DNA of 39,919 nucleotides from a virus. The stretch covers positions 1 to 39,919 of IMG/VR virus record IMGVR_UViG_3300024054_000031, one strand, 5' to 3'. Position numbers and translations under genes: made by a program. Below the pieces are notes generated by a model. That model was not told where the DNA came from and did no database searches. It saw only the letters and a program-made list of their open reading frames with translations. Shown one piece after another: positions 1 to 39,919 of the stretch. Each line of letters starts with the position of its first letter. Position 1 is the first letter of the stretch.

Positions 1-133
1 CGGGAACACCGGATCGCCGTCGGAAGTATATCCACGCAATTCCAACGAATAATTCACTCCGGTAAATGTCTCCGTGAAATTCACCGTTAACGGCACACCG
101 GCAGATAGGGTACTCTTCCCGGCATCAATCAGT
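1..133. repeat. Terminal direct repeat, left copy
   Basis: This 133-bp segment recurs at 39787-39919. The copies match at every base except position 7 (C here, T at 39793), leaving 126 identical bases up to position 133. The repeat lies inside a coding region and the reading frame continues correctly through it, so it is best read as the overlap of a circular or circularly permuted genome that was opened arbitrarily, not as a true phage end. The mismatch changes a valine codon from GTG to GTA and is silent. Confidence 0.95.
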
Positions 134-972
134 GCATCTGATCCCCCACTGTTACATATACAAGCCACTTCTTTATATGTTAGTTTTTTGATTACTATTT
201 CTCTGGTTAAAACGATCTGTAACTTCGCCTCCGCCCCTCCGGTATCCGCAATCCAGTCCGGGTCTTTTACTTTGATCTCCAACGGTACGTAGCAATCCCC
301 GAAAATATCTGTAACCTGCACGTTATCCATCAATGGAAGCAAGGCCAACGCATCGATCAGATATTTCGGAGCCGTATGTATAAATAGGTTATCGACATAG
401 GCAACGGACTGCTTTTCTTTTACCAGGATTTCATCTTTCTCTTCCCCTTCGTCTTTTCTTATGTATTCATTGTGTTTGAATATATTATCAACGTACATCT
501 TTTGCTGAAACGATCCCAGAACGCCGGCCAGTGTATTGTCATCTGACCATTCCAATAGCGTATAATTCGCAAGCGATGCCACTACCATGAATGTCTCCGA
601 GTACCAATATTTATCCGGGTCTGGCTTCGTGTCTTTTATCCGGATATATAATTCCGAACCGATCGGCAATGCTTCTGCAAAGTCCAGAGCAGCAACGTAT
701 TTAATATAGTCATATACAGTCCCGGTTGTTATTGATAGATACGTTGTTGCATCCGGTGAAGAAATTATACTGCCGGTCGATGCATCGATAATATCGAAGG
801 TCAGGTTAGCCGTCGTACCTCCGTCTGTCAGCTTGCGAATAATGAAAGGCAATACACGAGCCGTGCCTACAGTCAAACGATACCGTTTCCGGTCTACCAT
901 AAGATCACTACGGTAACGGAATTGTTCAGACAAACTGTCATAAAACGGTAATATAGTATGCAGATTCTTCAT
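1..972 (-). CDS. Tail-associated structural protein, N-terminal 324 codons (continues at 39786)
   Basis: This minus-strand frame opens with ATG at 970-972 and has no stop before position 1. Its start overlaps the stop of the upstream 630-aa tail protein in an ATGA arrangement, so the two are translationally coupled. Position 1 corresponds to 39787, and the frame continues in phase to a TGA at 39703-39705, giving a 351-aa protein. It begins MKNLHTILPFYDSLSEQF, has no signal peptide or membrane segment, and is rich in beta-prone stretches with an acidic, lysine-rich insert near residues 160-185. I do not recognise the family. Its place between the tape-measure/tail proteins and the fibre-like genes suggests a baseplate or distal tail component. 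This is inferred from gene order only. Confidence 0.85.
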   Translation of the reverse strand, partial: MKNLHTILPFYDSLSEQFRYRSDLMVDRKRYRLTVGTARVLPFIIRKLTDGGTTANLTFDIIDASTGSIISSPDATTYLSITTGTVYDYIKYVAALDFAEALPIGSELYIRIKDTKPDPDKYWYSETFMVVASLANYTLLEWSDDNTLAGVLGSFQQKMYVDNIFKHNEYIRKDEGEEKDEILVKEKQSVAYVDNLFIHTAPKYLIDALALLPLMDNVQVTDIFGDCYVPLEIKVKDPDWIADTGGAEAKLQIVLTREIVIKKLTYKEVACICNSGGSDALIDAGKSTLSAGVPLTVNFTETFTGVNYSLELRGYTSDGDPVFP

Positions 973-2861
973 GCCTCGTATAGTAATTGTGCCGTACAAA
1001 AATCAGTATCCGTGTTAATCTCCACCTCTTTGATCTTTGCATTGCCTATATTTGTTTTGACCAATTCAAACGGATCGAAGTTTTCCAGTCTCGGAAATTT
1101 AACCACTTGCTTTTTGATCCTCCGGGTTGTTTCGGCTGTTTTCGCAATTCCGTCAATTTTCAAAGATTCCAGGTAACGACCGTACAAGAACCAGTCATTC
1201 AGCAAAGAGTCCCAGCAAAGATCGCCATTGACTACGTCGTAAAAATAACTCATTGAAGTCATGCCGGGAGTGTATCCGAATTTATATGCATCCCGGTTAT
1301 GTATTACATATGAGCCATCACAGGCAACGATCATATAACCTGATTCGTCAACCTGATCCGGATGCTCCAGGATATATTCTACGTCCGTCATAAATGGAGC
1401 CAGGTTGTATGTCTTGTCCGATCCTTTCTTAACCATTAAACTGGTATATTCGATCAGACCGTCGTAGCCACGTTTGGTAGACCATCTCCAGATTTCTTTT
1501 TCATAAAATTCATCTGAAGCAAAGTCGTATTTTGTCGCTTCGTATTGACCGTTCAGGTCTTTCAAGATTTGATATTTAGTCAAATACAATACTTCATTCG
1601 TAAGATCAATGCCGATGGTTGGCGTCCCTCCGTATGCTTTCCCCTTGTCAAAGAAATCGTAATGCTCAATGATAAAATCGTTGCCATCGACATACCAATA
1701 ACAGTTAAATACATCTCTGAATACGTTAGTAATGTCCTGCAATGACATCTCTCCGGTCAATGGTACTTCTGTTTGATTTATTATGTTCCGGTTCTGGGCT
1801 ATGCATACGTTGGTAAGTTTATTTGTAATGCCTGAAATCGGGTTTGTCGCATCGGAAAAGAAATCGCTCACTATATTTAGTGTAATGCCATACATCAAAA
1901 ACAGTTTATTCAGAATCCCGTCCGAACCTCCGGAAAGGTCGACCAATCGTTTCCCGTAATTTGTCAGCGTCCCGATGGTCGATGTTACAGTACATTGCGC
2001 TTTATATGATTTCCCGATTACGCAATTTGTCGCATCCGCAACTAAAGCAGTTACATTCGGGAATCCTGTATCAAATATGCTATTCCCGGCACTATATCCG
2101 GTCAAAGGAATATTCGCTTGTTGCTGCCCATAACTGAAGTATCCAACGTCTTCCCACCATGCGTTACCTCCGAAAACAGGTCTGTTAGCCGGGCTGGACG
2201 TATGTGCCAGTTTGCAGCGATACGAATCACCGCCGTACATCACCCAGCCTTTTGTATATGTGTCAGTTGGAACTTGGCCGTTTGTCGTAGTATATGACCG
2301 CCCGCTTTGCCAGTCATCAGGAACAAAAGCACACGATGTATATCCGCTGGCTCCGATCGGTGGAGCACCGGTATCTTTTTCAAATATTTTCCAGGTCTGT
2401 GAATCCGCTCCGTATGTTATCTCATAGCTGTTTAACTTATATATATCATAGTTGTTTATATCGTATTTTTTATCCTTGTTTTCATCCCAGAACTGATACT
2501 CATCTTTTGGTTCCGGAGTGAATACAATCCAGTCATGATCCTCATAAATTTCACAACCTGATATAGGGACGTATCCTGTATATTTTGTCTCAATGAATAC
2601 ACCGGACGTATCGTAGAGGTTCGCTTTTACCATTATATTATCTACAACTGCATTCGGGTCTTGTATCTTTAATTTCAGAATGTCAAATACAGACGGTTCA
2701 AGTGTCCGGTTTATTTTCCATTCGCCGGAATGCATCCGGTAAAAAACCTGATTCCGTTCATTGATATACTTCAGCTTCGGATAATTCGATAGCTTTATAT
2801 CAATGAAATCTACTTCATTGAAAGAAATCTGAAACCGCCATATTTCATTGTAACATATCAT
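969..2861 (-). CDS. Tail protein with carbohydrate-binding-like segment (630 aa)
   Basis: This is a large tail protein of uncertain family. It starts one base after the tape-measure stop at 2863 and ends in a 4-nt ATGA overlap with the 351-aa tail gene, so it belongs to the tail operon. That position is typical of distal-tail, baseplate-hub or tail-associated lysin proteins. Residues about 184-238 contain aromatic and cysteine spacing (W184, GWVMYGGDSYRCK, HTS, NAWW) resembling CBM5/12-type chitin/cellulose-binding modules. The rest (about 250-630) looks like a mixed beta fold, such as seen in hub-type proteins. There is no signal peptide. The binding role is inferred from the pattern only. 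Confidence 0.8.
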   Translation of the reverse strand: MICYNEIWRFQISFNEVDFIDIKLSNYPKLKYINERNQVFYRMHSGEWKINRTLEPSVFDILKLKIQDPNAVVDNIMVKANLYDTSGVFIETKYTGYVPISGCEIYEDHDWIVFTPEPKDEYQFWDENKDKKYDINNYDIYKLNSYEITYGADSQTWKIFEKDTGAPPIGASGYTSCAFVPDDWQSGRSYTTTNGQVPTDTYTKGWVMYGGDSYRCKLAHTSSPANRPVFGGNAWWEDVGYFSYGQQQANIPLTGYSAGNSIFDTGFPNVTALVADATNCVIGKSYKAQCTVTSTIGTLTNYGKRLVDLSGGSDGILNKLFLMYGITLNIVSDFFSDATNPISGITNKLTNVCIAQNRNIINQTEVPLTGEMSLQDITNVFRDVFNCYWYVDGNDFIIEHYDFFDKGKAYGGTPTIGIDLTNEVLYLTKYQILKDLNGQYEATKYDFASDEFYEKEIWRWSTKRGYDGLIEYTSLMVKKGSDKTYNLAPFMTDVEYILEHPDQVDESGYMIVACDGSYVIHNRDAYKFGYTPGMTSMSYFYDVVNGDLCWDSLLNDWFLYGRYLESLKIDGIAKTAETTRRIKKQVVKFPRLENFDPFELVKTNIGNAKIKEVEINTDTDFCTAQLLYEA

Positions 2862-2862
2862 T

Positions 2863-5415
2863 TCACCTTAGATGCGTTATGATAGTCTGGTTTCCTATTT
2901 TCGTAATCACCCGGTTGCCGGCGACGTAGGTATGTTTTTCGATTTTCGGTTTGGTCATCACATCCAGCATCTTTTTCTGAATCCTGGTTTCTGGAATAAC
3001 CATCAGATTCGGACTGAACACATTTTCAAAATTGCCCCGGTTCAGGCTATCCATTACCAATGGTAAGAAGTCTCCATATTTCCGTGTGCTTTGTTTGTTG
3101 ATCACTCCGACATACTCACCTCCTTCGGCTTCGATGTCTGAAAGTCTTACTCCTCCTTCCGCATGAGATTTCCCCTTCAATACCTTTCCTTCTTTCCCTA
3201 CTTTGAAATGCCCGCCTTTTGCATATTTAACGGAAGAAATTGTAGCGATTTCAGCAATGCCAAGTGCAGCAATAAGGAGCGCACCGACAATTTTTTCAGC
3301 GATTGTAAAACCGCTCGACAAAGCACTGGTAACTCCTAAAGCTGTATTGACAATGGCTTGCAGGATTGCTATTGTTTGTTGTTTCTTTGCGTTTTCCCGC
3401 CGTAGTTTTTCCTGCTCAGCTGCTCTCTTTTTATCCAGTGTATTTGATTTCTTGTCGTATTCACTTTTTGAAATCAGGTTGTTATCATATGCCCGTTGTA
3501 GTGCATCTTGTTCAAATTGATATCGGCGTTCAATGTCCTGCATCTGTATTTCCAGTTCCCGCCGGTTCGCTTCTGTTATCATGCCAAAGACTTCTATCAT
3601 AGCATTGCCAAACATCTGCGCCCACATATTTATCTCATCTAACAAGTCTTCATTGTCAGCAAACCATTCTTCCAAAGATGTAGTCATAGAACCTGTCATA
3701 TCATCAAGACTGGCAGCAAAATCAGGCATTTTGCCCCCTGTTTCTTTGGGCAAGCCAGCAGCCGGATATTTACTCGCTTCTTCTGCCGCCCTATCAGATG
3801 CAGCCTTGCGGATCGCTATGATTTCCTCTGCCGTCTTTCCTTCAATCAATAACCGGTATTCGGCAGATTCAAGTATCTTTTTCAATTCATAATCGAATAC
3901 TTCCTGAGATGTAGCTATACCTATATCTTTGGAGAGTCTATATGCAGATTCTTCTAATTTCTTCCTGTCTTCTATTTCTTTCTCTTTTTCTTTTTTTACT
4001 TTATCAAGCAAATCGTCAATGTATATTCCTTCTTCCTTTATTCTTCTTTTTTCATCTTCAGCCCATTTTTTCTTCTTCTCTTCAAGTTCCTTTGCCTTCT
4101 TTGCTTCCTCTTCTTTCTTTTTTATTAATGCTTCAGCATCATCCATTCTTTTTTTATCTGCCGCAGCTCGGTCATCCCAGAATTTCCGCTCGGCAGCCAT
4201 TTCTTCTGGGGTCATAGATACATATCTACGACTGAACAAACTATTAACAAAATCAGATATTATTTTGAATTTTTCAATAACTGCATTAACGGCAGGCAAT
4301 AGTATCTCTCCGATACCATCTTTAATATCTTCCCATGTTTTCCCTAAATTCTTTGCCTTCCCTTCGACGGAATCCATCCCTTCGGTCGCAAACTTTCCGA
4401 ATTTCTCATTCAATACGTCAATGGCATCTCCCGCTTTTAATTGCTCATCTGTCATATCCCTAATCGCTCCCGATAACTTACCGAACCTTCCTTTATTCCC
4501 TTCGAGCGTACCTGATAACATGAGCATCGCACTCTCTAAATCTACACCTATTGCTCTGGATAAACCCATTGCTGTTTCAATAAATTTTTCTGCTTCATCC
4601 CCTCCTCTCCCAAGTGCAGCAGTCATATTCAATGCATTATATATTTCATCCTCAGTAAATACAGTCGTCTTTTTGTATTTGTCTCTTAATTCAATTAATC
4701 GCTTAAATGCAGCGATATTCTGATCGACGGCAAATAATAACTTGCGTTCCTGCCGTTCGTCTTCCATCGCTCCGGTAATTGCATTTCTGAAAAATCGTGT
4801 AACACCGGCAGTCAATGCGATAAGTCCGGTTATCGCACCGCCAATAGCTACATATTTAGCTTTGATATTATTTAAGAAACTACCATAATTACCAACGTTC
4901 CTCTGGTGCTGATTTACCGTTGCATCGAATTTTTTAAGATCAGTATTTGTTTTATTCAATTCGTGCTGAAGTTCCTTAAATCGCTTACTGCCGAAATCTG
5001 ACTTGTCTAACAACGTCCGCAAGGCACTCGCCTTCTGCTTCAGTTCTTCCAGGTTTGTCGCATTGATCTTGCTAAGTCTGGTTGCCTCCCGCATCCGGTG
5101 TTCTTCCTTAGCCATTAACGCCAGACCTTGCTGCCTCTGACGGGATAAAGATTCTTGCGCCTTCGCTATTTCTCTCGTTTCCTTCTCAAGTTTCTTTTCT
5201 TCTTCTGTCAGTTTTTTGTATGCACCTTCTAACGTCGATGCCTTTTTTGTCAGTTCTCCCATCCCCTGCTCGCTCAGGTTACGCATCTCCGAGAGCATCT
5301 CTTTTGCCGACTCTTTCATCTCGTTTTTCAAGCCGACAATTACCTTCATCAAAGATTGCAACTGCTCCTCAAACTCCTTTGTGGATGCTATCTGATCGTA
5401 AAAGATTTCTGCCAT
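2863..5415 (-). CDS. Tail tape measure protein (850 aa)
   Basis: The tape measure sets tail length and is threaded inside the tail tube. The identification rests on length (it is the largest gene in the window), composition and position directly after the frameshifted chaperone pair. Residues about 10-175 are long charged helices and coiled coil rich in K, E, Q and L. A glycine-rich hydrophobic segment lies near residues 189-205, and a second hydrophobic stretch near 690-735 is preceded by a charged helix. Residues about 430-520 are extremely Lys/Glu rich. A TAnnTTTG-type promoter element lies at 5444-5451, about 30 bp before the start. The region near residues 745-790 (gly-rich, GGxF, EGGEY) is common in Bacteroidota tape measures. 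Confidence 0.93.
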   Translation of the reverse strand: MAEIFYDQIASTKEFEEQLQSLMKVIVGLKNEMKESAKEMLSEMRNLSEQGMGELTKKASTLEGAYKKLTEEEKKLEKETREIAKAQESLSRQRQQGLALMAKEEHRMREATRLSKINATNLEELKQKASALRTLLDKSDFGSKRFKELQHELNKTNTDLKKFDATVNQHQRNVGNYGSFLNNIKAKYVAIGGAITGLIALTAGVTRFFRNAITGAMEDERQERKLLFAVDQNIAAFKRLIELRDKYKKTTVFTEDEIYNALNMTAALGRGGDEAEKFIETAMGLSRAIGVDLESAMLMLSGTLEGNKGRFGKLSGAIRDMTDEQLKAGDAIDVLNEKFGKFATEGMDSVEGKAKNLGKTWEDIKDGIGEILLPAVNAVIEKFKIISDFVNSLFSRRYVSMTPEEMAAERKFWDDRAAADKKRMDDAEALIKKKEEEAKKAKELEEKKKKWAEDEKRRIKEEGIYIDDLLDKVKKEKEKEIEDRKKLEESAYRLSKDIGIATSQEVFDYELKKILESAEYRLLIEGKTAEEIIAIRKAASDRAAEEASKYPAAGLPKETGGKMPDFAASLDDMTGSMTTSLEEWFADNEDLLDEINMWAQMFGNAMIEVFGMITEANRRELEIQMQDIERRYQFEQDALQRAYDNNLISKSEYDKKSNTLDKKRAAEQEKLRRENAKKQQTIAILQAIVNTALGVTSALSSGFTIAEKIVGALLIAALGIAEIATISSVKYAKGGHFKVGKEGKVLKGKSHAEGGVRLSDIEAEGGEYVGVINKQSTRKYGDFLPLVMDSLNRGNFENVFSPNLMVIPETRIQKKMLDVMTKPKIEKHTYVAGNRVITKIGNQTIITHLR

Positions 5416-5443
5416 TAGTTATATTGCAATTTATCTTTGTTTA

Positions 5444-5451
5444 CAAATTTA
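5444..5451 (-). promoter_or_regulatory. Possible promoter -7 element before the tape measure gene
   Basis: The minus strand reads TAAATTTG here, an exact fit to the Bacteroidota TAnnTTTG -7 element. It sits about 30 bp upstream of the tape-measure ATG, overlapping the end of the preceding gene, and would give a leader of roughly 20 nt. I see no clear -33 TTTG at the usual distance, and the local sequence is AT-rich, so a chance match is possible. Confidence 0.35.
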
Positions 5452-5784
5452 CTACGCAATCTGATTTTTGTCCAGTTTTTTACGTACATAAATTAGCAAA
5501 CCATAATATTCTTTCACATTCATTTTCTTCACATCTTTATTCGTATGTTCATTCAGGAATGCACATAACGCCTCAAAATCCCTCTCAATATTGAGTTCTG
5601 CCGATCTTTCTCCGGTAAATGTTTTCGGTGTAATGAACGGGATCAATTTTCCCTCCATCGCCCTTTTTTCATTCTCATAATTTCGATCCTCAATGATTCC
5701 TGTCAAGATATATTCATTATATTTTTTCAACAAGTTTATGTATTGCTCCCTGTCTGCCGTAATGCTTAACTCAGGATATAACAT
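5452..5784 (-). CDS. Tail assembly chaperone, downstream frameshift segment (G-T type T domain)
   Basis: This frame encodes 110 residues from MLYPELSI to the stop at 5452, but it stays open upstream of that ATG to the A9 tract at 5823-5831. It is in the -1 frame relative to the 141-aa gene at 5799-6224. A -1 slip on the A tract would fuse residues 1-134 of that protein to 13 linker residues and this segment, giving about 257 aa. This matches the gpG/gpGT organisation of long-tailed phages: two overlapping frames immediately before the tape measure, the longer product acting as tape-measure chaperone. Independent initiation at 5784 cannot be excluded. The protein is helical and charged, with no membrane segment. 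Confidence 0.8.
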   Translation of the reverse strand: MLYPELSITADREQYINLLKKYNEYILTGIIEDRNYENEKRAMEGKLIPFITPKTFTGERSAELNIERDFEALCAFLNEHTNKDVKKMNVKEYYGLLIYVRKKLDKNQIA

Positions 5785-5798
5785 ATCTAACTGATTGA

Positions 5799-6224
5799 TT
5801 ATGTATTTCTGAATTTCTGAAGTTTTTTTTTAACTGTCTCCCGTGTCAATCCTGCCCGACCCAATACACGGCACATTTCTTTTAACGTACCTTCGCTGTA
5901 ATCCTCTACGATCACTCCATTGATCGAATGCACAAGACAGCAAAAGGCCATCGTATTCACATCGATCTCATTCAGGATCATAAAGAACAGTTGCCTTAGA
6001 TTGTTCAGTTGCTCAAACGCTTCCTGTTTTTTATCATTGCGGATGAACGTATATACAGGATTCAAATGTTTTTCCGTGAAATCCTCTACGGAAGAACCGA
6101 TTGAATTTTCAAGCAATAAATACCGGTTAAACTTTGCATAACAGTCTGCAGTCAGGCATTCATGATCGTTGTTGATCTCAATTTTTACTGTCTTCAGTCC
6201 CCGGCGAAGCGTAATCGTTTCCAA
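5799..6224 (-). CDS. Tail assembly chaperone, upstream segment (gpG-like)
   Basis: This 141-aa helical protein lies directly before the frameshift segment and the tape measure, the standard place for the tail assembly chaperone. The start is probably TTG at 6222-6224. An in-frame TAA two codons upstream rules out a longer product, and no ATG lies near. The first 47 nt overlap the end of the glycosyltransferase gene. Near the C-terminus, three AAA codons (residues 132-134) form a slippery run at 5823-5831, followed by seven residues and a stop. Slippage gives the longer G-T form. The TTG start without a clear ribosome-binding site suggests translation coupled to the upstream gene. Confidence 0.8.
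   Translation of the reverse strand: METITLRRGLKTVKIEINNDHECLTADCYAKFNRYLLLENSIGSSVEDFTEKHLNPVYTFIRNDKKQEAFEQLNNLRQLFFMILNEIDVNTMAFCCLVHSINGVIVEDYSEGTLKEMCRVLGRAGLTRETVKKKLQKFRNT
5823..5831 (-). other. Programmed -1 frameshift slippery site (A9)
   Basis: The mRNA-sense strand reads GTT AAA AAA AAA CTT, which contains an A AAA AAA slippery heptamer in the zero frame. A -1 slip enters a frame that is open from here to 5452. No stop lies between the slip point and the downstream ATG at 5784, which argues that the fusion is real. Tail-chaperone frameshifting at this gene position is well established in lambda-like phages, but this particular site is inferred. Confidence 0.8.
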
Positions 6225-7068
6225 GTGTTACAATGTTTACGTTTTGATTCATTGCGATATGTCCTATACGTCCGTATATGGTTTTCTTTGTAATGCTTTC
6301 CAGAAGATCATATGCACGTGAAATGTCCGGATTGAATCGGATCGCTTCGTGCAGATGATGCAAGGCACGACGCTGACGGCCAAGCACAAGATAACATAAG
6401 GCAATCCGAAGGTGAACCTCGCCCTTCGCTTCGATATCCGGGTACATTTCTCCGGCCTCCGTCAGATAATATATTGCCCGGTCGCATTCACCAATGGATT
6501 GCAGTTCCAAGCCCATGTAATACATTTCCCGTGCCTGGTTCGGATTTTCTTCTAACGCCTTTTTCAATATGCGAATATTTCTTCCTGGGTCATGCTTACG
6601 GGAATATCCGTCCGACCTGCTTATGATCACAACTGGTATATGCCGATCAACTGCACGGTTCAGATACTCATGGCACTTTCCGTTCCAATACACTTTTTCA
6701 CTTCGCCGGAATATGCGGGATTGTATGCTACTTGTTTCATCAGTCCGAACCGTTACAGTATATACATATTTATTATCAATAGATTCTTTGATCTTATTAA
6801 TGGAGCCAGGGATTAAAGTCTCATCACAATCAATGGATAAAATATAATCTCCGGTGCAATATGTTAATAACTTATTGCGATGCAACGAAAAATCATCCTG
6901 CCAGACATCATGATAAACCAATGCCCGGTATTTCCTTGCAATAGCAATCGTATTATCTGTCGAGCCGGTATCCAGGATCACAATCTCATCTACACCCGTG
7001 AGAGATTGCAGGCAACGCTCAATTACCTTAGATTCATTCCTGCTTAGGATTGCAGCCGTCAGACGCAT
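6178..7068 (-). CDS. Family 2 glycosyltransferase with TPR-like C-terminal half (296 aa)
   Basis: The N-terminal ~100 residues form a GT-A/GT2 fold: AAILSRNES at the start, the nucleotide-binding LDTGSTDNT near 32-40, WQDDFSLHRN near 56-65 and the metal-binding DCD at 80-82. Residues about 150-270 consist of paired helices resembling tetratricopeptide repeats. This two-part layout is seen in SunS/WcaA-type sugar transferases. Its location is unusual: it lies inside the tail operon, overlapping the preceding gene by 10 nt and the chaperone by 47 nt. That suggests co-expression with virion proteins and a role in glycosylating a virion or host protein. Substrate and sugar cannot be read from the sequence. 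Confidence 0.9.
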   Translation of the reverse strand: MRLTAAILSRNESKVIERCLQSLTGVDEIVILDTGSTDNTIAIARKYRALVYHDVWQDDFSLHRNKLLTYCTGDYILSIDCDETLIPGSINKIKESIDNKYVYTVTVRTDETSSIQSRIFRRSEKVYWNGKCHEYLNRAVDRHIPVVIISRSDGYSRKHDPGRNIRILKKALEENPNQAREMYYMGLELQSIGECDRAIYYLTEAGEMYPDIEAKGEVHLRIALCYLVLGRQRRALHHLHEAIRFNPDISRAYDLLESITKKTIYGRIGHIAMNQNVNIVTLGNDYASPGTEDSKN

Positions 7069-7673
7069 TCTTCATCAGTTATTATGAGTCCAGAAAAACG
7101 AAAACCAAAATTAGGGCTTTGCAGAAATTGCCCGGTTTGTTCCTTAGCCGTGAATCCTTTGAAAATATTCTCGATTTCCTGATCGAATACCTCATTCAGT
7201 TCAAAATATCCGTTAATTGCAGACGTATGTCGCAATAAGATTTCAATGATCTGCGACTTAATCAACTGCTTGTCATATCTGTAATCGGTCGATGTCTCGC
7301 CGTCTTTCCACAATAACTTGTCGATATGTCCGTACACGATTAGCGATGCTTTACGAGTTATCTTTCCGTAATTCAAAACAGTTCCGTCGCCGGTGTATTC
7401 CCATTTCTCCGGGTCTTCCAAGTCCCAGAAACCATACCCAGGCCATTGATCGTTTGCCATTGCATCGATCCAGTCCTTTGAATTGCTTTGAAACAATGCC
7501 GGGTACACGGTACCATCCTGCCGTACCCGTCTCTCGCATATACCATAAAACGATATTTCCAGAGCGATCCCATTGAGTTTGTCTGTAAGTTTCTTTATGA
7601 CTTTATTTACATTGGTCTCCGTTCCTGCAACGGTAAACCCTACCGGAATATCGGGTGTTTTTTGACTGCTCAT
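7059..7673 (-). CDS. Tail completion/terminator-like or tail structural protein (204 aa)
   Basis: I do not recognise this family with certainty. It is a soluble, mixed alpha/beta protein with no signal peptide or membrane segment, and aromatic patches such as WPGYGFWDLED in the middle. It sits in a tight series of overlapping genes after a gp10-like protein (4-nt overlap at 7670) and before the glycosyltransferase and tail chaperone. In long-tailed phages that slot is filled by the tail terminator or the major tail tube protein. The C-terminal region (FGFRFSGLII) is strand-like. A separate major tail protein is not obvious elsewhere, so this is one candidate. Confidence 0.75.
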   Translation of the reverse strand: MSSQKTPDIPVGFTVAGTETNVNKVIKKLTDKLNGIALEISFYGICERRVRQDGTVYPALFQSNSKDWIDAMANDQWPGYGFWDLEDPEKWEYTGDGTVLNYGKITRKASLIVYGHIDKLLWKDGETSTDYRYDKQLIKSQIIEILLRHTSAINGYFELNEVFDQEIENIFKGFTAKEQTGQFLQSPNFGFRFSGLIITDEECV

Positions 7674-8107
7674 GATAGGGATGCTTTGATCTTTGAAACG
7701 ACAATCGGAATGACCTGTTTTTGAAGCAGGGCAATGTTTTCCTTAGTCAACCCATATACATCTTCACCATATCTGTGAATGATCCATTTAGCGTAATCCG
7801 TTGTTACGTCATCAATTTTGAAACGATCCGGCAGAAAGGTAACTTCAAAATGATCGTGAAACGTACCGGTGTCCTCCAGATAAACATGATCGTATGGTTG
7901 TCCTTTCCTTCGCTTCTGCCGTTTCGTGCTTTCGGCATATGCTCCCATACTTGTACCGGTTGACAATACACCACGTGAAATATGCTGTTTTATATTCAAC
8001 TGAACAATATATTCAATTTCCCGCATGATCGCTTCTTTGAGAAACTTGTCCAGGTTCTTCCTGCAAGTCTCAATCTTAACAAGTTCCGCATCCAAAGCCG
8101 TTACCAT
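7670..8107 (-). CDS. Virion morphogenesis / HK97 gp10-like head-tail protein (145 aa)
   Basis: This small basic protein has an N-terminal helix of about 45 residues, then a region with KRQKRRKG and the phrase YLEDTGTFHDHFEV. That pattern resembles the LxxTGxLxxSF region of phage virion-morphogenesis and HK97 gp10-like proteins, which join head and tail. It overlaps the upstream 437-aa gene by 7 nt and the downstream gene by 4 nt. The order capsid, adaptor-like gene, gp10-like, tail terminator, chaperone, tape measure is conserved in many siphoviruses and supports the call. Confidence 0.7.
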   Translation of the reverse strand: MVTALDAELVKIETCRKNLDKFLKEAIMREIEYIVQLNIKQHISRGVLSTGTSMGAYAESTKRQKRRKGQPYDHVYLEDTGTFHDHFEVTFLPDRFKIDDVTTDYAKWIIHRYGEDVYGLTKENIALLQKQVIPIVVSKIKASLS

Positions 8108-9414
8108 GCACCACGCTTTATTCCTTTGTTTGGTGTTTGTTCAAAACACGGGGAGTCGAAATCTGAGAAATCAATATTGATGCATTCGATTTCCCGTTTC
8201 AATTCAGATTCAAGTCCGTAGAAATTACTCTCGGATATTCCCTTCAGTTCAAGCATCGCATCTTTTTTATTCACTTCCTCAATCTTATTCTGGCGGTTCG
8301 ACCAGATCATCAGTTTCAACATGTTCACGGCCATTTGTTTGATTACGGCCTGAGTGAATTTCTTTTTCTCCAGAATGAGAATATCTGTCAAATCACATAT
8401 GATCGATACGTTCAGGTTTATTCCGTAATTTCCTGACCGGGGATATTCCGTATCTTCAATGTTCCAAAGCTGTGTTCCGTTCAGGTTGCTCTCGTCAACT
8501 TCGATTGGTTCGACACGGAAATATTTATTATACATCTTCCATGTTACCTTATTATATACGTCCTTGTTGCAGTTATCGCAATCCGGCTCTTTTGACCAGT
8601 CGTAATCTTTATTCAATGCCTGGCCTGTAACATCATCCTCAAAATATCCAAAGAAATAACACCCTCCGGCATCTACCTGGTTCGTTATGGTCGTGGTATC
8701 CTGATTTGCATAATAAAGCAGTTTGTCAATCGACACCCATTGAAAGTTTTTTGCCCCGGCGGTCGTAGTTACTGAAAACGTCGCAATCGCATCCTGTTTC
8801 GAGCTATGAAACAAATACAAAGTTAATCCGGACTGATTTTGTGAAAACTGAAACCCAGCCAGATGTATATGTATTCCAAGCCCGATTCGTTTGTTTGGCG
8901 TAATTTTCAAGCCTACAAACCGGCCTTCTTTGATAATCGTATCGCTCATTGACGCTGCACCTTCAAACAGGTTGCGGTGATCCATCAATGCACGGGAAGA
9001 ACCAAGCATTTTTTTTCGGCTCATCATCTGCTCAATGACCATTACGGCGGTCTGTTCATTCTGCTTTATTAGCCAGTCTTCAAGCATTGTACGCCAGTAA
9101 GCTGTTTGCGTCGAAGGATTTTTATTCAGATTTGATCCCTGCAAGGAAATATACGCCCTGCCTGAATATATTACTTTTGCATCTATGGCATAGGTCGTAG
9201 CCCCAGACCATGCAGATAGTTCAAAATTGTCGAAGTCTTCCGCAATGGCATCCAGGGTCTCGATTCCCAGAAACGGGTATTGATCCTGGAAATACAGTCC
9301 GGAGTTAGATGTAGTAACTGTCGTGGTCAAAGCCGGGAAGTCTGGATTCCCAGGTGAACGCCAACCGACCAAGTTGCGAAATGCTGTCCGGAGTCTTGTT
9401 ACGTCGTATGTCAT
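8101..9414 (-). CDS. Structural protein with carbohydrate-binding-like segment (437 aa)
   Basis: This protein lies between the capsid-terminator region and the gp10-like gene, so it is probably a head-tail connector or virion surface component. Residues about 69-107 show a pattern reminiscent of CBM5/12 modules: W69, an aromatic in TTYAIDAKVIYSGRAY, NLNKNP and a closing W107. The remaining C-terminal ~300 residues are beta-rich, with a cysteine pair (DCDNC) near residue 280. There is no signal peptide. Its start overlaps the stop of the preceding 47-aa gene (ATGA). The carbohydrate-binding role is an inference from residue spacing. Confidence 0.75.
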   Translation of the reverse strand: MTYDVTRLRTAFRNLVGWRSPGNPDFPALTTTVTTSNSGLYFQDQYPFLGIETLDAIAEDFDNFELSAWSGATTYAIDAKVIYSGRAYISLQGSNLNKNPSTQTAYWRTMLEDWLIKQNEQTAVMVIEQMMSRKKMLGSSRALMDHRNLFEGAASMSDTIIKEGRFVGLKITPNKRIGLGIHIHLAGFQFSQNQSGLTLYLFHSSKQDAIATFSVTTTAGAKNFQWVSIDKLLYYANQDTTTITNQVDAGGCYFFGYFEDDVTGQALNKDYDWSKEPDCDNCNKDVYNKVTWKMYNKYFRVEPIEVDESNLNGTQLWNIEDTEYPRSGNYGINLNVSIICDLTDILILEKKKFTQAVIKQMAVNMLKLMIWSNRQNKIEEVNKKDAMLELKGISESNFYGLESELKREIECINIDFSDFDSPCFEQTPNKGIKRGAW

Positions 9415-9554
9415 TTCTTTTTATGTTTTGATGCTTCAATAGCACGGTGCATACGCAATGCTTCACCTTTTGTACGGAACGTCTTAATGACCTTCCCTTT
9501 GTCCTTTCCGGAACAATGAAGCAATGAATAACCTGTATTTGATTTCCGTATCAT
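9411..9554 (-). CDS. Small basic protein of the head-tail region (47 aa)
   Basis: A short frame starts with ATG at 9552-9554 and ends with TGA at 9411-9413, overlapping the ATG of the 437-aa gene. The product is strongly basic (about one third K or R), begins MIRKSNTGYSLLHCS and ends in a lysine-rich tail. The tight coupling to the next gene and a start 10 bp after a terminator suggest a real small gene expressed by read-through. I do not recognise the family; a DNA-binding or head-accessory role is possible. Confidence 0.6.
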   Translation of the reverse strand: MIRKSNTGYSLLHCSGKDKGKVIKTFRTKGEALRMHRAIEASKHKKK

Positions 9555-9563
9555 ATGCTTTTA

Positions 9564-9600
9564 AGAAAAAAAGCCAGCCAGCGTTACTACTGGACTGGCT
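9564..9600 (-). terminator. Rho-independent terminator after the major capsid gene
   Basis: On the minus strand AGCCAGTCCAG pairs with CTGGCTGGCT, giving a 10-bp stem with one bulged T and an eight-base loop, followed by seven T residues. It starts about 27 bp after the capsid stop codon. Termination here would raise capsid mRNA relative to the downstream tail genes, a common way to match the high demand for capsid protein. Confidence 0.85.
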
Positions 9601-9627
9601 CTTTCCAAAATCAACGCCATGAAAAAA

Positions 9628-10644
9628 CTACGTTTTGGCAATCGCTGCCTTGTAAATTGTTCCGGGCAATGTGGTCGGGCTGGAATTGTACGCATAGATG
9701 AAACAGTAATCGAAGGAGATCAAAAACGATTCCTTCAGCGTCGCATCGTATCCGGTCCCGGCCTCTGTGGTGTTGTCAGCGCAAGATGCCTGATAGAACA
9801 ACCCGGCTTCGATTCCAAGATCAGGCAGCGGGATCGTTCCCCATTCCTGATATCCGTTCTGTTCCCCTGCACGGGAAGCCGGATCGATCCAGGTCATGAA
9901 ACCAAGCGATCCAATGGGCATACAGAAGACTGTCCCAAAGTCGCCGTCCGCAACGGTGCAGCGATTTGAGTAATACATATTGTAGCCCATGAATTGATAC
10001 GCATAGTTGGTGCCGTTTGCCGATCCCTGGTTTGAAAGTTCCCGGATCATTGACGACATCTGCGTAGAACAAACAACATTGAACGGGCCATAAAGGTCAT
10101 TCGATCCCATGACACCTTCCAGGTTATTGAATAAAACGACACGGTCTGCATATGGCACCTGCATCACATTGCTGGTAACCGTATAGAACGTCGAGTTGTT
10201 TGTCTGCGCCTTGTTTGTGTTCAGATACGTGTAGGCAGCCGTGTCGAGTACGCTTCCAAGTGCGATCTGAACATCCCGCATCTTGCGACCGAAATCATCC
10301 TGGTATTTCACATAGTTATTTGAATACTGCGAAGGCACCATATGAAACCCGACCGTGATCGTTGTCCAGGAAAGGGAGCTAAATGCACTCACGTTGGAAC
10401 CGGATTGAACATTGCACGTCCTTGACGATCCGGTTGAGAAGGTCTTCCGGTTAATGACCGGAATTGTAGTTGCATGCGCCTGAGCTTGTTTTGCTTTTAC
10501 AATCTCATCCGCATTAAGCAGATTCGGAGTGTCGGCCATAAAAGCCGACAGGCAGCCGTACCGGGATATGCGGTGTTCGTAATTATCGAAACCTGCATAC
10601 TGCGCCCGATAGGAGTCTAAAACTGTTGCTGCTAAGTAAGCCAT
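9628..10644 (-). CDS. Major capsid protein (338 aa)
   Basis: This gene has the length, context and composition of an HK97-fold major capsid protein. It follows the scaffold gene, precedes the connector and tail genes, and is closed by a strong terminator. The N-terminal ~40 residues are helical (YLAATVLDSYRAQYAG). The central region has long Ser/Thr/Asn-rich beta stretches, and the C-terminal part resembles a P/A-domain (AGEQNGYQEWGTIPLPDLGI, then SFDYCFIYAYN). The TGA/TAG context is clean and no frameshift is seen. It would form the capsid shell. No fused protease or delta domain is visible, in keeping with a separate scaffold. Confidence 0.88.
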   Translation of the reverse strand: MAYLAATVLDSYRAQYAGFDNYEHRISRYGCLSAFMADTPNLLNADEIVKAKQAQAHATTIPVINRKTFSTGSSRTCNVQSGSNVSAFSSLSWTTITVGFHMVPSQYSNNYVKYQDDFGRKMRDVQIALGSVLDTAAYTYLNTNKAQTNNSTFYTVTSNVMQVPYADRVVLFNNLEGVMGSNDLYGPFNVVCSTQMSSMIRELSNQGSANGTNYAYQFMGYNMYYSNRCTVADGDFGTVFCMPIGSLGFMTWIDPASRAGEQNGYQEWGTIPLPDLGIEAGLFYQASCADNTTEAGTGYDATLKESFLISFDYCFIYAYNSSPTTLPGTIYKAAIAKT

Positions 10645-10704
10645 CGGTTTGCGTTTTTAATTGATTGGTTAATAAATGCAGGCTTCACCTCACCCGTTGT
10701 TTGT

Positions 10705-11607
10705 TTATTGGATAGGCATTTTATCGGCCACCGCCTTTTTGAACGTAGCGATGTATCTTGCATCATTCGATGCGATACCCAAACCCCTGAGATGCCTTGT
10801 TAACTCGGCCTGGGTTTTTATCGTGTCAGGTAGCGGGATCGTTTCGCCGGTGTATTCGGTTCTCTCCGGTGAACCATTTCCTCCTGTCCCTTGTTGGTTT
10901 TTCCCCCTGTCAAGAACAGAAGCAAGACGCTGCGACAATAGCTGCACGGAAGTGATCACTGCACTATCCGAGCTACGCATCTTATTTCCTTCCGCATCAC
11001 GGAAAAACATTGCTCCACTCTCATCATAATCCGCTACCGGGATCAAATCTGCAATGACTTTTTCGACAAAGATTTTCCGCACGTCTTCCGCAACGATTTC
11101 TTTTGGCAGAAATTTCATGCCGGTTAATGCGTAGGTCAGATCGGTGCGTTTCCGGACTTCCATGTTGGCCTTTTTTTCTTTGTCCAGTTCGGCCTTATGT
11201 TTGTCCGAGTTATCTTTATTGATCTTTTCCAGCCGGGTAACTTCTTTACCAAGCTCTTCAACTTTGGCTTTCAGCACTTCATCCCCTCTGCCGTCTTTGA
11301 GCTTCTTCTCCGTTTCAGCAAGTTGCTGCCGGAGTGGTTCAAGTTGTCTGCCCTGCTCCCATGCCGTACGCAGTATATCCTTCATCCAGTCATATGCTTT
11401 TTTGCCGTCCGGTTTTTTCTGGCCGGTAATCTCGGCAATGTCTTGTTCATAACGTGAATGAATCTGTCCCGCTACGGGTTTAACATCCTTTTCGACAACC
11501 TCATTTCTGAAGTTAGCCAAAAACTCCTGTTCCTGATCCGGAGTACGGACAATGATGTCCTCCCCTTTAAACTCCTCAATCAGTTTTTTTGCTTCCGCTA
11601 TTTTCAT
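10705..11607 (-). CDS. Capsid scaffolding protein (300 aa)
   Basis: This highly charged, mostly helical protein lies directly upstream of the major capsid gene, the usual place for scaffold. A strong coiled coil spans about residues 85-155 (LRQQLAETEKKLKDG onward, rich in K, E and L). A linker rich in G, N and Q follows near 240, and a short C-terminal helical domain near 262-298 could contact the capsid protein. The 60-bp gap to the capsid ATG holds no promoter I can recognise. I see no protease triad, so scaffold is preferred over protease. Confidence 0.8.
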   Translation of the reverse strand: MKIAEAKKLIEEFKGEDIIVRTPDQEQEFLANFRNEVVEKDVKPVAGQIHSRYEQDIAEITGQKKPDGKKAYDWMKDILRTAWEQGRQLEPLRQQLAETEKKLKDGRGDEVLKAKVEELGKEVTRLEKINKDNSDKHKAELDKEKKANMEVRKRTDLTYALTGMKFLPKEIVAEDVRKIFVEKVIADLIPVADYDESGAMFFRDAEGNKMRSSDSAVITSVQLLSQRLASVLDRGKNQQGTGGNGSPERTEYTGETIPLPDTIKTQAELTRHLRGLGIASNDARYIATFKKAVADKMPIQ

Positions 11608-11620
11608 TTTTTCATTGAAT

Positions 11621-12061
11621 TTATTTAAGCGGATAAAAATACAAATATGCTTTCACCCTGGCCGTCCCTGTAGCATAATGCTGAACCTGCATACGCATAT
11701 ATCGCCAAGCCATGATAGAGGTAGGACACCAGGCAAATCCACCGTCGGTAGTTCCAAAACTGACTTCTTTCCAAGTTGTGGAAACGTCGCCAGTGTAAAG
11801 CAGGTAAGTGGTGGATAACGTGTACCAGGCAGAGTTATCTAAGGAAACCTGCCATCGGACATGTGTAGAATCATTCGATCCGGTAATATGATCGACATAG
11901 ACCTGCGTTGCGACATAACCGGCGTTCGGAAATTGCTGTGTTATTGCGTAGTTTTTCGTTTCCGCATTGGTCAGCGTATCTGTATAATTCGCAACGGTGA
12001 AAAATTGTGCCGTTGCAATGAATGATATACAGACAAGAAACATGGTTAGATACTTTCTCAT
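11621..12061 (-). CDS. Exported beta-rich protein in the head operon (146 aa)
   Basis: The N-terminus is a signal peptide: KYL followed by a hydrophobic core (MFLVCISFIA) and a cleavage site TA|Q after residue 18. The mature protein has no further hydrophobic segment and reads as beta strands with many Thr, Ser, Tyr and Trp residues, ending VKAYLYFYPLK. It lies 13 bp from the scaffold gene and 4 bp after the preceding gene, so it is co-transcribed with head genes. Its style and C-terminal pattern are similar to the exported 134-aa protein at 38554-38958. I do not know its role; export of a head-operon product is unexpected. Confidence 0.8.
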   Translation of the reverse strand: MRKYLTMFLVCISFIATAQFFTVANYTDTLTNAETKNYAITQQFPNAGYVATQVYVDHITGSNDSTHVRWQVSLDNSAWYTLSTTYLLYTGDVSTTWKEVSFGTTDGGFAWCPTSIMAWRYMRMQVQHYATGTARVKAYLYFYPLK

Positions 12062-12065
12062 TGCT

Positions 12066-12434
12066 TTATGGTTTTTGTGGTTTCTCCTTTTTTTTACCCT
12101 TCGGAGTTTTGGGTTTTGATTCCGGGATCGGTTGCTGCCCGGTAAGATTTTCTTCAGGTGCAGTTTCGGCAGCCGTTGCTTGTTTTGTTGGCTTCGGCTC
12201 TTTCACAGTAGCGGTTGGATCGTGCAGGATTTCTGCTTCAAAATAACCCAGGACGGTTTTCATCTCAGGAATTTTGAAATTTGCATAATCCCTCGGAGAC
12301 ATGATTGCGACACGCTGTATTTCTTCAAAGGTCTTGTCCTGGTGGATGATCCTGTCTGTGATCTTGATATGATACATATCTTTTTCCGTTTCCGGAAATT
12401 CATATGCTGAACATTTATTTCCCTGCATACTCAT
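12066..12434 (-). CDS. Small protein downstream of portal with Lys/Pro-rich tail (122 aa)
   Basis: The first ~75 residues look folded (YHIKITDRII, MSPRDYANFKIPEMKTVLGYFEAEIL). The last ~45 are low complexity, rich in P, K, T, E and Q, and end GKKKEKPQKP. The start overlaps the portal C-terminus by 20 nt. ATG at 12434 or the in-frame ATG at 12428 could serve. I do not recognise the family. The position between portal and scaffold suggests a head accessory protein, and the disordered basic tail could bind DNA or scaffold. Confidence 0.65.
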   Translation of the reverse strand: MSMQGNKCSAYEFPETEKDMYHIKITDRIIHQDKTFEEIQRVAIMSPRDYANFKIPEMKTVLGYFEAEILHDPTATVKEPKPTKQATAAETAPEENLTGQQPIPESKPKTPKGKKKEKPQKP

Positions 12435-14055
12435 TGATTTTTTGTTTGATTCGTTTTATCCGTTCACTCATTTGAAGGTCTTTGCCGAAATCTGACAGGT
12501 TGCCGTTTTCGGCTTCAAATATACTAACATATCTGAGTATATTTAATTTTATGTTAAAATCTTTTTCATCAATGCCCTGTCCGATATATTCTTTTGCACG
12601 GTCAATGCTTATTCCTGGCAATGGATCAATCAGTTGGATTATCTCTGCACGCTGCCTTCCTGATCTGTTATTTCGGAAAACAGTATCGAGTAGTTTATTT
12701 TCCAGTGTCTCGGTGATTACCGGATTCATATTGCCGTCTCGTGATTGTTTAATTTGCTCCACAAGTTGATCCTCTGTCTCAAGATAAAACTGGCTGCCGA
12801 ATGATACAATACATCCATTAACATATGACGGCTCATAGCGTAACCGTGCAAGCGTCAGGTTTGTCCATTCCATTATCGCAGCAAAATTCCGGCCAACATT
12901 CATCAACACTTCTTCTCTGGATTTGAAAGCTGCCTCGACCTGCTTTTCATTGATCGCTTCGCTGCGGATCATCTCTCCGTCATAACCTACACAAGATCGA
13001 TATATGTCCGTGCTTAACCTTTCCACTTCTTCCGTCGAATACTTACAAGCGTCAATTTCTGCACTTACAACCTGAACCGGATTTTCCATTAAATCCACTT
13101 CGCCAGACATCGTAGGAGCAGGAACAGTCCAATATGATCCCGCCCCCGGACTTCCTTTCGGTTTATTTATATCCTGACGGGCTTCATATTTCCCTTCTGC
13201 ATCGGTCCGTTCATTTTCTCCGCTTGCAAACTCATAACTTATGTAGATAGGATATGCCGAGCCAAGCTCCAGATATTTCTTTGATGTTTTGAAAAACAGT
13301 AACCAATCCAGATCGCCCAGAGAATCTGTTATCGGAGATCGTTTGTTGATATAGTTTCCGTCCTGAAGTTTGTCAGACCAGAACATCCGGGCAGGACAAT
13401 AACCAAGACCGTGTTCACGCTCGACCGGATCAGATGACAGTTTCTTGTTCTTGTATCCGAATCGCCTCATATAGGTTGAATCCCATACATAGAGCGATTC
13501 TCCGGATGTCCAGATCACATATTCAACTTCATTCTTTTCGTTGATATTTAAGTCGATAATATTTGAAGGGGAAAGGAAAAAGAAATACGGATCGGGCCGT
13601 TCACCTGTTTGTTCTTCTGGCAATGAAACAACGACCACGCTGTCAATCGCCGTTTTCATTGCGCTCCAACCTTCGATCCGCCAGAGATGCTGCGTCTTTA
13701 TCTTTTTAAGATAATCCATGAAATCAGTCTCATATTCAGATGATATGAAATTGACTTTCTCGCAGTAATCTTTTGCGATCCAGACACGCTCTAATCCTAT
13801 ATATATATCCTTTGTAAGTTCGTTTGTGCATATAGGGAAGGTCAGTAATTGCTCAAAGCGAATTTTTTTATCTTCCGGAAGGACTTCTCCAACCCAGGCA
13901 ATAAATGAATTGTAATACTGCGACAAGTATTTCTGACGGAGTACAATATCGGAATGAAAGGAAAGTCGCTTATGATGCCAAACGGAAGCCTCTATCTCAC
14001 TCCGATGCTTTGGACTGCTTATCAGCTCCTTTATTTGTGCGTTTGACAAGTTCAT
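12415..14055 (-). CDS. Portal protein (546 aa)
   Basis: The portal forms the ring at the capsid vertex through which DNA is packaged. The size (546 aa) and location two small genes downstream of the terminase large subunit fit. The sequence shows the alternating helical and beta pattern of portals, with a central region carrying WRIEGWSAMKT and DPYFFFLSP and a C-terminal helical stretch near residues 480-546. Single residues are not diagnostic; gene order and length carry the call. The start lies 59 nt inside the preceding 70-aa gene. Confidence 0.82.
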   Translation of the reverse strand: MNLSNAQIKELISSPKHRSEIEASVWHHKRLSFHSDIVLRQKYLSQYYNSFIAWVGEVLPEDKKIRFEQLLTFPICTNELTKDIYIGLERVWIAKDYCEKVNFISSEYETDFMDYLKKIKTQHLWRIEGWSAMKTAIDSVVVVSLPEEQTGERPDPYFFFLSPSNIIDLNINEKNEVEYVIWTSGESLYVWDSTYMRRFGYKNKKLSSDPVEREHGLGYCPARMFWSDKLQDGNYINKRSPITDSLGDLDWLLFFKTSKKYLELGSAYPIYISYEFASGENERTDAEGKYEARQDINKPKGSPGAGSYWTVPAPTMSGEVDLMENPVQVVSAEIDACKYSTEEVERLSTDIYRSCVGYDGEMIRSEAINEKQVEAAFKSREEVLMNVGRNFAAIMEWTNLTLARLRYEPSYVNGCIVSFGSQFYLETEDQLVEQIKQSRDGNMNPVITETLENKLLDTVFRNNRSGRQRAEIIQLIDPLPGISIDRAKEYIGQGIDEKDFNIKLNILRYVSIFEAENGNLSDFGKDLQMSERIKRIKQKINEYAGK

Positions 14056-14209
14056 TGGTTACATCGTCATATGTATATTCTTGCCCTTTTAGCGTCCAGC
14101 GATCTTTGATTCTCGGATGCATCTTCTGCCACGTTAGTATCTGTTGTGCTTCTGCGAGATCAAACTCACGTTCACCGAGTGAGCTTGTCATTATTACCGT
14201 CTTAGCCAT
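13997..14209 (-). CDS. Small protein overlapping the portal start (70 aa)
   Basis: A frame begins with ATG at 14207-14209, one base after the stop of the upstream 201-aa gene, and ends at 13997 inside the portal gene. The product begins MAKTVIMTSSLGEREFDLAE and is charged, with a K/S/A-rich tail. The frame is open further upstream, to 14347, but that extension lies in the coding region of the 201-aa gene and looks like shadow sequence, so the inner ATG is preferred. I do not recognise the family; it may be a head accessory protein. Confidence 0.65.
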   Translation of the reverse strand: MAKTVIMTSSLGEREFDLAEAQQILTWQKMHPRIKDRWTLKGQEYTYDDVTNELVKRTNKGADKQSKASE

Positions 14210-14210
14210 A

Positions 14211-14816
14211 TTACCAATCCTCCAGTGGATTGAAGTTTGCCGTCGGATCTGTGATCGTGAAATAATCCGACCAGTTCTCTTTTGTCTCGAAGGAAAGCAC
14301 GTGCTGATCGAAGTCTGAATACCCGCCGATCTTTTTGTCTCCGACAAACAGCGAATGAATCGGGAAACCTTTCACCACTGCGCCATCGACACGATGCCCG
14401 AAATAGCCGTCTTTGTTGACAAGGATCACTTCAAGCGACGTTTCGCACATCAGGGCTTTCAAGTTGCGGATACTGGCTGCCGGCCACCGACGGCAGATGA
14501 AGCTCCATTTTGTCGGCTCGCTTCCGTTAACAATCGGGCTACCGTCAGGGACTTCATTTCCCGAACCAACGGTAATCACTGCGCCAGGTTCGACCGTCGG
14601 ATTATGGATGATCGGTGTAAAGATCGTATGCGTCGCACCGGCTGCTGCAAACAGGGCAGTCCATGTAGCTGCAAGGATCATTGTAGCAACGTCTGCAATC
14701 GATGTTCCGGCACGCCAGAATGTGATCATTTGTATTTGGCCGAAGTTTTCAAAGCATGTGATTGCAGTAATATCCGCAATCTTTGTTGGATTAGGACAGG
14801 TGCATGTAAGTGACAT
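14211..14816 (-). CDS. Structural protein between terminase and portal (201 aa)
   Basis: This protein begins MSLTCTCPNPTKIADITAIT and has a hydrophobic alanine-rich stretch near residues 40-60, but no clear signal peptide. Residues 70-200 are beta-rich with many G, P and V residues. A Bacteroidota promoter lies about 30 bp upstream, so the gene is the first of the late structural transcript. It could be a tail-tube or head decoration protein. The family is not recognised, and the assignment is from position between terminase large subunit and portal. Confidence 0.65.
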   Translation of the reverse strand: MSLTCTCPNPTKIADITAITCFENFGQIQMITFWRAGTSIADVATMILAATWTALFAAAGATHTIFTPIIHNPTVEPGAVITVGSGNEVPDGSPIVNGSEPTKWSFICRRWPAASIRNLKALMCETSLEVILVNKDGYFGHRVDGAVVKGFPIHSLFVGDKKIGGYSDFDQHVLSFETKENWSDYFTITDPTANFNPLEDW

Positions 14817-14844
14817 ATCGTTTTCGTTTTAAGTTTTTCAATGG

Positions 14845-14874
14845 CAAAGATAATACATTAAAAAAAAAAATCAA
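14845..14874 (-). promoter_or_regulatory. Late-operon promoter (Bacteroidota type)
   Basis: On the minus strand TATCTTTG (14845-14852) exactly matches the Bacteroidota -7 TAnnTTTG element. A TTG at 14872-14874 lies 19 bp upstream, the expected place for the -33 element, with an 11-base T run between. Transcription would start near 14838, giving a leader of about 20 nt before the ATG at 14816. This would drive the structural genes from the 201-aa protein onward. Confidence 0.75.
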
Positions 14875-14900
14875 TACCTTCTATGTTATATTGTTGAATA

Positions 14901-16055
14901 TTAGTTGTGTACGGTTATTACACGTCGTGATCTTATTTTTCGCTCCATCGCATAACCAACGGCCTTCAGTGCATGGTTAAAGGCGTCAAACGGCTCATTA
15001 ATAAAGCGACGTGTTTTGTTGTCGTATATCCACTGCCAGTTGCGAAATTCTTTTATGATATTCAAACTCGACTTAGTTACCATGAACTGGTAATCGTGCA
15101 TCATTTCTATATTCTTATTCACACATCCTTTATATTTATATGCAGGTATTATGTTATGTCCCATTGATTTCAGGTCATGTATATCTTTCGGCGATTCGCT
15201 GTCTCCTACGATCAATCCAGTGATATTATTTGCCCGTAATTTATTATCAATCTGCCTGTTTAGCAATCCGGTTTCATAGATGATTTCCTTTAGATAAATC
15301 TTTTCCCCGACACGTGCTATTGCTACCAGTGCCGTCTCGCTATTTGTAAATCCCCAGTCCAGGCCATAAAACACGTCTGCATCCGGGAATTCCTCATCAT
15401 TGCATTGCTGCCAGTTGTTGAATATCAATCCTTCAATTATTCCGAGTTCCCCTTCACCATACACACGCCACCACATCTCGTTTTTTCGCCTGGCTTCAAT
15501 GGCCTGTATTTCATTCTTGCTTAGATACGGATTGTCTTTATACGTAGATTTCAAGATAACACAATCCGGTCGGTCCGCCAGTTCCGTGTGTGCATAAAAC
15601 TCCCGATCCGGGTTAAAGTCTCCAAATATTTTCAACCGTGTGCGTGGTTCTGCCTGATCCCATACTTCGACCGGGATATTATTTAATTCATTGATATATA
15701 AATAATCCCTTCGGGAACCTTTCAACTTCCCCGGTTGATCCGCCGAGAAAAACTCAATGATCGACCTTCCCATCCGATATACATATTCCGATCTGTTCCA
15801 TGCTGCCGGTGAGTTCATGTTCCACTCTTCCAATATCTGAAAAAAGTCCCGCATCACTCCACGCCGTAAATGCGGAAACGTCTCACTCATAATCGAAGCA
15901 ATGACAGGACGCTTAGCGTCTTTAACCAATATAATCAGTAATTGCAGATGTGAATATGTTTTACTGGAACCCGTGCCTCCCTGCGAGAGAATGATCCTGT
16001 TTGTCAGGGATGCTTTTGCTATTGCATGAAAAACCTTAGTTAGTTGCGGTTTCAC
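14901..16055 (-). CDS. Terminase large subunit (384 aa)
   Basis: The packaging motor and nuclease are visible in one chain. A Walker A motif lies at residues 26-33 (GGTGSSKT), a Walker-B-like region at 117-126 (DYLYINELNN) and a coupling region at 144-150 (FGDFNPD). The C-terminal nuclease has D233 in GLDWG, D285 in GDSES and D357 in FDAFNHALKA, as in the RNase H-like terminase nuclease. At 384 aa it is at the short end of the large-terminase range. The start overlaps the small subunit stop by 20 nt, and the reading frame is intact. Confidence 0.95.
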   Translation of the reverse strand: MKPQLTKVFHAIAKASLTNRIILSQGGTGSSKTYSHLQLLIILVKDAKRPVIASIMSETFPHLRRGVMRDFFQILEEWNMNSPAAWNRSEYVYRMGRSIIEFFSADQPGKLKGSRRDYLYINELNNIPVEVWDQAEPRTRLKIFGDFNPDREFYAHTELADRPDCVILKSTYKDNPYLSKNEIQAIEARRKNEMWWRVYGEGELGIIEGLIFNNWQQCNDEEFPDADVFYGLDWGFTNSETALVAIARVGEKIYLKEIIYETGLLNRQIDNKLRANNITGLIVGDSESPKDIHDLKSMGHNIIPAYKYKGCVNKNIEMMHDYQFMVTKSSLNIIKEFRNWQWIYDNKTRRFINEPFDAFNHALKAVGYAMERKIRSRRVITVHN

Positions 16056-16476
16056 TGATTAGTTTTTCCAGTGTGTCTTTGGTTTCCGCCGGAACCAAGA
16101 ATGTAATTGACTGATTCAGGTTGTTGTCTACTTCAACCCGGTCGCTTTGTCCTAAGAATTGCTTACCAAGCCATATCTGCATCGTAACGCTCGGAGCTTG
16201 CAGCCATCCGTTTGCTTGTCTTTCCCCGTTTTCATCAATTACAATCCGGGGGACTCCAAGTGCAGACCTTAGTTGCGCCCTGCGTATTCCGACCTTAAAC
16301 TCTGATAATCCGTTTTTTATGTAATCCGCAAAATACATCTGCTTTTCCGCTATACATCTACGAGAGAGTGTATCTGAAGAAAGTCCAAGAACGGTTGCGA
16401 TCTCTTCTTCATTCGCTCCAATTTTCAATAGGTCGTCAATTCGATTCCAATCTACTGCTTTTTGCGGTCGTGCCAT
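16036..16476 (-). CDS. Terminase small subunit (146 aa)
   Basis: This is the first gene of the packaging module and overlaps the large subunit by 20 nt. Residues about 5-45 form a helix-turn-helix (NRIDDLLKIGANEEEIATVL, then LSSDTLSRR), the DNA-recognition domain expected for a small terminase. The rest is a helical stretch for oligomerisation, with a C-terminal tail that may contact the large subunit. A promoter-like TATATTTG lies about 34 bp upstream. Confidence 0.88.
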   Translation of the reverse strand: MARPQKAVDWNRIDDLLKIGANEEEIATVLGLSSDTLSRRCIAEKQMYFADYIKNGLSEFKVGIRRAQLRSALGVPRIVIDENGERQANGWLQAPSVTMQIWLGKQFLGQSDRVEVDNNLNQSITFLVPAETKDTLEKLISETATN

Positions 16477-16509
16477 TTTTTTAATCTGTTTTTAATCTTT
16501 TTGATAATG

Positions 16510-16517
16510 CAAATATA
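16510..16517 (-). promoter_or_regulatory. Possible promoter before the terminase genes
   Basis: The minus strand reads TATATTTG, an exact TAnnTTTG match, about 34 bp upstream of the terminase small subunit ATG. It lies in the only gap (16477-16547) between the GT25 gene and the terminase. The leader also has two GATTAAAAA copies before the start codon. No clear -33 TTTG lies at the usual distance, so support is moderate. Confidence 0.5.
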
Positions 16518-16547
16518 CTACATAAATCTGATTTCTGTATATCTTAA

Positions 16548-17123
16548 TCAAATATTGATTCCCTGAACCTGGTTGTATATTTTTATTAGGTCTTTCCCTG
16601 ATTTGTCGTTTTGTCTTACGGCAACCATCGGATTAATAAGATAGACTTTATGTGTAGGTTGTAGGTAATGACAATATATCGATTCAAGTAATACGTTCCG
16701 GTTAATAAAGCTGTAAAGTATTTTTGATACATCTGCCCGGAATTTCTTATGGTAACATATCGCATGAGTAGCCATTCCAAATCTTAGCCGTTGCCAGTTT
16801 TGATACCGGTGGTATATCCTGGTACGCAACTCCGCTCCGAAATAAAGCATGTCCCAGTCCTCTAATGCGATCTGCGATAAAGCTACACGCAAACATTTAA
16901 CAGTCTCGTATATAAATACACAGTCGTCTTCCAGGATCAATACATGTCCTTCGGCCGTTTGAAGTATTTCATAAACAGCTTTGATGTGGTTACCATCGTG
17001 TTCCTTTAACTCGTAATTTATCCCGAACCTTTTGCATTGTCCTTTTATTGAAAGCATATAATCCGTCCGGTTATGACGGTTGATGATATATATACTTTCA
17101 AAAAAATCGAATGGATTTTTCAT
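16548..17123 (-). CDS. GT25-like glycosyltransferase (191 aa)
   Basis: The sequence has hallmarks of family 25 glycosyltransferases. It starts with SIYIINRHNRTDYM (residues 10-23), the acidic motif VLILEDDC is at 61-68, WDMLYFGA is near 90-97, and THAICYHK is further on. Family 25 enzymes act on lipooligosaccharide or collagen-like substrates. It is the last gene of the accessory block, coupled to the 92-aa gene by an ATGA overlap, and directly upstream of the terminase promoter region. At 191 aa it is shorter than many GT25 proteins. Likely roles are modification of a host surface glycan or of a virion protein, but the substrate is unknown. Confidence 0.82.
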   Translation of the reverse strand: MKNPFDFFESIYIINRHNRTDYMLSIKGQCKRFGINYELKEHDGNHIKAVYEILQTAEGHVLILEDDCVFIYETVKCLRVALSQIALEDWDMLYFGAELRTRIYHRYQNWQRLRFGMATHAICYHKKFRADVSKILYSFINRNVLLESIYCHYLQPTHKVYLINPMVAVRQNDKSGKDLIKIYNQVQGINI

Positions 17124-17398
17124 GCATGCTTCAGTATCCAGAATTTTATCCTTTCCCTCACTGTCATCTTTCGCAAGGGAAGCATCGTCAGGATTCTTAC
17201 ATTCTGATCAATGAAATCCTGCTCAATCCACAGGATTCCCAGTTTCATTCCCTGGATTTTTACCAATTCCGGAGCTTCTTCCAAGACGATCCATTCGTCC
17301 ACGATAAACCCTTGTGGTTGGCGCATCTTTACCACGACTCTTTTTCCCCTTTCTATTGTAACTTTTAAGGGCTTTGACGTATGCATCTCTTTGCTCAT
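17120..17398 (-). CDS. Hypothetical protein of unknown function (92 aa)
   Basis: This basic protein reads as beta strands (KVTIERGKRVVVKM, then FIVDEWIVLEE) followed by a strand-helix region. It ends in a 4-nt overlap with the GT25 gene, which supports it as coupled and real. The start, ATG at 17398, lies inside the 113-aa frame at 17223-17564, an unusually long overlap of 176 nt. I do not recognise the family. Confidence 0.65.
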   Translation of the reverse strand: MSKEMHTSKPLKVTIERGKRVVVKMRQPQGFIVDEWIVLEEAPELVKIQGMKLGILWIEQDFIDQNVRILTMLPLRKMTVRERIKFWILKHA

Positions 17399-17564
17399 TT
17401 TCGGGAAGGTTTTTGATTTGTTTTAATTCTTCAAGTAATTTTCTAATTTGTTTTATTTTGTTTGTTTCTTGGAAACCAAAAGCACTACATACAACTTCTG
17501 TAAGCCGTAATCCTGCCTCTATGATTCCTATCTGATTTTGGATTATATCAGATATAGTTTCCAT
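17223..17564 (-). CDS. Hypothetical helical protein, possibly frameshifted with the next gene (113 aa)
   Basis: The first ~65 residues look like a genuine small helical protein (METISDIIQNQIGI, later KIKQIRKLLEELKQ). The last ~45 residues (R, G, P and S rich) look like out-of-frame sequence, and over that part the 92-aa frame (+1 relative) is the better coding candidate. Either the two genes overlap by 176 nt or a shift joins the N-terminal part to the 92-aa frame. I list both frames. The family is unknown. The CATATGG array lies upstream. Confidence 0.5.
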   Translation of the reverse strand: METISDIIQNQIGIIEAGLRLTEVVCSAFGFQETNKIKQIRKLLEELKQIKNLPENEQRDAYVKALKSYNRKGKKSRGKDAPTTRVYRGRMDRLGRSSGIGKNPGNETGNPVD

Positions 17565-17665
17565 TTTTGAAATTTTCCTTTGTAAAAGTAATTTTTTTCT
17601 TACTTACTTACTTTACTTTTTTTTATTTCTATTTACATTTATATTTATATTTTCATTTTCATTTT

Positions 17666-17709
17666 CCATATGGAGCCTCATATGGCTCTCCATATGGGAG
17701 ACCATATGG
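17666..17709. repeat. Array of four CATATGG palindromes phased at 12 bp
   Basis: Four near-identical 8-mers start at 17666, 17678, 17690 and 17702, exactly 12 bp apart: CCATATGG, TCATATGG, CCATATGG and CCATATGG. The second to fourth can also form a larger hairpin: CATATGGCTCTCC (17679-17691) pairs with GGAGACCATATG (17697-17708), with a 5-nt loop and one bulge. There is no T run after it on either strand, so it is not a typical terminator. It lies in the 181-bp gap (17565-17745), otherwise AT-rich microrepeats. An operator or protein-binding array is plausible. Confidence 0.75.
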
Positions 17710-17745
17710 TAAATTTTATCTTAAAAAATACATAAAAATTTCTGT

Positions 17746-18144
17746 TCATAAATTATTCATAACTTTTTCAAAAAGTGCAATAGTCTCTGAAGTGCAAGGA
17801 GTTACAAAAGAGTTTGCATCGACGTAAAACTTGATCGTCATGTCATCGTGATCTACCCAATAACCTGAGAATTTTCTGGCCGGGAATCGCAATTTTTCGT
17901 ACGTTTTTTCCTGCTCTTCAATTCCCATTTCATATAGTTCAACATTAACTATTTCGATTGGGACTTCAATGATTTGTCTAAACCATTCATGTTTTAACGC
18001 TGCCCGATTAAACACCCTTATTGAAAGACTATAAATAATCATATCATATCTGGCAATCAAACTTTGTATAACACGGCGTAGATATGAGCCAGATAAGCTT
18101 TTAATCTGTTTTGTATCTACCTTGTTTTCGGTCATCTTACACAT
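17746..18144 (-). CDS. Hypothetical protein (132 aa)
   Basis: The product begins MCKMTENKVDTKQIKSLSG. An in-frame ATG three codons further in is equally possible. It looks like a small soluble alpha/beta protein: an N-terminal helical half, then strands such as FSGYWVDHDDMTIKFYVDANSF. No membrane segment or known motif is seen. It is the first gene upstream of the CATATGG array, in the AT-rich accessory block, and I do not recognise the family. Confidence 0.65.
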   Translation of the reverse strand: MCKMTENKVDTKQIKSLSGSYLRRVIQSLIARYDMIIYSLSIRVFNRAALKHEWFRQIIEVPIEIVNVELYEMGIEEQEKTYEKLRFPARKFSGYWVDHDDMTIKFYVDANSFVTPCTSETIALFEKVMNNL

Positions 18145-18191
18145 ATCTTAAAGTTTAAACAAGTAATATTTTTTAGCAAGTTAACACCCAT

Positions 18192-18398
18192 TTAAAGAAC
18201 ATACACTTTCATAAGTTGAAAAAATTGCCCCAACTCATATCCTTTATATTCGAGTGCTTTCATAACTTCATTATGAAATCTACTATCCTTATCGTGCAGG
18301 CAATATAAACAAACATCTTTTGGTATGTTTATTTCTTCTGTTATGTCTTGGTCAGAACCGGTCGCATCAACACTGAATGTTACTTTTAAGTTTGTCAT
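18192..18398 (-). CDS. Hypothetical protein (68 aa)
   Basis: A short acidic protein with the beginning MTNLKVTFSVDATGSDQD and a CLYCLHDKD segment whose CxxC pair could bind metal, though no second pair is present. It is isolated by 47 bp and 36 bp gaps from its neighbours, within the AT-rich accessory block. No function can be assigned. Confidence 0.55.
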   Translation of the reverse strand: MTNLKVTFSVDATGSDQDITEEINIPKDVCLYCLHDKDSRFHNEVMKALEYKGYELGQFFQLMKVYVL

Positions 18399-18434
18399 GT
18401 CTTTATGTTTTAAGATAATAATAAGAAATAAAAA

Positions 18435-18608
18435 TTACTTCTTTTCTACTATTAAATAGCCAAACTGTATGCGGATAAAAGGTAATATAAAATTGTGAGT
18501 TATACCTTCTATCCCAATTTTTTCTTTTACATAAGCATCTTTCCAATACCCAAATCCAATGACAGGACATAGCTTAAGGTGCCTTGTTCTTAAAATGTAT
18601 TTTCCCAT
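18435..18608 (-). CDS. Small hypothetical protein (57 aa)
   Basis: A frame opens with ATG at 18606-18608 and ends with TAA at 18435-18437. The product, beginning MGKYILRTRHLKLCPVIG, is basic and rich in aromatic and hydrophobic residues, with no clear membrane helix. It fills an otherwise empty 216-bp gap between two genes and starts 6 bp after the upstream stop, which supports expression. I do not recognise it. Confidence 0.5.
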   Translation of the reverse strand: MGKYILRTRHLKLCPVIGFGYWKDAYVKEKIGIEGITHNFILPFIRIQFGYLIVEKK

Positions 18609-18614
18609 ATAATG

Positions 18615-18881
18615 TTATTTAGTTATGTTATGTTTTTTCCTGTCTTTCTTAATCTTTGAGTTTATATACTGACATCCCAGCAAAAATGCAAACAAATAAT
18701 CTAAGTCATCTGTTCTATAAATTTTCTTATTGCCTTTCATCAGAGTAAATTTTGTATCACGGTATTTTATTCTCAATCCATTTACTTTTGCCTCAGACTT
18801 ACATAGTTCATAGAGTAATATGTCTAATTCTCCGCCTGTCATTTTTTCTATAGTATATATAGGCTTTTTAATCCTAATCAA
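18615..18881 (-). CDS. Hypothetical protein (88 aa)
   Basis: A small basic protein beginning MIRIKKPIYTIEKMTGG. The middle forms an alternating pattern (LRIKYRDTKFTLMKGNKK) suggestive of a beta hairpin, followed by a helix with CQYINSKIKKDRKKHN. The start overlaps the stop of the upstream membrane protein by 4 nt, so they are coupled. Family unknown. Confidence 0.6.
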   Translation of the reverse strand: MIRIKKPIYTIEKMTGGELDILLYELCKSEAKVNGLRIKYRDTKFTLMKGNKKIYRTDDLDYLFAFLLGCQYINSKIKKDRKKHNITK

Positions 18882-19147
18882 ATAATACCTTTATCAATAT
18901 CTCTATGAATTTCAAGTAATGAATCCCCTGTCCCTTTACCAAAAGTCCAATTAATTGGTTTTCTCATCACATAACTCATTAATAAATTCGCTTTATTAAC
19001 GCCAAATAATAAAAATATAAGTACGAATGGAATAATCATCAATGAAATACCAATCATCAGTGTAGATACTCCTAACAACCGAATACCTATGCCTAAAAAC
19101 ATGCAACCAAAATAATTGGTTACTTTCTTTAATTTAAGTGTTTTCAT
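18878..19147 (-). CDS. Small membrane protein (89 aa)
   Basis: Residues about 12-53 are strongly hydrophobic and form one or two membrane helices (GCMFLGIGIRLLGVSTLMIG, then SLMIIPFVLIFLLFGV). The N-terminus is lysine-rich, placing it on the cytoplasmic side by the positive-inside rule. The C-terminal part is soluble, with a WTFGKGTGD segment. It overlaps the next gene by 4 nt. There is no lysis context here, so it is more likely an accessory envelope protein than a holin. Confidence 0.6.
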   Translation of the reverse strand: MKTLKLKKVTNYFGCMFLGIGIRLLGVSTLMIGISLMIIPFVLIFLLFGVNKANLLMSYVMRKPINWTFGKGTGDSLLEIHRDIDKGII

Positions 19148-19158
19148 TGTTATAATTT

Positions 19159-19530
19159 TTACTTGGGATTTTTTATTATTTCAACAGTTTCGATATATTC
19201 GGCTTTGTGGAGATACTCTTTATTAAGTAAAGCCTCATCTAGTGTTAGATATTCATGATATGTAATGACCTTTCTCCCTAAATATTTATATACGTTCACA
19301 AAATACCGGCGCTCGGCAGTTTCTTCAGGTTTTTCTTCAGTCCTCTCTAATCGCCTTAACCTTATTTCATACTCAGCTAACTTTTTGTACATCCAAGCAT
19401 GAATAGCTGAGTTAAGTGGCATTTGGGGATCTAATTTAAGAATTTTTTTCACACTACAATGACAGTCTTCCTGGAATGATTCTGCAATCTTTTTTATTTG
19501 CTCAAATATTTCTTTGTCCTTCGGGTTCAT
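19159..19530 (-). CDS. Hypothetical helical protein (123 aa)
   Basis: A charged, mainly helical protein beginning MNPKDKEIFEQIKKIAESF. An EERY-like region near 90 (TAERRYFVNVYKYLG) is followed by a short helix. No membrane segment is seen. The 95 bp upstream (19531-19625) hold nothing I can identify beyond AT-rich sequence. It ends 11 bp from the membrane protein gene. No function can be assigned. Confidence 0.6.
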   Translation of the reverse strand: MNPKDKEIFEQIKKIAESFQEDCHCSVKKILKLDPQMPLNSAIHAWMYKKLAEYEIRLRRLERTEEKPEETAERRYFVNVYKYLGRKVITYHEYLTLDEALLNKEYLHKAEYIETVEIIKNPK

Positions 19531-19625
19531 ATAGGTTTTTTTGGGGTTCTTTGATTATTTGTGGAATTAATTCAATTATTCATATATACTTTTCCTTATC
19601 CCCCTAATAAAGCAAATAAAGCGGT

Positions 19626-19967
19626 TTATTGTTCCTCATGATGCTTAAGTTTATCGTTAATTTCTTTAAACAAATTCATTAGCTTTTGCCATTCGGGATT
19701 AATAGAAAGCTGATTCTCCATTTCGTATTTGCGTATTTTCAACAAATCCTCAACCCAGCCCAATAAACCACATAAAAAAAATACAATGAAAATAACAAGC
19801 GGGAAGGTTATGTACCAGTTATTAAACATCCACGTCCTGAACGGGGAATTGTTCATTTCCTTTATCGCAATATAAAACAATAAAGCAAACTGGACATAGC
19901 CTATGTATTGACGGCTCCTGTCTAACCATATCTTATATTTTGCTATTTTCCTGAAAGTTATCTTCAT
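19626..19967 (-). CDS. Small membrane protein with helical tail (113 aa)
   Basis: Two hydrophobic segments are visible, near residues 20-37 (YIGYVQFALLFYIAIKEM) and 51-71 (WYITFPLVIFIVFFLCGLLG). A soluble coil-like tail of about 40 residues ends KLKHHEEQ. The start overlaps the stop of the aldo/keto reductase by 4 nt, so it is translationally linked to the metabolic cassette. It may anchor or accompany those enzymes at the membrane, but this is only inferred from coupling. Confidence 0.6.
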   Translation of the reverse strand: MKITFRKIAKYKIWLDRSRQYIGYVQFALLFYIAIKEMNNSPFRTWMFNNWYITFPLVIFIVFFLCGLLGWVEDLLKIRKYEMENQLSINPEWQKLMNLFKEINDKLKHHEEQ

Positions 19968-20839
19968 TTTAATCCGTCTAATAATTTATAATCTTTTTCT
20001 GACATTTTAAATTTCATGGCAACTGCATTTTCTATCGCCTGTCGCCCGCTCGTAGCCCCAGGTATTGCAAAAACGGATTTATGATGAATCAACCAGGATA
20101 ACGCAATCTGCGATGCCGTAACATTGTATTTTTTACACAAATTTTCAATGACCTTAATAACAGGTTCACTTTTCTTTATCCCCTCCGGCTTAAACCAATA
20201 AGAACGCTTACGCTCGCCAATGTTATCCAAAAGTTCGGGATGCTTATGAAACTTTCCCGTCAGTATGCCCAATTCAAGCGGGGAATGAGCAATAATAGCA
20301 ATACCAAGCTCTTTCGACACTTCAAGCAATCCGTTGTTTTCAATTTCCCTGTCTAAAAGATTGTACTTAACCTGATTGGAGAATAATCTGATTCCTGACC
20401 TTTGAAGCACCTCCCATGCACAAATCATTTTATCGACAGAATAATTGCATACCCCGATGTTTCTTATCTGCCCGCTTTTTAAAAGAATTGCCATAGCCCC
20501 CATCTCCTTTTTTGTGGACGAAAACCCCAACGGGTGATGAATCTGATAAAGACTGATAGGATACGGATTTAATTTTTTTGTCCTGTCTCCAATGGTTTTG
20601 ATAATATTCGACGCCGTACGAAACATCGGGAACCACTTTGTGGCAATAAAAACCTCATCGGCTCTTTGCCCGTTGCAATAAAGTGAATTTCTTAACGCTT
20701 CTTCCGAGCCTTTATAGTATTCTGCCGTGTCAAACCAATTTATGCCATTATCAATGGCGGATTTTACAATGTCATAGACAATACCTGTCGGGAACTGACC
20801 GAAATAACGACAACCTATGCCTATTTTTGAAAGCTTCAT
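19964..20839 (-). CDS. Aldo/keto reductase (291 aa)
   Basis: This is a full-length AKR-family oxidoreductase with an NAD(P)H-dependent carbonyl/alcohol chemistry. The catalytic tetrad is visible: D37 and Y42 in WFDTAEYYKGSE, K68 in ATKW and H101 in YQIHHP. The C-terminal region has QIALSWLIHHK and the cofactor-related PGATSGRQ. It is the last enzyme of the GT2-methyltransferase-radical SAM cassette. Its start overlaps the stop of a 30-codon microORF in an ATGA arrangement. In sugar pathways AKRs may reduce keto groups of nucleotide sugars, but the substrate here is unknown. Confidence 0.92.
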   Translation of the reverse strand: MKLSKIGIGCRYFGQFPTGIVYDIVKSAIDNGINWFDTAEYYKGSEEALRNSLYCNGQRADEVFIATKWFPMFRTASNIIKTIGDRTKKLNPYPISLYQIHHPLGFSSTKKEMGAMAILLKSGQIRNIGVCNYSVDKMICAWEVLQRSGIRLFSNQVKYNLLDREIENNGLLEVSKELGIAIIAHSPLELGILTGKFHKHPELLDNIGERKRSYWFKPEGIKKSEPVIKVIENLCKKYNVTASQIALSWLIHHKSVFAIPGATSGRQAIENAVAMKFKMSEKDYKLLDGLK

Positions 20840-20928
20840 CTGATCCCCTTTAAAAAACGTAAAACACTGTTGCGCATATGCTTATAATAAATCCGCAAAT
20901 ACCAAAACTTAAAAATATCCTTATTCAT
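20836..20928 (-). CDS. MicroORF between radical SAM and AKR (30 aa)
   Basis: This frame starts with ATG at 20926-20928, inside the last codons of the radical SAM gene, and stops with TGA at 20836-20838, overlapping the AKR ATG. It is thus coupled at both ends. The product begins MNKDIFKFWYLRIYYKH and is rich in K, R, Y, F and W, resembling a cationic amphipathic peptide. It could be a substrate of the radical SAM enzyme, a small regulatory peptide, or a remnant. A leader-core pattern for a RiPP precursor is not evident, as no Cys or typical recognition motif is seen. Confidence that it is translated is moderate; function is unknown. Confidence 0.5.
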   Translation of the reverse strand: MNKDIFKFWYLRIYYKHMRNSVLRFLKGIR

Positions 20929-21802
20929 GGCAGTTCTTTAATTTATTCTGCTTCCAGTATCTTTCCTTGTTTTCCCCATGAGACATCATGTACCCGCAAT
21001 CACGGCAAAATGCCAGCTGGGGATCAATATTAAAACAAAATCCTTTTTTTCTGTGTTCACGCATACGCTTCCCGTTCCAACATTCCCACCAGGATTCATA
21101 AAAAACATTGCCCGTTTCAACAAAAGCAATGCAGGTGACAAGAGTGCCGTCTGTGTTCAATGTGTTAAATGAAAACGGAGCTACGCAATGACGTTCATCA
21201 ACAAACCCATCCGGCATGGTGCTGTACTTCGCAGTGCCGGCATTGTTGGTTGATATGTAACCGTCTTCCAACCCTTCAATATGCCAGTTGGTTACATTTT
21301 GAATTTTAATCCGTACTGGTGATACCGCTGCACGGGATTGCCAGTATTCATATTTTTCAGGTTCAAATAACGAAATACGCACATAATGCAAATACCTGAA
21401 TTTTGATAAATCCTCCTCCAGCTTTTTTGTCAACCTGTCCCCGTTTGTGGTGATATGAAACCGGATTCGATAACGTTCAGCTACCTCACAAAATTTTAAA
21501 ATGTCTTTGTGCAATAACGTCTCCCCCCGACCGGTAAAACTGATCTGACGTATAAACCTGCGCCATACACCCATCCTTTTTATAAACCCGGCAAACTTAT
21601 CCACATCCATATATGGGGGCTGCCTGCGCCACCATTGCTGATAAAAACCCCATGGGTATTCGTCAATGATTCCCGGCGCATGATTAGGGCAGAAATTACA
21701 TTTACGGTTACACGGGTTGGCAATATTGATCGTAAACTGAAATGGCAAAAGGCTGTACCCTCCCGAAATCCGATAAAGAAAATATTTAATCGCCTGTATC
21801 AC
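20921..21802 (-). CDS. Radical SAM protein with SPASM-like C-terminus (293 aa)
   Basis: The [4Fe-4S]-binding motif is CNRKCNFC with C31, C35 and C38. A SAM-binding GRGETLL follows near residue 92. The C-terminal third has several further cysteines (HCVAP, VTCIAF, GFCFN, FCRDCGYM) matching the pattern of a SPASM/auxiliary-cluster domain. SPASM enzymes often modify peptides, though others act on sugars or other substrates. The start is GTG at 21800-21802, sharing a G with the TAG stop of the methyltransferase. The gene is full length and undamaged. It belongs to a cassette with GT2, methyltransferase, microORF and AKR. Confidence 0.92.
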   Translation of the reverse strand: MIQAIKYFLYRISGGYSLLPFQFTINIANPCNRKCNFCPNHAPGIIDEYPWGFYQQWWRRQPPYMDVDKFAGFIKRMGVWRRFIRQISFTGRGETLLHKDILKFCEVAERYRIRFHITTNGDRLTKKLEEDLSKFRYLHYVRISLFEPEKYEYWQSRAAVSPVRIKIQNVTNWHIEGLEDGYISTNNAGTAKYSTMPDGFVDERHCVAPFSFNTLNTDGTLVTCIAFVETGNVFYESWWECWNGKRMREHRKKGFCFNIDPQLAFCRDCGYMMSHGENKERYWKQNKLKNCHE

Positions 21803-22428
21803 TATTCTGATTTTTTTAATTCATATATCCGGAAATTCCAACAAAACATGCTGCGTGCCATTGACCGCCACGTGGTTTTCTTTCGCAATATGCGCAGTAA
21901 CGGACGGATGCCGATCAAAAATGCTTTCCAGTTGGCAATAAAAAATATCTTTTTTTGCCTGACTATTTTCAAACCGGAAGGAATTATGAGCCATTTTGTA
22001 AAATGCCCAAACCTGTACTCAAAAAAATGCTCTTCCCCCCAAAGCCATTGGGCGTTTTCCGGCAAATTAATGTAAATTGAACCGCTGTCCTTTATCCCGT
22101 CTTTCATCTGCTTCATCAACCATAACGGATTTTGAATATGCTCCAACAGATCAAAACAAAAAATGACATCATAGTGATTTTTCTTTTGTATGCTGTCAAA
22201 GTTTAAATCCTGTGTATCCCATTGTTCTACATTCAGATTTAATTTCTTCTTCATGTAATCCATCCTCGGATTTGCTTCACCTACGTCTAAACAAACGGCG
22301 TTTTCGGACAATTTTAAAAACGGGATGACATGATTGTTCATGTACCGTTCAATCCGCTCCGGGACAACAGCCCATAACTCAAATGGGCTTTGCTTTCCGG
22401 GATATAATTCTTTATTCATATTCACCAA
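21802..22428 (-). CDS. Class I SAM-dependent methyltransferase (208 aa)
   Basis: A Rossmann-type methyltransferase is visible from motif I (CLDVGEANP, residues 46-54), an acidic position in motif II (WDTQDL, near 70-75) and the FDLLEHI segment at 92-98. The rest of the protein, including a basic C-terminal tail (RILRKKTTWRSMARS), is typical of glycan or small-molecule methyltransferases. It overlaps the GT2 gene by 7 nt and touches the radical SAM start, so it is an integral part of the cassette. The substrate is not deducible. Confidence 0.88.
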   Translation of the reverse strand: MVNMNKELYPGKQSPFELWAVVPERIERYMNNHVIPFLKLSENAVCLDVGEANPRMDYMKKKLNLNVEQWDTQDLNFDSIQKKNHYDVIFCFDLLEHIQNPLWLMKQMKDGIKDSGSIYINLPENAQWLWGEEHFFEYRFGHFTKWLIIPSGLKIVRQKKIFFIANWKAFLIGIRPLLRILRKKTTWRSMARSMFCWNFRIYELKKSE

Positions 22429-23228
22429 CGGTAAAAAATAATAGCATACATATCTCTTGCAAGCCTGTAAATCAAATATAAAATAGTAGATAATTTGCAG
22501 CCGTATCTCAAAATATAATATAACCGGATTTTATAATTCCCTGAAACATATTTCAATCTTTTCCATCGCTTTCTTGTCCTTGTAACACTTTCTTTTGATT
22601 CCACCAGGACTGCCGAATGGAAATTAAGACAATGAAATCTGGTATGTAAAATCAATTCGAGAACTATTGGGTAATCCCAAACATTAAAATGCTTGGCAAA
22701 CATTTCAAAGTCAATCCATTTGTCAAATTCTGATTTTCTTATGCAATACGTCGGGGCATGAATATACGCATTGCCTTTTAATAAATTATCATATGTGATA
22801 TGCGATTGAAGAAACATGACATCAAAGTCTTTTTTGATAAACCCCGCTCCGTTGTCAATTCCAATCTGAGTATAACACAACCCACAATCAAGGGCTTTGT
22901 CCATATATTCCACCTGCTTTTGGATTTTCCCCGTGTCTGACCAGTAATCATCACAATCGCAAAACATAATGTATTCCCCCTTGCATCTTTTAAATCCTTC
23001 TGCATAAGCACGCATCATCCCACAATGATCCATGCCCTGAATGACATTTATTAATCCCTTGTCGTAATATTCCTGGATTATTTTTATTGAACCATTGGTG
23101 CTCCCGTCGTCAATTACAATAATTTGTATCTTGTAAGGGGTTATTTGCGACAAAACGGAATTTATTGCCCTGCTTATTGTATGGGAGTGGTTGTAAGATG
23201 TAATGATAACTGAAACCTTATAATTCAT
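22422..23228 (-). CDS. Family 2 glycosyltransferase (268 aa)
   Basis: The N-terminal GT-A domain is clear: VSVIITSYNHSHTI at the start, the nucleotide-binding DDGS at 40-43 and the metal-binding DCDD at 91-94. It is about the normal length for a GT2 enzyme. The C-terminal ~50 residues (about 215-268) are strongly basic and aromatic (TRTRKRWKRLKYV, then LYYILRYG), suggesting membrane or acceptor contact. It is the first gene of the radical SAM cassette, 22 bp from the next upstream gene. It could transfer a sugar to a lipid, glycan or protein. Confidence 0.92.
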   Translation of the reverse strand: MNYKVSVIITSYNHSHTISRAINSVLSQITPYKIQIIVIDDGSTNGSIKIIQEYYDKGLINVIQGMDHCGMMRAYAEGFKRCKGEYIMFCDCDDYWSDTGKIQKQVEYMDKALDCGLCYTQIGIDNGAGFIKKDFDVMFLQSHITYDNLLKGNAYIHAPTYCIRKSEFDKWIDFEMFAKHFNVWDYPIVLELILHTRFHCLNFHSAVLVESKESVTRTRKRWKRLKYVSGNYKIRLYYILRYGCKLSTILYLIYRLARDMYAIIFYRW

Positions 23229-23250
23229 GTTCGTTTTTTTGAACTGATAA

Positions 23251-23475
23251 TTATTTCATCTCTTTCTGATCCCGTTCATCAAACATACTGAAAACTACCA
23301 TCATTACAAGAAAAATAAAACCAAGAATATGAAGGAAAATGAAAGCTCCAACATAATAGGCAGGAATATAACTAATGATCCTACACACAGCCAGAATCAC
23401 CGTCATTAGGAAAGAAAAAATAAGCAACGTTAGCCAAAGAGTTTTCCAATGCTTTTTGAAGTGTTGGGGTTTCAT
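23251..23475 (-). CDS. Small membrane protein (74 aa)
   Basis: Two hydrophobic helices are visible: residues about 13-34 (LWLTLLIFSFLMTVILAVCR) and 40-64 (YYVGAFIFLHILGFIFLVMM). The ends are charged, with a basic N-terminus (KPQHFKKHWK) and an acidic and basic C-terminal tail. It precedes the cassette by 22 bp. A holin-like function cannot be excluded, but the location suggests an accessory membrane protein. Confidence 0.6.
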   Translation of the reverse strand: MKPQHFKKHWKTLWLTLLIFSFLMTVILAVCRIISYIPAYYVGAFIFLHILGFIFLVMMVVFSMFDERDQKEMK

Positions 23476-23509
23476 TGTTTATTATTTTGTTATCCGGTAT
23501 ATGGCGGGC

Positions 23510-23529
23510 ATTGATATGTTAGTATCAAT
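23510..23529. repeat. Inverted repeat in the gap before the cassette
   Basis: ATTGATA (23510-23516) and TATCAAT (23523-23529) are perfect 7-bp arms separated by six bases. The palindrome sits in a 55-bp gap immediately after the stop of the 105-aa gene. No T run follows on the minus strand, so it is not a standard terminator; it could be an operator or a weak hairpin. Confidence 0.4.
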
Positions 23530-23530
23530 A

Positions 23531-23848
23531 TTAAAACACTACATCGAGTTTACGTTCGAGCTTTGTAATTTCTTCTCTAAGTTCTGAAACCTCATCATTT
23601 AATTGATTAATTTGTTTTTCAGCCTGATTTCTCATGTCTTTATTAGTTTCCCTTATGGTTTCAATACTTGATTCAATTCTATCATATATTTCTTTCGTCC
23701 ATTGACTTCTCAATTCGCAAACAGTGTTCGTACTCATTAACGGGCATAGTTGTTTGATATAATCCTCCAAATGATTTTCAATAATTGATTTAACTCTATC
23801 AATTTCTTTATCTATTTTCGGACAAGTGTAACTAAAATCTAATCCCAT
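23531..23848 (-). CDS. Coiled-coil hypothetical protein (105 aa)
   Basis: The protein begins MGLDFSYTCPKIDKEIDRVK. The last half (residues 60-105) is a continuous charged coiled coil, ending EVSELREEITKLERKLD. One CPL and one CE pair of cysteines are present in the first half. No other motif is visible. It is the first gene of a series of small uncharacterised genes at 23.5-26 kb. Confidence 0.6.
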   Translation of the reverse strand: MGLDFSYTCPKIDKEIDRVKSIIENHLEDYIKQLCPLMSTNTVCELRSQWTKEIYDRIESSIETIRETNKDMRNQAEKQINQLNDEVSELREEITKLERKLDVVF

Positions 23849-23859
23849 ATTATTAGTTA

Positions 23860-24210
23860 TTAGTTACATAATTCGATTAACACATCCGCATGGCATGACT
23901 TATCCAATGGACAGAAACAGGCCAAGTCTTTTCCTTTAAGGATAGAAATGTTTGGGACTTTTGGCAACCATTTTGGTAGCTTTCCTGTTATCCATTTTTC
24001 GTAAAGCCAAATAATGTCATCTAAAGAATGTCCGCCTATTTCACTCCAATAACACCATGAACCTTTTGTTGGTCCTGTTTGTTTATAACACAGAATCCAT
24101 CCGTCGTTGGTTAATTTGAACGGATTCCCAAATTTTGAAGGTCTCCCGACGTAGGTTGCATTTTCGGGCATCCTCCATCCTTTTACTCGTTTTCTTTGTA
24201 TTCGTTTCAT
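23860..24210 (-). CDS. DUF4326-like protein (116 aa)
   Basis: The phrase ATYVGRPSKFGNPF near the start and the C-terminal CFCPLDKSCHADVLIEL match the DUF4326 family, small proteins of unknown function frequent in phages. The start is set at ATG 24210 (MKRIQRKRVKG), overlapping the upstream stop by 4 nt; the open frame extends 34 codons further upstream but overlaps the neighbour. Conserved Cys/His residues in the C-terminal motif suggest metal binding. Function is unknown. Confidence 0.75.
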   Translation of the reverse strand: MKRIQRKRVKGWRMPENATYVGRPSKFGNPFKLTNDGWILCYKQTGPTKGSWCYWSEIGGHSLDDIIWLYEKWITGKLPKWLPKVPNISILKGKDLACFCPLDKSCHADVLIELCN

Positions 24211-24545
24211 GCAAATCCTCTTCCGGTCTTTACTAACACCCATTTGTTTTTCCCCTGTCTTTGATAAACAGCACTTCTCATAGGCAAATCCAGGATAGCC
24301 CGCCAGTCGCATTCTGGCTGTAGTCTCGCCCTTATTTCTATATACATAAGGGTCTTCCCCTTATTCCTTTCCTCCCATTTTTTGGGTGCTTCCATGAAAT
24401 ACAACTTCCCATCTTTTTTGATCCACCACCCACCAAATCCATTGTAGAGTCGTGTGTTCATGGGAAGGCGTTGTGAAGTATAGCCACAGTTCAGGCAGCC
24501 GGAAATCCTTCCTTCAATCGGTGGTAGTAGTTTTCTTTTCGTCAT
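24207..24545 (-). CDS. Hypothetical protein (112 aa)
   Basis: The protein starts at ATG 24545 (MTKRKLLPPIEGRIS), or perhaps at 24563. It is basic and rich in aromatic residues, with a CLNCGY pair near residue 17 that could bind metal. Its end overlaps the DUF4326-like ATG by 4 nt, and its start lies about 30 nt inside the upstream gene, so it is translationally coupled. No family is recognised. Confidence 0.6.
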   Translation of the reverse strand: MTKRKLLPPIEGRISGCLNCGYTSQRLPMNTRLYNGFGGWWIKKDGKLYFMEAPKKWEERNKGKTLMYIEIRARLQPECDWRAILDLPMRSAVYQRQGKNKWVLVKTGRGFA

Positions 24546-24855
24546 ATTTGCAAAACTTTCCACATAGATAGTCAGCTATTTTTATACATTGTATATAAAA
24601 TGGTGCTGAAAAATCCAAATTGTCAACCTTGTTTGGGTCATGTTGAAAAACACCAAAATCGACAGAATCAATATGTATGCTACTTGCTGGTATTCCAGAA
24701 AAACACTCCAATTTAAATCCTTTTTTGTTTTTCCGTATGTATAATCTCACACCATCGCCGTCAGATGAATAATAACTTGATACCCATTTCGAATAATTAG
24801 GAGATATTGCTTCTGTTAATCTCCATTCATGCCTATTTTTCAGTATTATTTCCAT
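24514..24855 (-). CDS. Hypothetical protein (113 aa)
   Basis: A soluble protein beginning MEIILKNRHEWRLTEAISP, with beta strands in the first half and a DYLCGKFCKYDEKKTTTTD tail. The acidic, threonine-rich ending overlaps the next gene by about 32 nt. There is no membrane segment or known motif. It belongs to the AT-rich accessory series. Confidence 0.6.
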   Translation of the reverse strand: MEIILKNRHEWRLTEAISPNYSKWVSSYYSSDGDGVRLYIRKNKKGFKLECFSGIPASSIHIDSVDFGVFQHDPNKVDNLDFSAPFYIQCIKIADYLCGKFCKYDEKKTTTTD

Positions 24856-24878
24856 GTCTATTTTGTTATTAAATCCAA

Positions 24879-25292
24879 TTACTTGTTATTATTCATTAAA
24901 GCAAATACTCTTTTACATCCAGCAACGTATGCTTTCTTTTCCCATTCTCTGTGTGGGCATCTCAAATCATATTCTGGATGGTCTAATCCGTGATGCCATA
25001 TTTCAAACTCATATTCAAAATCTGAATCAGAAAAACAAAGTATAGCATTAGTTGAAACTTTATTATTTGCTTTTATACAATTACCTGAACCCTTAGAAAT
25101 CCTTCGTTGATTGAATATTCTATCAGTATTTTTTCTCCAAAACGTTTCAGGTAAGGATGGATGTTGATAAGATGAGCGTAATTCGATTAGCCCTTCTTTT
25201 TTGCTTACAACCGTGTAGGTGATATTACTACCTGTCCATTTTGCCGGACTTTTAAATACATCACCGATATTTATTTCAGAATATGGTATCAT
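24879..25292 (-). CDS. Hypothetical protein (137 aa)
   Basis: The N-terminal part (MIPYSEINIGDVFKSP) has a short strand followed by a basic region (RIFNQRRISKGSGN). The C-terminal half has several histidines, one in WHHGLDHP. The start overlaps the upstream gene by 4 nt. I see no conserved catalytic motif and do not recognise a family. Confidence 0.6.
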   Translation of the reverse strand: MIPYSEINIGDVFKSPAKWTGSNITYTVVSKKEGLIELRSSYQHPSLPETFWRKNTDRIFNQRRISKGSGNCIKANNKVSTNAILCFSDSDFEYEFEIWHHGLDHPEYDLRCPHREWEKKAYVAGCKRVFALMNNNK

Positions 25293-25714
25293 AATGAAAT
25301 ATGTTTCTTCAGATTTTTAAGTCTTTTGCTCTCTTCCGGATACACTTCAAAGAACCATTTTATTCTCCCCCGCTCATGGTTGCTGTATCCTTCTATGTTA
25401 AATATCTCATCTTGTTCAATAGGTTTACAAGGAGAGAATGATTCCAACGGTAGAGAATAATGTTCACAATCCGGCCAACCACCATTGATAAGTTTATACA
25501 CTCCAATCCCAAAGTGGTTTGAAATCACAAACGGGTTTTCTGTTTCAATCTTTATTGCTTCGATTATGGTATATAACCTTGATTTATTTAGGGAACACTC
25601 GTAATTATACCACCATAATAGATGTTCTTTGTTTTCCTGCACTTTACAGTACCCGAATTGCACTTTAACAGGTTCCCCCTGCCAAAAGTATTTTTGATTA
25701 GATTTTGTTTTCAT
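25289..25714 (-). CDS. Hypothetical protein (141 aa)
   Basis: A soluble protein beginning MKTKSNQKYFWQGEPVKV, with an aromatic region (HLLWWYNYECS) near residue 32. No motif is recognisable. It overlaps the next gene by 4 nt, and the 52-bp gap upstream (25715-25766) carries no clear signal. Likely co-expressed with the 137-aa gene. Confidence 0.6.
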   Translation of the reverse strand: MKTKSNQKYFWQGEPVKVQFGYCKVQENKEHLLWWYNYECSLNKSRLYTIIEAIKIETENPFVISNHFGIGVYKLINGGWPDCEHYSLPLESFSPCKPIEQDEIFNIEGYSNHERGRIKWFFEVYPEESKRLKNLKKHISL

Positions 25715-25766
25715 TTCTAAGTTGTAAAATCCATTTTTATCTGTTTTTTACTTTCCCGAAAAGATT

Positions 25767-26126
25767 TCACCGATAATCCAGAAACCCAACTCCTGCAAAT
25801 TCTTTTAGTTCAGCGCAACAATAGCGAGCCATACGTAAAGGTAATTGTTTTTTCTTGCGAATTAATTGGAACATTGAATGTTTAGGCTTATGTAATTCAA
25901 CACTTGGATAATTTTCTTTTACAAACTTCAGTAATTCAGGAGGATCAACAGTTGTTAATTGCATATGTGATGAATGTTTTACGCCGCTTTTCTTAACTAA
26001 ATCATACAAAACAATACTATCCTTACCGCCTGAAAAATTAAGATAAAATCCATTTGGCGATAATTCTAAGGCTAATGATTCAGCCTTTTGGATTTTTTCG
26101 ATTGTTTTCGTTATTTTTTCTTTCAT
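25767..26126 (-). CDS. Shortened PAPS reductase-like protein (119 aa)
   Basis: The protein has the ATP-pyrophosphatase loop SGGKDS at residues 32-37 and the conserved YCCAELKE region at 103-110, placing it in the phosphoadenosine-phosphosulfate reductase family. Such proteins normally run to about 200-250 residues, and the segment after the CC motif (G/R/E-rich) is missing, with a stop at residue 120. It may be a truncated enzyme, a partner of another protein, or an ATP-binding remnant. It overlaps the upstream 33-aa gene by an ATGA. Phage members are sometimes linked to DNA or sulfur modification, which is only inferred here. Confidence 0.8.
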   Translation of the reverse strand: MKEKITKTIEKIQKAESLALELSPNGFYLNFSGGKDSIVLYDLVKKSGVKHSSHMQLTTVDPPELLKFVKENYPSVELHKPKHSMFQLIRKKKQLPLRMARYCCAELKEFAGVGFLDYR

Positions 26127-26224
26127 TGTTTCTTATATTTATGAAATGTCAAAACTGACAAGACAGATAGCAGCATCACGATTTTGAATAACGCTGCCGT
26201 CCAATGCCATATCAGAATATCCAT
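26123..26224 (-). CDS. Small membrane peptide (33 aa)
   Basis: The frame starts with ATG at 26222-26224, directly after the upstream stop, and ends in an ATGA overlap with the PAPS-like gene. The product, beginning MDILIWHWTAALFKIVMLLS, is a single hydrophobic helix of about 23 residues with a lysine-rich end. The coupling on both sides supports translation. No function can be assigned. Confidence 0.5.
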   Translation of the reverse strand: MDILIWHWTAALFKIVMLLSVLSVLTFHKYKKQ

Positions 26225-26542
26225 TTAATTCTTTTTAGTCGGATAAACCGAGAACGGCGATACCGCTCCCGGAAATATAATGTGATGATGGTTGGACAGA
26301 TATGCCCTTTCATCATCTGTTAGTAAGTACTCAGGGTGGATCATCACAGGGTCCTCTGAGATTAATACGATCCTGGCTCTGATCTTCCGGTCGTCTGCCA
26401 GAGAGGAATGACCATAGACCTTTATAAGCACTTCCTGACCGACAGCCAGGTTTAGCCGGAAAGTGATTCGGTTGGCTTTTCGCTGCAAAACTATTGCAGT
26501 TATCAAAGCGATAAATGCAATGATTATGAATATAGTTGTCAT
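26225..26542 (-). CDS. Membrane-anchored hypothetical protein (105 aa)
   Basis: An N-terminal hydrophobic segment (TIFIIIAFIALITAIVLQ, residues about 3-20) anchors the protein. The rest is soluble, with RITFRLNLAVGQEVLIKV strands and a histidine cluster (NHHHIIFPG) near the end. The stop is immediately followed by the ATG of the 33-aa peptide. No family is recognised. Confidence 0.6.
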   Translation of the reverse strand: MTTIFIIIAFIALITAIVLQRKANRITFRLNLAVGQEVLIKVYGHSSLADDRKIRARIVLISEDPVMIHPEYLLTDDERAYLSNHHHIIFPGAVSPFSVYPTKKN

Positions 26543-26554
26543 ATATCAGTTTTT

Positions 26555-26950
26555 TTATATTAACCTTTTCATTGGAAACAGTTTTTCCGGTCTGACACCG
26601 ATCTGAAAAAGTATCGTATCCATGCGTTCACGATACGATTTTTCAGTTTGATAATAATCTACTACCTTTCTTATTGCGTGCATTCCGGTCGAGTGGTTTT
26701 TTCGAAAATCCAAACATATCTGGTTGTTCGATTTTTTTGTCAATCGGTTCAATAAGAAAATAACTATCTGACGTGGTTCAGCAATCTCACGCTTTTTAGT
26801 TTTTAGAAATAAATCGGTTTCCGAGATACCGTATATCTCACAAACAGTTACCGGTATTTTGTCAGATAAATCTTTCACGAATGTTTTATTTTCAATCCGC
26901 TTGATCCAGGATTCAATTTGAAGTCTTAAAAGTGTATCGTTTGCGCTCAT
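26555..26950 (-). CDS. DnaA domain IV-like protein (131 aa)
   Basis: Residues about 38-105 match the C-terminal DNA-binding domain of DnaA: the helix-turn-helix segment EPRQIVIFLLNRLTKKS is followed by a weakened version of the DHTTVxHA signature (KNHSTGMHAIRKV). There is no AAA+ domain, so this is a stand-alone DNA-binding module. It could bind an origin or act as a regulator. It is the first gene after a duplicated early-promoter box at 26958-27006 and the last of the replication-linked genes. Stand-alone DnaA domain IV proteins are known in several phage groups. Confidence 0.85.
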   Translation of the reverse strand: MSANDTLLRLQIESWIKRIENKTFVKDLSDKIPVTVCEIYGISETDLFLKTKKREIAEPRQIVIFLLNRLTKKSNNQICLDFRKNHSTGMHAIRKVVDYYQTEKSYRERMDTILFQIGVRPEKLFPMKRLI

Positions 26951-26957
26951 TGAATTG

Positions 26958-27006
26958 TAAATATAAACTATTATTTTACATATAATATTAAAAAGAGATT
27001 AAAATG
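26958..27006 (-). promoter_or_regulatory. Early-type promoter box (copy A)
   Basis: This 49-bp box aligns without gaps to 32748-32796, with 39 of 49 positions identical. The box ends (minus strand) in TATATTTA, one base away from the TAnnTTTG -7 element, and begins with CATTTTAATC. It lies in the gap between the HTH gene (stop at 27010) and the DnaA-like gene (start 26950). Transcription would begin right before that ATG, so the leader would be very short. The shared box indicates a common regulator or sigma specificity. Confidence 0.7.
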
Positions 27007-27009
27007 AAA

Positions 27010-27246
27010 TTAATATTTCAAAGAATACCGGGCATACCGTTTTCTGCCATTCTGGATCATCACAGTTTTAATCCCTATTTCCGGCAGCCCGTATTTCCCC
27101 CTGCGAAGGTCGTAGATTCTTCCACTTAACCGGTCGCAATTAAACAACTGCGATGCCTCACGTGCAGATATTGACTTACCCTGTAAAAGGTAGTTCAATA
27201 TTTTTTTGCATTGACTTTCCATTGTACCTATATGTTTAGCGTTCAT
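27010..27246 (-). CDS. Winged-helix / HTH DNA-binding protein (78 aa)
   Basis: The start is set at ATG 27246 (MNAKHIGTMESQ), which overlaps the upstream stop by 11 nt; a longer frame to 27348 lies inside that gene. Residues about 10-55 form a helix-turn-helix (KKILNYLLQGKSISAREAS, then LFNCDRLSGRIYDLRRGK), followed by a two-strand wing (GIKTVMIQNGRKRYARYSL). Many small phage proteins of this pattern regulate or bind DNA. It sits directly before promoter copy A, so it could control that promoter. Confidence 0.75.
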   Translation of the reverse strand: MNAKHIGTMESQCKKILNYLLQGKSISAREASQLFNCDRLSGRIYDLRRGKYGLPEIGIKTVMIQNGRKRYARYSLKY

Positions 27247-27430
27247 AATATTCAAGTAAAACATCGACTTCGTAACCAAGTCTTTTAGATTCGGTTCGTT
27301 GCACAATCGCACGGTATCTCTCCAATTGCTTATGCGTAGAAAAACCAAACTGTTTGCTTACCTTCGTCATTTTCGGCCTCTTTTCCTGATCTCCTTTCCG
27401 GTAAATTGCCATTGCTTTAACTATTATCAT
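27236..27430 (-). CDS. Small basic hypothetical protein (up to 64 aa)
   Basis: The frame begins at 27430 (MIIVKAMAIYRKGDQEKR) or at the in-frame ATG 27412. It is charged and helical, with many R and K residues. The start lies within the NinB-like gene end (14 nt overlap) and the stop overlaps the HTH gene. Nothing diagnostic is visible; it may bind DNA, given basic character and neighbours. Confidence 0.6.
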   Translation of the reverse strand: MIIVKAMAIYRKGDQEKRPKMTKVSKQFGFSTHKQLERYRAIVQRTESKRLGYEVDVLLEYYER

Positions 27431-27887
27431 CAGTTTCTTTGTTATCGATTATTTCTTCACTCCATTCCTCATTCGGCAACGGGACTGTTATCCCGAACCA
27501 TTCCAGGATGAACGCCCGGCAACGTTCAAGATATGTTTCAAATTCCGATGTATTTAGGTTCGTTGTCGATCCAGGTATCTGTATGTATTTACCCTCAATG
27601 GTTGGATGCATTATTTCCCGAAAAAGGAATTTATGTTTCAATATATCGTGTGCCTGATTTGTTGTTACTCCTTCTCCGGTTGTTTCATAAAATCCCCGGC
27701 AAAACTCATAAACCACGACGCCCCAGTAGTAAGCGTTCTGAGGCAGACTGCGTTTGTTATATATGCGTTCCAACCGAAGCCGGACAATGCAGTCAGGCAG
27801 TTGTTTTATGGCTGCCAGAAACCGATCTCGGTATGCAATTTTTAACCGACCGTCTTTTACATTACCATATACTTCAACCATTCTCAT
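27417..27887 (-). CDS. NinB-like recombination protein (156 aa)
   Basis: The sequence has the pattern of NinB/Orf proteins, which assist RecF-type or lambda recombination by binding single-stranded DNA. It carries the conserved RSLPQNAYYWGVVV (residues 46-59), a central helical region QAHDILKHKFLF, and the C-terminal FETYLERCRAFILEWFGI. It lies with RecT, YqaJ and VRR-NUC genes in the same operon, overlapping the nuclease by 14 nt. That context supports a role in recombination or replication restart. Confidence 0.82.
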   Translation of the reverse strand: MRMVEVYGNVKDGRLKIAYRDRFLAAIKQLPDCIVRLRLERIYNKRSLPQNAYYWGVVVYEFCRGFYETTGEGVTTNQAHDILKHKFLFREIMHPTIEGKYIQIPGSTTNLNTSEFETYLERCRAFILEWFGITVPLPNEEWSEEIIDNKETDDNS

Positions 27888-28323
27888 ATATATAAAATAT
27901 ATCCTGACATTGAATAAAATCTTTCAATCCCATATAGTAGTCAATGATCTTTTTTGCATCATCAAACCCGGCAGCGAACCGGACAAAATATCCTTCCTGT
28001 TCCAATCTGTCAAGTATCTTTGCCTGATTCTGTATGTGTGGATTGTCCAGCAATCTGCCGTCTTTTCTCAGATATGCTTCCCGGTTCTTTTTCAGTTCAA
28101 GTACCAATCCGCAATATATATGTTTCCAATCCGTAACTTTTGTTTTCAGGATAATCAAGTCTGGAATCCCGGCCTCCGACCGCATCCGTTTGATCTGCAC
28201 TCGCATTCCGATTGAGAGACGTAGCCCACCAGGATCAGAAGTAAATACGACACCCGGATATTGCATTGCGATATAACGGCAAACAGACAGATGCAATGAC
28301 TTCTCTTCTTTCATTTCAATCAA
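27874..28323 (-). CDS. VRR-NUC domain nuclease (149 aa)
   Basis: This is a compact PD-(D/E)XK nuclease of the VRR-NUC family. The motif residues are visible: D55 in AGIPDLIIL, E76 and K78 in LVLELKK, and Q100 in HIQNQAKILDRL. The N-terminal helix starts KEEKSLHLSVCRYIAM. VRR-NUC proteins cleave structured or flap DNA, fitting a phage recombination module. The start overlaps the upstream gene by 8 nt. The AT-rich sequence before the start includes a possible TATATTTG at 28340-28347, inside the neighbour. Confidence 0.88.
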   Translation of the reverse strand: MIEMKEEKSLHLSVCRYIAMQYPGVVFTSDPGGLRLSIGMRVQIKRMRSEAGIPDLIILKTKVTDWKHIYCGLVLELKKNREAYLRKDGRLLDNPHIQNQAKILDRLEQEGYFVRFAAGFDDAKKIIDYYMGLKDFIQCQDIFYIYENG

Positions 28324-28594
28324 TATAATTCATTATACACAAATATATTTTCCCTAAGATATATTCCCGTTCTATGATTCTCATAGCCGTTTTCGGATCA
28401 AAAGCAAAAACCATATAAGAAATTAAGCTATTGATCCTTTCCGGGTCGATTTCCCGGCATTCTATCACGCGGGCATTTCCGATCCATTCGCCGGCTACCA
28501 TTACCTCATGCACGCCGGATAGCACTTCGTTGGAGATATGCAGAAAAAAATCGCTCTGCAATTTATTGTATCTATCCTCTTTGTATTCGATCAT
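28316..28594 (-). CDS. Hypothetical protein (92 aa)
   Basis: A helical-looking protein that begins MIEYKEDRYNKLQSDF and has an aromatic-hydrophobic C-terminus (IIEREYILGKIYLCIMNYI). It overlaps both neighbours by 4-8 nt, in the middle of the recombination/replication genes. No motif is visible and the family is not recognised. Confidence 0.6.
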   Translation of the reverse strand: MIEYKEDRYNKLQSDFFLHISNEVLSGVHEVMVAGEWIGNARVIECREIDPERINSLISYMVFAFDPKTAMRIIEREYILGKIYLCIMNYID

Positions 28595-29019
28595 TTTTTC
28601 AAAGTCCAGAATTTTTTACCTTCAATATCGATCATATCGAAATCAGTAAATGTATGTCCTTTCGGGATCATTTCGTTTACAATCTCCGAGTGCGTGTATA
28701 GTTTGATCGTATCGTCATAACTGCATATCTCCGATACGGAAGGTGTCGGATATTTACAGGTATCGATCACACGGGAAACAGCGTCGTGTAGTTGTTCACG
28801 GGTCATTTTCCTGAATACAATCCTTTCAGTAAGGATCGCAAAGTATTCCTTTGAAAGTGATGGAAACGCTGCACGCAACCGCATCAATTCAGTCGCTATC
28901 TCACGATGTGATGGGACTGGTTGCCCTTCGTAGCGACTTATTTCAAGCCTTTGTTTCGGTTGTGCGTCGTGCGATTTCCTCCAAATCTGCAATGCTTGTC
29001 CGATGCTTTTCGTATTCAT
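28591..29019 (-). CDS. Replication-linked hypothetical protein (142 aa)
   Basis: This protein begins MNTKSIGQALQIWRKSHD and is helical through residue ~100 (TEL MRLRAAFPSLSKEYFA then VSRVIDTCKYPTPSVSEIC). The pattern of a helical N-terminal half and a short strand-rich end resembles proteins next to DUF1376-like initiators in Bacteroidota phages, but I cannot assign it. It overlaps the upstream replication protein by 77 nt, and its stop overlaps the next ATG by 4 nt. Confidence 0.6.
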   Translation of the reverse strand: MNTKSIGQALQIWRKSHDAQPKQRLEISRYEGQPVPSHREIATELMRLRAAFPSLSKEYFAILTERIVFRKMTREQLHDAVSRVIDTCKYPTPSVSEICSYDDTIKLYTHSEIVNEMIPKGHTFTDFDMIDIEGKKFWTLKK

Positions 29020-29650
29020 TGTTTATCTCATTGAATTTTGATACAATTAATGACGGAGACATATTTTTCCGTAGCCAGTCATTTCCGATATTCAGGACTG
29101 ATTTGAAATATTTCCGGAGTGCGACCTCCGCTTCTTCCGTCGATGCGTCAGGATGATGCTTCTTATATAACGTAGCCAGCTTTCCGATTGCCTGCCGTTC
29201 TTTCCCATTGTTCACTATCTCATATTCACGGCCACGTTCAGATAGATAAACATCGCACCAGATTTTCAATATCTGGTCAATGTAGTCATTTTTATCTGTA
29301 GTTTCATTTTCATCTCGGCCTGTTTTACTTAAATTTTTGATACGGGAATCCCGGAAGACTTTCCGCTTTCCCATTTCTTTTTCAAGCCGTTCATTGTAAA
29401 ACAATCCTTCCTTGTCTTTCTTAAATTTCTTTTTCAATCCGGCTTCCCACATCGGGAAATCTACATGCAATAAAATACGAATTTCCGCTTCCGTCATATG
29501 CCCATTGTTAAACTGAGCGCAAAGTAGATCGAAGTATGCCCCTTTCATTGCCCGGTTCATCAATATAGTGCCTCCGAGCCAGTCTCCGAAATACCACAAT
29601 ACGGCCGGGTCTTTAGATTCCGGATTTTGTTTTACGTTTTTTCCTGACAA
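28943..29650 (-). CDS. DUF1376-like replication protein (235 aa)
   Basis: Residues about 18-66 read WYFGDWLGGTILMNRAMKG followed by AYFDLLCAQFNNG and AEIRILL, a match to the DUF1376 pattern found in phage replication and primosome-like proteins. The rest is charged and helical, with a conserved-looking KYFKSVLNIGNDWLRKNM stretch near 185-202. It lies between the RecT/YqaJ genes and the VRR-NUC gene, consistent with replication initiation or helicase loading. No ATPase motif is visible, so it is not itself a helicase. Confidence 0.75.
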   Translation of the reverse strand: MSGKNVKQNPESKDPAVLWYFGDWLGGTILMNRAMKGAYFDLLCAQFNNGHMTEAEIRILLHVDFPMWEAGLKKKFKKDKEGLFYNERLEKEMGKRKVFRDSRIKNLSKTGRDENETTDKNDYIDQILKIWCDVYLSERGREYEIVNNGKERQAIGKLATLYKKHHPDASTEEAEVALRKYFKSVLNIGNDWLRKNMSPSLIVSKFNEINNEYEKHRTSIADLEEIARRTTETKA

Positions 29651-29858
29651 TGTTTTCTGGTTTACAGATTTTAATTACTTCCGGCATTTCATCCGGATTT
29701 ACCAAGAGTTCGTCTCTCGTTTTCACACGGTATTCCCTCCTCCCGATCCTGCCGTAATTTAACGGAGCTACAAATAATAGTTCTTCCTTCCCCTCTGCGA
29801 TCAACCTACGTGCATGTTCTACTGCACGTTCTCGGTTTTCAAATATACCGTATATCAT
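29613..29858 (-). CDS. Small hypothetical protein (81 aa)
   Basis: A charged protein with MIYGIFENRERAVEHARR at the start and a basic end (NIVRKKRKTKSG). The start overlaps the YqaJ gene by 4 nt and the end overlaps the replication protein by 38 nt, so all three are coupled. The C-terminal basic tail could bind nucleic acid. No family is recognised. Confidence 0.6.
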   Translation of the reverse strand: MIYGIFENRERAVEHARRLIAEGKEELLFVAPLNYGRIGRREYRVKTRDELLVNPDEMPEVIKICKPENIVRKKRKTKSGI

Positions 29859-30490
29859 TTTATGTTGTTTTTGATTTCCTGCATTACTGCATTGCGTGTC
29901 TCTACGGCAGCTTTGATCCGCTCACGAATCAAAGCGAATGCATCGGTATCCGGAAGTATTTCGATAGAATATAACTTATATTCATCTTTGAAATACGGGT
30001 GAAAGGAAACAAAATCCCACGACTGCATTTTCGTGAAAAGCATTGACGACATGATCTGCCAGTAATAGGCAGGTTTGTAACGTTTCAGGTCATCATTATT
30101 TTTTATCATGAATGCTTCGATATGCGCCCGGTTTGTATATGGGCATTTCAATTCAATGCCTCGACTTGCGCCCTTAACCAGTCCGTCCGGAGTACAGCCG
30201 CAGTCTTTGTTGCCGGGAAAAATCAGAAAGCCCGGATATTCGAGTGTTTCCCCGAACGTCGATTCATATAGAGACAGTCCGACCGGTTCCCATTCTAATC
30301 CCCATTGCATCTCCCGTGATTTAATTTCCTGAATCTTTTCAGAACATAATTCAGAAACCTTTTCCAAGATATATGTCTGGGCTGTATCCGTCCAGTCATC
30401 TAATTTATGACCAAACTTCTTGCCCATCAATTTATGTATCTCGGAAGCGGTAAACCGTCCGAGCCGTAATTCACGATTGCGTTGGTCCAT
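29855..30490 (-). CDS. YqaJ-like exonuclease (lambda-exonuclease family, 211 aa)
   Basis: The enzyme digests duplex DNA to feed single-strand annealing by the RecT protein. The motifs are visible: RLGRFTASEIHKLM at residues 9-22, WGLEWEP near 63-69, the catalytic D102 in CGCTPDGLV, and E113 with K115 in IELKCP; Q145 follows in YYWQIM. It overlaps the RecT gene by 20 nt. Together they form a two-component recombination system, as in lambda Exo/Bet. Confidence 0.92.
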   Translation of the reverse strand: MDQRNRELRLGRFTASEIHKLMGKKFGHKLDDWTDTAQTYILEKVSELCSEKIQEIKSREMQWGLEWEPVGLSLYESTFGETLEYPGFLIFPGNKDCGCTPDGLVKGASRGIELKCPYTNRAHIEAFMIKNNDDLKRYKPAYYWQIMSSMLFTKMQSWDFVSFHPYFKDEYKLYSIEILPDTDAFALIRERIKAAVETRNAVMQEIKNNIK

Positions 30491-31295
30491 TTTCCGGGAA
30501 TAACGGTGGTTGTTGTGTCCGGCGTTTTGCCGGTAGTTTTACTTCGGGACCGATGGCCGGAGTATCCGGATTGTTATTTCCATTTTTAACATCTGCCTGA
30601 TCCGGATATGAAAGATCAATGATTTCAAGATTTGCATCCATTTTGATCTCAGACTGATCCTGCATTACAGCCGTCTGCATCTCAACTGACAGAGGTGCGT
30701 AACGGGCAAGCAAAAGTTTCAACACGGTCTTCGATGCCATTGCGTCGAAATTCTGCTTCCATGACCCGGAAGGGAAATCAAATGTTTTGGAATAACGCTT
30801 ACCGTGTTTTGTAATGCTTTCAATAGACATATACATAGATTTCTTAAATCCGTTAATCAGTTCAAAATATGCTGCATATCCGATTATCTTGTCATCGGTT
30901 TTCTCTCCGGATAAATCAAATTCGCCGGTTAATCGGTCAATCACTTTCAATTCGCCGGCATATACTTCCGTTACATTTATGTTCCGGAATTGACCTGAAC
31001 GCAACGCAAGCTGGATGAATCCTTTTGTCATGATCTGAAATTGCGCCGTGTCTTTGTAGGGAATTATCGCTGCGAATCCAAGCGAAGGATTTATCTGAAG
31101 GTTCAGTGATGCAGCGGCAACGGCTGCGGATAAAATACTTTTCGGATCACACTTTGCAAGTGCAGAAGTAGTAGCCAGAGTAGTTACGGAAGAAATAAAT
31201 GCCGGAGCGTTTTTCCCCAGAATTTCCTGAAATTTCTGTTTTACCAAATCATTCGCCATGAGCGAACGGATGGACAGTTCTTTTGTTTCTGACAT
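30471..31295 (-). CDS. RecT single-strand annealing protein (274 aa)
   Basis: This is a full-length RecT-family annealase. Characteristic segments include LATTSALAKCDPKSILSAAV, then LNLQINPSLGFAAIIPYKD, and QIMTKGFIQLALRSGQFRNI. The C-terminal ~40 residues are Pro- and Gln-rich and probably disordered, as in other RecT proteins, where they may bind partner nuclease or SSB. It pairs with the overlapping YqaJ exonuclease gene. No SSB gene is apparent nearby. Confidence 0.93.
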   Translation of the reverse strand: MSETKELSIRSLMANDLVKQKFQEILGKNAPAFISSVTTLATTSALAKCDPKSILSAAVAAASLNLQINPSLGFAAIIPYKDTAQFQIMTKGFIQLALRSGQFRNINVTEVYAGELKVIDRLTGEFDLSGEKTDDKIIGYAAYFELINGFKKSMYMSIESITKHGKRYSKTFDFPSGSWKQNFDAMASKTVLKLLLARYAPLSVEMQTAVMQDQSEIKMDANLEIIDLSYPDQADVKNGNNNPDTPAIGPEVKLPAKRRTQQPPLFPENGPTQS

Positions 31296-31298
31296 ATG

Positions 31299-31478
31299 TT
31301 AATCGGTTAGAGTTATTATTTTTCTCCTCAGTTCATTGATCTCCATTACAGGGAGATTCGAGGTGCAGGAAGTCCCGCAGGCGGTTAATATTTCATCCGC
31401 TCGTTTTGCGTCCTGCAAAAGACGCTCAAGCGCAAGATGTAGGATTTCCTGTTCCTTTTTTGTGATCTCAACTTTCAT
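31299..31478 (-). CDS. Small hypothetical protein (59 aa)
   Basis: A frame starts with ATG at 31476-31478, overlapping the stop of the zinc-ribbon gene by an ATGA, and ends with TAA at 31299-31301, 4 bp before the RecT start. The product begins MKVEITKKEQEILHLALE and has an amphipathic helix, then a short CGTSC region. The tight packing supports it as a real gene. It may be a small partner of RecT, but this is speculative. Confidence 0.6.
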   Translation of the reverse strand: MKVEITKKEQEILHLALERLLQDAKRADEILTACGTSCTSNLPVMEINELRRKIITLTD

Positions 31479-31816
31479 TGCTTTATGTTTTTTGGTTTGA
31501 GATATATTTCCATAAATTCACGGGCTACATCATAATTTGCTTTGATCTTTTCAGAAAGCCATTCGGCGAATAACATCTGAAAATTTGGATGTTTGGGAAT
31601 TATATCCACATATACTCCTTGCAAACTATTCATTTCAATTTCAGACATATTCTCCCCGATCTCCCATGCTTCTGCATCATTTCTACAATCAAGGCAGATA
31701 GAATCAGTAACCGGGATCGGTTTCTGGCAGTCCTTGCATTTATTTTCAGGAATCTGGCGGTCAATTTCAGACAGGCGTTCCTGAAATCTTTGATATTCTG
31801 CTTCCCTGTATTCCAT
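31475..31816 (-). CDS. Zinc-ribbon protein (113 aa)
   Basis: Two CxxC pairs at C27/C30 and C41/C44 (KCKDCQKPIPV ... CLDC) form a likely zinc ribbon, similar to the zinc finger of DksA/TraR-like proteins. The N-terminal helix (EAEYQRFQERLSEIDRQI) precedes it, and the C-terminal half is helical. If the relation to DksA holds, it could act on RNA polymerase, but the catalytic-type acidic coiled-coil tip is not seen. Its stop overlaps the next gene. Confidence 0.65.
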   Translation of the reverse strand: MEYREAEYQRFQERLSEIDRQIPENKCKDCQKPIPVTDSICLDCRNDAEAWEIGENMSEIEMNSLQGVYVDIIPKHPNFQMLFAEWLSEKIKANYDVAREFMEIYLKPKNIKQ

Positions 31817-31821
31817 GATGT

Positions 31822-32058
31822 TTATATGTTTTCTATATCCATATTAAAAAGAAAATTCGGAGTAACACCTGTCTCCCGGCAAATAATCTCTACAAATTCC
31901 GGAGAAATCGTTTTCGTTTTACCAGAACATAGGTTATTCATATTCATATTCTGAGAAAACCGGCTACTGTTAGGCCACAGTAACCTTGCAAGGTCGATTT
32001 TACGGATACGTTTTCCGTTGGCATTTGCATATCCGATTGCTTCATTGATTCTTAACAT
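31822..32058 (-). CDS. XRE-family HTH protein (78 aa)
   Basis: The start is set at ATG 32058 (MLRINEAIGYANANGKR); a longer frame to 32112 overlaps the upstream gene. The HTH is visible as IRKIDLARLLWPNSSRFSQN, with a final ISPEFVEIICRETGVTPNFL typical of the third/fourth helix region of Cro/CI-like regulators. It is among the first genes of the early operon, so it could control early promoters. No lysogeny genes are seen, so it is not evidence for a temperate cycle. Confidence 0.75.
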   Translation of the reverse strand: MLRINEAIGYANANGKRIRKIDLARLLWPNSSRFSQNMNMNNLCSGKTKTISPEFVEIICRETGVTPNFLFNMDIENI

Positions 32059-32066
32059 ATATATAT

Positions 32067-32276
32067 TTATTTTGCATAAAATATCACTCGCAATCCCCGG
32101 CGTAGTTTGCATTCACATTTATCACCCGTAGATTCATAAGCCCGGCGGATCAGGTTTTCCGCAATAGTAGCTTCGACCAAGGACAATAAGCCAGTCATGC
32201 CAACCAATTTATGAACCTTCTGGCTGCCGGACTGACCGGAAACTTTGATACGGAAATCTTTAGTCGGGGAAATCAT
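32067..32276 (-). CDS. Small basic hypothetical protein (69 aa)
   Basis: A short protein beginning MISPTKDFRIKVSGQSGSQ with a helical middle and a C-terminal CECKLRRGLRVIFYAK region. The ATG directly follows the TAA of the preceding 31-aa gene. The small size, basic charge and early position are typical of phage regulatory proteins, but nothing diagnostic is seen. Confidence 0.55.
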   Translation of the reverse strand: MISPTKDFRIKVSGQSGSQKVHKLVGMTGLLSLVEATIAENLIRRAYESTGDKCECKLRRGLRVIFYAK

Positions 32277-32372
32277 TTATTGTAAATGTATATATTCATT
32301 ATATTTTGATTCGTTTTCAAAAACCCAGCCGGCGAAACAGATCAAAGATGTAATAAATGTAAATACTCTCAT
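32277..32372 (-). CDS. Small membrane or exported peptide (31 aa)
   Basis: The frame begins with ATG at 32370-32372, overlapping the stop of the first early gene (ATGA), and ends immediately before the next ATG. The product starts MRVFTFITSLICFAGWVF, a short hydrophobic helix, with an acidic and polar tail. The tight coupling argues for translation. No function can be assigned. Confidence 0.45.
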   Translation of the reverse strand: MRVFTFITSLICFAGWVFENESKYNEYIHLQ

Positions 32373-32722
32373 ATCATCTCGTATTTGCATTTCCACTCGT
32401 CCTCATCTGTTGGAGTAGGTATAGTTATCCTTATGGGTTCCCCGCTCAATTTTCCCCGTAGAAAGGCAGGGGCCTTAAAACTCCAATGCTCCCAGGTTGT
32501 TTCTTGGCCGGCTTTTTCAAATTTGAAACGAAACATCAACCCCTTAGACTGGAAAGAATAGCGAGGGTCTGCAACGCCATCTTTGTATACCTCAACAACC
32601 AACGGCAGGTATCCGGCGTTTTCTGCCCTTTCGTTTAGGGCCAGAATTACATTTGCATAGCAAGGCTTTAATCTTGCTATTTCACAAATTTCGTTTTTTG
32701 TATTTTTATATACACTGATCAT
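32369..32722 (-). CDS. First early-operon protein, unknown function (117 aa)
   Basis: This is the first gene after the early promoter at 32748-32796, so it is likely expressed first. It begins MISVYKNTKNEICEIARLK and is a mixed alpha/beta soluble protein with WEHWSFKAPAF near residue 77. The leader is about 20 nt. First-transcribed phage genes often target the host, but no motif allows a functional call here. Confidence 0.65.
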   Translation of the reverse strand: MISVYKNTKNEICEIARLKPCYANVILALNERAENAGYLPLVVEVYKDGVADPRYSFQSKGLMFRFKFEKAGQETTWEHWSFKAPAFLRGKLSGEPIRITIPTPTDEDEWKCKYEMI

Positions 32723-32747
32723 CCTTTAAGGTTTTATATATTTACTA

Positions 32748-32796
32748 CAAATATAAACTATTTCTTTACTATTGATATTAAAATAGGATTAAAATG
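32748..32796 (-). promoter_or_regulatory. Early promoter box (copy B)
   Basis: On the minus strand this 49-bp box ends in TATATTTG, an exact Bacteroidota -7 TAnnTTTG. It aligns without gaps, 39 of 49 positions identical, to copy A at 26958-27006. Shared parts include CATTTTAATC and AATAGTTTATATTT. The gene start is 26 bp downstream of the -7 element. A conserved block of this length suggests a binding site beyond the core promoter. Confidence 0.8.
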
Positions 32797-32812
32797 TGGT
32801 TAAAATTTGTAA

Positions 32813-32835
32813 ACTATTGACCTGCAAATAGTCAA
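32813..32835. repeat. Palindromic operator-like site upstream of the early promoter
   Basis: ACTATT (32813-32818) is mirrored by AATAGT (32827-32832), and TTGAC (32817-32821) by GTCAA (32831-32835). The site lies just upstream of promoter copy B, in the 240-bp noncoding region. Overlapping palindromes near a promoter are typical regulator-binding sites, but the motif is too short to be certain. Confidence 0.4.
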
Positions 32836-32864
32836 AATTTATTTTTAGGGAATTTGCGATATAG

Positions 32865-32918
32865 GATCGTTTCGCCGTTAGTTAGTGGTATAGACTACCC
32901 TGACGGAGATCGTTCGCC
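32865..32918. other. Structured noncoding element with direct repeats (unknown function)
   Basis: In the gap 32723-32963, two near-copies GATCGTTTCGCC (32865-32876) and GATCGTTCGCC (32908-32918) flank a hairpin. The stem pairs CCGTTAG (32875-32881) with CTGACGG (32900-32906), including one G-T pair, plus an inner stem GGTA (32887-32890) with TACC (32896-32899) around the loop TAGAC. The plus-strand form is the more stable. It is GC-richer than its surroundings. It is not a tRNA. It could be an origin hairpin, a packaging or attachment signal, a small RNA or a terminator-like structure. Confidence 0.5.
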
Positions 32919-32963
32919 TACGGGGCTGTATTGAAAGAATTTGAAACTTAAAAAGGCAGATAT

Positions 32964-33581
32964 TTATTTAAGACGGACCAAGAACAAAACCTCTCCAGTT
33001 GGCTTCCCGGCGGTCCAGTCATATCCGACACCTCCCCCGATGCCCCATTTGTCTTTCCTGGTATAGACCATCCCGGCAGTTAGCGAGTTGATCCCGATCG
33101 GTGAAAGACAAGCCGAAGGACTGCCGTATAACCACAGATGAGATCGGTCAATTTTTTCTGGCAACTTCAAAAGGCATGTATCGACCGTCTTAGTTATATA
33201 TATAGATTGTCGTGGAATGACAAAATCCGAAAAACCGATTTCCTGCAACTCGCCCAGGCAATATGCCCGCCAACGGAAACGCCAACCCTCACCGCTATAT
33301 GTAGAATCGTACCACGCTTCCTGCTTCTGCACCCAGACCGTATCATGAACAATGATTTTCACAGGGACAGGTTTTGTGATTACCGTAGATTGCCCGTGTA
33401 TATATATTGTATCATTGACCGTATCGATTGTTACCGGAGCGTCTCGGCAGGAAAGGTACAGTTTTTCAAAATCATCCGCCCTTTTCCGTTGCTTGCGAAC
33501 CTGGCAAAACTGAACCAGGCATCCGGAAGCGATCAGGATGATAATCGTGAATTGCAGGTAGTTAATCAGTTTTGCTTTCAT
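32964..33581 (-). CDS. Membrane-anchored or lipoprotein-like protein of the lysis region (205 aa)
   Basis: The N-terminus carries a hydrophobic segment (residues about 8-26) with an ASGC pattern at C21 that could be a lipobox; the alternative is a simple membrane anchor. The middle has a short charged helical stretch and many T/V/I-rich beta regions. The last ~25 residues (WGIGGGVGYDWTAGKPTG) look like a membrane beta-strand motif. It is the last gene of the late transcript, overlapping the holin candidate by 20 nt. A spanin-like role or surface function is possible; no family is certain. Confidence 0.7.
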   Translation of the reverse strand: MKAKLINYLQFTIIILIASGCLVQFCQVRKQRKRADDFEKLYLSCRDAPVTIDTVNDTIYIHGQSTVITKPVPVKIIVHDTVWVQKQEAWYDSTYSGEGWRFRWRAYCLGELQEIGFSDFVIPRQSIYITKTVDTCLLKLPEKIDRSHLWLYGSPSACLSPIGINSLTAGMVYTRKDKWGIGGGVGYDWTAGKPTGEVLFLVRLK

Positions 33582-33810
33582 CTTTTTTTCCGTTTGCGAT
33601 CATATCAGTTTTATCGGCAGAACCTTTCGAGCTACCGTAAAAGTACCCAACGACCGATGCGAAGGAGCTTATTAAAGCTCCAACGGTTATATTAAGAATA
33701 TCCACATTTGACGTTGGCACGTCATTGTAAACCAAGAAATAAAGCAAAAGAAAAAACCCGGTTACAATAACTCCGCCCAGAACATACATAAAAATATTTC
33801 TCGTTTTCAT
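33562..33810 (-). CDS. Holin candidate (82 aa)
   Basis: Two hydrophobic helices (residues about 8-27 and 41-58: GGVIVTGFFLLLYFLVYN and TVGALISSFASVVGYFYG) are followed by a charged lysine-rich tail, the plan of class II holins. It sits between M15 peptidase and the 205-aa protein in the lysis module. Holins control when the endolysin crosses the membrane. The final hydrophilic tail is typical. Confidence 0.75.
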   Translation of the reverse strand: MKTRNIFMYVLGGVIVTGFFLLLYFLVYNDVPTSNVDILNITVGALISSFASVVGYFYGSSKGSADKTDMIANGKKDESKTD

Positions 33811-33822
33811 ATATATCGGTTT

Positions 33823-34251
33823 TTATTTATATGGCACTTCCAGTAATTCATTCAGGCCAGTCCAACGGCAATCGACATGACACCACGTAGGAGTGTCTTT
33901 TTCAATGGTGCTGATGCCGAATTTTACTACTAATGTATTGTAATTTAACCTTACGATTTGGCGGATTGTTTCGGGCAAATGCCCCTCGACTTTAATATCG
34001 ACCGCCCGCCCGGATCGGTGCTGTGAAAAATGCGCCCCGGTATCGCTTGTCGGATCACGGTATCCGGACTCGTCATATTGACCTGCACGATGCCAGTTAT
34101 TGATGATGATCGGTTTTTGCATGTAATCCCGCAACCATTGACAGAAAGCCACGATACGGGGATCAACGAGCCAGATCGAGTTTTCGCCGAAAATCTCATA
34201 AACCCGTTTCGGGACAAATTCCTGAATTACAAAGTTTTCAGATATTTTCAT
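33823..34251 (-). CDS. M15-type peptidase endolysin (142 aa)
   Basis: The protein is a small metallopeptidase of the M15 fold (D-alanyl-D-alanine carboxypeptidase or endolysin). The zinc-binding pattern is visible: H78 and D85 in SQHRSGRAVDI, and H125 in WCHVDCR. An N-terminal basic helix (SENFVIQEFVPKRVYEIF) precedes a catalytic core. It lies 12 bp upstream of the holin candidate, giving a classic lysis pair that would cleave peptide cross-links of host peptidoglycan. Confidence 0.92.
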   Translation of the reverse strand: MKISENFVIQEFVPKRVYEIFGENSIWLVDPRIVAFCQWLRDYMQKPIIINNWHRAGQYDESGYRDPTSDTGAHFSQHRSGRAVDIKVEGHLPETIRQIVRLNYNTLVVKFGISTIEKDTPTWCHVDCRWTGLNELLEVPYK

Positions 34252-34254
34252 ATA

Positions 34255-34566
34255 TTATGTTTTTTTATATTCAAGTTTATGTATCCTATCGTGGTGCGTC
34301 TGAAGAACCGTCCGGACTTCATATACGTTCTTTTTATTGGTATCACAATCTTTGTATAATTCATTCACGTCTTTTGTTATCAGGGCAATGCTTATGTCAG
34401 TCTTTTCCATACGTTCTACGACTTTGTCTAACCGTTCGATCAGTTTGCGCTGTGTTCCCCAATAGATTGAAATCAGTGCTGTTATTAAAGCTACATTGAT
34501 TGCACTCAAAGCCGGAATCATCATGCTGTAAATGCGAATCGTTTCTGTCAAATGTTCCTCACCCAT
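34255..34566 (-). CDS. Membrane protein with coiled coil (103 aa)
   Basis: The start is set at ATG 34566 (MGEEHLTETIRIY), as the open frame extends only 9 bp further to a TTG. A hydrophobic segment (residues about 12-37) is followed by a coiled coil (LIERLDKVVERMEKTDIS). The topology resembles an inner-membrane spanin or a holin-associated protein. Its ATG lies within the upstream 36-aa gene end. It is 3 bp from the M15 gene. Confidence 0.65.
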   Translation of the reverse strand: MGEEHLTETIRIYSMMIPALSAINVALITALISIYWGTQRKLIERLDKVVERMEKTDISIALITKDVNELYKDCDTNKKNVYEVRTVLQTHHDRIHKLEYKKT

Positions 34567-34669
34567 AGACTGCAAAGTAAATAATCAATAAGTTGCATAT
34601 GACGTATAGGATTCCGATTAGCATGATCCGCCGGTTCATTCGTTTCATATACATTTTCACTTCGCTCAT
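34559..34669 (-). CDS. Small membrane peptide (36 aa)
   Basis: The frame starts with ATG at 34667-34669 and ends with TGA at 34559-34561. It encodes a basic N-terminus (EVKMYMKRMNRRIM) followed by a single membrane helix (LIGILYVICNLLIIYFAVY). The stop overlaps the next gene's start, so they are coupled. In a lysis region such peptides may be holin or antiholin, but no evidence separates these. Confidence 0.55.
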   Translation of the reverse strand: MSEVKMYMKRMNRRIMLIGILYVICNLLIIYFAVYG

Positions 34670-34672
34670 ATA

Positions 34673-35122
34673 TCATTTCTTTTTTAATACATAAGAATAA
34701 AACAGCGTGAAAGTAAGCCCGAATACGGCAGATAGAAACAGGTAATCTACGATCCACATCGACCAATGATGCAGCCCGCAGAAACCTGATAGGGTCGTAT
34801 AGCTTTTTGAGAATAAGGCATAAAACACAGGCACAAGCAAAACGCATCGCAGAAATATGAATTGCGCAAAGTGCCACAGATCAGTAACAAAAACAAAAAC
34901 GGTCGTACTACCAGGAAACGCTTCGCCTTGCTGTAGATCACGGTTTTTGTATTTATTCCGCCATGATATTTCCGGGTTCACCCAAAATGAATTTACATAT
35001 TTAGCAAAGATCGACGTAGCGAACCGAAAACGTATTACGTCCATGATTGCCTTCCCGATCCCGGCAGCGATCAGCAATAGAATAATTGCCGTAAGTTTCC
35101 AGATAAAATCAATATACCACAT
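34673..35122 (-). CDS. Multi-pass membrane protein (149 aa)
   Basis: Four hydrophobic segments are visible: about residues 9-25 (KLTAIILLLIAAGIG), 75-98 (TTVFVFVTDLWHFAQFIFLR), 99-115 and 122-144. The loop near residues 45-70 is charged. It lies in the lysis module between the small membrane peptide and the spanin pair. It may be a holin of a larger type, or another envelope protein; nothing decides this. Confidence 0.65.
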   Translation of the reverse strand: MWYIDFIWKLTAIILLLIAAGIGKAIMDVIRFRFATSIFAKYVNSFWVNPEISWRNKYKNRDLQQGEAFPGSTTVFVFVTDLWHFAQFIFLRCVLLVPVFYALFSKSYTTLSGFCGLHHWSMWIVDYLFLSAVFGLTFTLFYSYVLKKK

Positions 35123-35125
35123 ATT

Positions 35126-35365
35126 TCACTTTGTTTTGGTTGTGTCTTTCTTTTGTAGCTTCAACCGGCAGATCAGACTGTCCATTTTCTGCATGTTCTT
35201 TTTGAACGCATCCAACTGCACGGCCTGCATCTCGTGAATTTTTGCCTTTGCACTATCTGTCACCGGTTTCTGTGGTTCTTGTGGGTGTGATCCCGAAGTG
35301 AGTAAGCAGAAGCTCCAAGTTAGCATTAACCACACGGACACCGCTTTTAAGTTCGTCAATCTCAT
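35126..35365 (-). CDS. Nested exported protein, outer spanin-like (79 aa)
   Basis: The protein has an N-terminal signal-like segment (residues 7-24) with C20, then a Pro-rich stretch and a charged helix. Its ATG lies 170 nt inside the gene of the i-spanin-like protein and it is read in another frame. That nested arrangement is the hallmark of Rz/Rz1 spanin pairs, in which the inner protein carries a small outer-membrane lipoprotein gene. A clean lipobox is not seen (SFC precedes), so the outer-membrane anchor is uncertain. Confidence 0.6.
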   Translation of the reverse strand: MRLTNLKAVSVWLMLTWSFCLLTSGSHPQEPQKPVTDSAKAKIHEMQAVQLDAFKKNMQKMDSLICRLKLQKKDTTKTK

Positions 35366-35534
35366 CTTGCTGGTCTTTATTCTCGGTTTTCAAAGTCTGG
35401 ATCGATAGTTCTAATTGTTCCCGCTCGACTTGCGCTTTTACAGACGACCTGATCCATCCGTATCCTGTCCCTAAAAATGCCAATATTGAACATATGGCAA
35501 CAATCGTAGATATTTTGGGAATGTATTTTTTCAT
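35253..35534 (-). CDS. Inner-membrane spanin-like protein (93 aa)
   Basis: The start is set at ATG 35534 (MKKYIPKISTIVAI); the frame is open up to 35576 but starts inside the preceding gene. A membrane helix near residues 8-26 precedes a coiled-coil region (EREQLELSIQTLKTENKD, QQDEIDELKSG). This is the plan of an i-spanin (Rz): single N-terminal helix plus periplasmic coiled coil. The 79-aa candidate o-spanin starts within this gene. Spanins fuse the inner and outer membranes to complete lysis. Confidence 0.7.
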   Translation of the reverse strand: MKKYIPKISTIVAICSILAFLGTGYGWIRSSVKAQVEREQLELSIQTLKTENKDQQDEIDELKSGVRVVNANLELLLTHFGITPTRTTETGDR

Positions 35535-35535
35535 T

Positions 35536-36087
35536 TTATGTAAATAAATACGGTTCAGTAGGATGGATGAACCCAAGCAACCGCAGCCCGTTATCTGTCA
35601 AAAACTGCATAGACCGTTCCTTTTTCCCCACCACTTCCCCTTCTCTTCCACCTTGAGCATTAGTGTTTCCTTCTATAGAGATGAATGAAAGCAGGTTTGG
35701 GACATCGATCACGATCCCGGCATGACCTTTCCAATCCGGGTTGCCGGAGATGAAATGCTGCCAGATGACCAGATCACCCGGTGCTGGGTTTCTGTCATAA
35801 ACAAACTGTCCACTTTTTGTAAACTGATTCCAGGTTTTTACAGCCATAGCCGAAAATAATCTATCCAGTACAGGAAAAGCATTTAGTGTAAATTTATGAT
35901 ATGCTTCCTTCCAGACCAACTCTGCAAAGTAGGCGCACCATGCCTGACCACTCTCCCATCCAACAGCTTTCATCCGTTCTTCAAAATCTGCCTGCATAAA
36001 ACCTTTATTCCCAGATATTTCTTTTTGTCCAAGGTATCCGATTGCGGTCAGAACAATCTCTTCCTGTATAGCGTTCAAAGGTGGCAT
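35536..36087 (-). CDS. CHAP-domain endolysin / amidase (183 aa)
   Basis: The CHAP motifs are present: catalytic C51 in GQAWCAYFAELV, the structural PAPGDLVIWQ region near 101-110, H122 in GHAGIVID and the acidic/N pair in ISIEGNTN near 136-143. CHAP enzymes cut peptidoglycan peptides or the amide bond. With the M15 peptidase this phage encodes two muralytic enzymes. The gene is 2 bp from the i-spanin and follows the 47-aa gene. It has no signal peptide, so it could be a virion or holin-dependent lysin. Confidence 0.9.
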   Translation of the reverse strand: MPPLNAIQEEIVLTAIGYLGQKEISGNKGFMQADFEERMKAVGWESGQAWCAYFAELVWKEAYHKFTLNAFPVLDRLFSAMAVKTWNQFTKSGQFVYDRNPAPGDLVIWQHFISGNPDWKGHAGIVIDVPNLLSFISIEGNTNAQGGREGEVVGKKERSMQFLTDNGLRLLGFIHPTEPYLFT

Positions 36088-36090
36088 AGA

Positions 36091-36234
36091 TCAGTCTTTT
36101 TTAGCTTTTTTAATTCGTTTCCTTACCCGTTCATCCTTTCGACCGGCCTTGCACCGTGAACCTTCCGTTACATATGTAATCCGATGACCTAACAGATCGC
36201 AGCCGGCAGATGAACCAATACATCCAAGTACCAT
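36091..36234 (-). CDS. Small basic protein (47 aa)
   Basis: The frame starts with ATG at 36232-36234 and ends with TGA at 36091-36093, 3 bp from the CHAP start. The product begins MVLGCIGSSAGCDLLGHR and ends KKAKKD with many R and K residues. It sits between exported fibre-like genes and the lysis genes. The role is unknown; it may be a short lysis or accessory protein. Confidence 0.55.
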   Translation of the reverse strand: MVLGCIGSSAGCDLLGHRITYVTEGSRCKAGRKDERVRKRIKKAKKD

Positions 36235-36253
36235 TATATTTTCAATTTATTCA

Positions 36254-36784
36254 TCATTCCAAATGTACCAGTTGTATAAACGCCATAACACGATATATGG
36301 TTATGGAAGCCGTTGCCGATACATTCATTATCTGGAATTTATACCTATCTCCAGTATTTGCATTTACATCATAACACAGCAAAGACAATATAACTCTGTT
36401 CCCTGCCCCTGTGACAGTTTGTAACTGTGAAGTAGGGACTTCCGCACCGTCTGTTATGTTATATAATCTCATTTGTATATCATTCCCGTTCGTGCCAGAC
36501 ATTGTAACAAATAAATCCACTCTTAAATGGCCCGTCCCGCCATTGAATGTGATAGTACTGTCTGACCTTGTGAAATTATGCAACTCAGGCCACGTCAGAT
36601 TTGCCGTGCTGAAGGCATAATAGAAACCGGAATTGTTAAACGAAAATGCCGTCCCTACGTCATTTGAGTAGTATCCGTAGCAATGTGTTGGTTCTTGCGC
36701 TTCGGTGATACCTCCCCCGGTAAGGTTCTGGGCAATCAGAACCGAATTGAGAAGTAAAAATGTTATGAGTAAAATTGCTTTCAT
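36254..36784 (-). CDS. Exported fibre-like protein, beta-sandwich C-terminus (176 aa)
   Basis: The signal peptide is MKAILLITFLLLNSVLIA with predicted cleavage IA|Q near residue 18. The mature part is a beta-rich protein: repeated strands with SF/YY/YAF, DLFVTMSGTNGND, MRLYNITDG, then RVILSLLCYD and the final VMAFIQLVHLE, resembling a C1q/TNF-like or tail-fibre knob fold. No membrane anchor is seen after the signal peptide. It lies next to three other exported fibre-like genes. A surface-binding or receptor-related role is plausible. Confidence 0.8.
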   Translation of the reverse strand: MKAILLITFLLLNSVLIAQNLTGGGITEAQEPTHCYGYYSNDVGTAFSFNNSGFYYAFSTANLTWPELHNFTRSDSTITFNGGTGHLRVDLFVTMSGTNGNDIQMRLYNITDGAEVPTSQLQTVTGAGNRVILSLLCYDVNANTGDRYKFQIMNVSATASITIYRVMAFIQLVHLE

Positions 36785-36787
36785 ATT

Positions 36788-38557
36788 TTATTTTCTTAAA
36801 TATACAACAATAGACATACCGCTTGCTGAGTTTCCTGTCGCTGTAAATGTCAGATTCTTTGCCGTTGCATAAACATTATGATCGGCTAAGGTTTTGAAAA
36901 GCATGGTTGCACCGGTGGCACAAGTTTTTCCGGTTATTAAATTGATTGTAGATGTTTCCTGTTGTGCCTGGATGTTTGTTAGCCCTGCCGTAGTCCCAAC
37001 ATCAATAATCTTAATCGCTTCCACCCAATAACCTGCCGGAATGACCAATACCCTTGACCCTACTCCGGAAGCAATGTCGGTTGTGAATGTTGGAGTGTTT
37101 ATGGTATCAATATTCATTGCATAAAATTCTCCTAACTTATTAACATAGGCCGTGCTGTCAAGTGTTGCGTTTGCATCGTTTGAAACCAATAATAGTGCAT
37201 CGGTTGTTTTCTCTCCCCGAACCTCAAGTATTGCCGTCGGCATGGTTTGACGTATGCCAACTTTTTTATCCCCTTTTATGGCAAAAAACGGTTCATTTAA
37301 CGAATTGCGAATCAGTAGCGGATAGTCTGACGATGTACTACCGGCAGTAACCCGTATACCATAATTCGGTTGTTTAAGGTCAAAAGGCCAACCTGCATAG
37401 GCATTTGTTCCTTGCAGATAATGCCCTTTAGAAAAAATGATTATACAACTATCTTTCGTTGCATCTTTGTCGTTGATAATGGATAACAATGTATCCGAAG
37501 TACCTCCGCCGTAGATACCCTGCGGACGGATAAACCGGTTTTCCTGGTTCGTGCGGGCAATCGTGGAAGTGTCGCCGACTGCATTAACGACCGTATTAAT
37601 CCGGGTATTGTGCGATTGTAAGCTGTCCAAATGATCTGCCAACGAATCATAAGCAGAAATAATCCGAGTATTGTGCGATTGTAAGGTATCAAGATGGACG
37701 GCCAGAGAATCATATACCGATCCTGTTAATGTATCCAAGCCGTATTTAATCGAGTTAATCCGGGTGTTATGTGATTGCAGAGTATCCAAATGAACGGCTA
37801 AGGAATCATATACAGATGCAGTAAGCGTATCTACGTCGTACTTTGTAGCAAGGTAAGTTGTATCAGCAATATCCCATTTTGAGATCAAATATACAGAATC
37901 CCCAGATATACCAAGTACGGTATCAACGCCGGTTCCATATTGCAGTTCAGTCAAAAAGAGTTCTTCTGCCGTTATCTTACCTATGTAGTTAAGATTATAT
38001 ACTACGTCTGAATGTCCCGTTGTGTCCCGCTCCATGAGCAAACGCCAGATAAGTTCGGTTTTATCTGCAACATAGAATCCGGCAGAATCCAACAAAAACC
38101 GCCCGGCAGCACTTACGTAATCCGGCGTTGCGAGATAACCGTATGCATACAGCCCACGACTTAAAGTCAATGCCCCTGCCGTATATCGTGTCAGCGAACT
38201 CTCGCCGATGGTTATCCCTGCATTGTTTCCAAAGATTAACCGGCTGGTCGTTGGATTCCAACGCATATGGGCTGCATGTTCATAATCCAGCGTACTTGTT
38301 GCGTTATTCCAATAGAGCATCTCTCCGGTCGTATCTCCGTGTGCAATGGAACCGACAAGCAGACCAACCCACGCCGTACCGTTGTAGTAATATATGACGC
38401 TGTCCGTTCCAAGATAAACAGTCCCCCAAAGAGCAAACGGCGGAGGGATCGGAGTGAGCCGAATCAAAGGATCGGACGGTGTCTGTACGATCCCTGTTTG
38501 AGCCACCGTGCCTAAAGTAATCAGGACGGCAGCAAAGAATATAAGCAGCTTTTTCAT
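36788..38557 (-). CDS. Exported tail-fibre-like protein with heptad repeats (589 aa)
   Basis: The N-terminus is a signal peptide (MKKLLIFFAAVLITLGTVA) with cleavage A|Q near residue 19. Beyond it come a tail-fibre-type repeat region (WGTVYLGTDSVIYYYNG near 44-60), then three copies of YDSLAVHLDTLQSHNTRI (residues about 250-267, 282-299, 303-320), a predicted trimeric coil. The segment IRQTMPTAILEVRG near residue 430 matches the pattern common in Bacteroidota tail fibres. The C-terminal ~90 residues form a beta domain. It overlaps the adjacent 134-aa gene by 4 nt. Fibre identity is strong; the export signal is unusual for a fibre. Confidence 0.85.
   Translation of the reverse strand: MKKLLIFFAAVLITLGTVAQTGIVQTPSDPLIRLTPIPPPFALWGTVYLGTDSVIYYYNGTAWVGLLVGSIAHGDTTGEMLYWNNATSTLDYEHAAHMRWNPTTSRLIFGNNAGITIGESSLTRYTAGALTLSRGLYAYGYLATPDYVSAAGRFLLDSAGFYVADKTELIWRLLMERDTTGHSDVVYNLNYIGKITAEELFLTELQYGTGVDTVLGISGDSVYLISKWDIADTTYLATKYDVDTLTASVYDSLAVHLDTLQSHNTRINSIKYGLDTLTGSVYDSLAVHLDTLQSHNTRIISAYDSLADHLDSLQSHNTRINTVVNAVGDTSTIARTNQENRFIRPQGIYGGGTSDTLLSIINDKDATKDSCIIIFSKGHYLQGTNAYAGWPFDLKQPNYGIRVTAGSTSSDYPLLIRNSLNEPFFAIKGDKKVGIRQTMPTAILEVRGEKTTDALLLVSNDANATLDSTAYVNKLGEFYAMNIDTINTPTFTTDIASGVGSRVLVIPAGYWVEAIKIIDVGTTAGLTNIQAQQETSTINLITGKTCATGATMLFKTLADHNVYATAKNLTFTATGNSASGMSIVVYLRK
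37598..37810 (-). repeat. Three in-frame coding repeats in the fibre gene
   Basis: This DNA segment encodes three near-copies of YDSLAVHLDTLQSHNTRI, separated by short spacers. The heptad-like spacing of L, V and H residues suggests a trimeric coiled coil or triple-stranded stem. The DNA copies are visibly related but not identical. Confidence 0.75.
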
Positions 38558-38958
38558 CTCGTCTTTAACTTAAATGTGTACCATATGTTCATGACTACTG
38601 TGTCCGTCGCACCTACATTGACGTATATTCGATATTTATTTCCCGGAGAATAATCTCCCTGAAACCCGGTGCATCCGGTTGTAGTGTTCATGTTTATCGT
38701 AGCCATTCCCGTTACGCCTGCATAATCTGTTCCGTTGTTGCCGGAGACCTGCAATGCAATCGTGGAGGAACTATCTGCCAGCGATTCCCACGTAGCAAAA
38801 AGCATCCACGTGTAATCTGCCGAAGTTTTGATCTCGTATCCGGTATCCGTCGTTATCGTGTCGTTGTTGACGAATTTTGAATATAAGACATTACCGCCTT
38901 GTTGTGCATAGCAAAACATAGGCAGTATAATCGTAAGTGTCAGGATGAGCTTTTTCAT
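38554..38958 (-). CDS. Exported beta-rich protein (134 aa)
   Basis: The start is set at ATG 38958 (MKKLILTLTIILPMF), overlapping the preceding gene stop by 4 nt, which is the shared operon style; a longer frame to 39030 lies inside the neighbour. The signal peptide ends with CYA|Q near residue 17. The mature protein is Thr/Asn/Gly-rich beta, ending NIWYTFKLKTR. The pattern resembles the exported protein at 11621-12061. No known family is recognised; its place between fibre genes suggests a fibre-associated or surface protein. Confidence 0.78.
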   Translation of the reverse strand: MKKLILTLTIILPMFCYAQQGGNVLYSKFVNNDTITTDTGYEIKTSADYTWMLFATWESLADSSSTIALQVSGNNGTDYAGVTGMATINMNTTTGCTGFQGDYSPGNKYRIYVNVGATDTVVMNIWYTFKLKTR

Positions 38959-39677
38959 TTTGATAGGATTTGATATGTAATATAAACTTTCAAAGAGGTA
39001 TCGTCTCCGATGTTTTGATCCGTAAGCCATAGGACAACGGATTTATTTGCGGTTTGTTTGGTATTACCGGCAGTTGTATATGAATAACTTGGGAAATACC
39101 ATTGATTAGTATCCGCACTGCATACATATGTAGATTCAAGTATCCTGATTATATCTGACGCATTATATCCACCATTTGGTGCTGTGTTATATGTCATATC
39201 TAATGTGCCTTCACCTATATTCGCATTCCGGTTGGCACTCACCCGGACAATCGCATTCACTATGTTTATATATTTATCCACGCCCGGAGACGGAATACAT
39301 ACTACACTATCTGCATGTAAACTGTCAAATTGTATAACAGATACATCGACCGTCGTGAAATACATAAATCCTTCGGATTGCTTCTGCACGTAAAACGTAT
39401 CTGTGTTTATTACTATGTATTCACCGGCAGAAAGATACTTGTAAACCGGGACAGGGATCGTGTCGTCATTAATAAATACCGTATCGTTGTCAAAAAGATA
39501 ATAGTCAATAACAGTATATATGGTATCTGCATTGATAAATAACGTATCCTCCGTAATCCGCAAATACCATATTTTCCCGCCACGATAAAGCCGTAACGTA
39601 TCGACCGTCGGACTGAACTGCGAGAACACGCCGATTGATGCAACCAATAACAAGACGATAAATATAATTCGTTTCAT
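38955..39677 (-). CDS. Exported fibre-like protein (240 aa)
   Basis: The start is set at ATG 39677 (MKRIIFIVLLLVASIG); the frame extends to 39728 but overlaps the neighbour's 3' end. A signal peptide ends VFS|Q near residue 19. The mature part alternates short strands with D/T-rich turns (DTLRLYRGGKIWYL, then NADTIYTVIDYYLFDNDT), followed by a globular beta region with a C-terminal VYITYQIL. This repeated D-T pattern is also present in the 589-aa protein. It is the first fibre-like gene after the junction gene, 25 bp downstream of its stop. Confidence 0.78.
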   Translation of the reverse strand: MKRIIFIVLLLVASIGVFSQFSPTVDTLRLYRGGKIWYLRITEDTLFINADTIYTVIDYYLFDNDTVFINDDTIPVPVYKYLSAGEYIVINTDTFYVQKQSEGFMYFTTVDVSVIQFDSLHADSVVCIPSPGVDKYINIVNAIVRVSANRNANIGEGTLDMTYNTAPNGGYNASDIIRILESTYVCSADTNQWYFPSYSYTTAGNTKQTANKSVVLWLTDQNIGDDTSLKVYITYQILSK

Positions 39678-39702
39678 GGGTTCAAAATTAATACATTTAT
39701 AT

Positions 39703-39919
39703 TCATTTTTCAATAGCAGTCCATTCAATCGTACAATCTACAAGCGCTTCCACAATAAAATACGTGGTCGCTTTTGCAGAAACATACGGGAATACCGGAT
39801 CGCCGTCGGAAGTATATCCACGCAATTCCAACGAATAATTCACTCCGGTAAATGTCTCCGTGAAATTCACCGTTAACGGCACACCGGCAGATAGGGTACT
39901 CTTCCCGGCATCAATCAGT
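39703..39919 (-). CDS. Tail-associated structural protein, C-terminal part (continuation of the gene at 1-972)
   Basis: This is the 3' end of the 351-aa gene interrupted by the window ends. Codons upstream of 39786 repeat those at 1-133, and the last 27 residues end ...TIEWTAIEK before TGA at 39703-39705. The C-terminal part reads as alternating short beta strands, which is common for phage baseplate and fibre domains. The next gene, an exported fibre-like protein, starts 25 bp downstream at 39677. Confidence 0.85.
   Translation of the reverse strand, partial: LIDAGKSTLSAGVPLTVNFTETFTGVNYSLELRGYTSDGDPVFPYVSAKATTYFIVEALVDCTIEWTAIEK

Follow-up and report, generated by a model that had tools for sequence, protein, structure and literature searches.

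Gene content and layout of the cassette

The DNA analysed here, which we refer to as the window, is a 39,919-base IMG/VR virus record with portal, terminase, head and tape-measure genes. Its portal has relatives at 32-35% identity in Croceibacter P2559, Alistipes, Parabacteroides and Bacteroides B124-14-type phages, and by its sequence the virus is a siphophage related to phages of Bacteroidota. Two further records, L002 and L003, hold nearly identical versions of this phage.

On the minus strand, between positions 19,964 and 23,228, lie five open reading frames, recovered where a first-pass annotation of the letters had placed a glycosyltransferase, a methyltransferase, a radical SAM enzyme, a microORF and a reductase. 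These are a 268-aa GT2 glycosyltransferase (22,422-23,228), a predicted 208-aa SAM-dependent methyltransferase (MT; 21,802-22,428), a BtrN-like radical SAM enzyme (20,921-21,802), a 30-aa microORF (20,836-20,928) and a 291-aa aldo/keto reductase (AKR; 19,964-20,839). Neighbouring frames overlap by 1-8 nt: GT2 and MT share a GTGA start-stop (with an alternative MT start, ATG, just after it), MT and the radical SAM gene overlap by 1 nt, the radical SAM gene and the microORF by 8 nt, and the microORF and AKR by 4 nt. The earlier view of these genes as one coupled unit is borne out by these overlaps. As AKR also overlaps by 4 nt the gene for a 113-aa membrane-like protein (19,626-19,967, minus strand; no significant family match), the unit reaches beyond AKR. 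On the other side, a 74-aa membrane-like ORF (23,251-23,475, minus strand) lies directly upstream of GT2.

All four enzymes have Pfam matches that agree with the classes first assigned to them (radical SAM/SPASM-like, methyltransferase, glycosyltransferase and NAD(P)H-dependent reductase). GT2 matches PF00535 (1.5e-28), retains the DDGS (residues 40-43) and DXD (D91-C92-D93) motifs, and scores with both TuaG/EpsE-type polysaccharide transferases and GtrB-like phage glycosyltransferases. AKR matches Aldo_ket_red (PF00248, 1.5e-51) and carries the catalytic tetrad D37/Y42/K68/H101. MT matches Methyltransf_23 (PF13489) at 2.2e-8, scoring 34 bits against a cut-off of 27; its motif I, glycine-rich in class I SAM methyltransferases, reads DVGEANPRM, and its structure prediction reached a pLDDT of only 35. 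Searches of Pfam and PHROG-type families returned no match for the microORF. We also considered membrane anchoring through amphipathic tails and rejected it, the helical moment being no better than that of shuffles for GT2, the radical SAM enzyme and the microORF, and marginal for MT.

The cassette is carried in a variable island (17,600-26,550) bordered by a conserved gene (17,120-17,398) and a DnaA C-domain gene (26,555-26,950). These two border genes adjoin in L010, a phage of the same group, and are separated by about 9 kb in the window, which identifies the cassette as an insertion in the island. In related siphophages the island genes have no homologues; the one exception is the radical SAM enzyme, which distantly resembles radical SAM proteins from other phages. 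The absence of the cassette from these relatives, together with its presence in two unrelated phage contexts (described below), supports its acquisition as a block. The AT-rich surroundings noted earlier were confirmed for the flanking block only (GC 0.30-0.34); the cassette itself, at 0.36-0.42, is close to the structural genes.

Several other genes of this phage merit description. The border gene at 26,555-26,950 (minus strand) is conserved, and the phage protein it encodes contains the C-terminal DNA-binding domain of bacterial DnaA; a gene at 25,767-26,126 (minus strand) encodes a short PAPS-reductase-like protein (119 aa; phrog_424, 2e-14, with part of the family covered). Two additional glycosyltransferase genes belong to the core of the siphophage group and are kept in L008, L010 and L015: a GT25-like gene beside the terminase (16,548-17,123) and, inside the head-tail block, a GT2 gene with a TPR-like tail (6,178-7,068), both on the minus strand.

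Related cassettes in other phages

The cassette recurs in two other contigs. The first, L004, shares 2.4 kb with the window at 92% nucleotide identity and nothing else. The shared stretch spans the small upstream ORF, GT2, MT and most of the radical SAM gene, inside which the contig ends; the position of AKR lies beyond that end. The GT2, MT and radical SAM proteins of the two phages are about 93-97% identical (GT2 96%, MT 93%), and the 74-aa ORF has its homologue at the same place (54% over 83 columns, 6e-28). The surroundings in L004, however, are those of another kind of phage, podovirus-like and distantly resembling Flavobacterium elemo podoviruses, with DnaB, SSB and GroES genes and a portal of PHROG 6547 rather than the PHROG 7376 of the window. 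Between the two cassettes dN/dS is 0.09-0.12, and synonymous divergence is 0.12-0.30 in the cassette and about 1.2 in the 74-aa upstream ORF, consistent with a cassette that was exchanged recently and is under purifying selection.

The second contig, L061 (G178:C23, 9746 bp), was found by a protein search of Omnitrophota genomes and sits in a bin of that phylum; a YopX-type gene and the ORFs flanking the cassette suggest a phage contig that was binned with a bacterium. It carries all four enzymes in the same order and on the same strand, with identities to the window of 48% (GT2), 61% (MT), 61% (radical SAM) and 53% (AKR). The YopX-type gene and an unassigned 194-aa ORF are inserted among them. 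MT motif I is unusual in both phages (DVGEANPRM in the window, DVGERNPRM in L061), and AKR has a shorter N-terminus in the window. In L061 the radical SAM and AKR genes overlap directly, without a microORF between them, and the microORF is probably incidental rather than a conserved member of the set. Similarity extends to the flanks: the 113-aa protein has a blastp homologue downstream of AKR in L061 (39%, 1e-18), a 132-aa ORF downstream of the cassette (17,746-18,144, minus strand) weakly resembles an ORF downstream of the L061 cassette (30%, 1e-7), and the upstream ORFs of L061 resemble those of L004. Because these upstream homologues lie on the same side of an independently assembled cassette, a chimeric assembly of L004 is unlikely.

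The recurrence of GT2, MT and the radical SAM enzyme in L004, and of all four enzymes in L061, argues that they travel together as one selected unit. On sequence comparison the cassette is a tool that phages share and swap, with close copies in two or more unrelated viruses besides this one. Viral scans, made with the cassette proteins and in one case with the portal, yielded no further full cassette. Nor did the scans with cassette proteins return a close relative of any member carried singly, a scattering among relatives that the first-pass annotation had named as evidence against its reading. There was likewise no cassette match in a genome collection (queried with the radical SAM enzyme), plasmids, phage records, Chloroflexota or the phylum of a Heimdallarchaeota bin. 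The closest cellular relatives fetched for AKR, at 46% identity, come from Anaerolineales and Heimdallarchaeota; they have no cassette neighbours beside them, so neither was taken as the donor. Since the genome collections searched, which left Bacteroidota genomes outside, held no close bacterial source cluster, the acceptor of the pathway cannot be read from genomic context.

The radical SAM enzyme

The radical SAM protein matches the Pfam families Radical_SAM (2.2e-12) and SPASM (1.1e-6). With a profile built from the three cassette proteins, BtrN ranked first among solved structures (1.6e-6; next 3.4e-3). With a wider profile that also included bacterial and Campylobacter-phage relatives, BtrN reached 3.9e-35, far ahead both of SpeY (4.4e-9), the next match and another twitch dehydrogenase according to its PDB title, and of RiPP maturases. 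A structure model of moderate confidence (pLDDT 60, pTM 0.65) also aligned best to BtrN in VIA-align (Z 16.4, 3.5 Å over 220 residues), with SuiB at Z 14.4. Foldseek placed generic radical SAM/SPASM folds first for this model, and viperin-like folds appear lower in the structure list. We base the BtrN assignment on the profiles and VIA-align.

All seven cluster cysteines are kept. C31, C35 and C38 form the CX3CX2C motif, and C206, C224, C266 and C269 form one four-cysteine auxiliary cluster that is conserved in L061. All seven follow the order of the cluster ligands of BtrN; the auxiliary cysteines align with its C169, C187 and CKNC pair and share its CX17C spacing. The likeness to this enzyme of butirosin biosynthesis thus comprises the CX3CX2C core and a single CX17C ... 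CX2C site, in addition to the best profile and fold match. One auxiliary cluster ligated by four cysteines is a feature of BtrN-like twitch dehydrogenases (PMC9012708). The hallmark of SPASM peptide maturases, two auxiliary clusters with seven cysteines, is by contrast lacking: despite the Pfam SPASM match, only four C-terminal cysteines are conserved. These features identify the predicted protein as a BtrN-family member and not a RiPP maturase.

BtrN carries out a two-electron oxidation of an aminocyclitol hydroxyl to a ketone, in which the auxiliary cluster likely takes an electron (PMC9012708). The cassette enzymes differ from it in their partners, an AKR in a phage that also encodes a glycosyltransferase and a methyltransferase, and in having NN[AP]G for the NRGG of BtrN. 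This motif, N151-R152-G153-G154 in BtrN (numbered from the profile alignments and the C16/C20/C23 numbering in PMC9012708), reads N-N-P-G in L061 and N-N-A-G in both L004 and the window, where Asn187 takes the place of Arg152. The arginine is kept in Campylobacter phage CJLB-12, in the bacterial locus L072 and in other viral radical SAM proteins that have the motif. In the BtrN structure Arg152 presumably lies by the substrate hydroxyl and acts as the base. As it is an asparagine in every cassette copy, simple BtrN-type dehydrogenation may not hold, and the enzyme may isomerise its substrate instead of simply oxidising it.

More distant relatives from bacteria are encoded by two BtrN-like genes in L072 (714-9000), an Omnitrophota locus that, read by eye, appears to be of the capsule/Kdo-type polysaccharide kind. 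Its neighbouring genes, also read by eye, include a Gfo/Idh-like oxidoreductase, a KpsF-like isomerase, an aminotransferase, methyltransferases and glycosyltransferases.

Proposed carbohydrate tailoring and alternative readings

On balance, and with modest confidence, we favour the reading that the cassette is a mobile, co-inherited carbohydrate-tailoring set, carried by phages that share related structural genes with Bacteroidota phages, with a host envelope glycan as the likeliest acceptor. In the proposed scheme, the BtrN-like enzyme would abstract hydrogen at a sugar carbon that bears a hydroxyl, oxidising or isomerising the sugar; AKR would use NAD(P)H to reduce the carbonyl so formed, for a net inversion or other redox change; MT would cap the sugar by O-methylation; and GT2 would attach it to the acceptor. 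An O-antigen, capsule or lipid-linked precursor altered in this way during infection could change receptors or exclude competing phages. Host surface glycans have been proposed as the target of other phages' glycosyltransferases (PMC7029224).

Several lines of evidence support carbohydrate tailoring. First, the same genes occur in the same order in three different surroundings, allowing for the insertions in L061, and conservation of the set as a block across unrelated phages implies a selected product. Second, the sugar-linked product suggested at first reading agrees with the BtrN-like enzyme, the catalytic motifs of GT2 and AKR, and the radical SAM relatives in a polysaccharide-type locus. 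Finally, the phage group keeps two other glycosyltransferase genes. Against this reading, the analysis revealed no gene for nucleotide-sugar supply, no polymerase and no GtrA-like flippase. A more specific version, that these phages make a sugar foreign to the host through a BtrN-family enzyme with the Arg152-to-Asn change and a dedicated AKR, the pair acting with changed chemistry, for instance as a two-enzyme radical epimerase or deoxygenase on envelope glycans, is possible but doubtful.

The main rival holds that the sugar is destined for the virion, whose capsid or tail proteins would be glycosylated with a methylated, epimerised sugar. The two core glycosyltransferase genes in the head-tail block and beside the terminase would suit such a role; relatives with both of these genes nevertheless lack the cassette, which also occurs in L004 beside a different structural module, and we consider the rival unlikely. 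That the genes are unrelated auxiliary metabolic genes gathered without a joint pathway is, in our judgement, distinctly improbable. The two ORFs inserted in L061 do show that the island tolerates turnover, yet the four enzymes stay together and in the same order in different phages at 48-61% identity, they are tightly overlapping and under purifying selection, and none has a close relative carried singly in the viral scans.

Hypermodification of phage DNA or of a nucleotide-derived molecule, as an escape from host defence, is improbable to a high degree. Phage glycosyltransferases can glycosylate DNA, as stated in PMC7029224, and viperin-like folds do appear for the radical SAM model; BtrN clearly outranks viperin, however, GT2 matches polysaccharide transferases, and the window proteins scanned (a set without some small ORFs) include no hydroxymethylase, thymidylate-synthase-like or deazaguanine gene. 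Finally, the peptide-linked product raised by the first-pass annotation was not supported, and a RiPP-like pathway in which the microORF abutting the radical SAM gene would be a precursor peptide modified by the radical SAM enzyme, MT and reductase is hardly credible: radical SAM/SPASM folds include RiPP maturases, but L061 keeps all four enzymes without the unconserved microORF, and the enzyme has a single four-cysteine auxiliary site and BtrN, no RiPP maturase, as its closest profile match.

The tailoring set we favour can be set beside three known phage systems. Campylobacter phages CP220 and CPt10 carry an interchangeable radical SAM block (PMC2853527), and one radical SAM protein of CJLB-12 is a 25% relative of ours, with the auxiliary cysteines and an NRAG motif. 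The published block, however, contains five radical SAM genes and an amidinotransferase (PMC2853527), and the stretch of CJLB-12 examined has no GT2, MT or AKR homologue. In pelagimyophages the hypervariable host-recognition region mixes glycosyltransferases with radical SAM gene cassettes, and its proposed effect is a change in the O-chains of the host; unlike our cassette, it is dominated by GT8, and the part of that study considered here describes no fixed GT2-MT-radical SAM-AKR operon (PMC7029224). The Gtr seroconversion cassettes (GtrA-GtrB-Gtr) also include a phage-borne GT2, and the GT-A part of our GT2 matches the GtrB-like PHROG 841. This match is confined to the N-terminal third of that family. 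Our cassette adds a radical SAM enzyme, MT and AKR, and no GtrA family match was found among the neighbouring membrane-like ORFs.

Our searches of the open-access literature returned no description of a GT2-MT-BtrN-like radical SAM-AKR operon in phages, in line with the earlier remark that this exact combination is undescribed. Glycosyltransferase modules of phages and radical SAM modules of Campylobacter phages are known. The phage glyco-genes known to us mostly come as lone transferases or as short Gtr operons. The cassette is a fuller tailoring set than these, one that could oxidise or isomerise, reduce, methylate and transfer. As an expressible system it would help to find a new glycan, and it could test whether phages remodel envelopes with radical enzymes.

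The cassette radical SAM enzymes would also make up a subfamily of BtrN whose active site is altered. As a separate observation, several other phage radical SAM proteins (L064, 9875-10798; L066, 9839-10852; L067, 9875-10822; L071, 9983-10666; L065, 4454-5317) resemble BtrN in carrying N/D-R-G-G ahead of their auxiliary cysteines; they represent a widespread phage group that looks uncharacterised.
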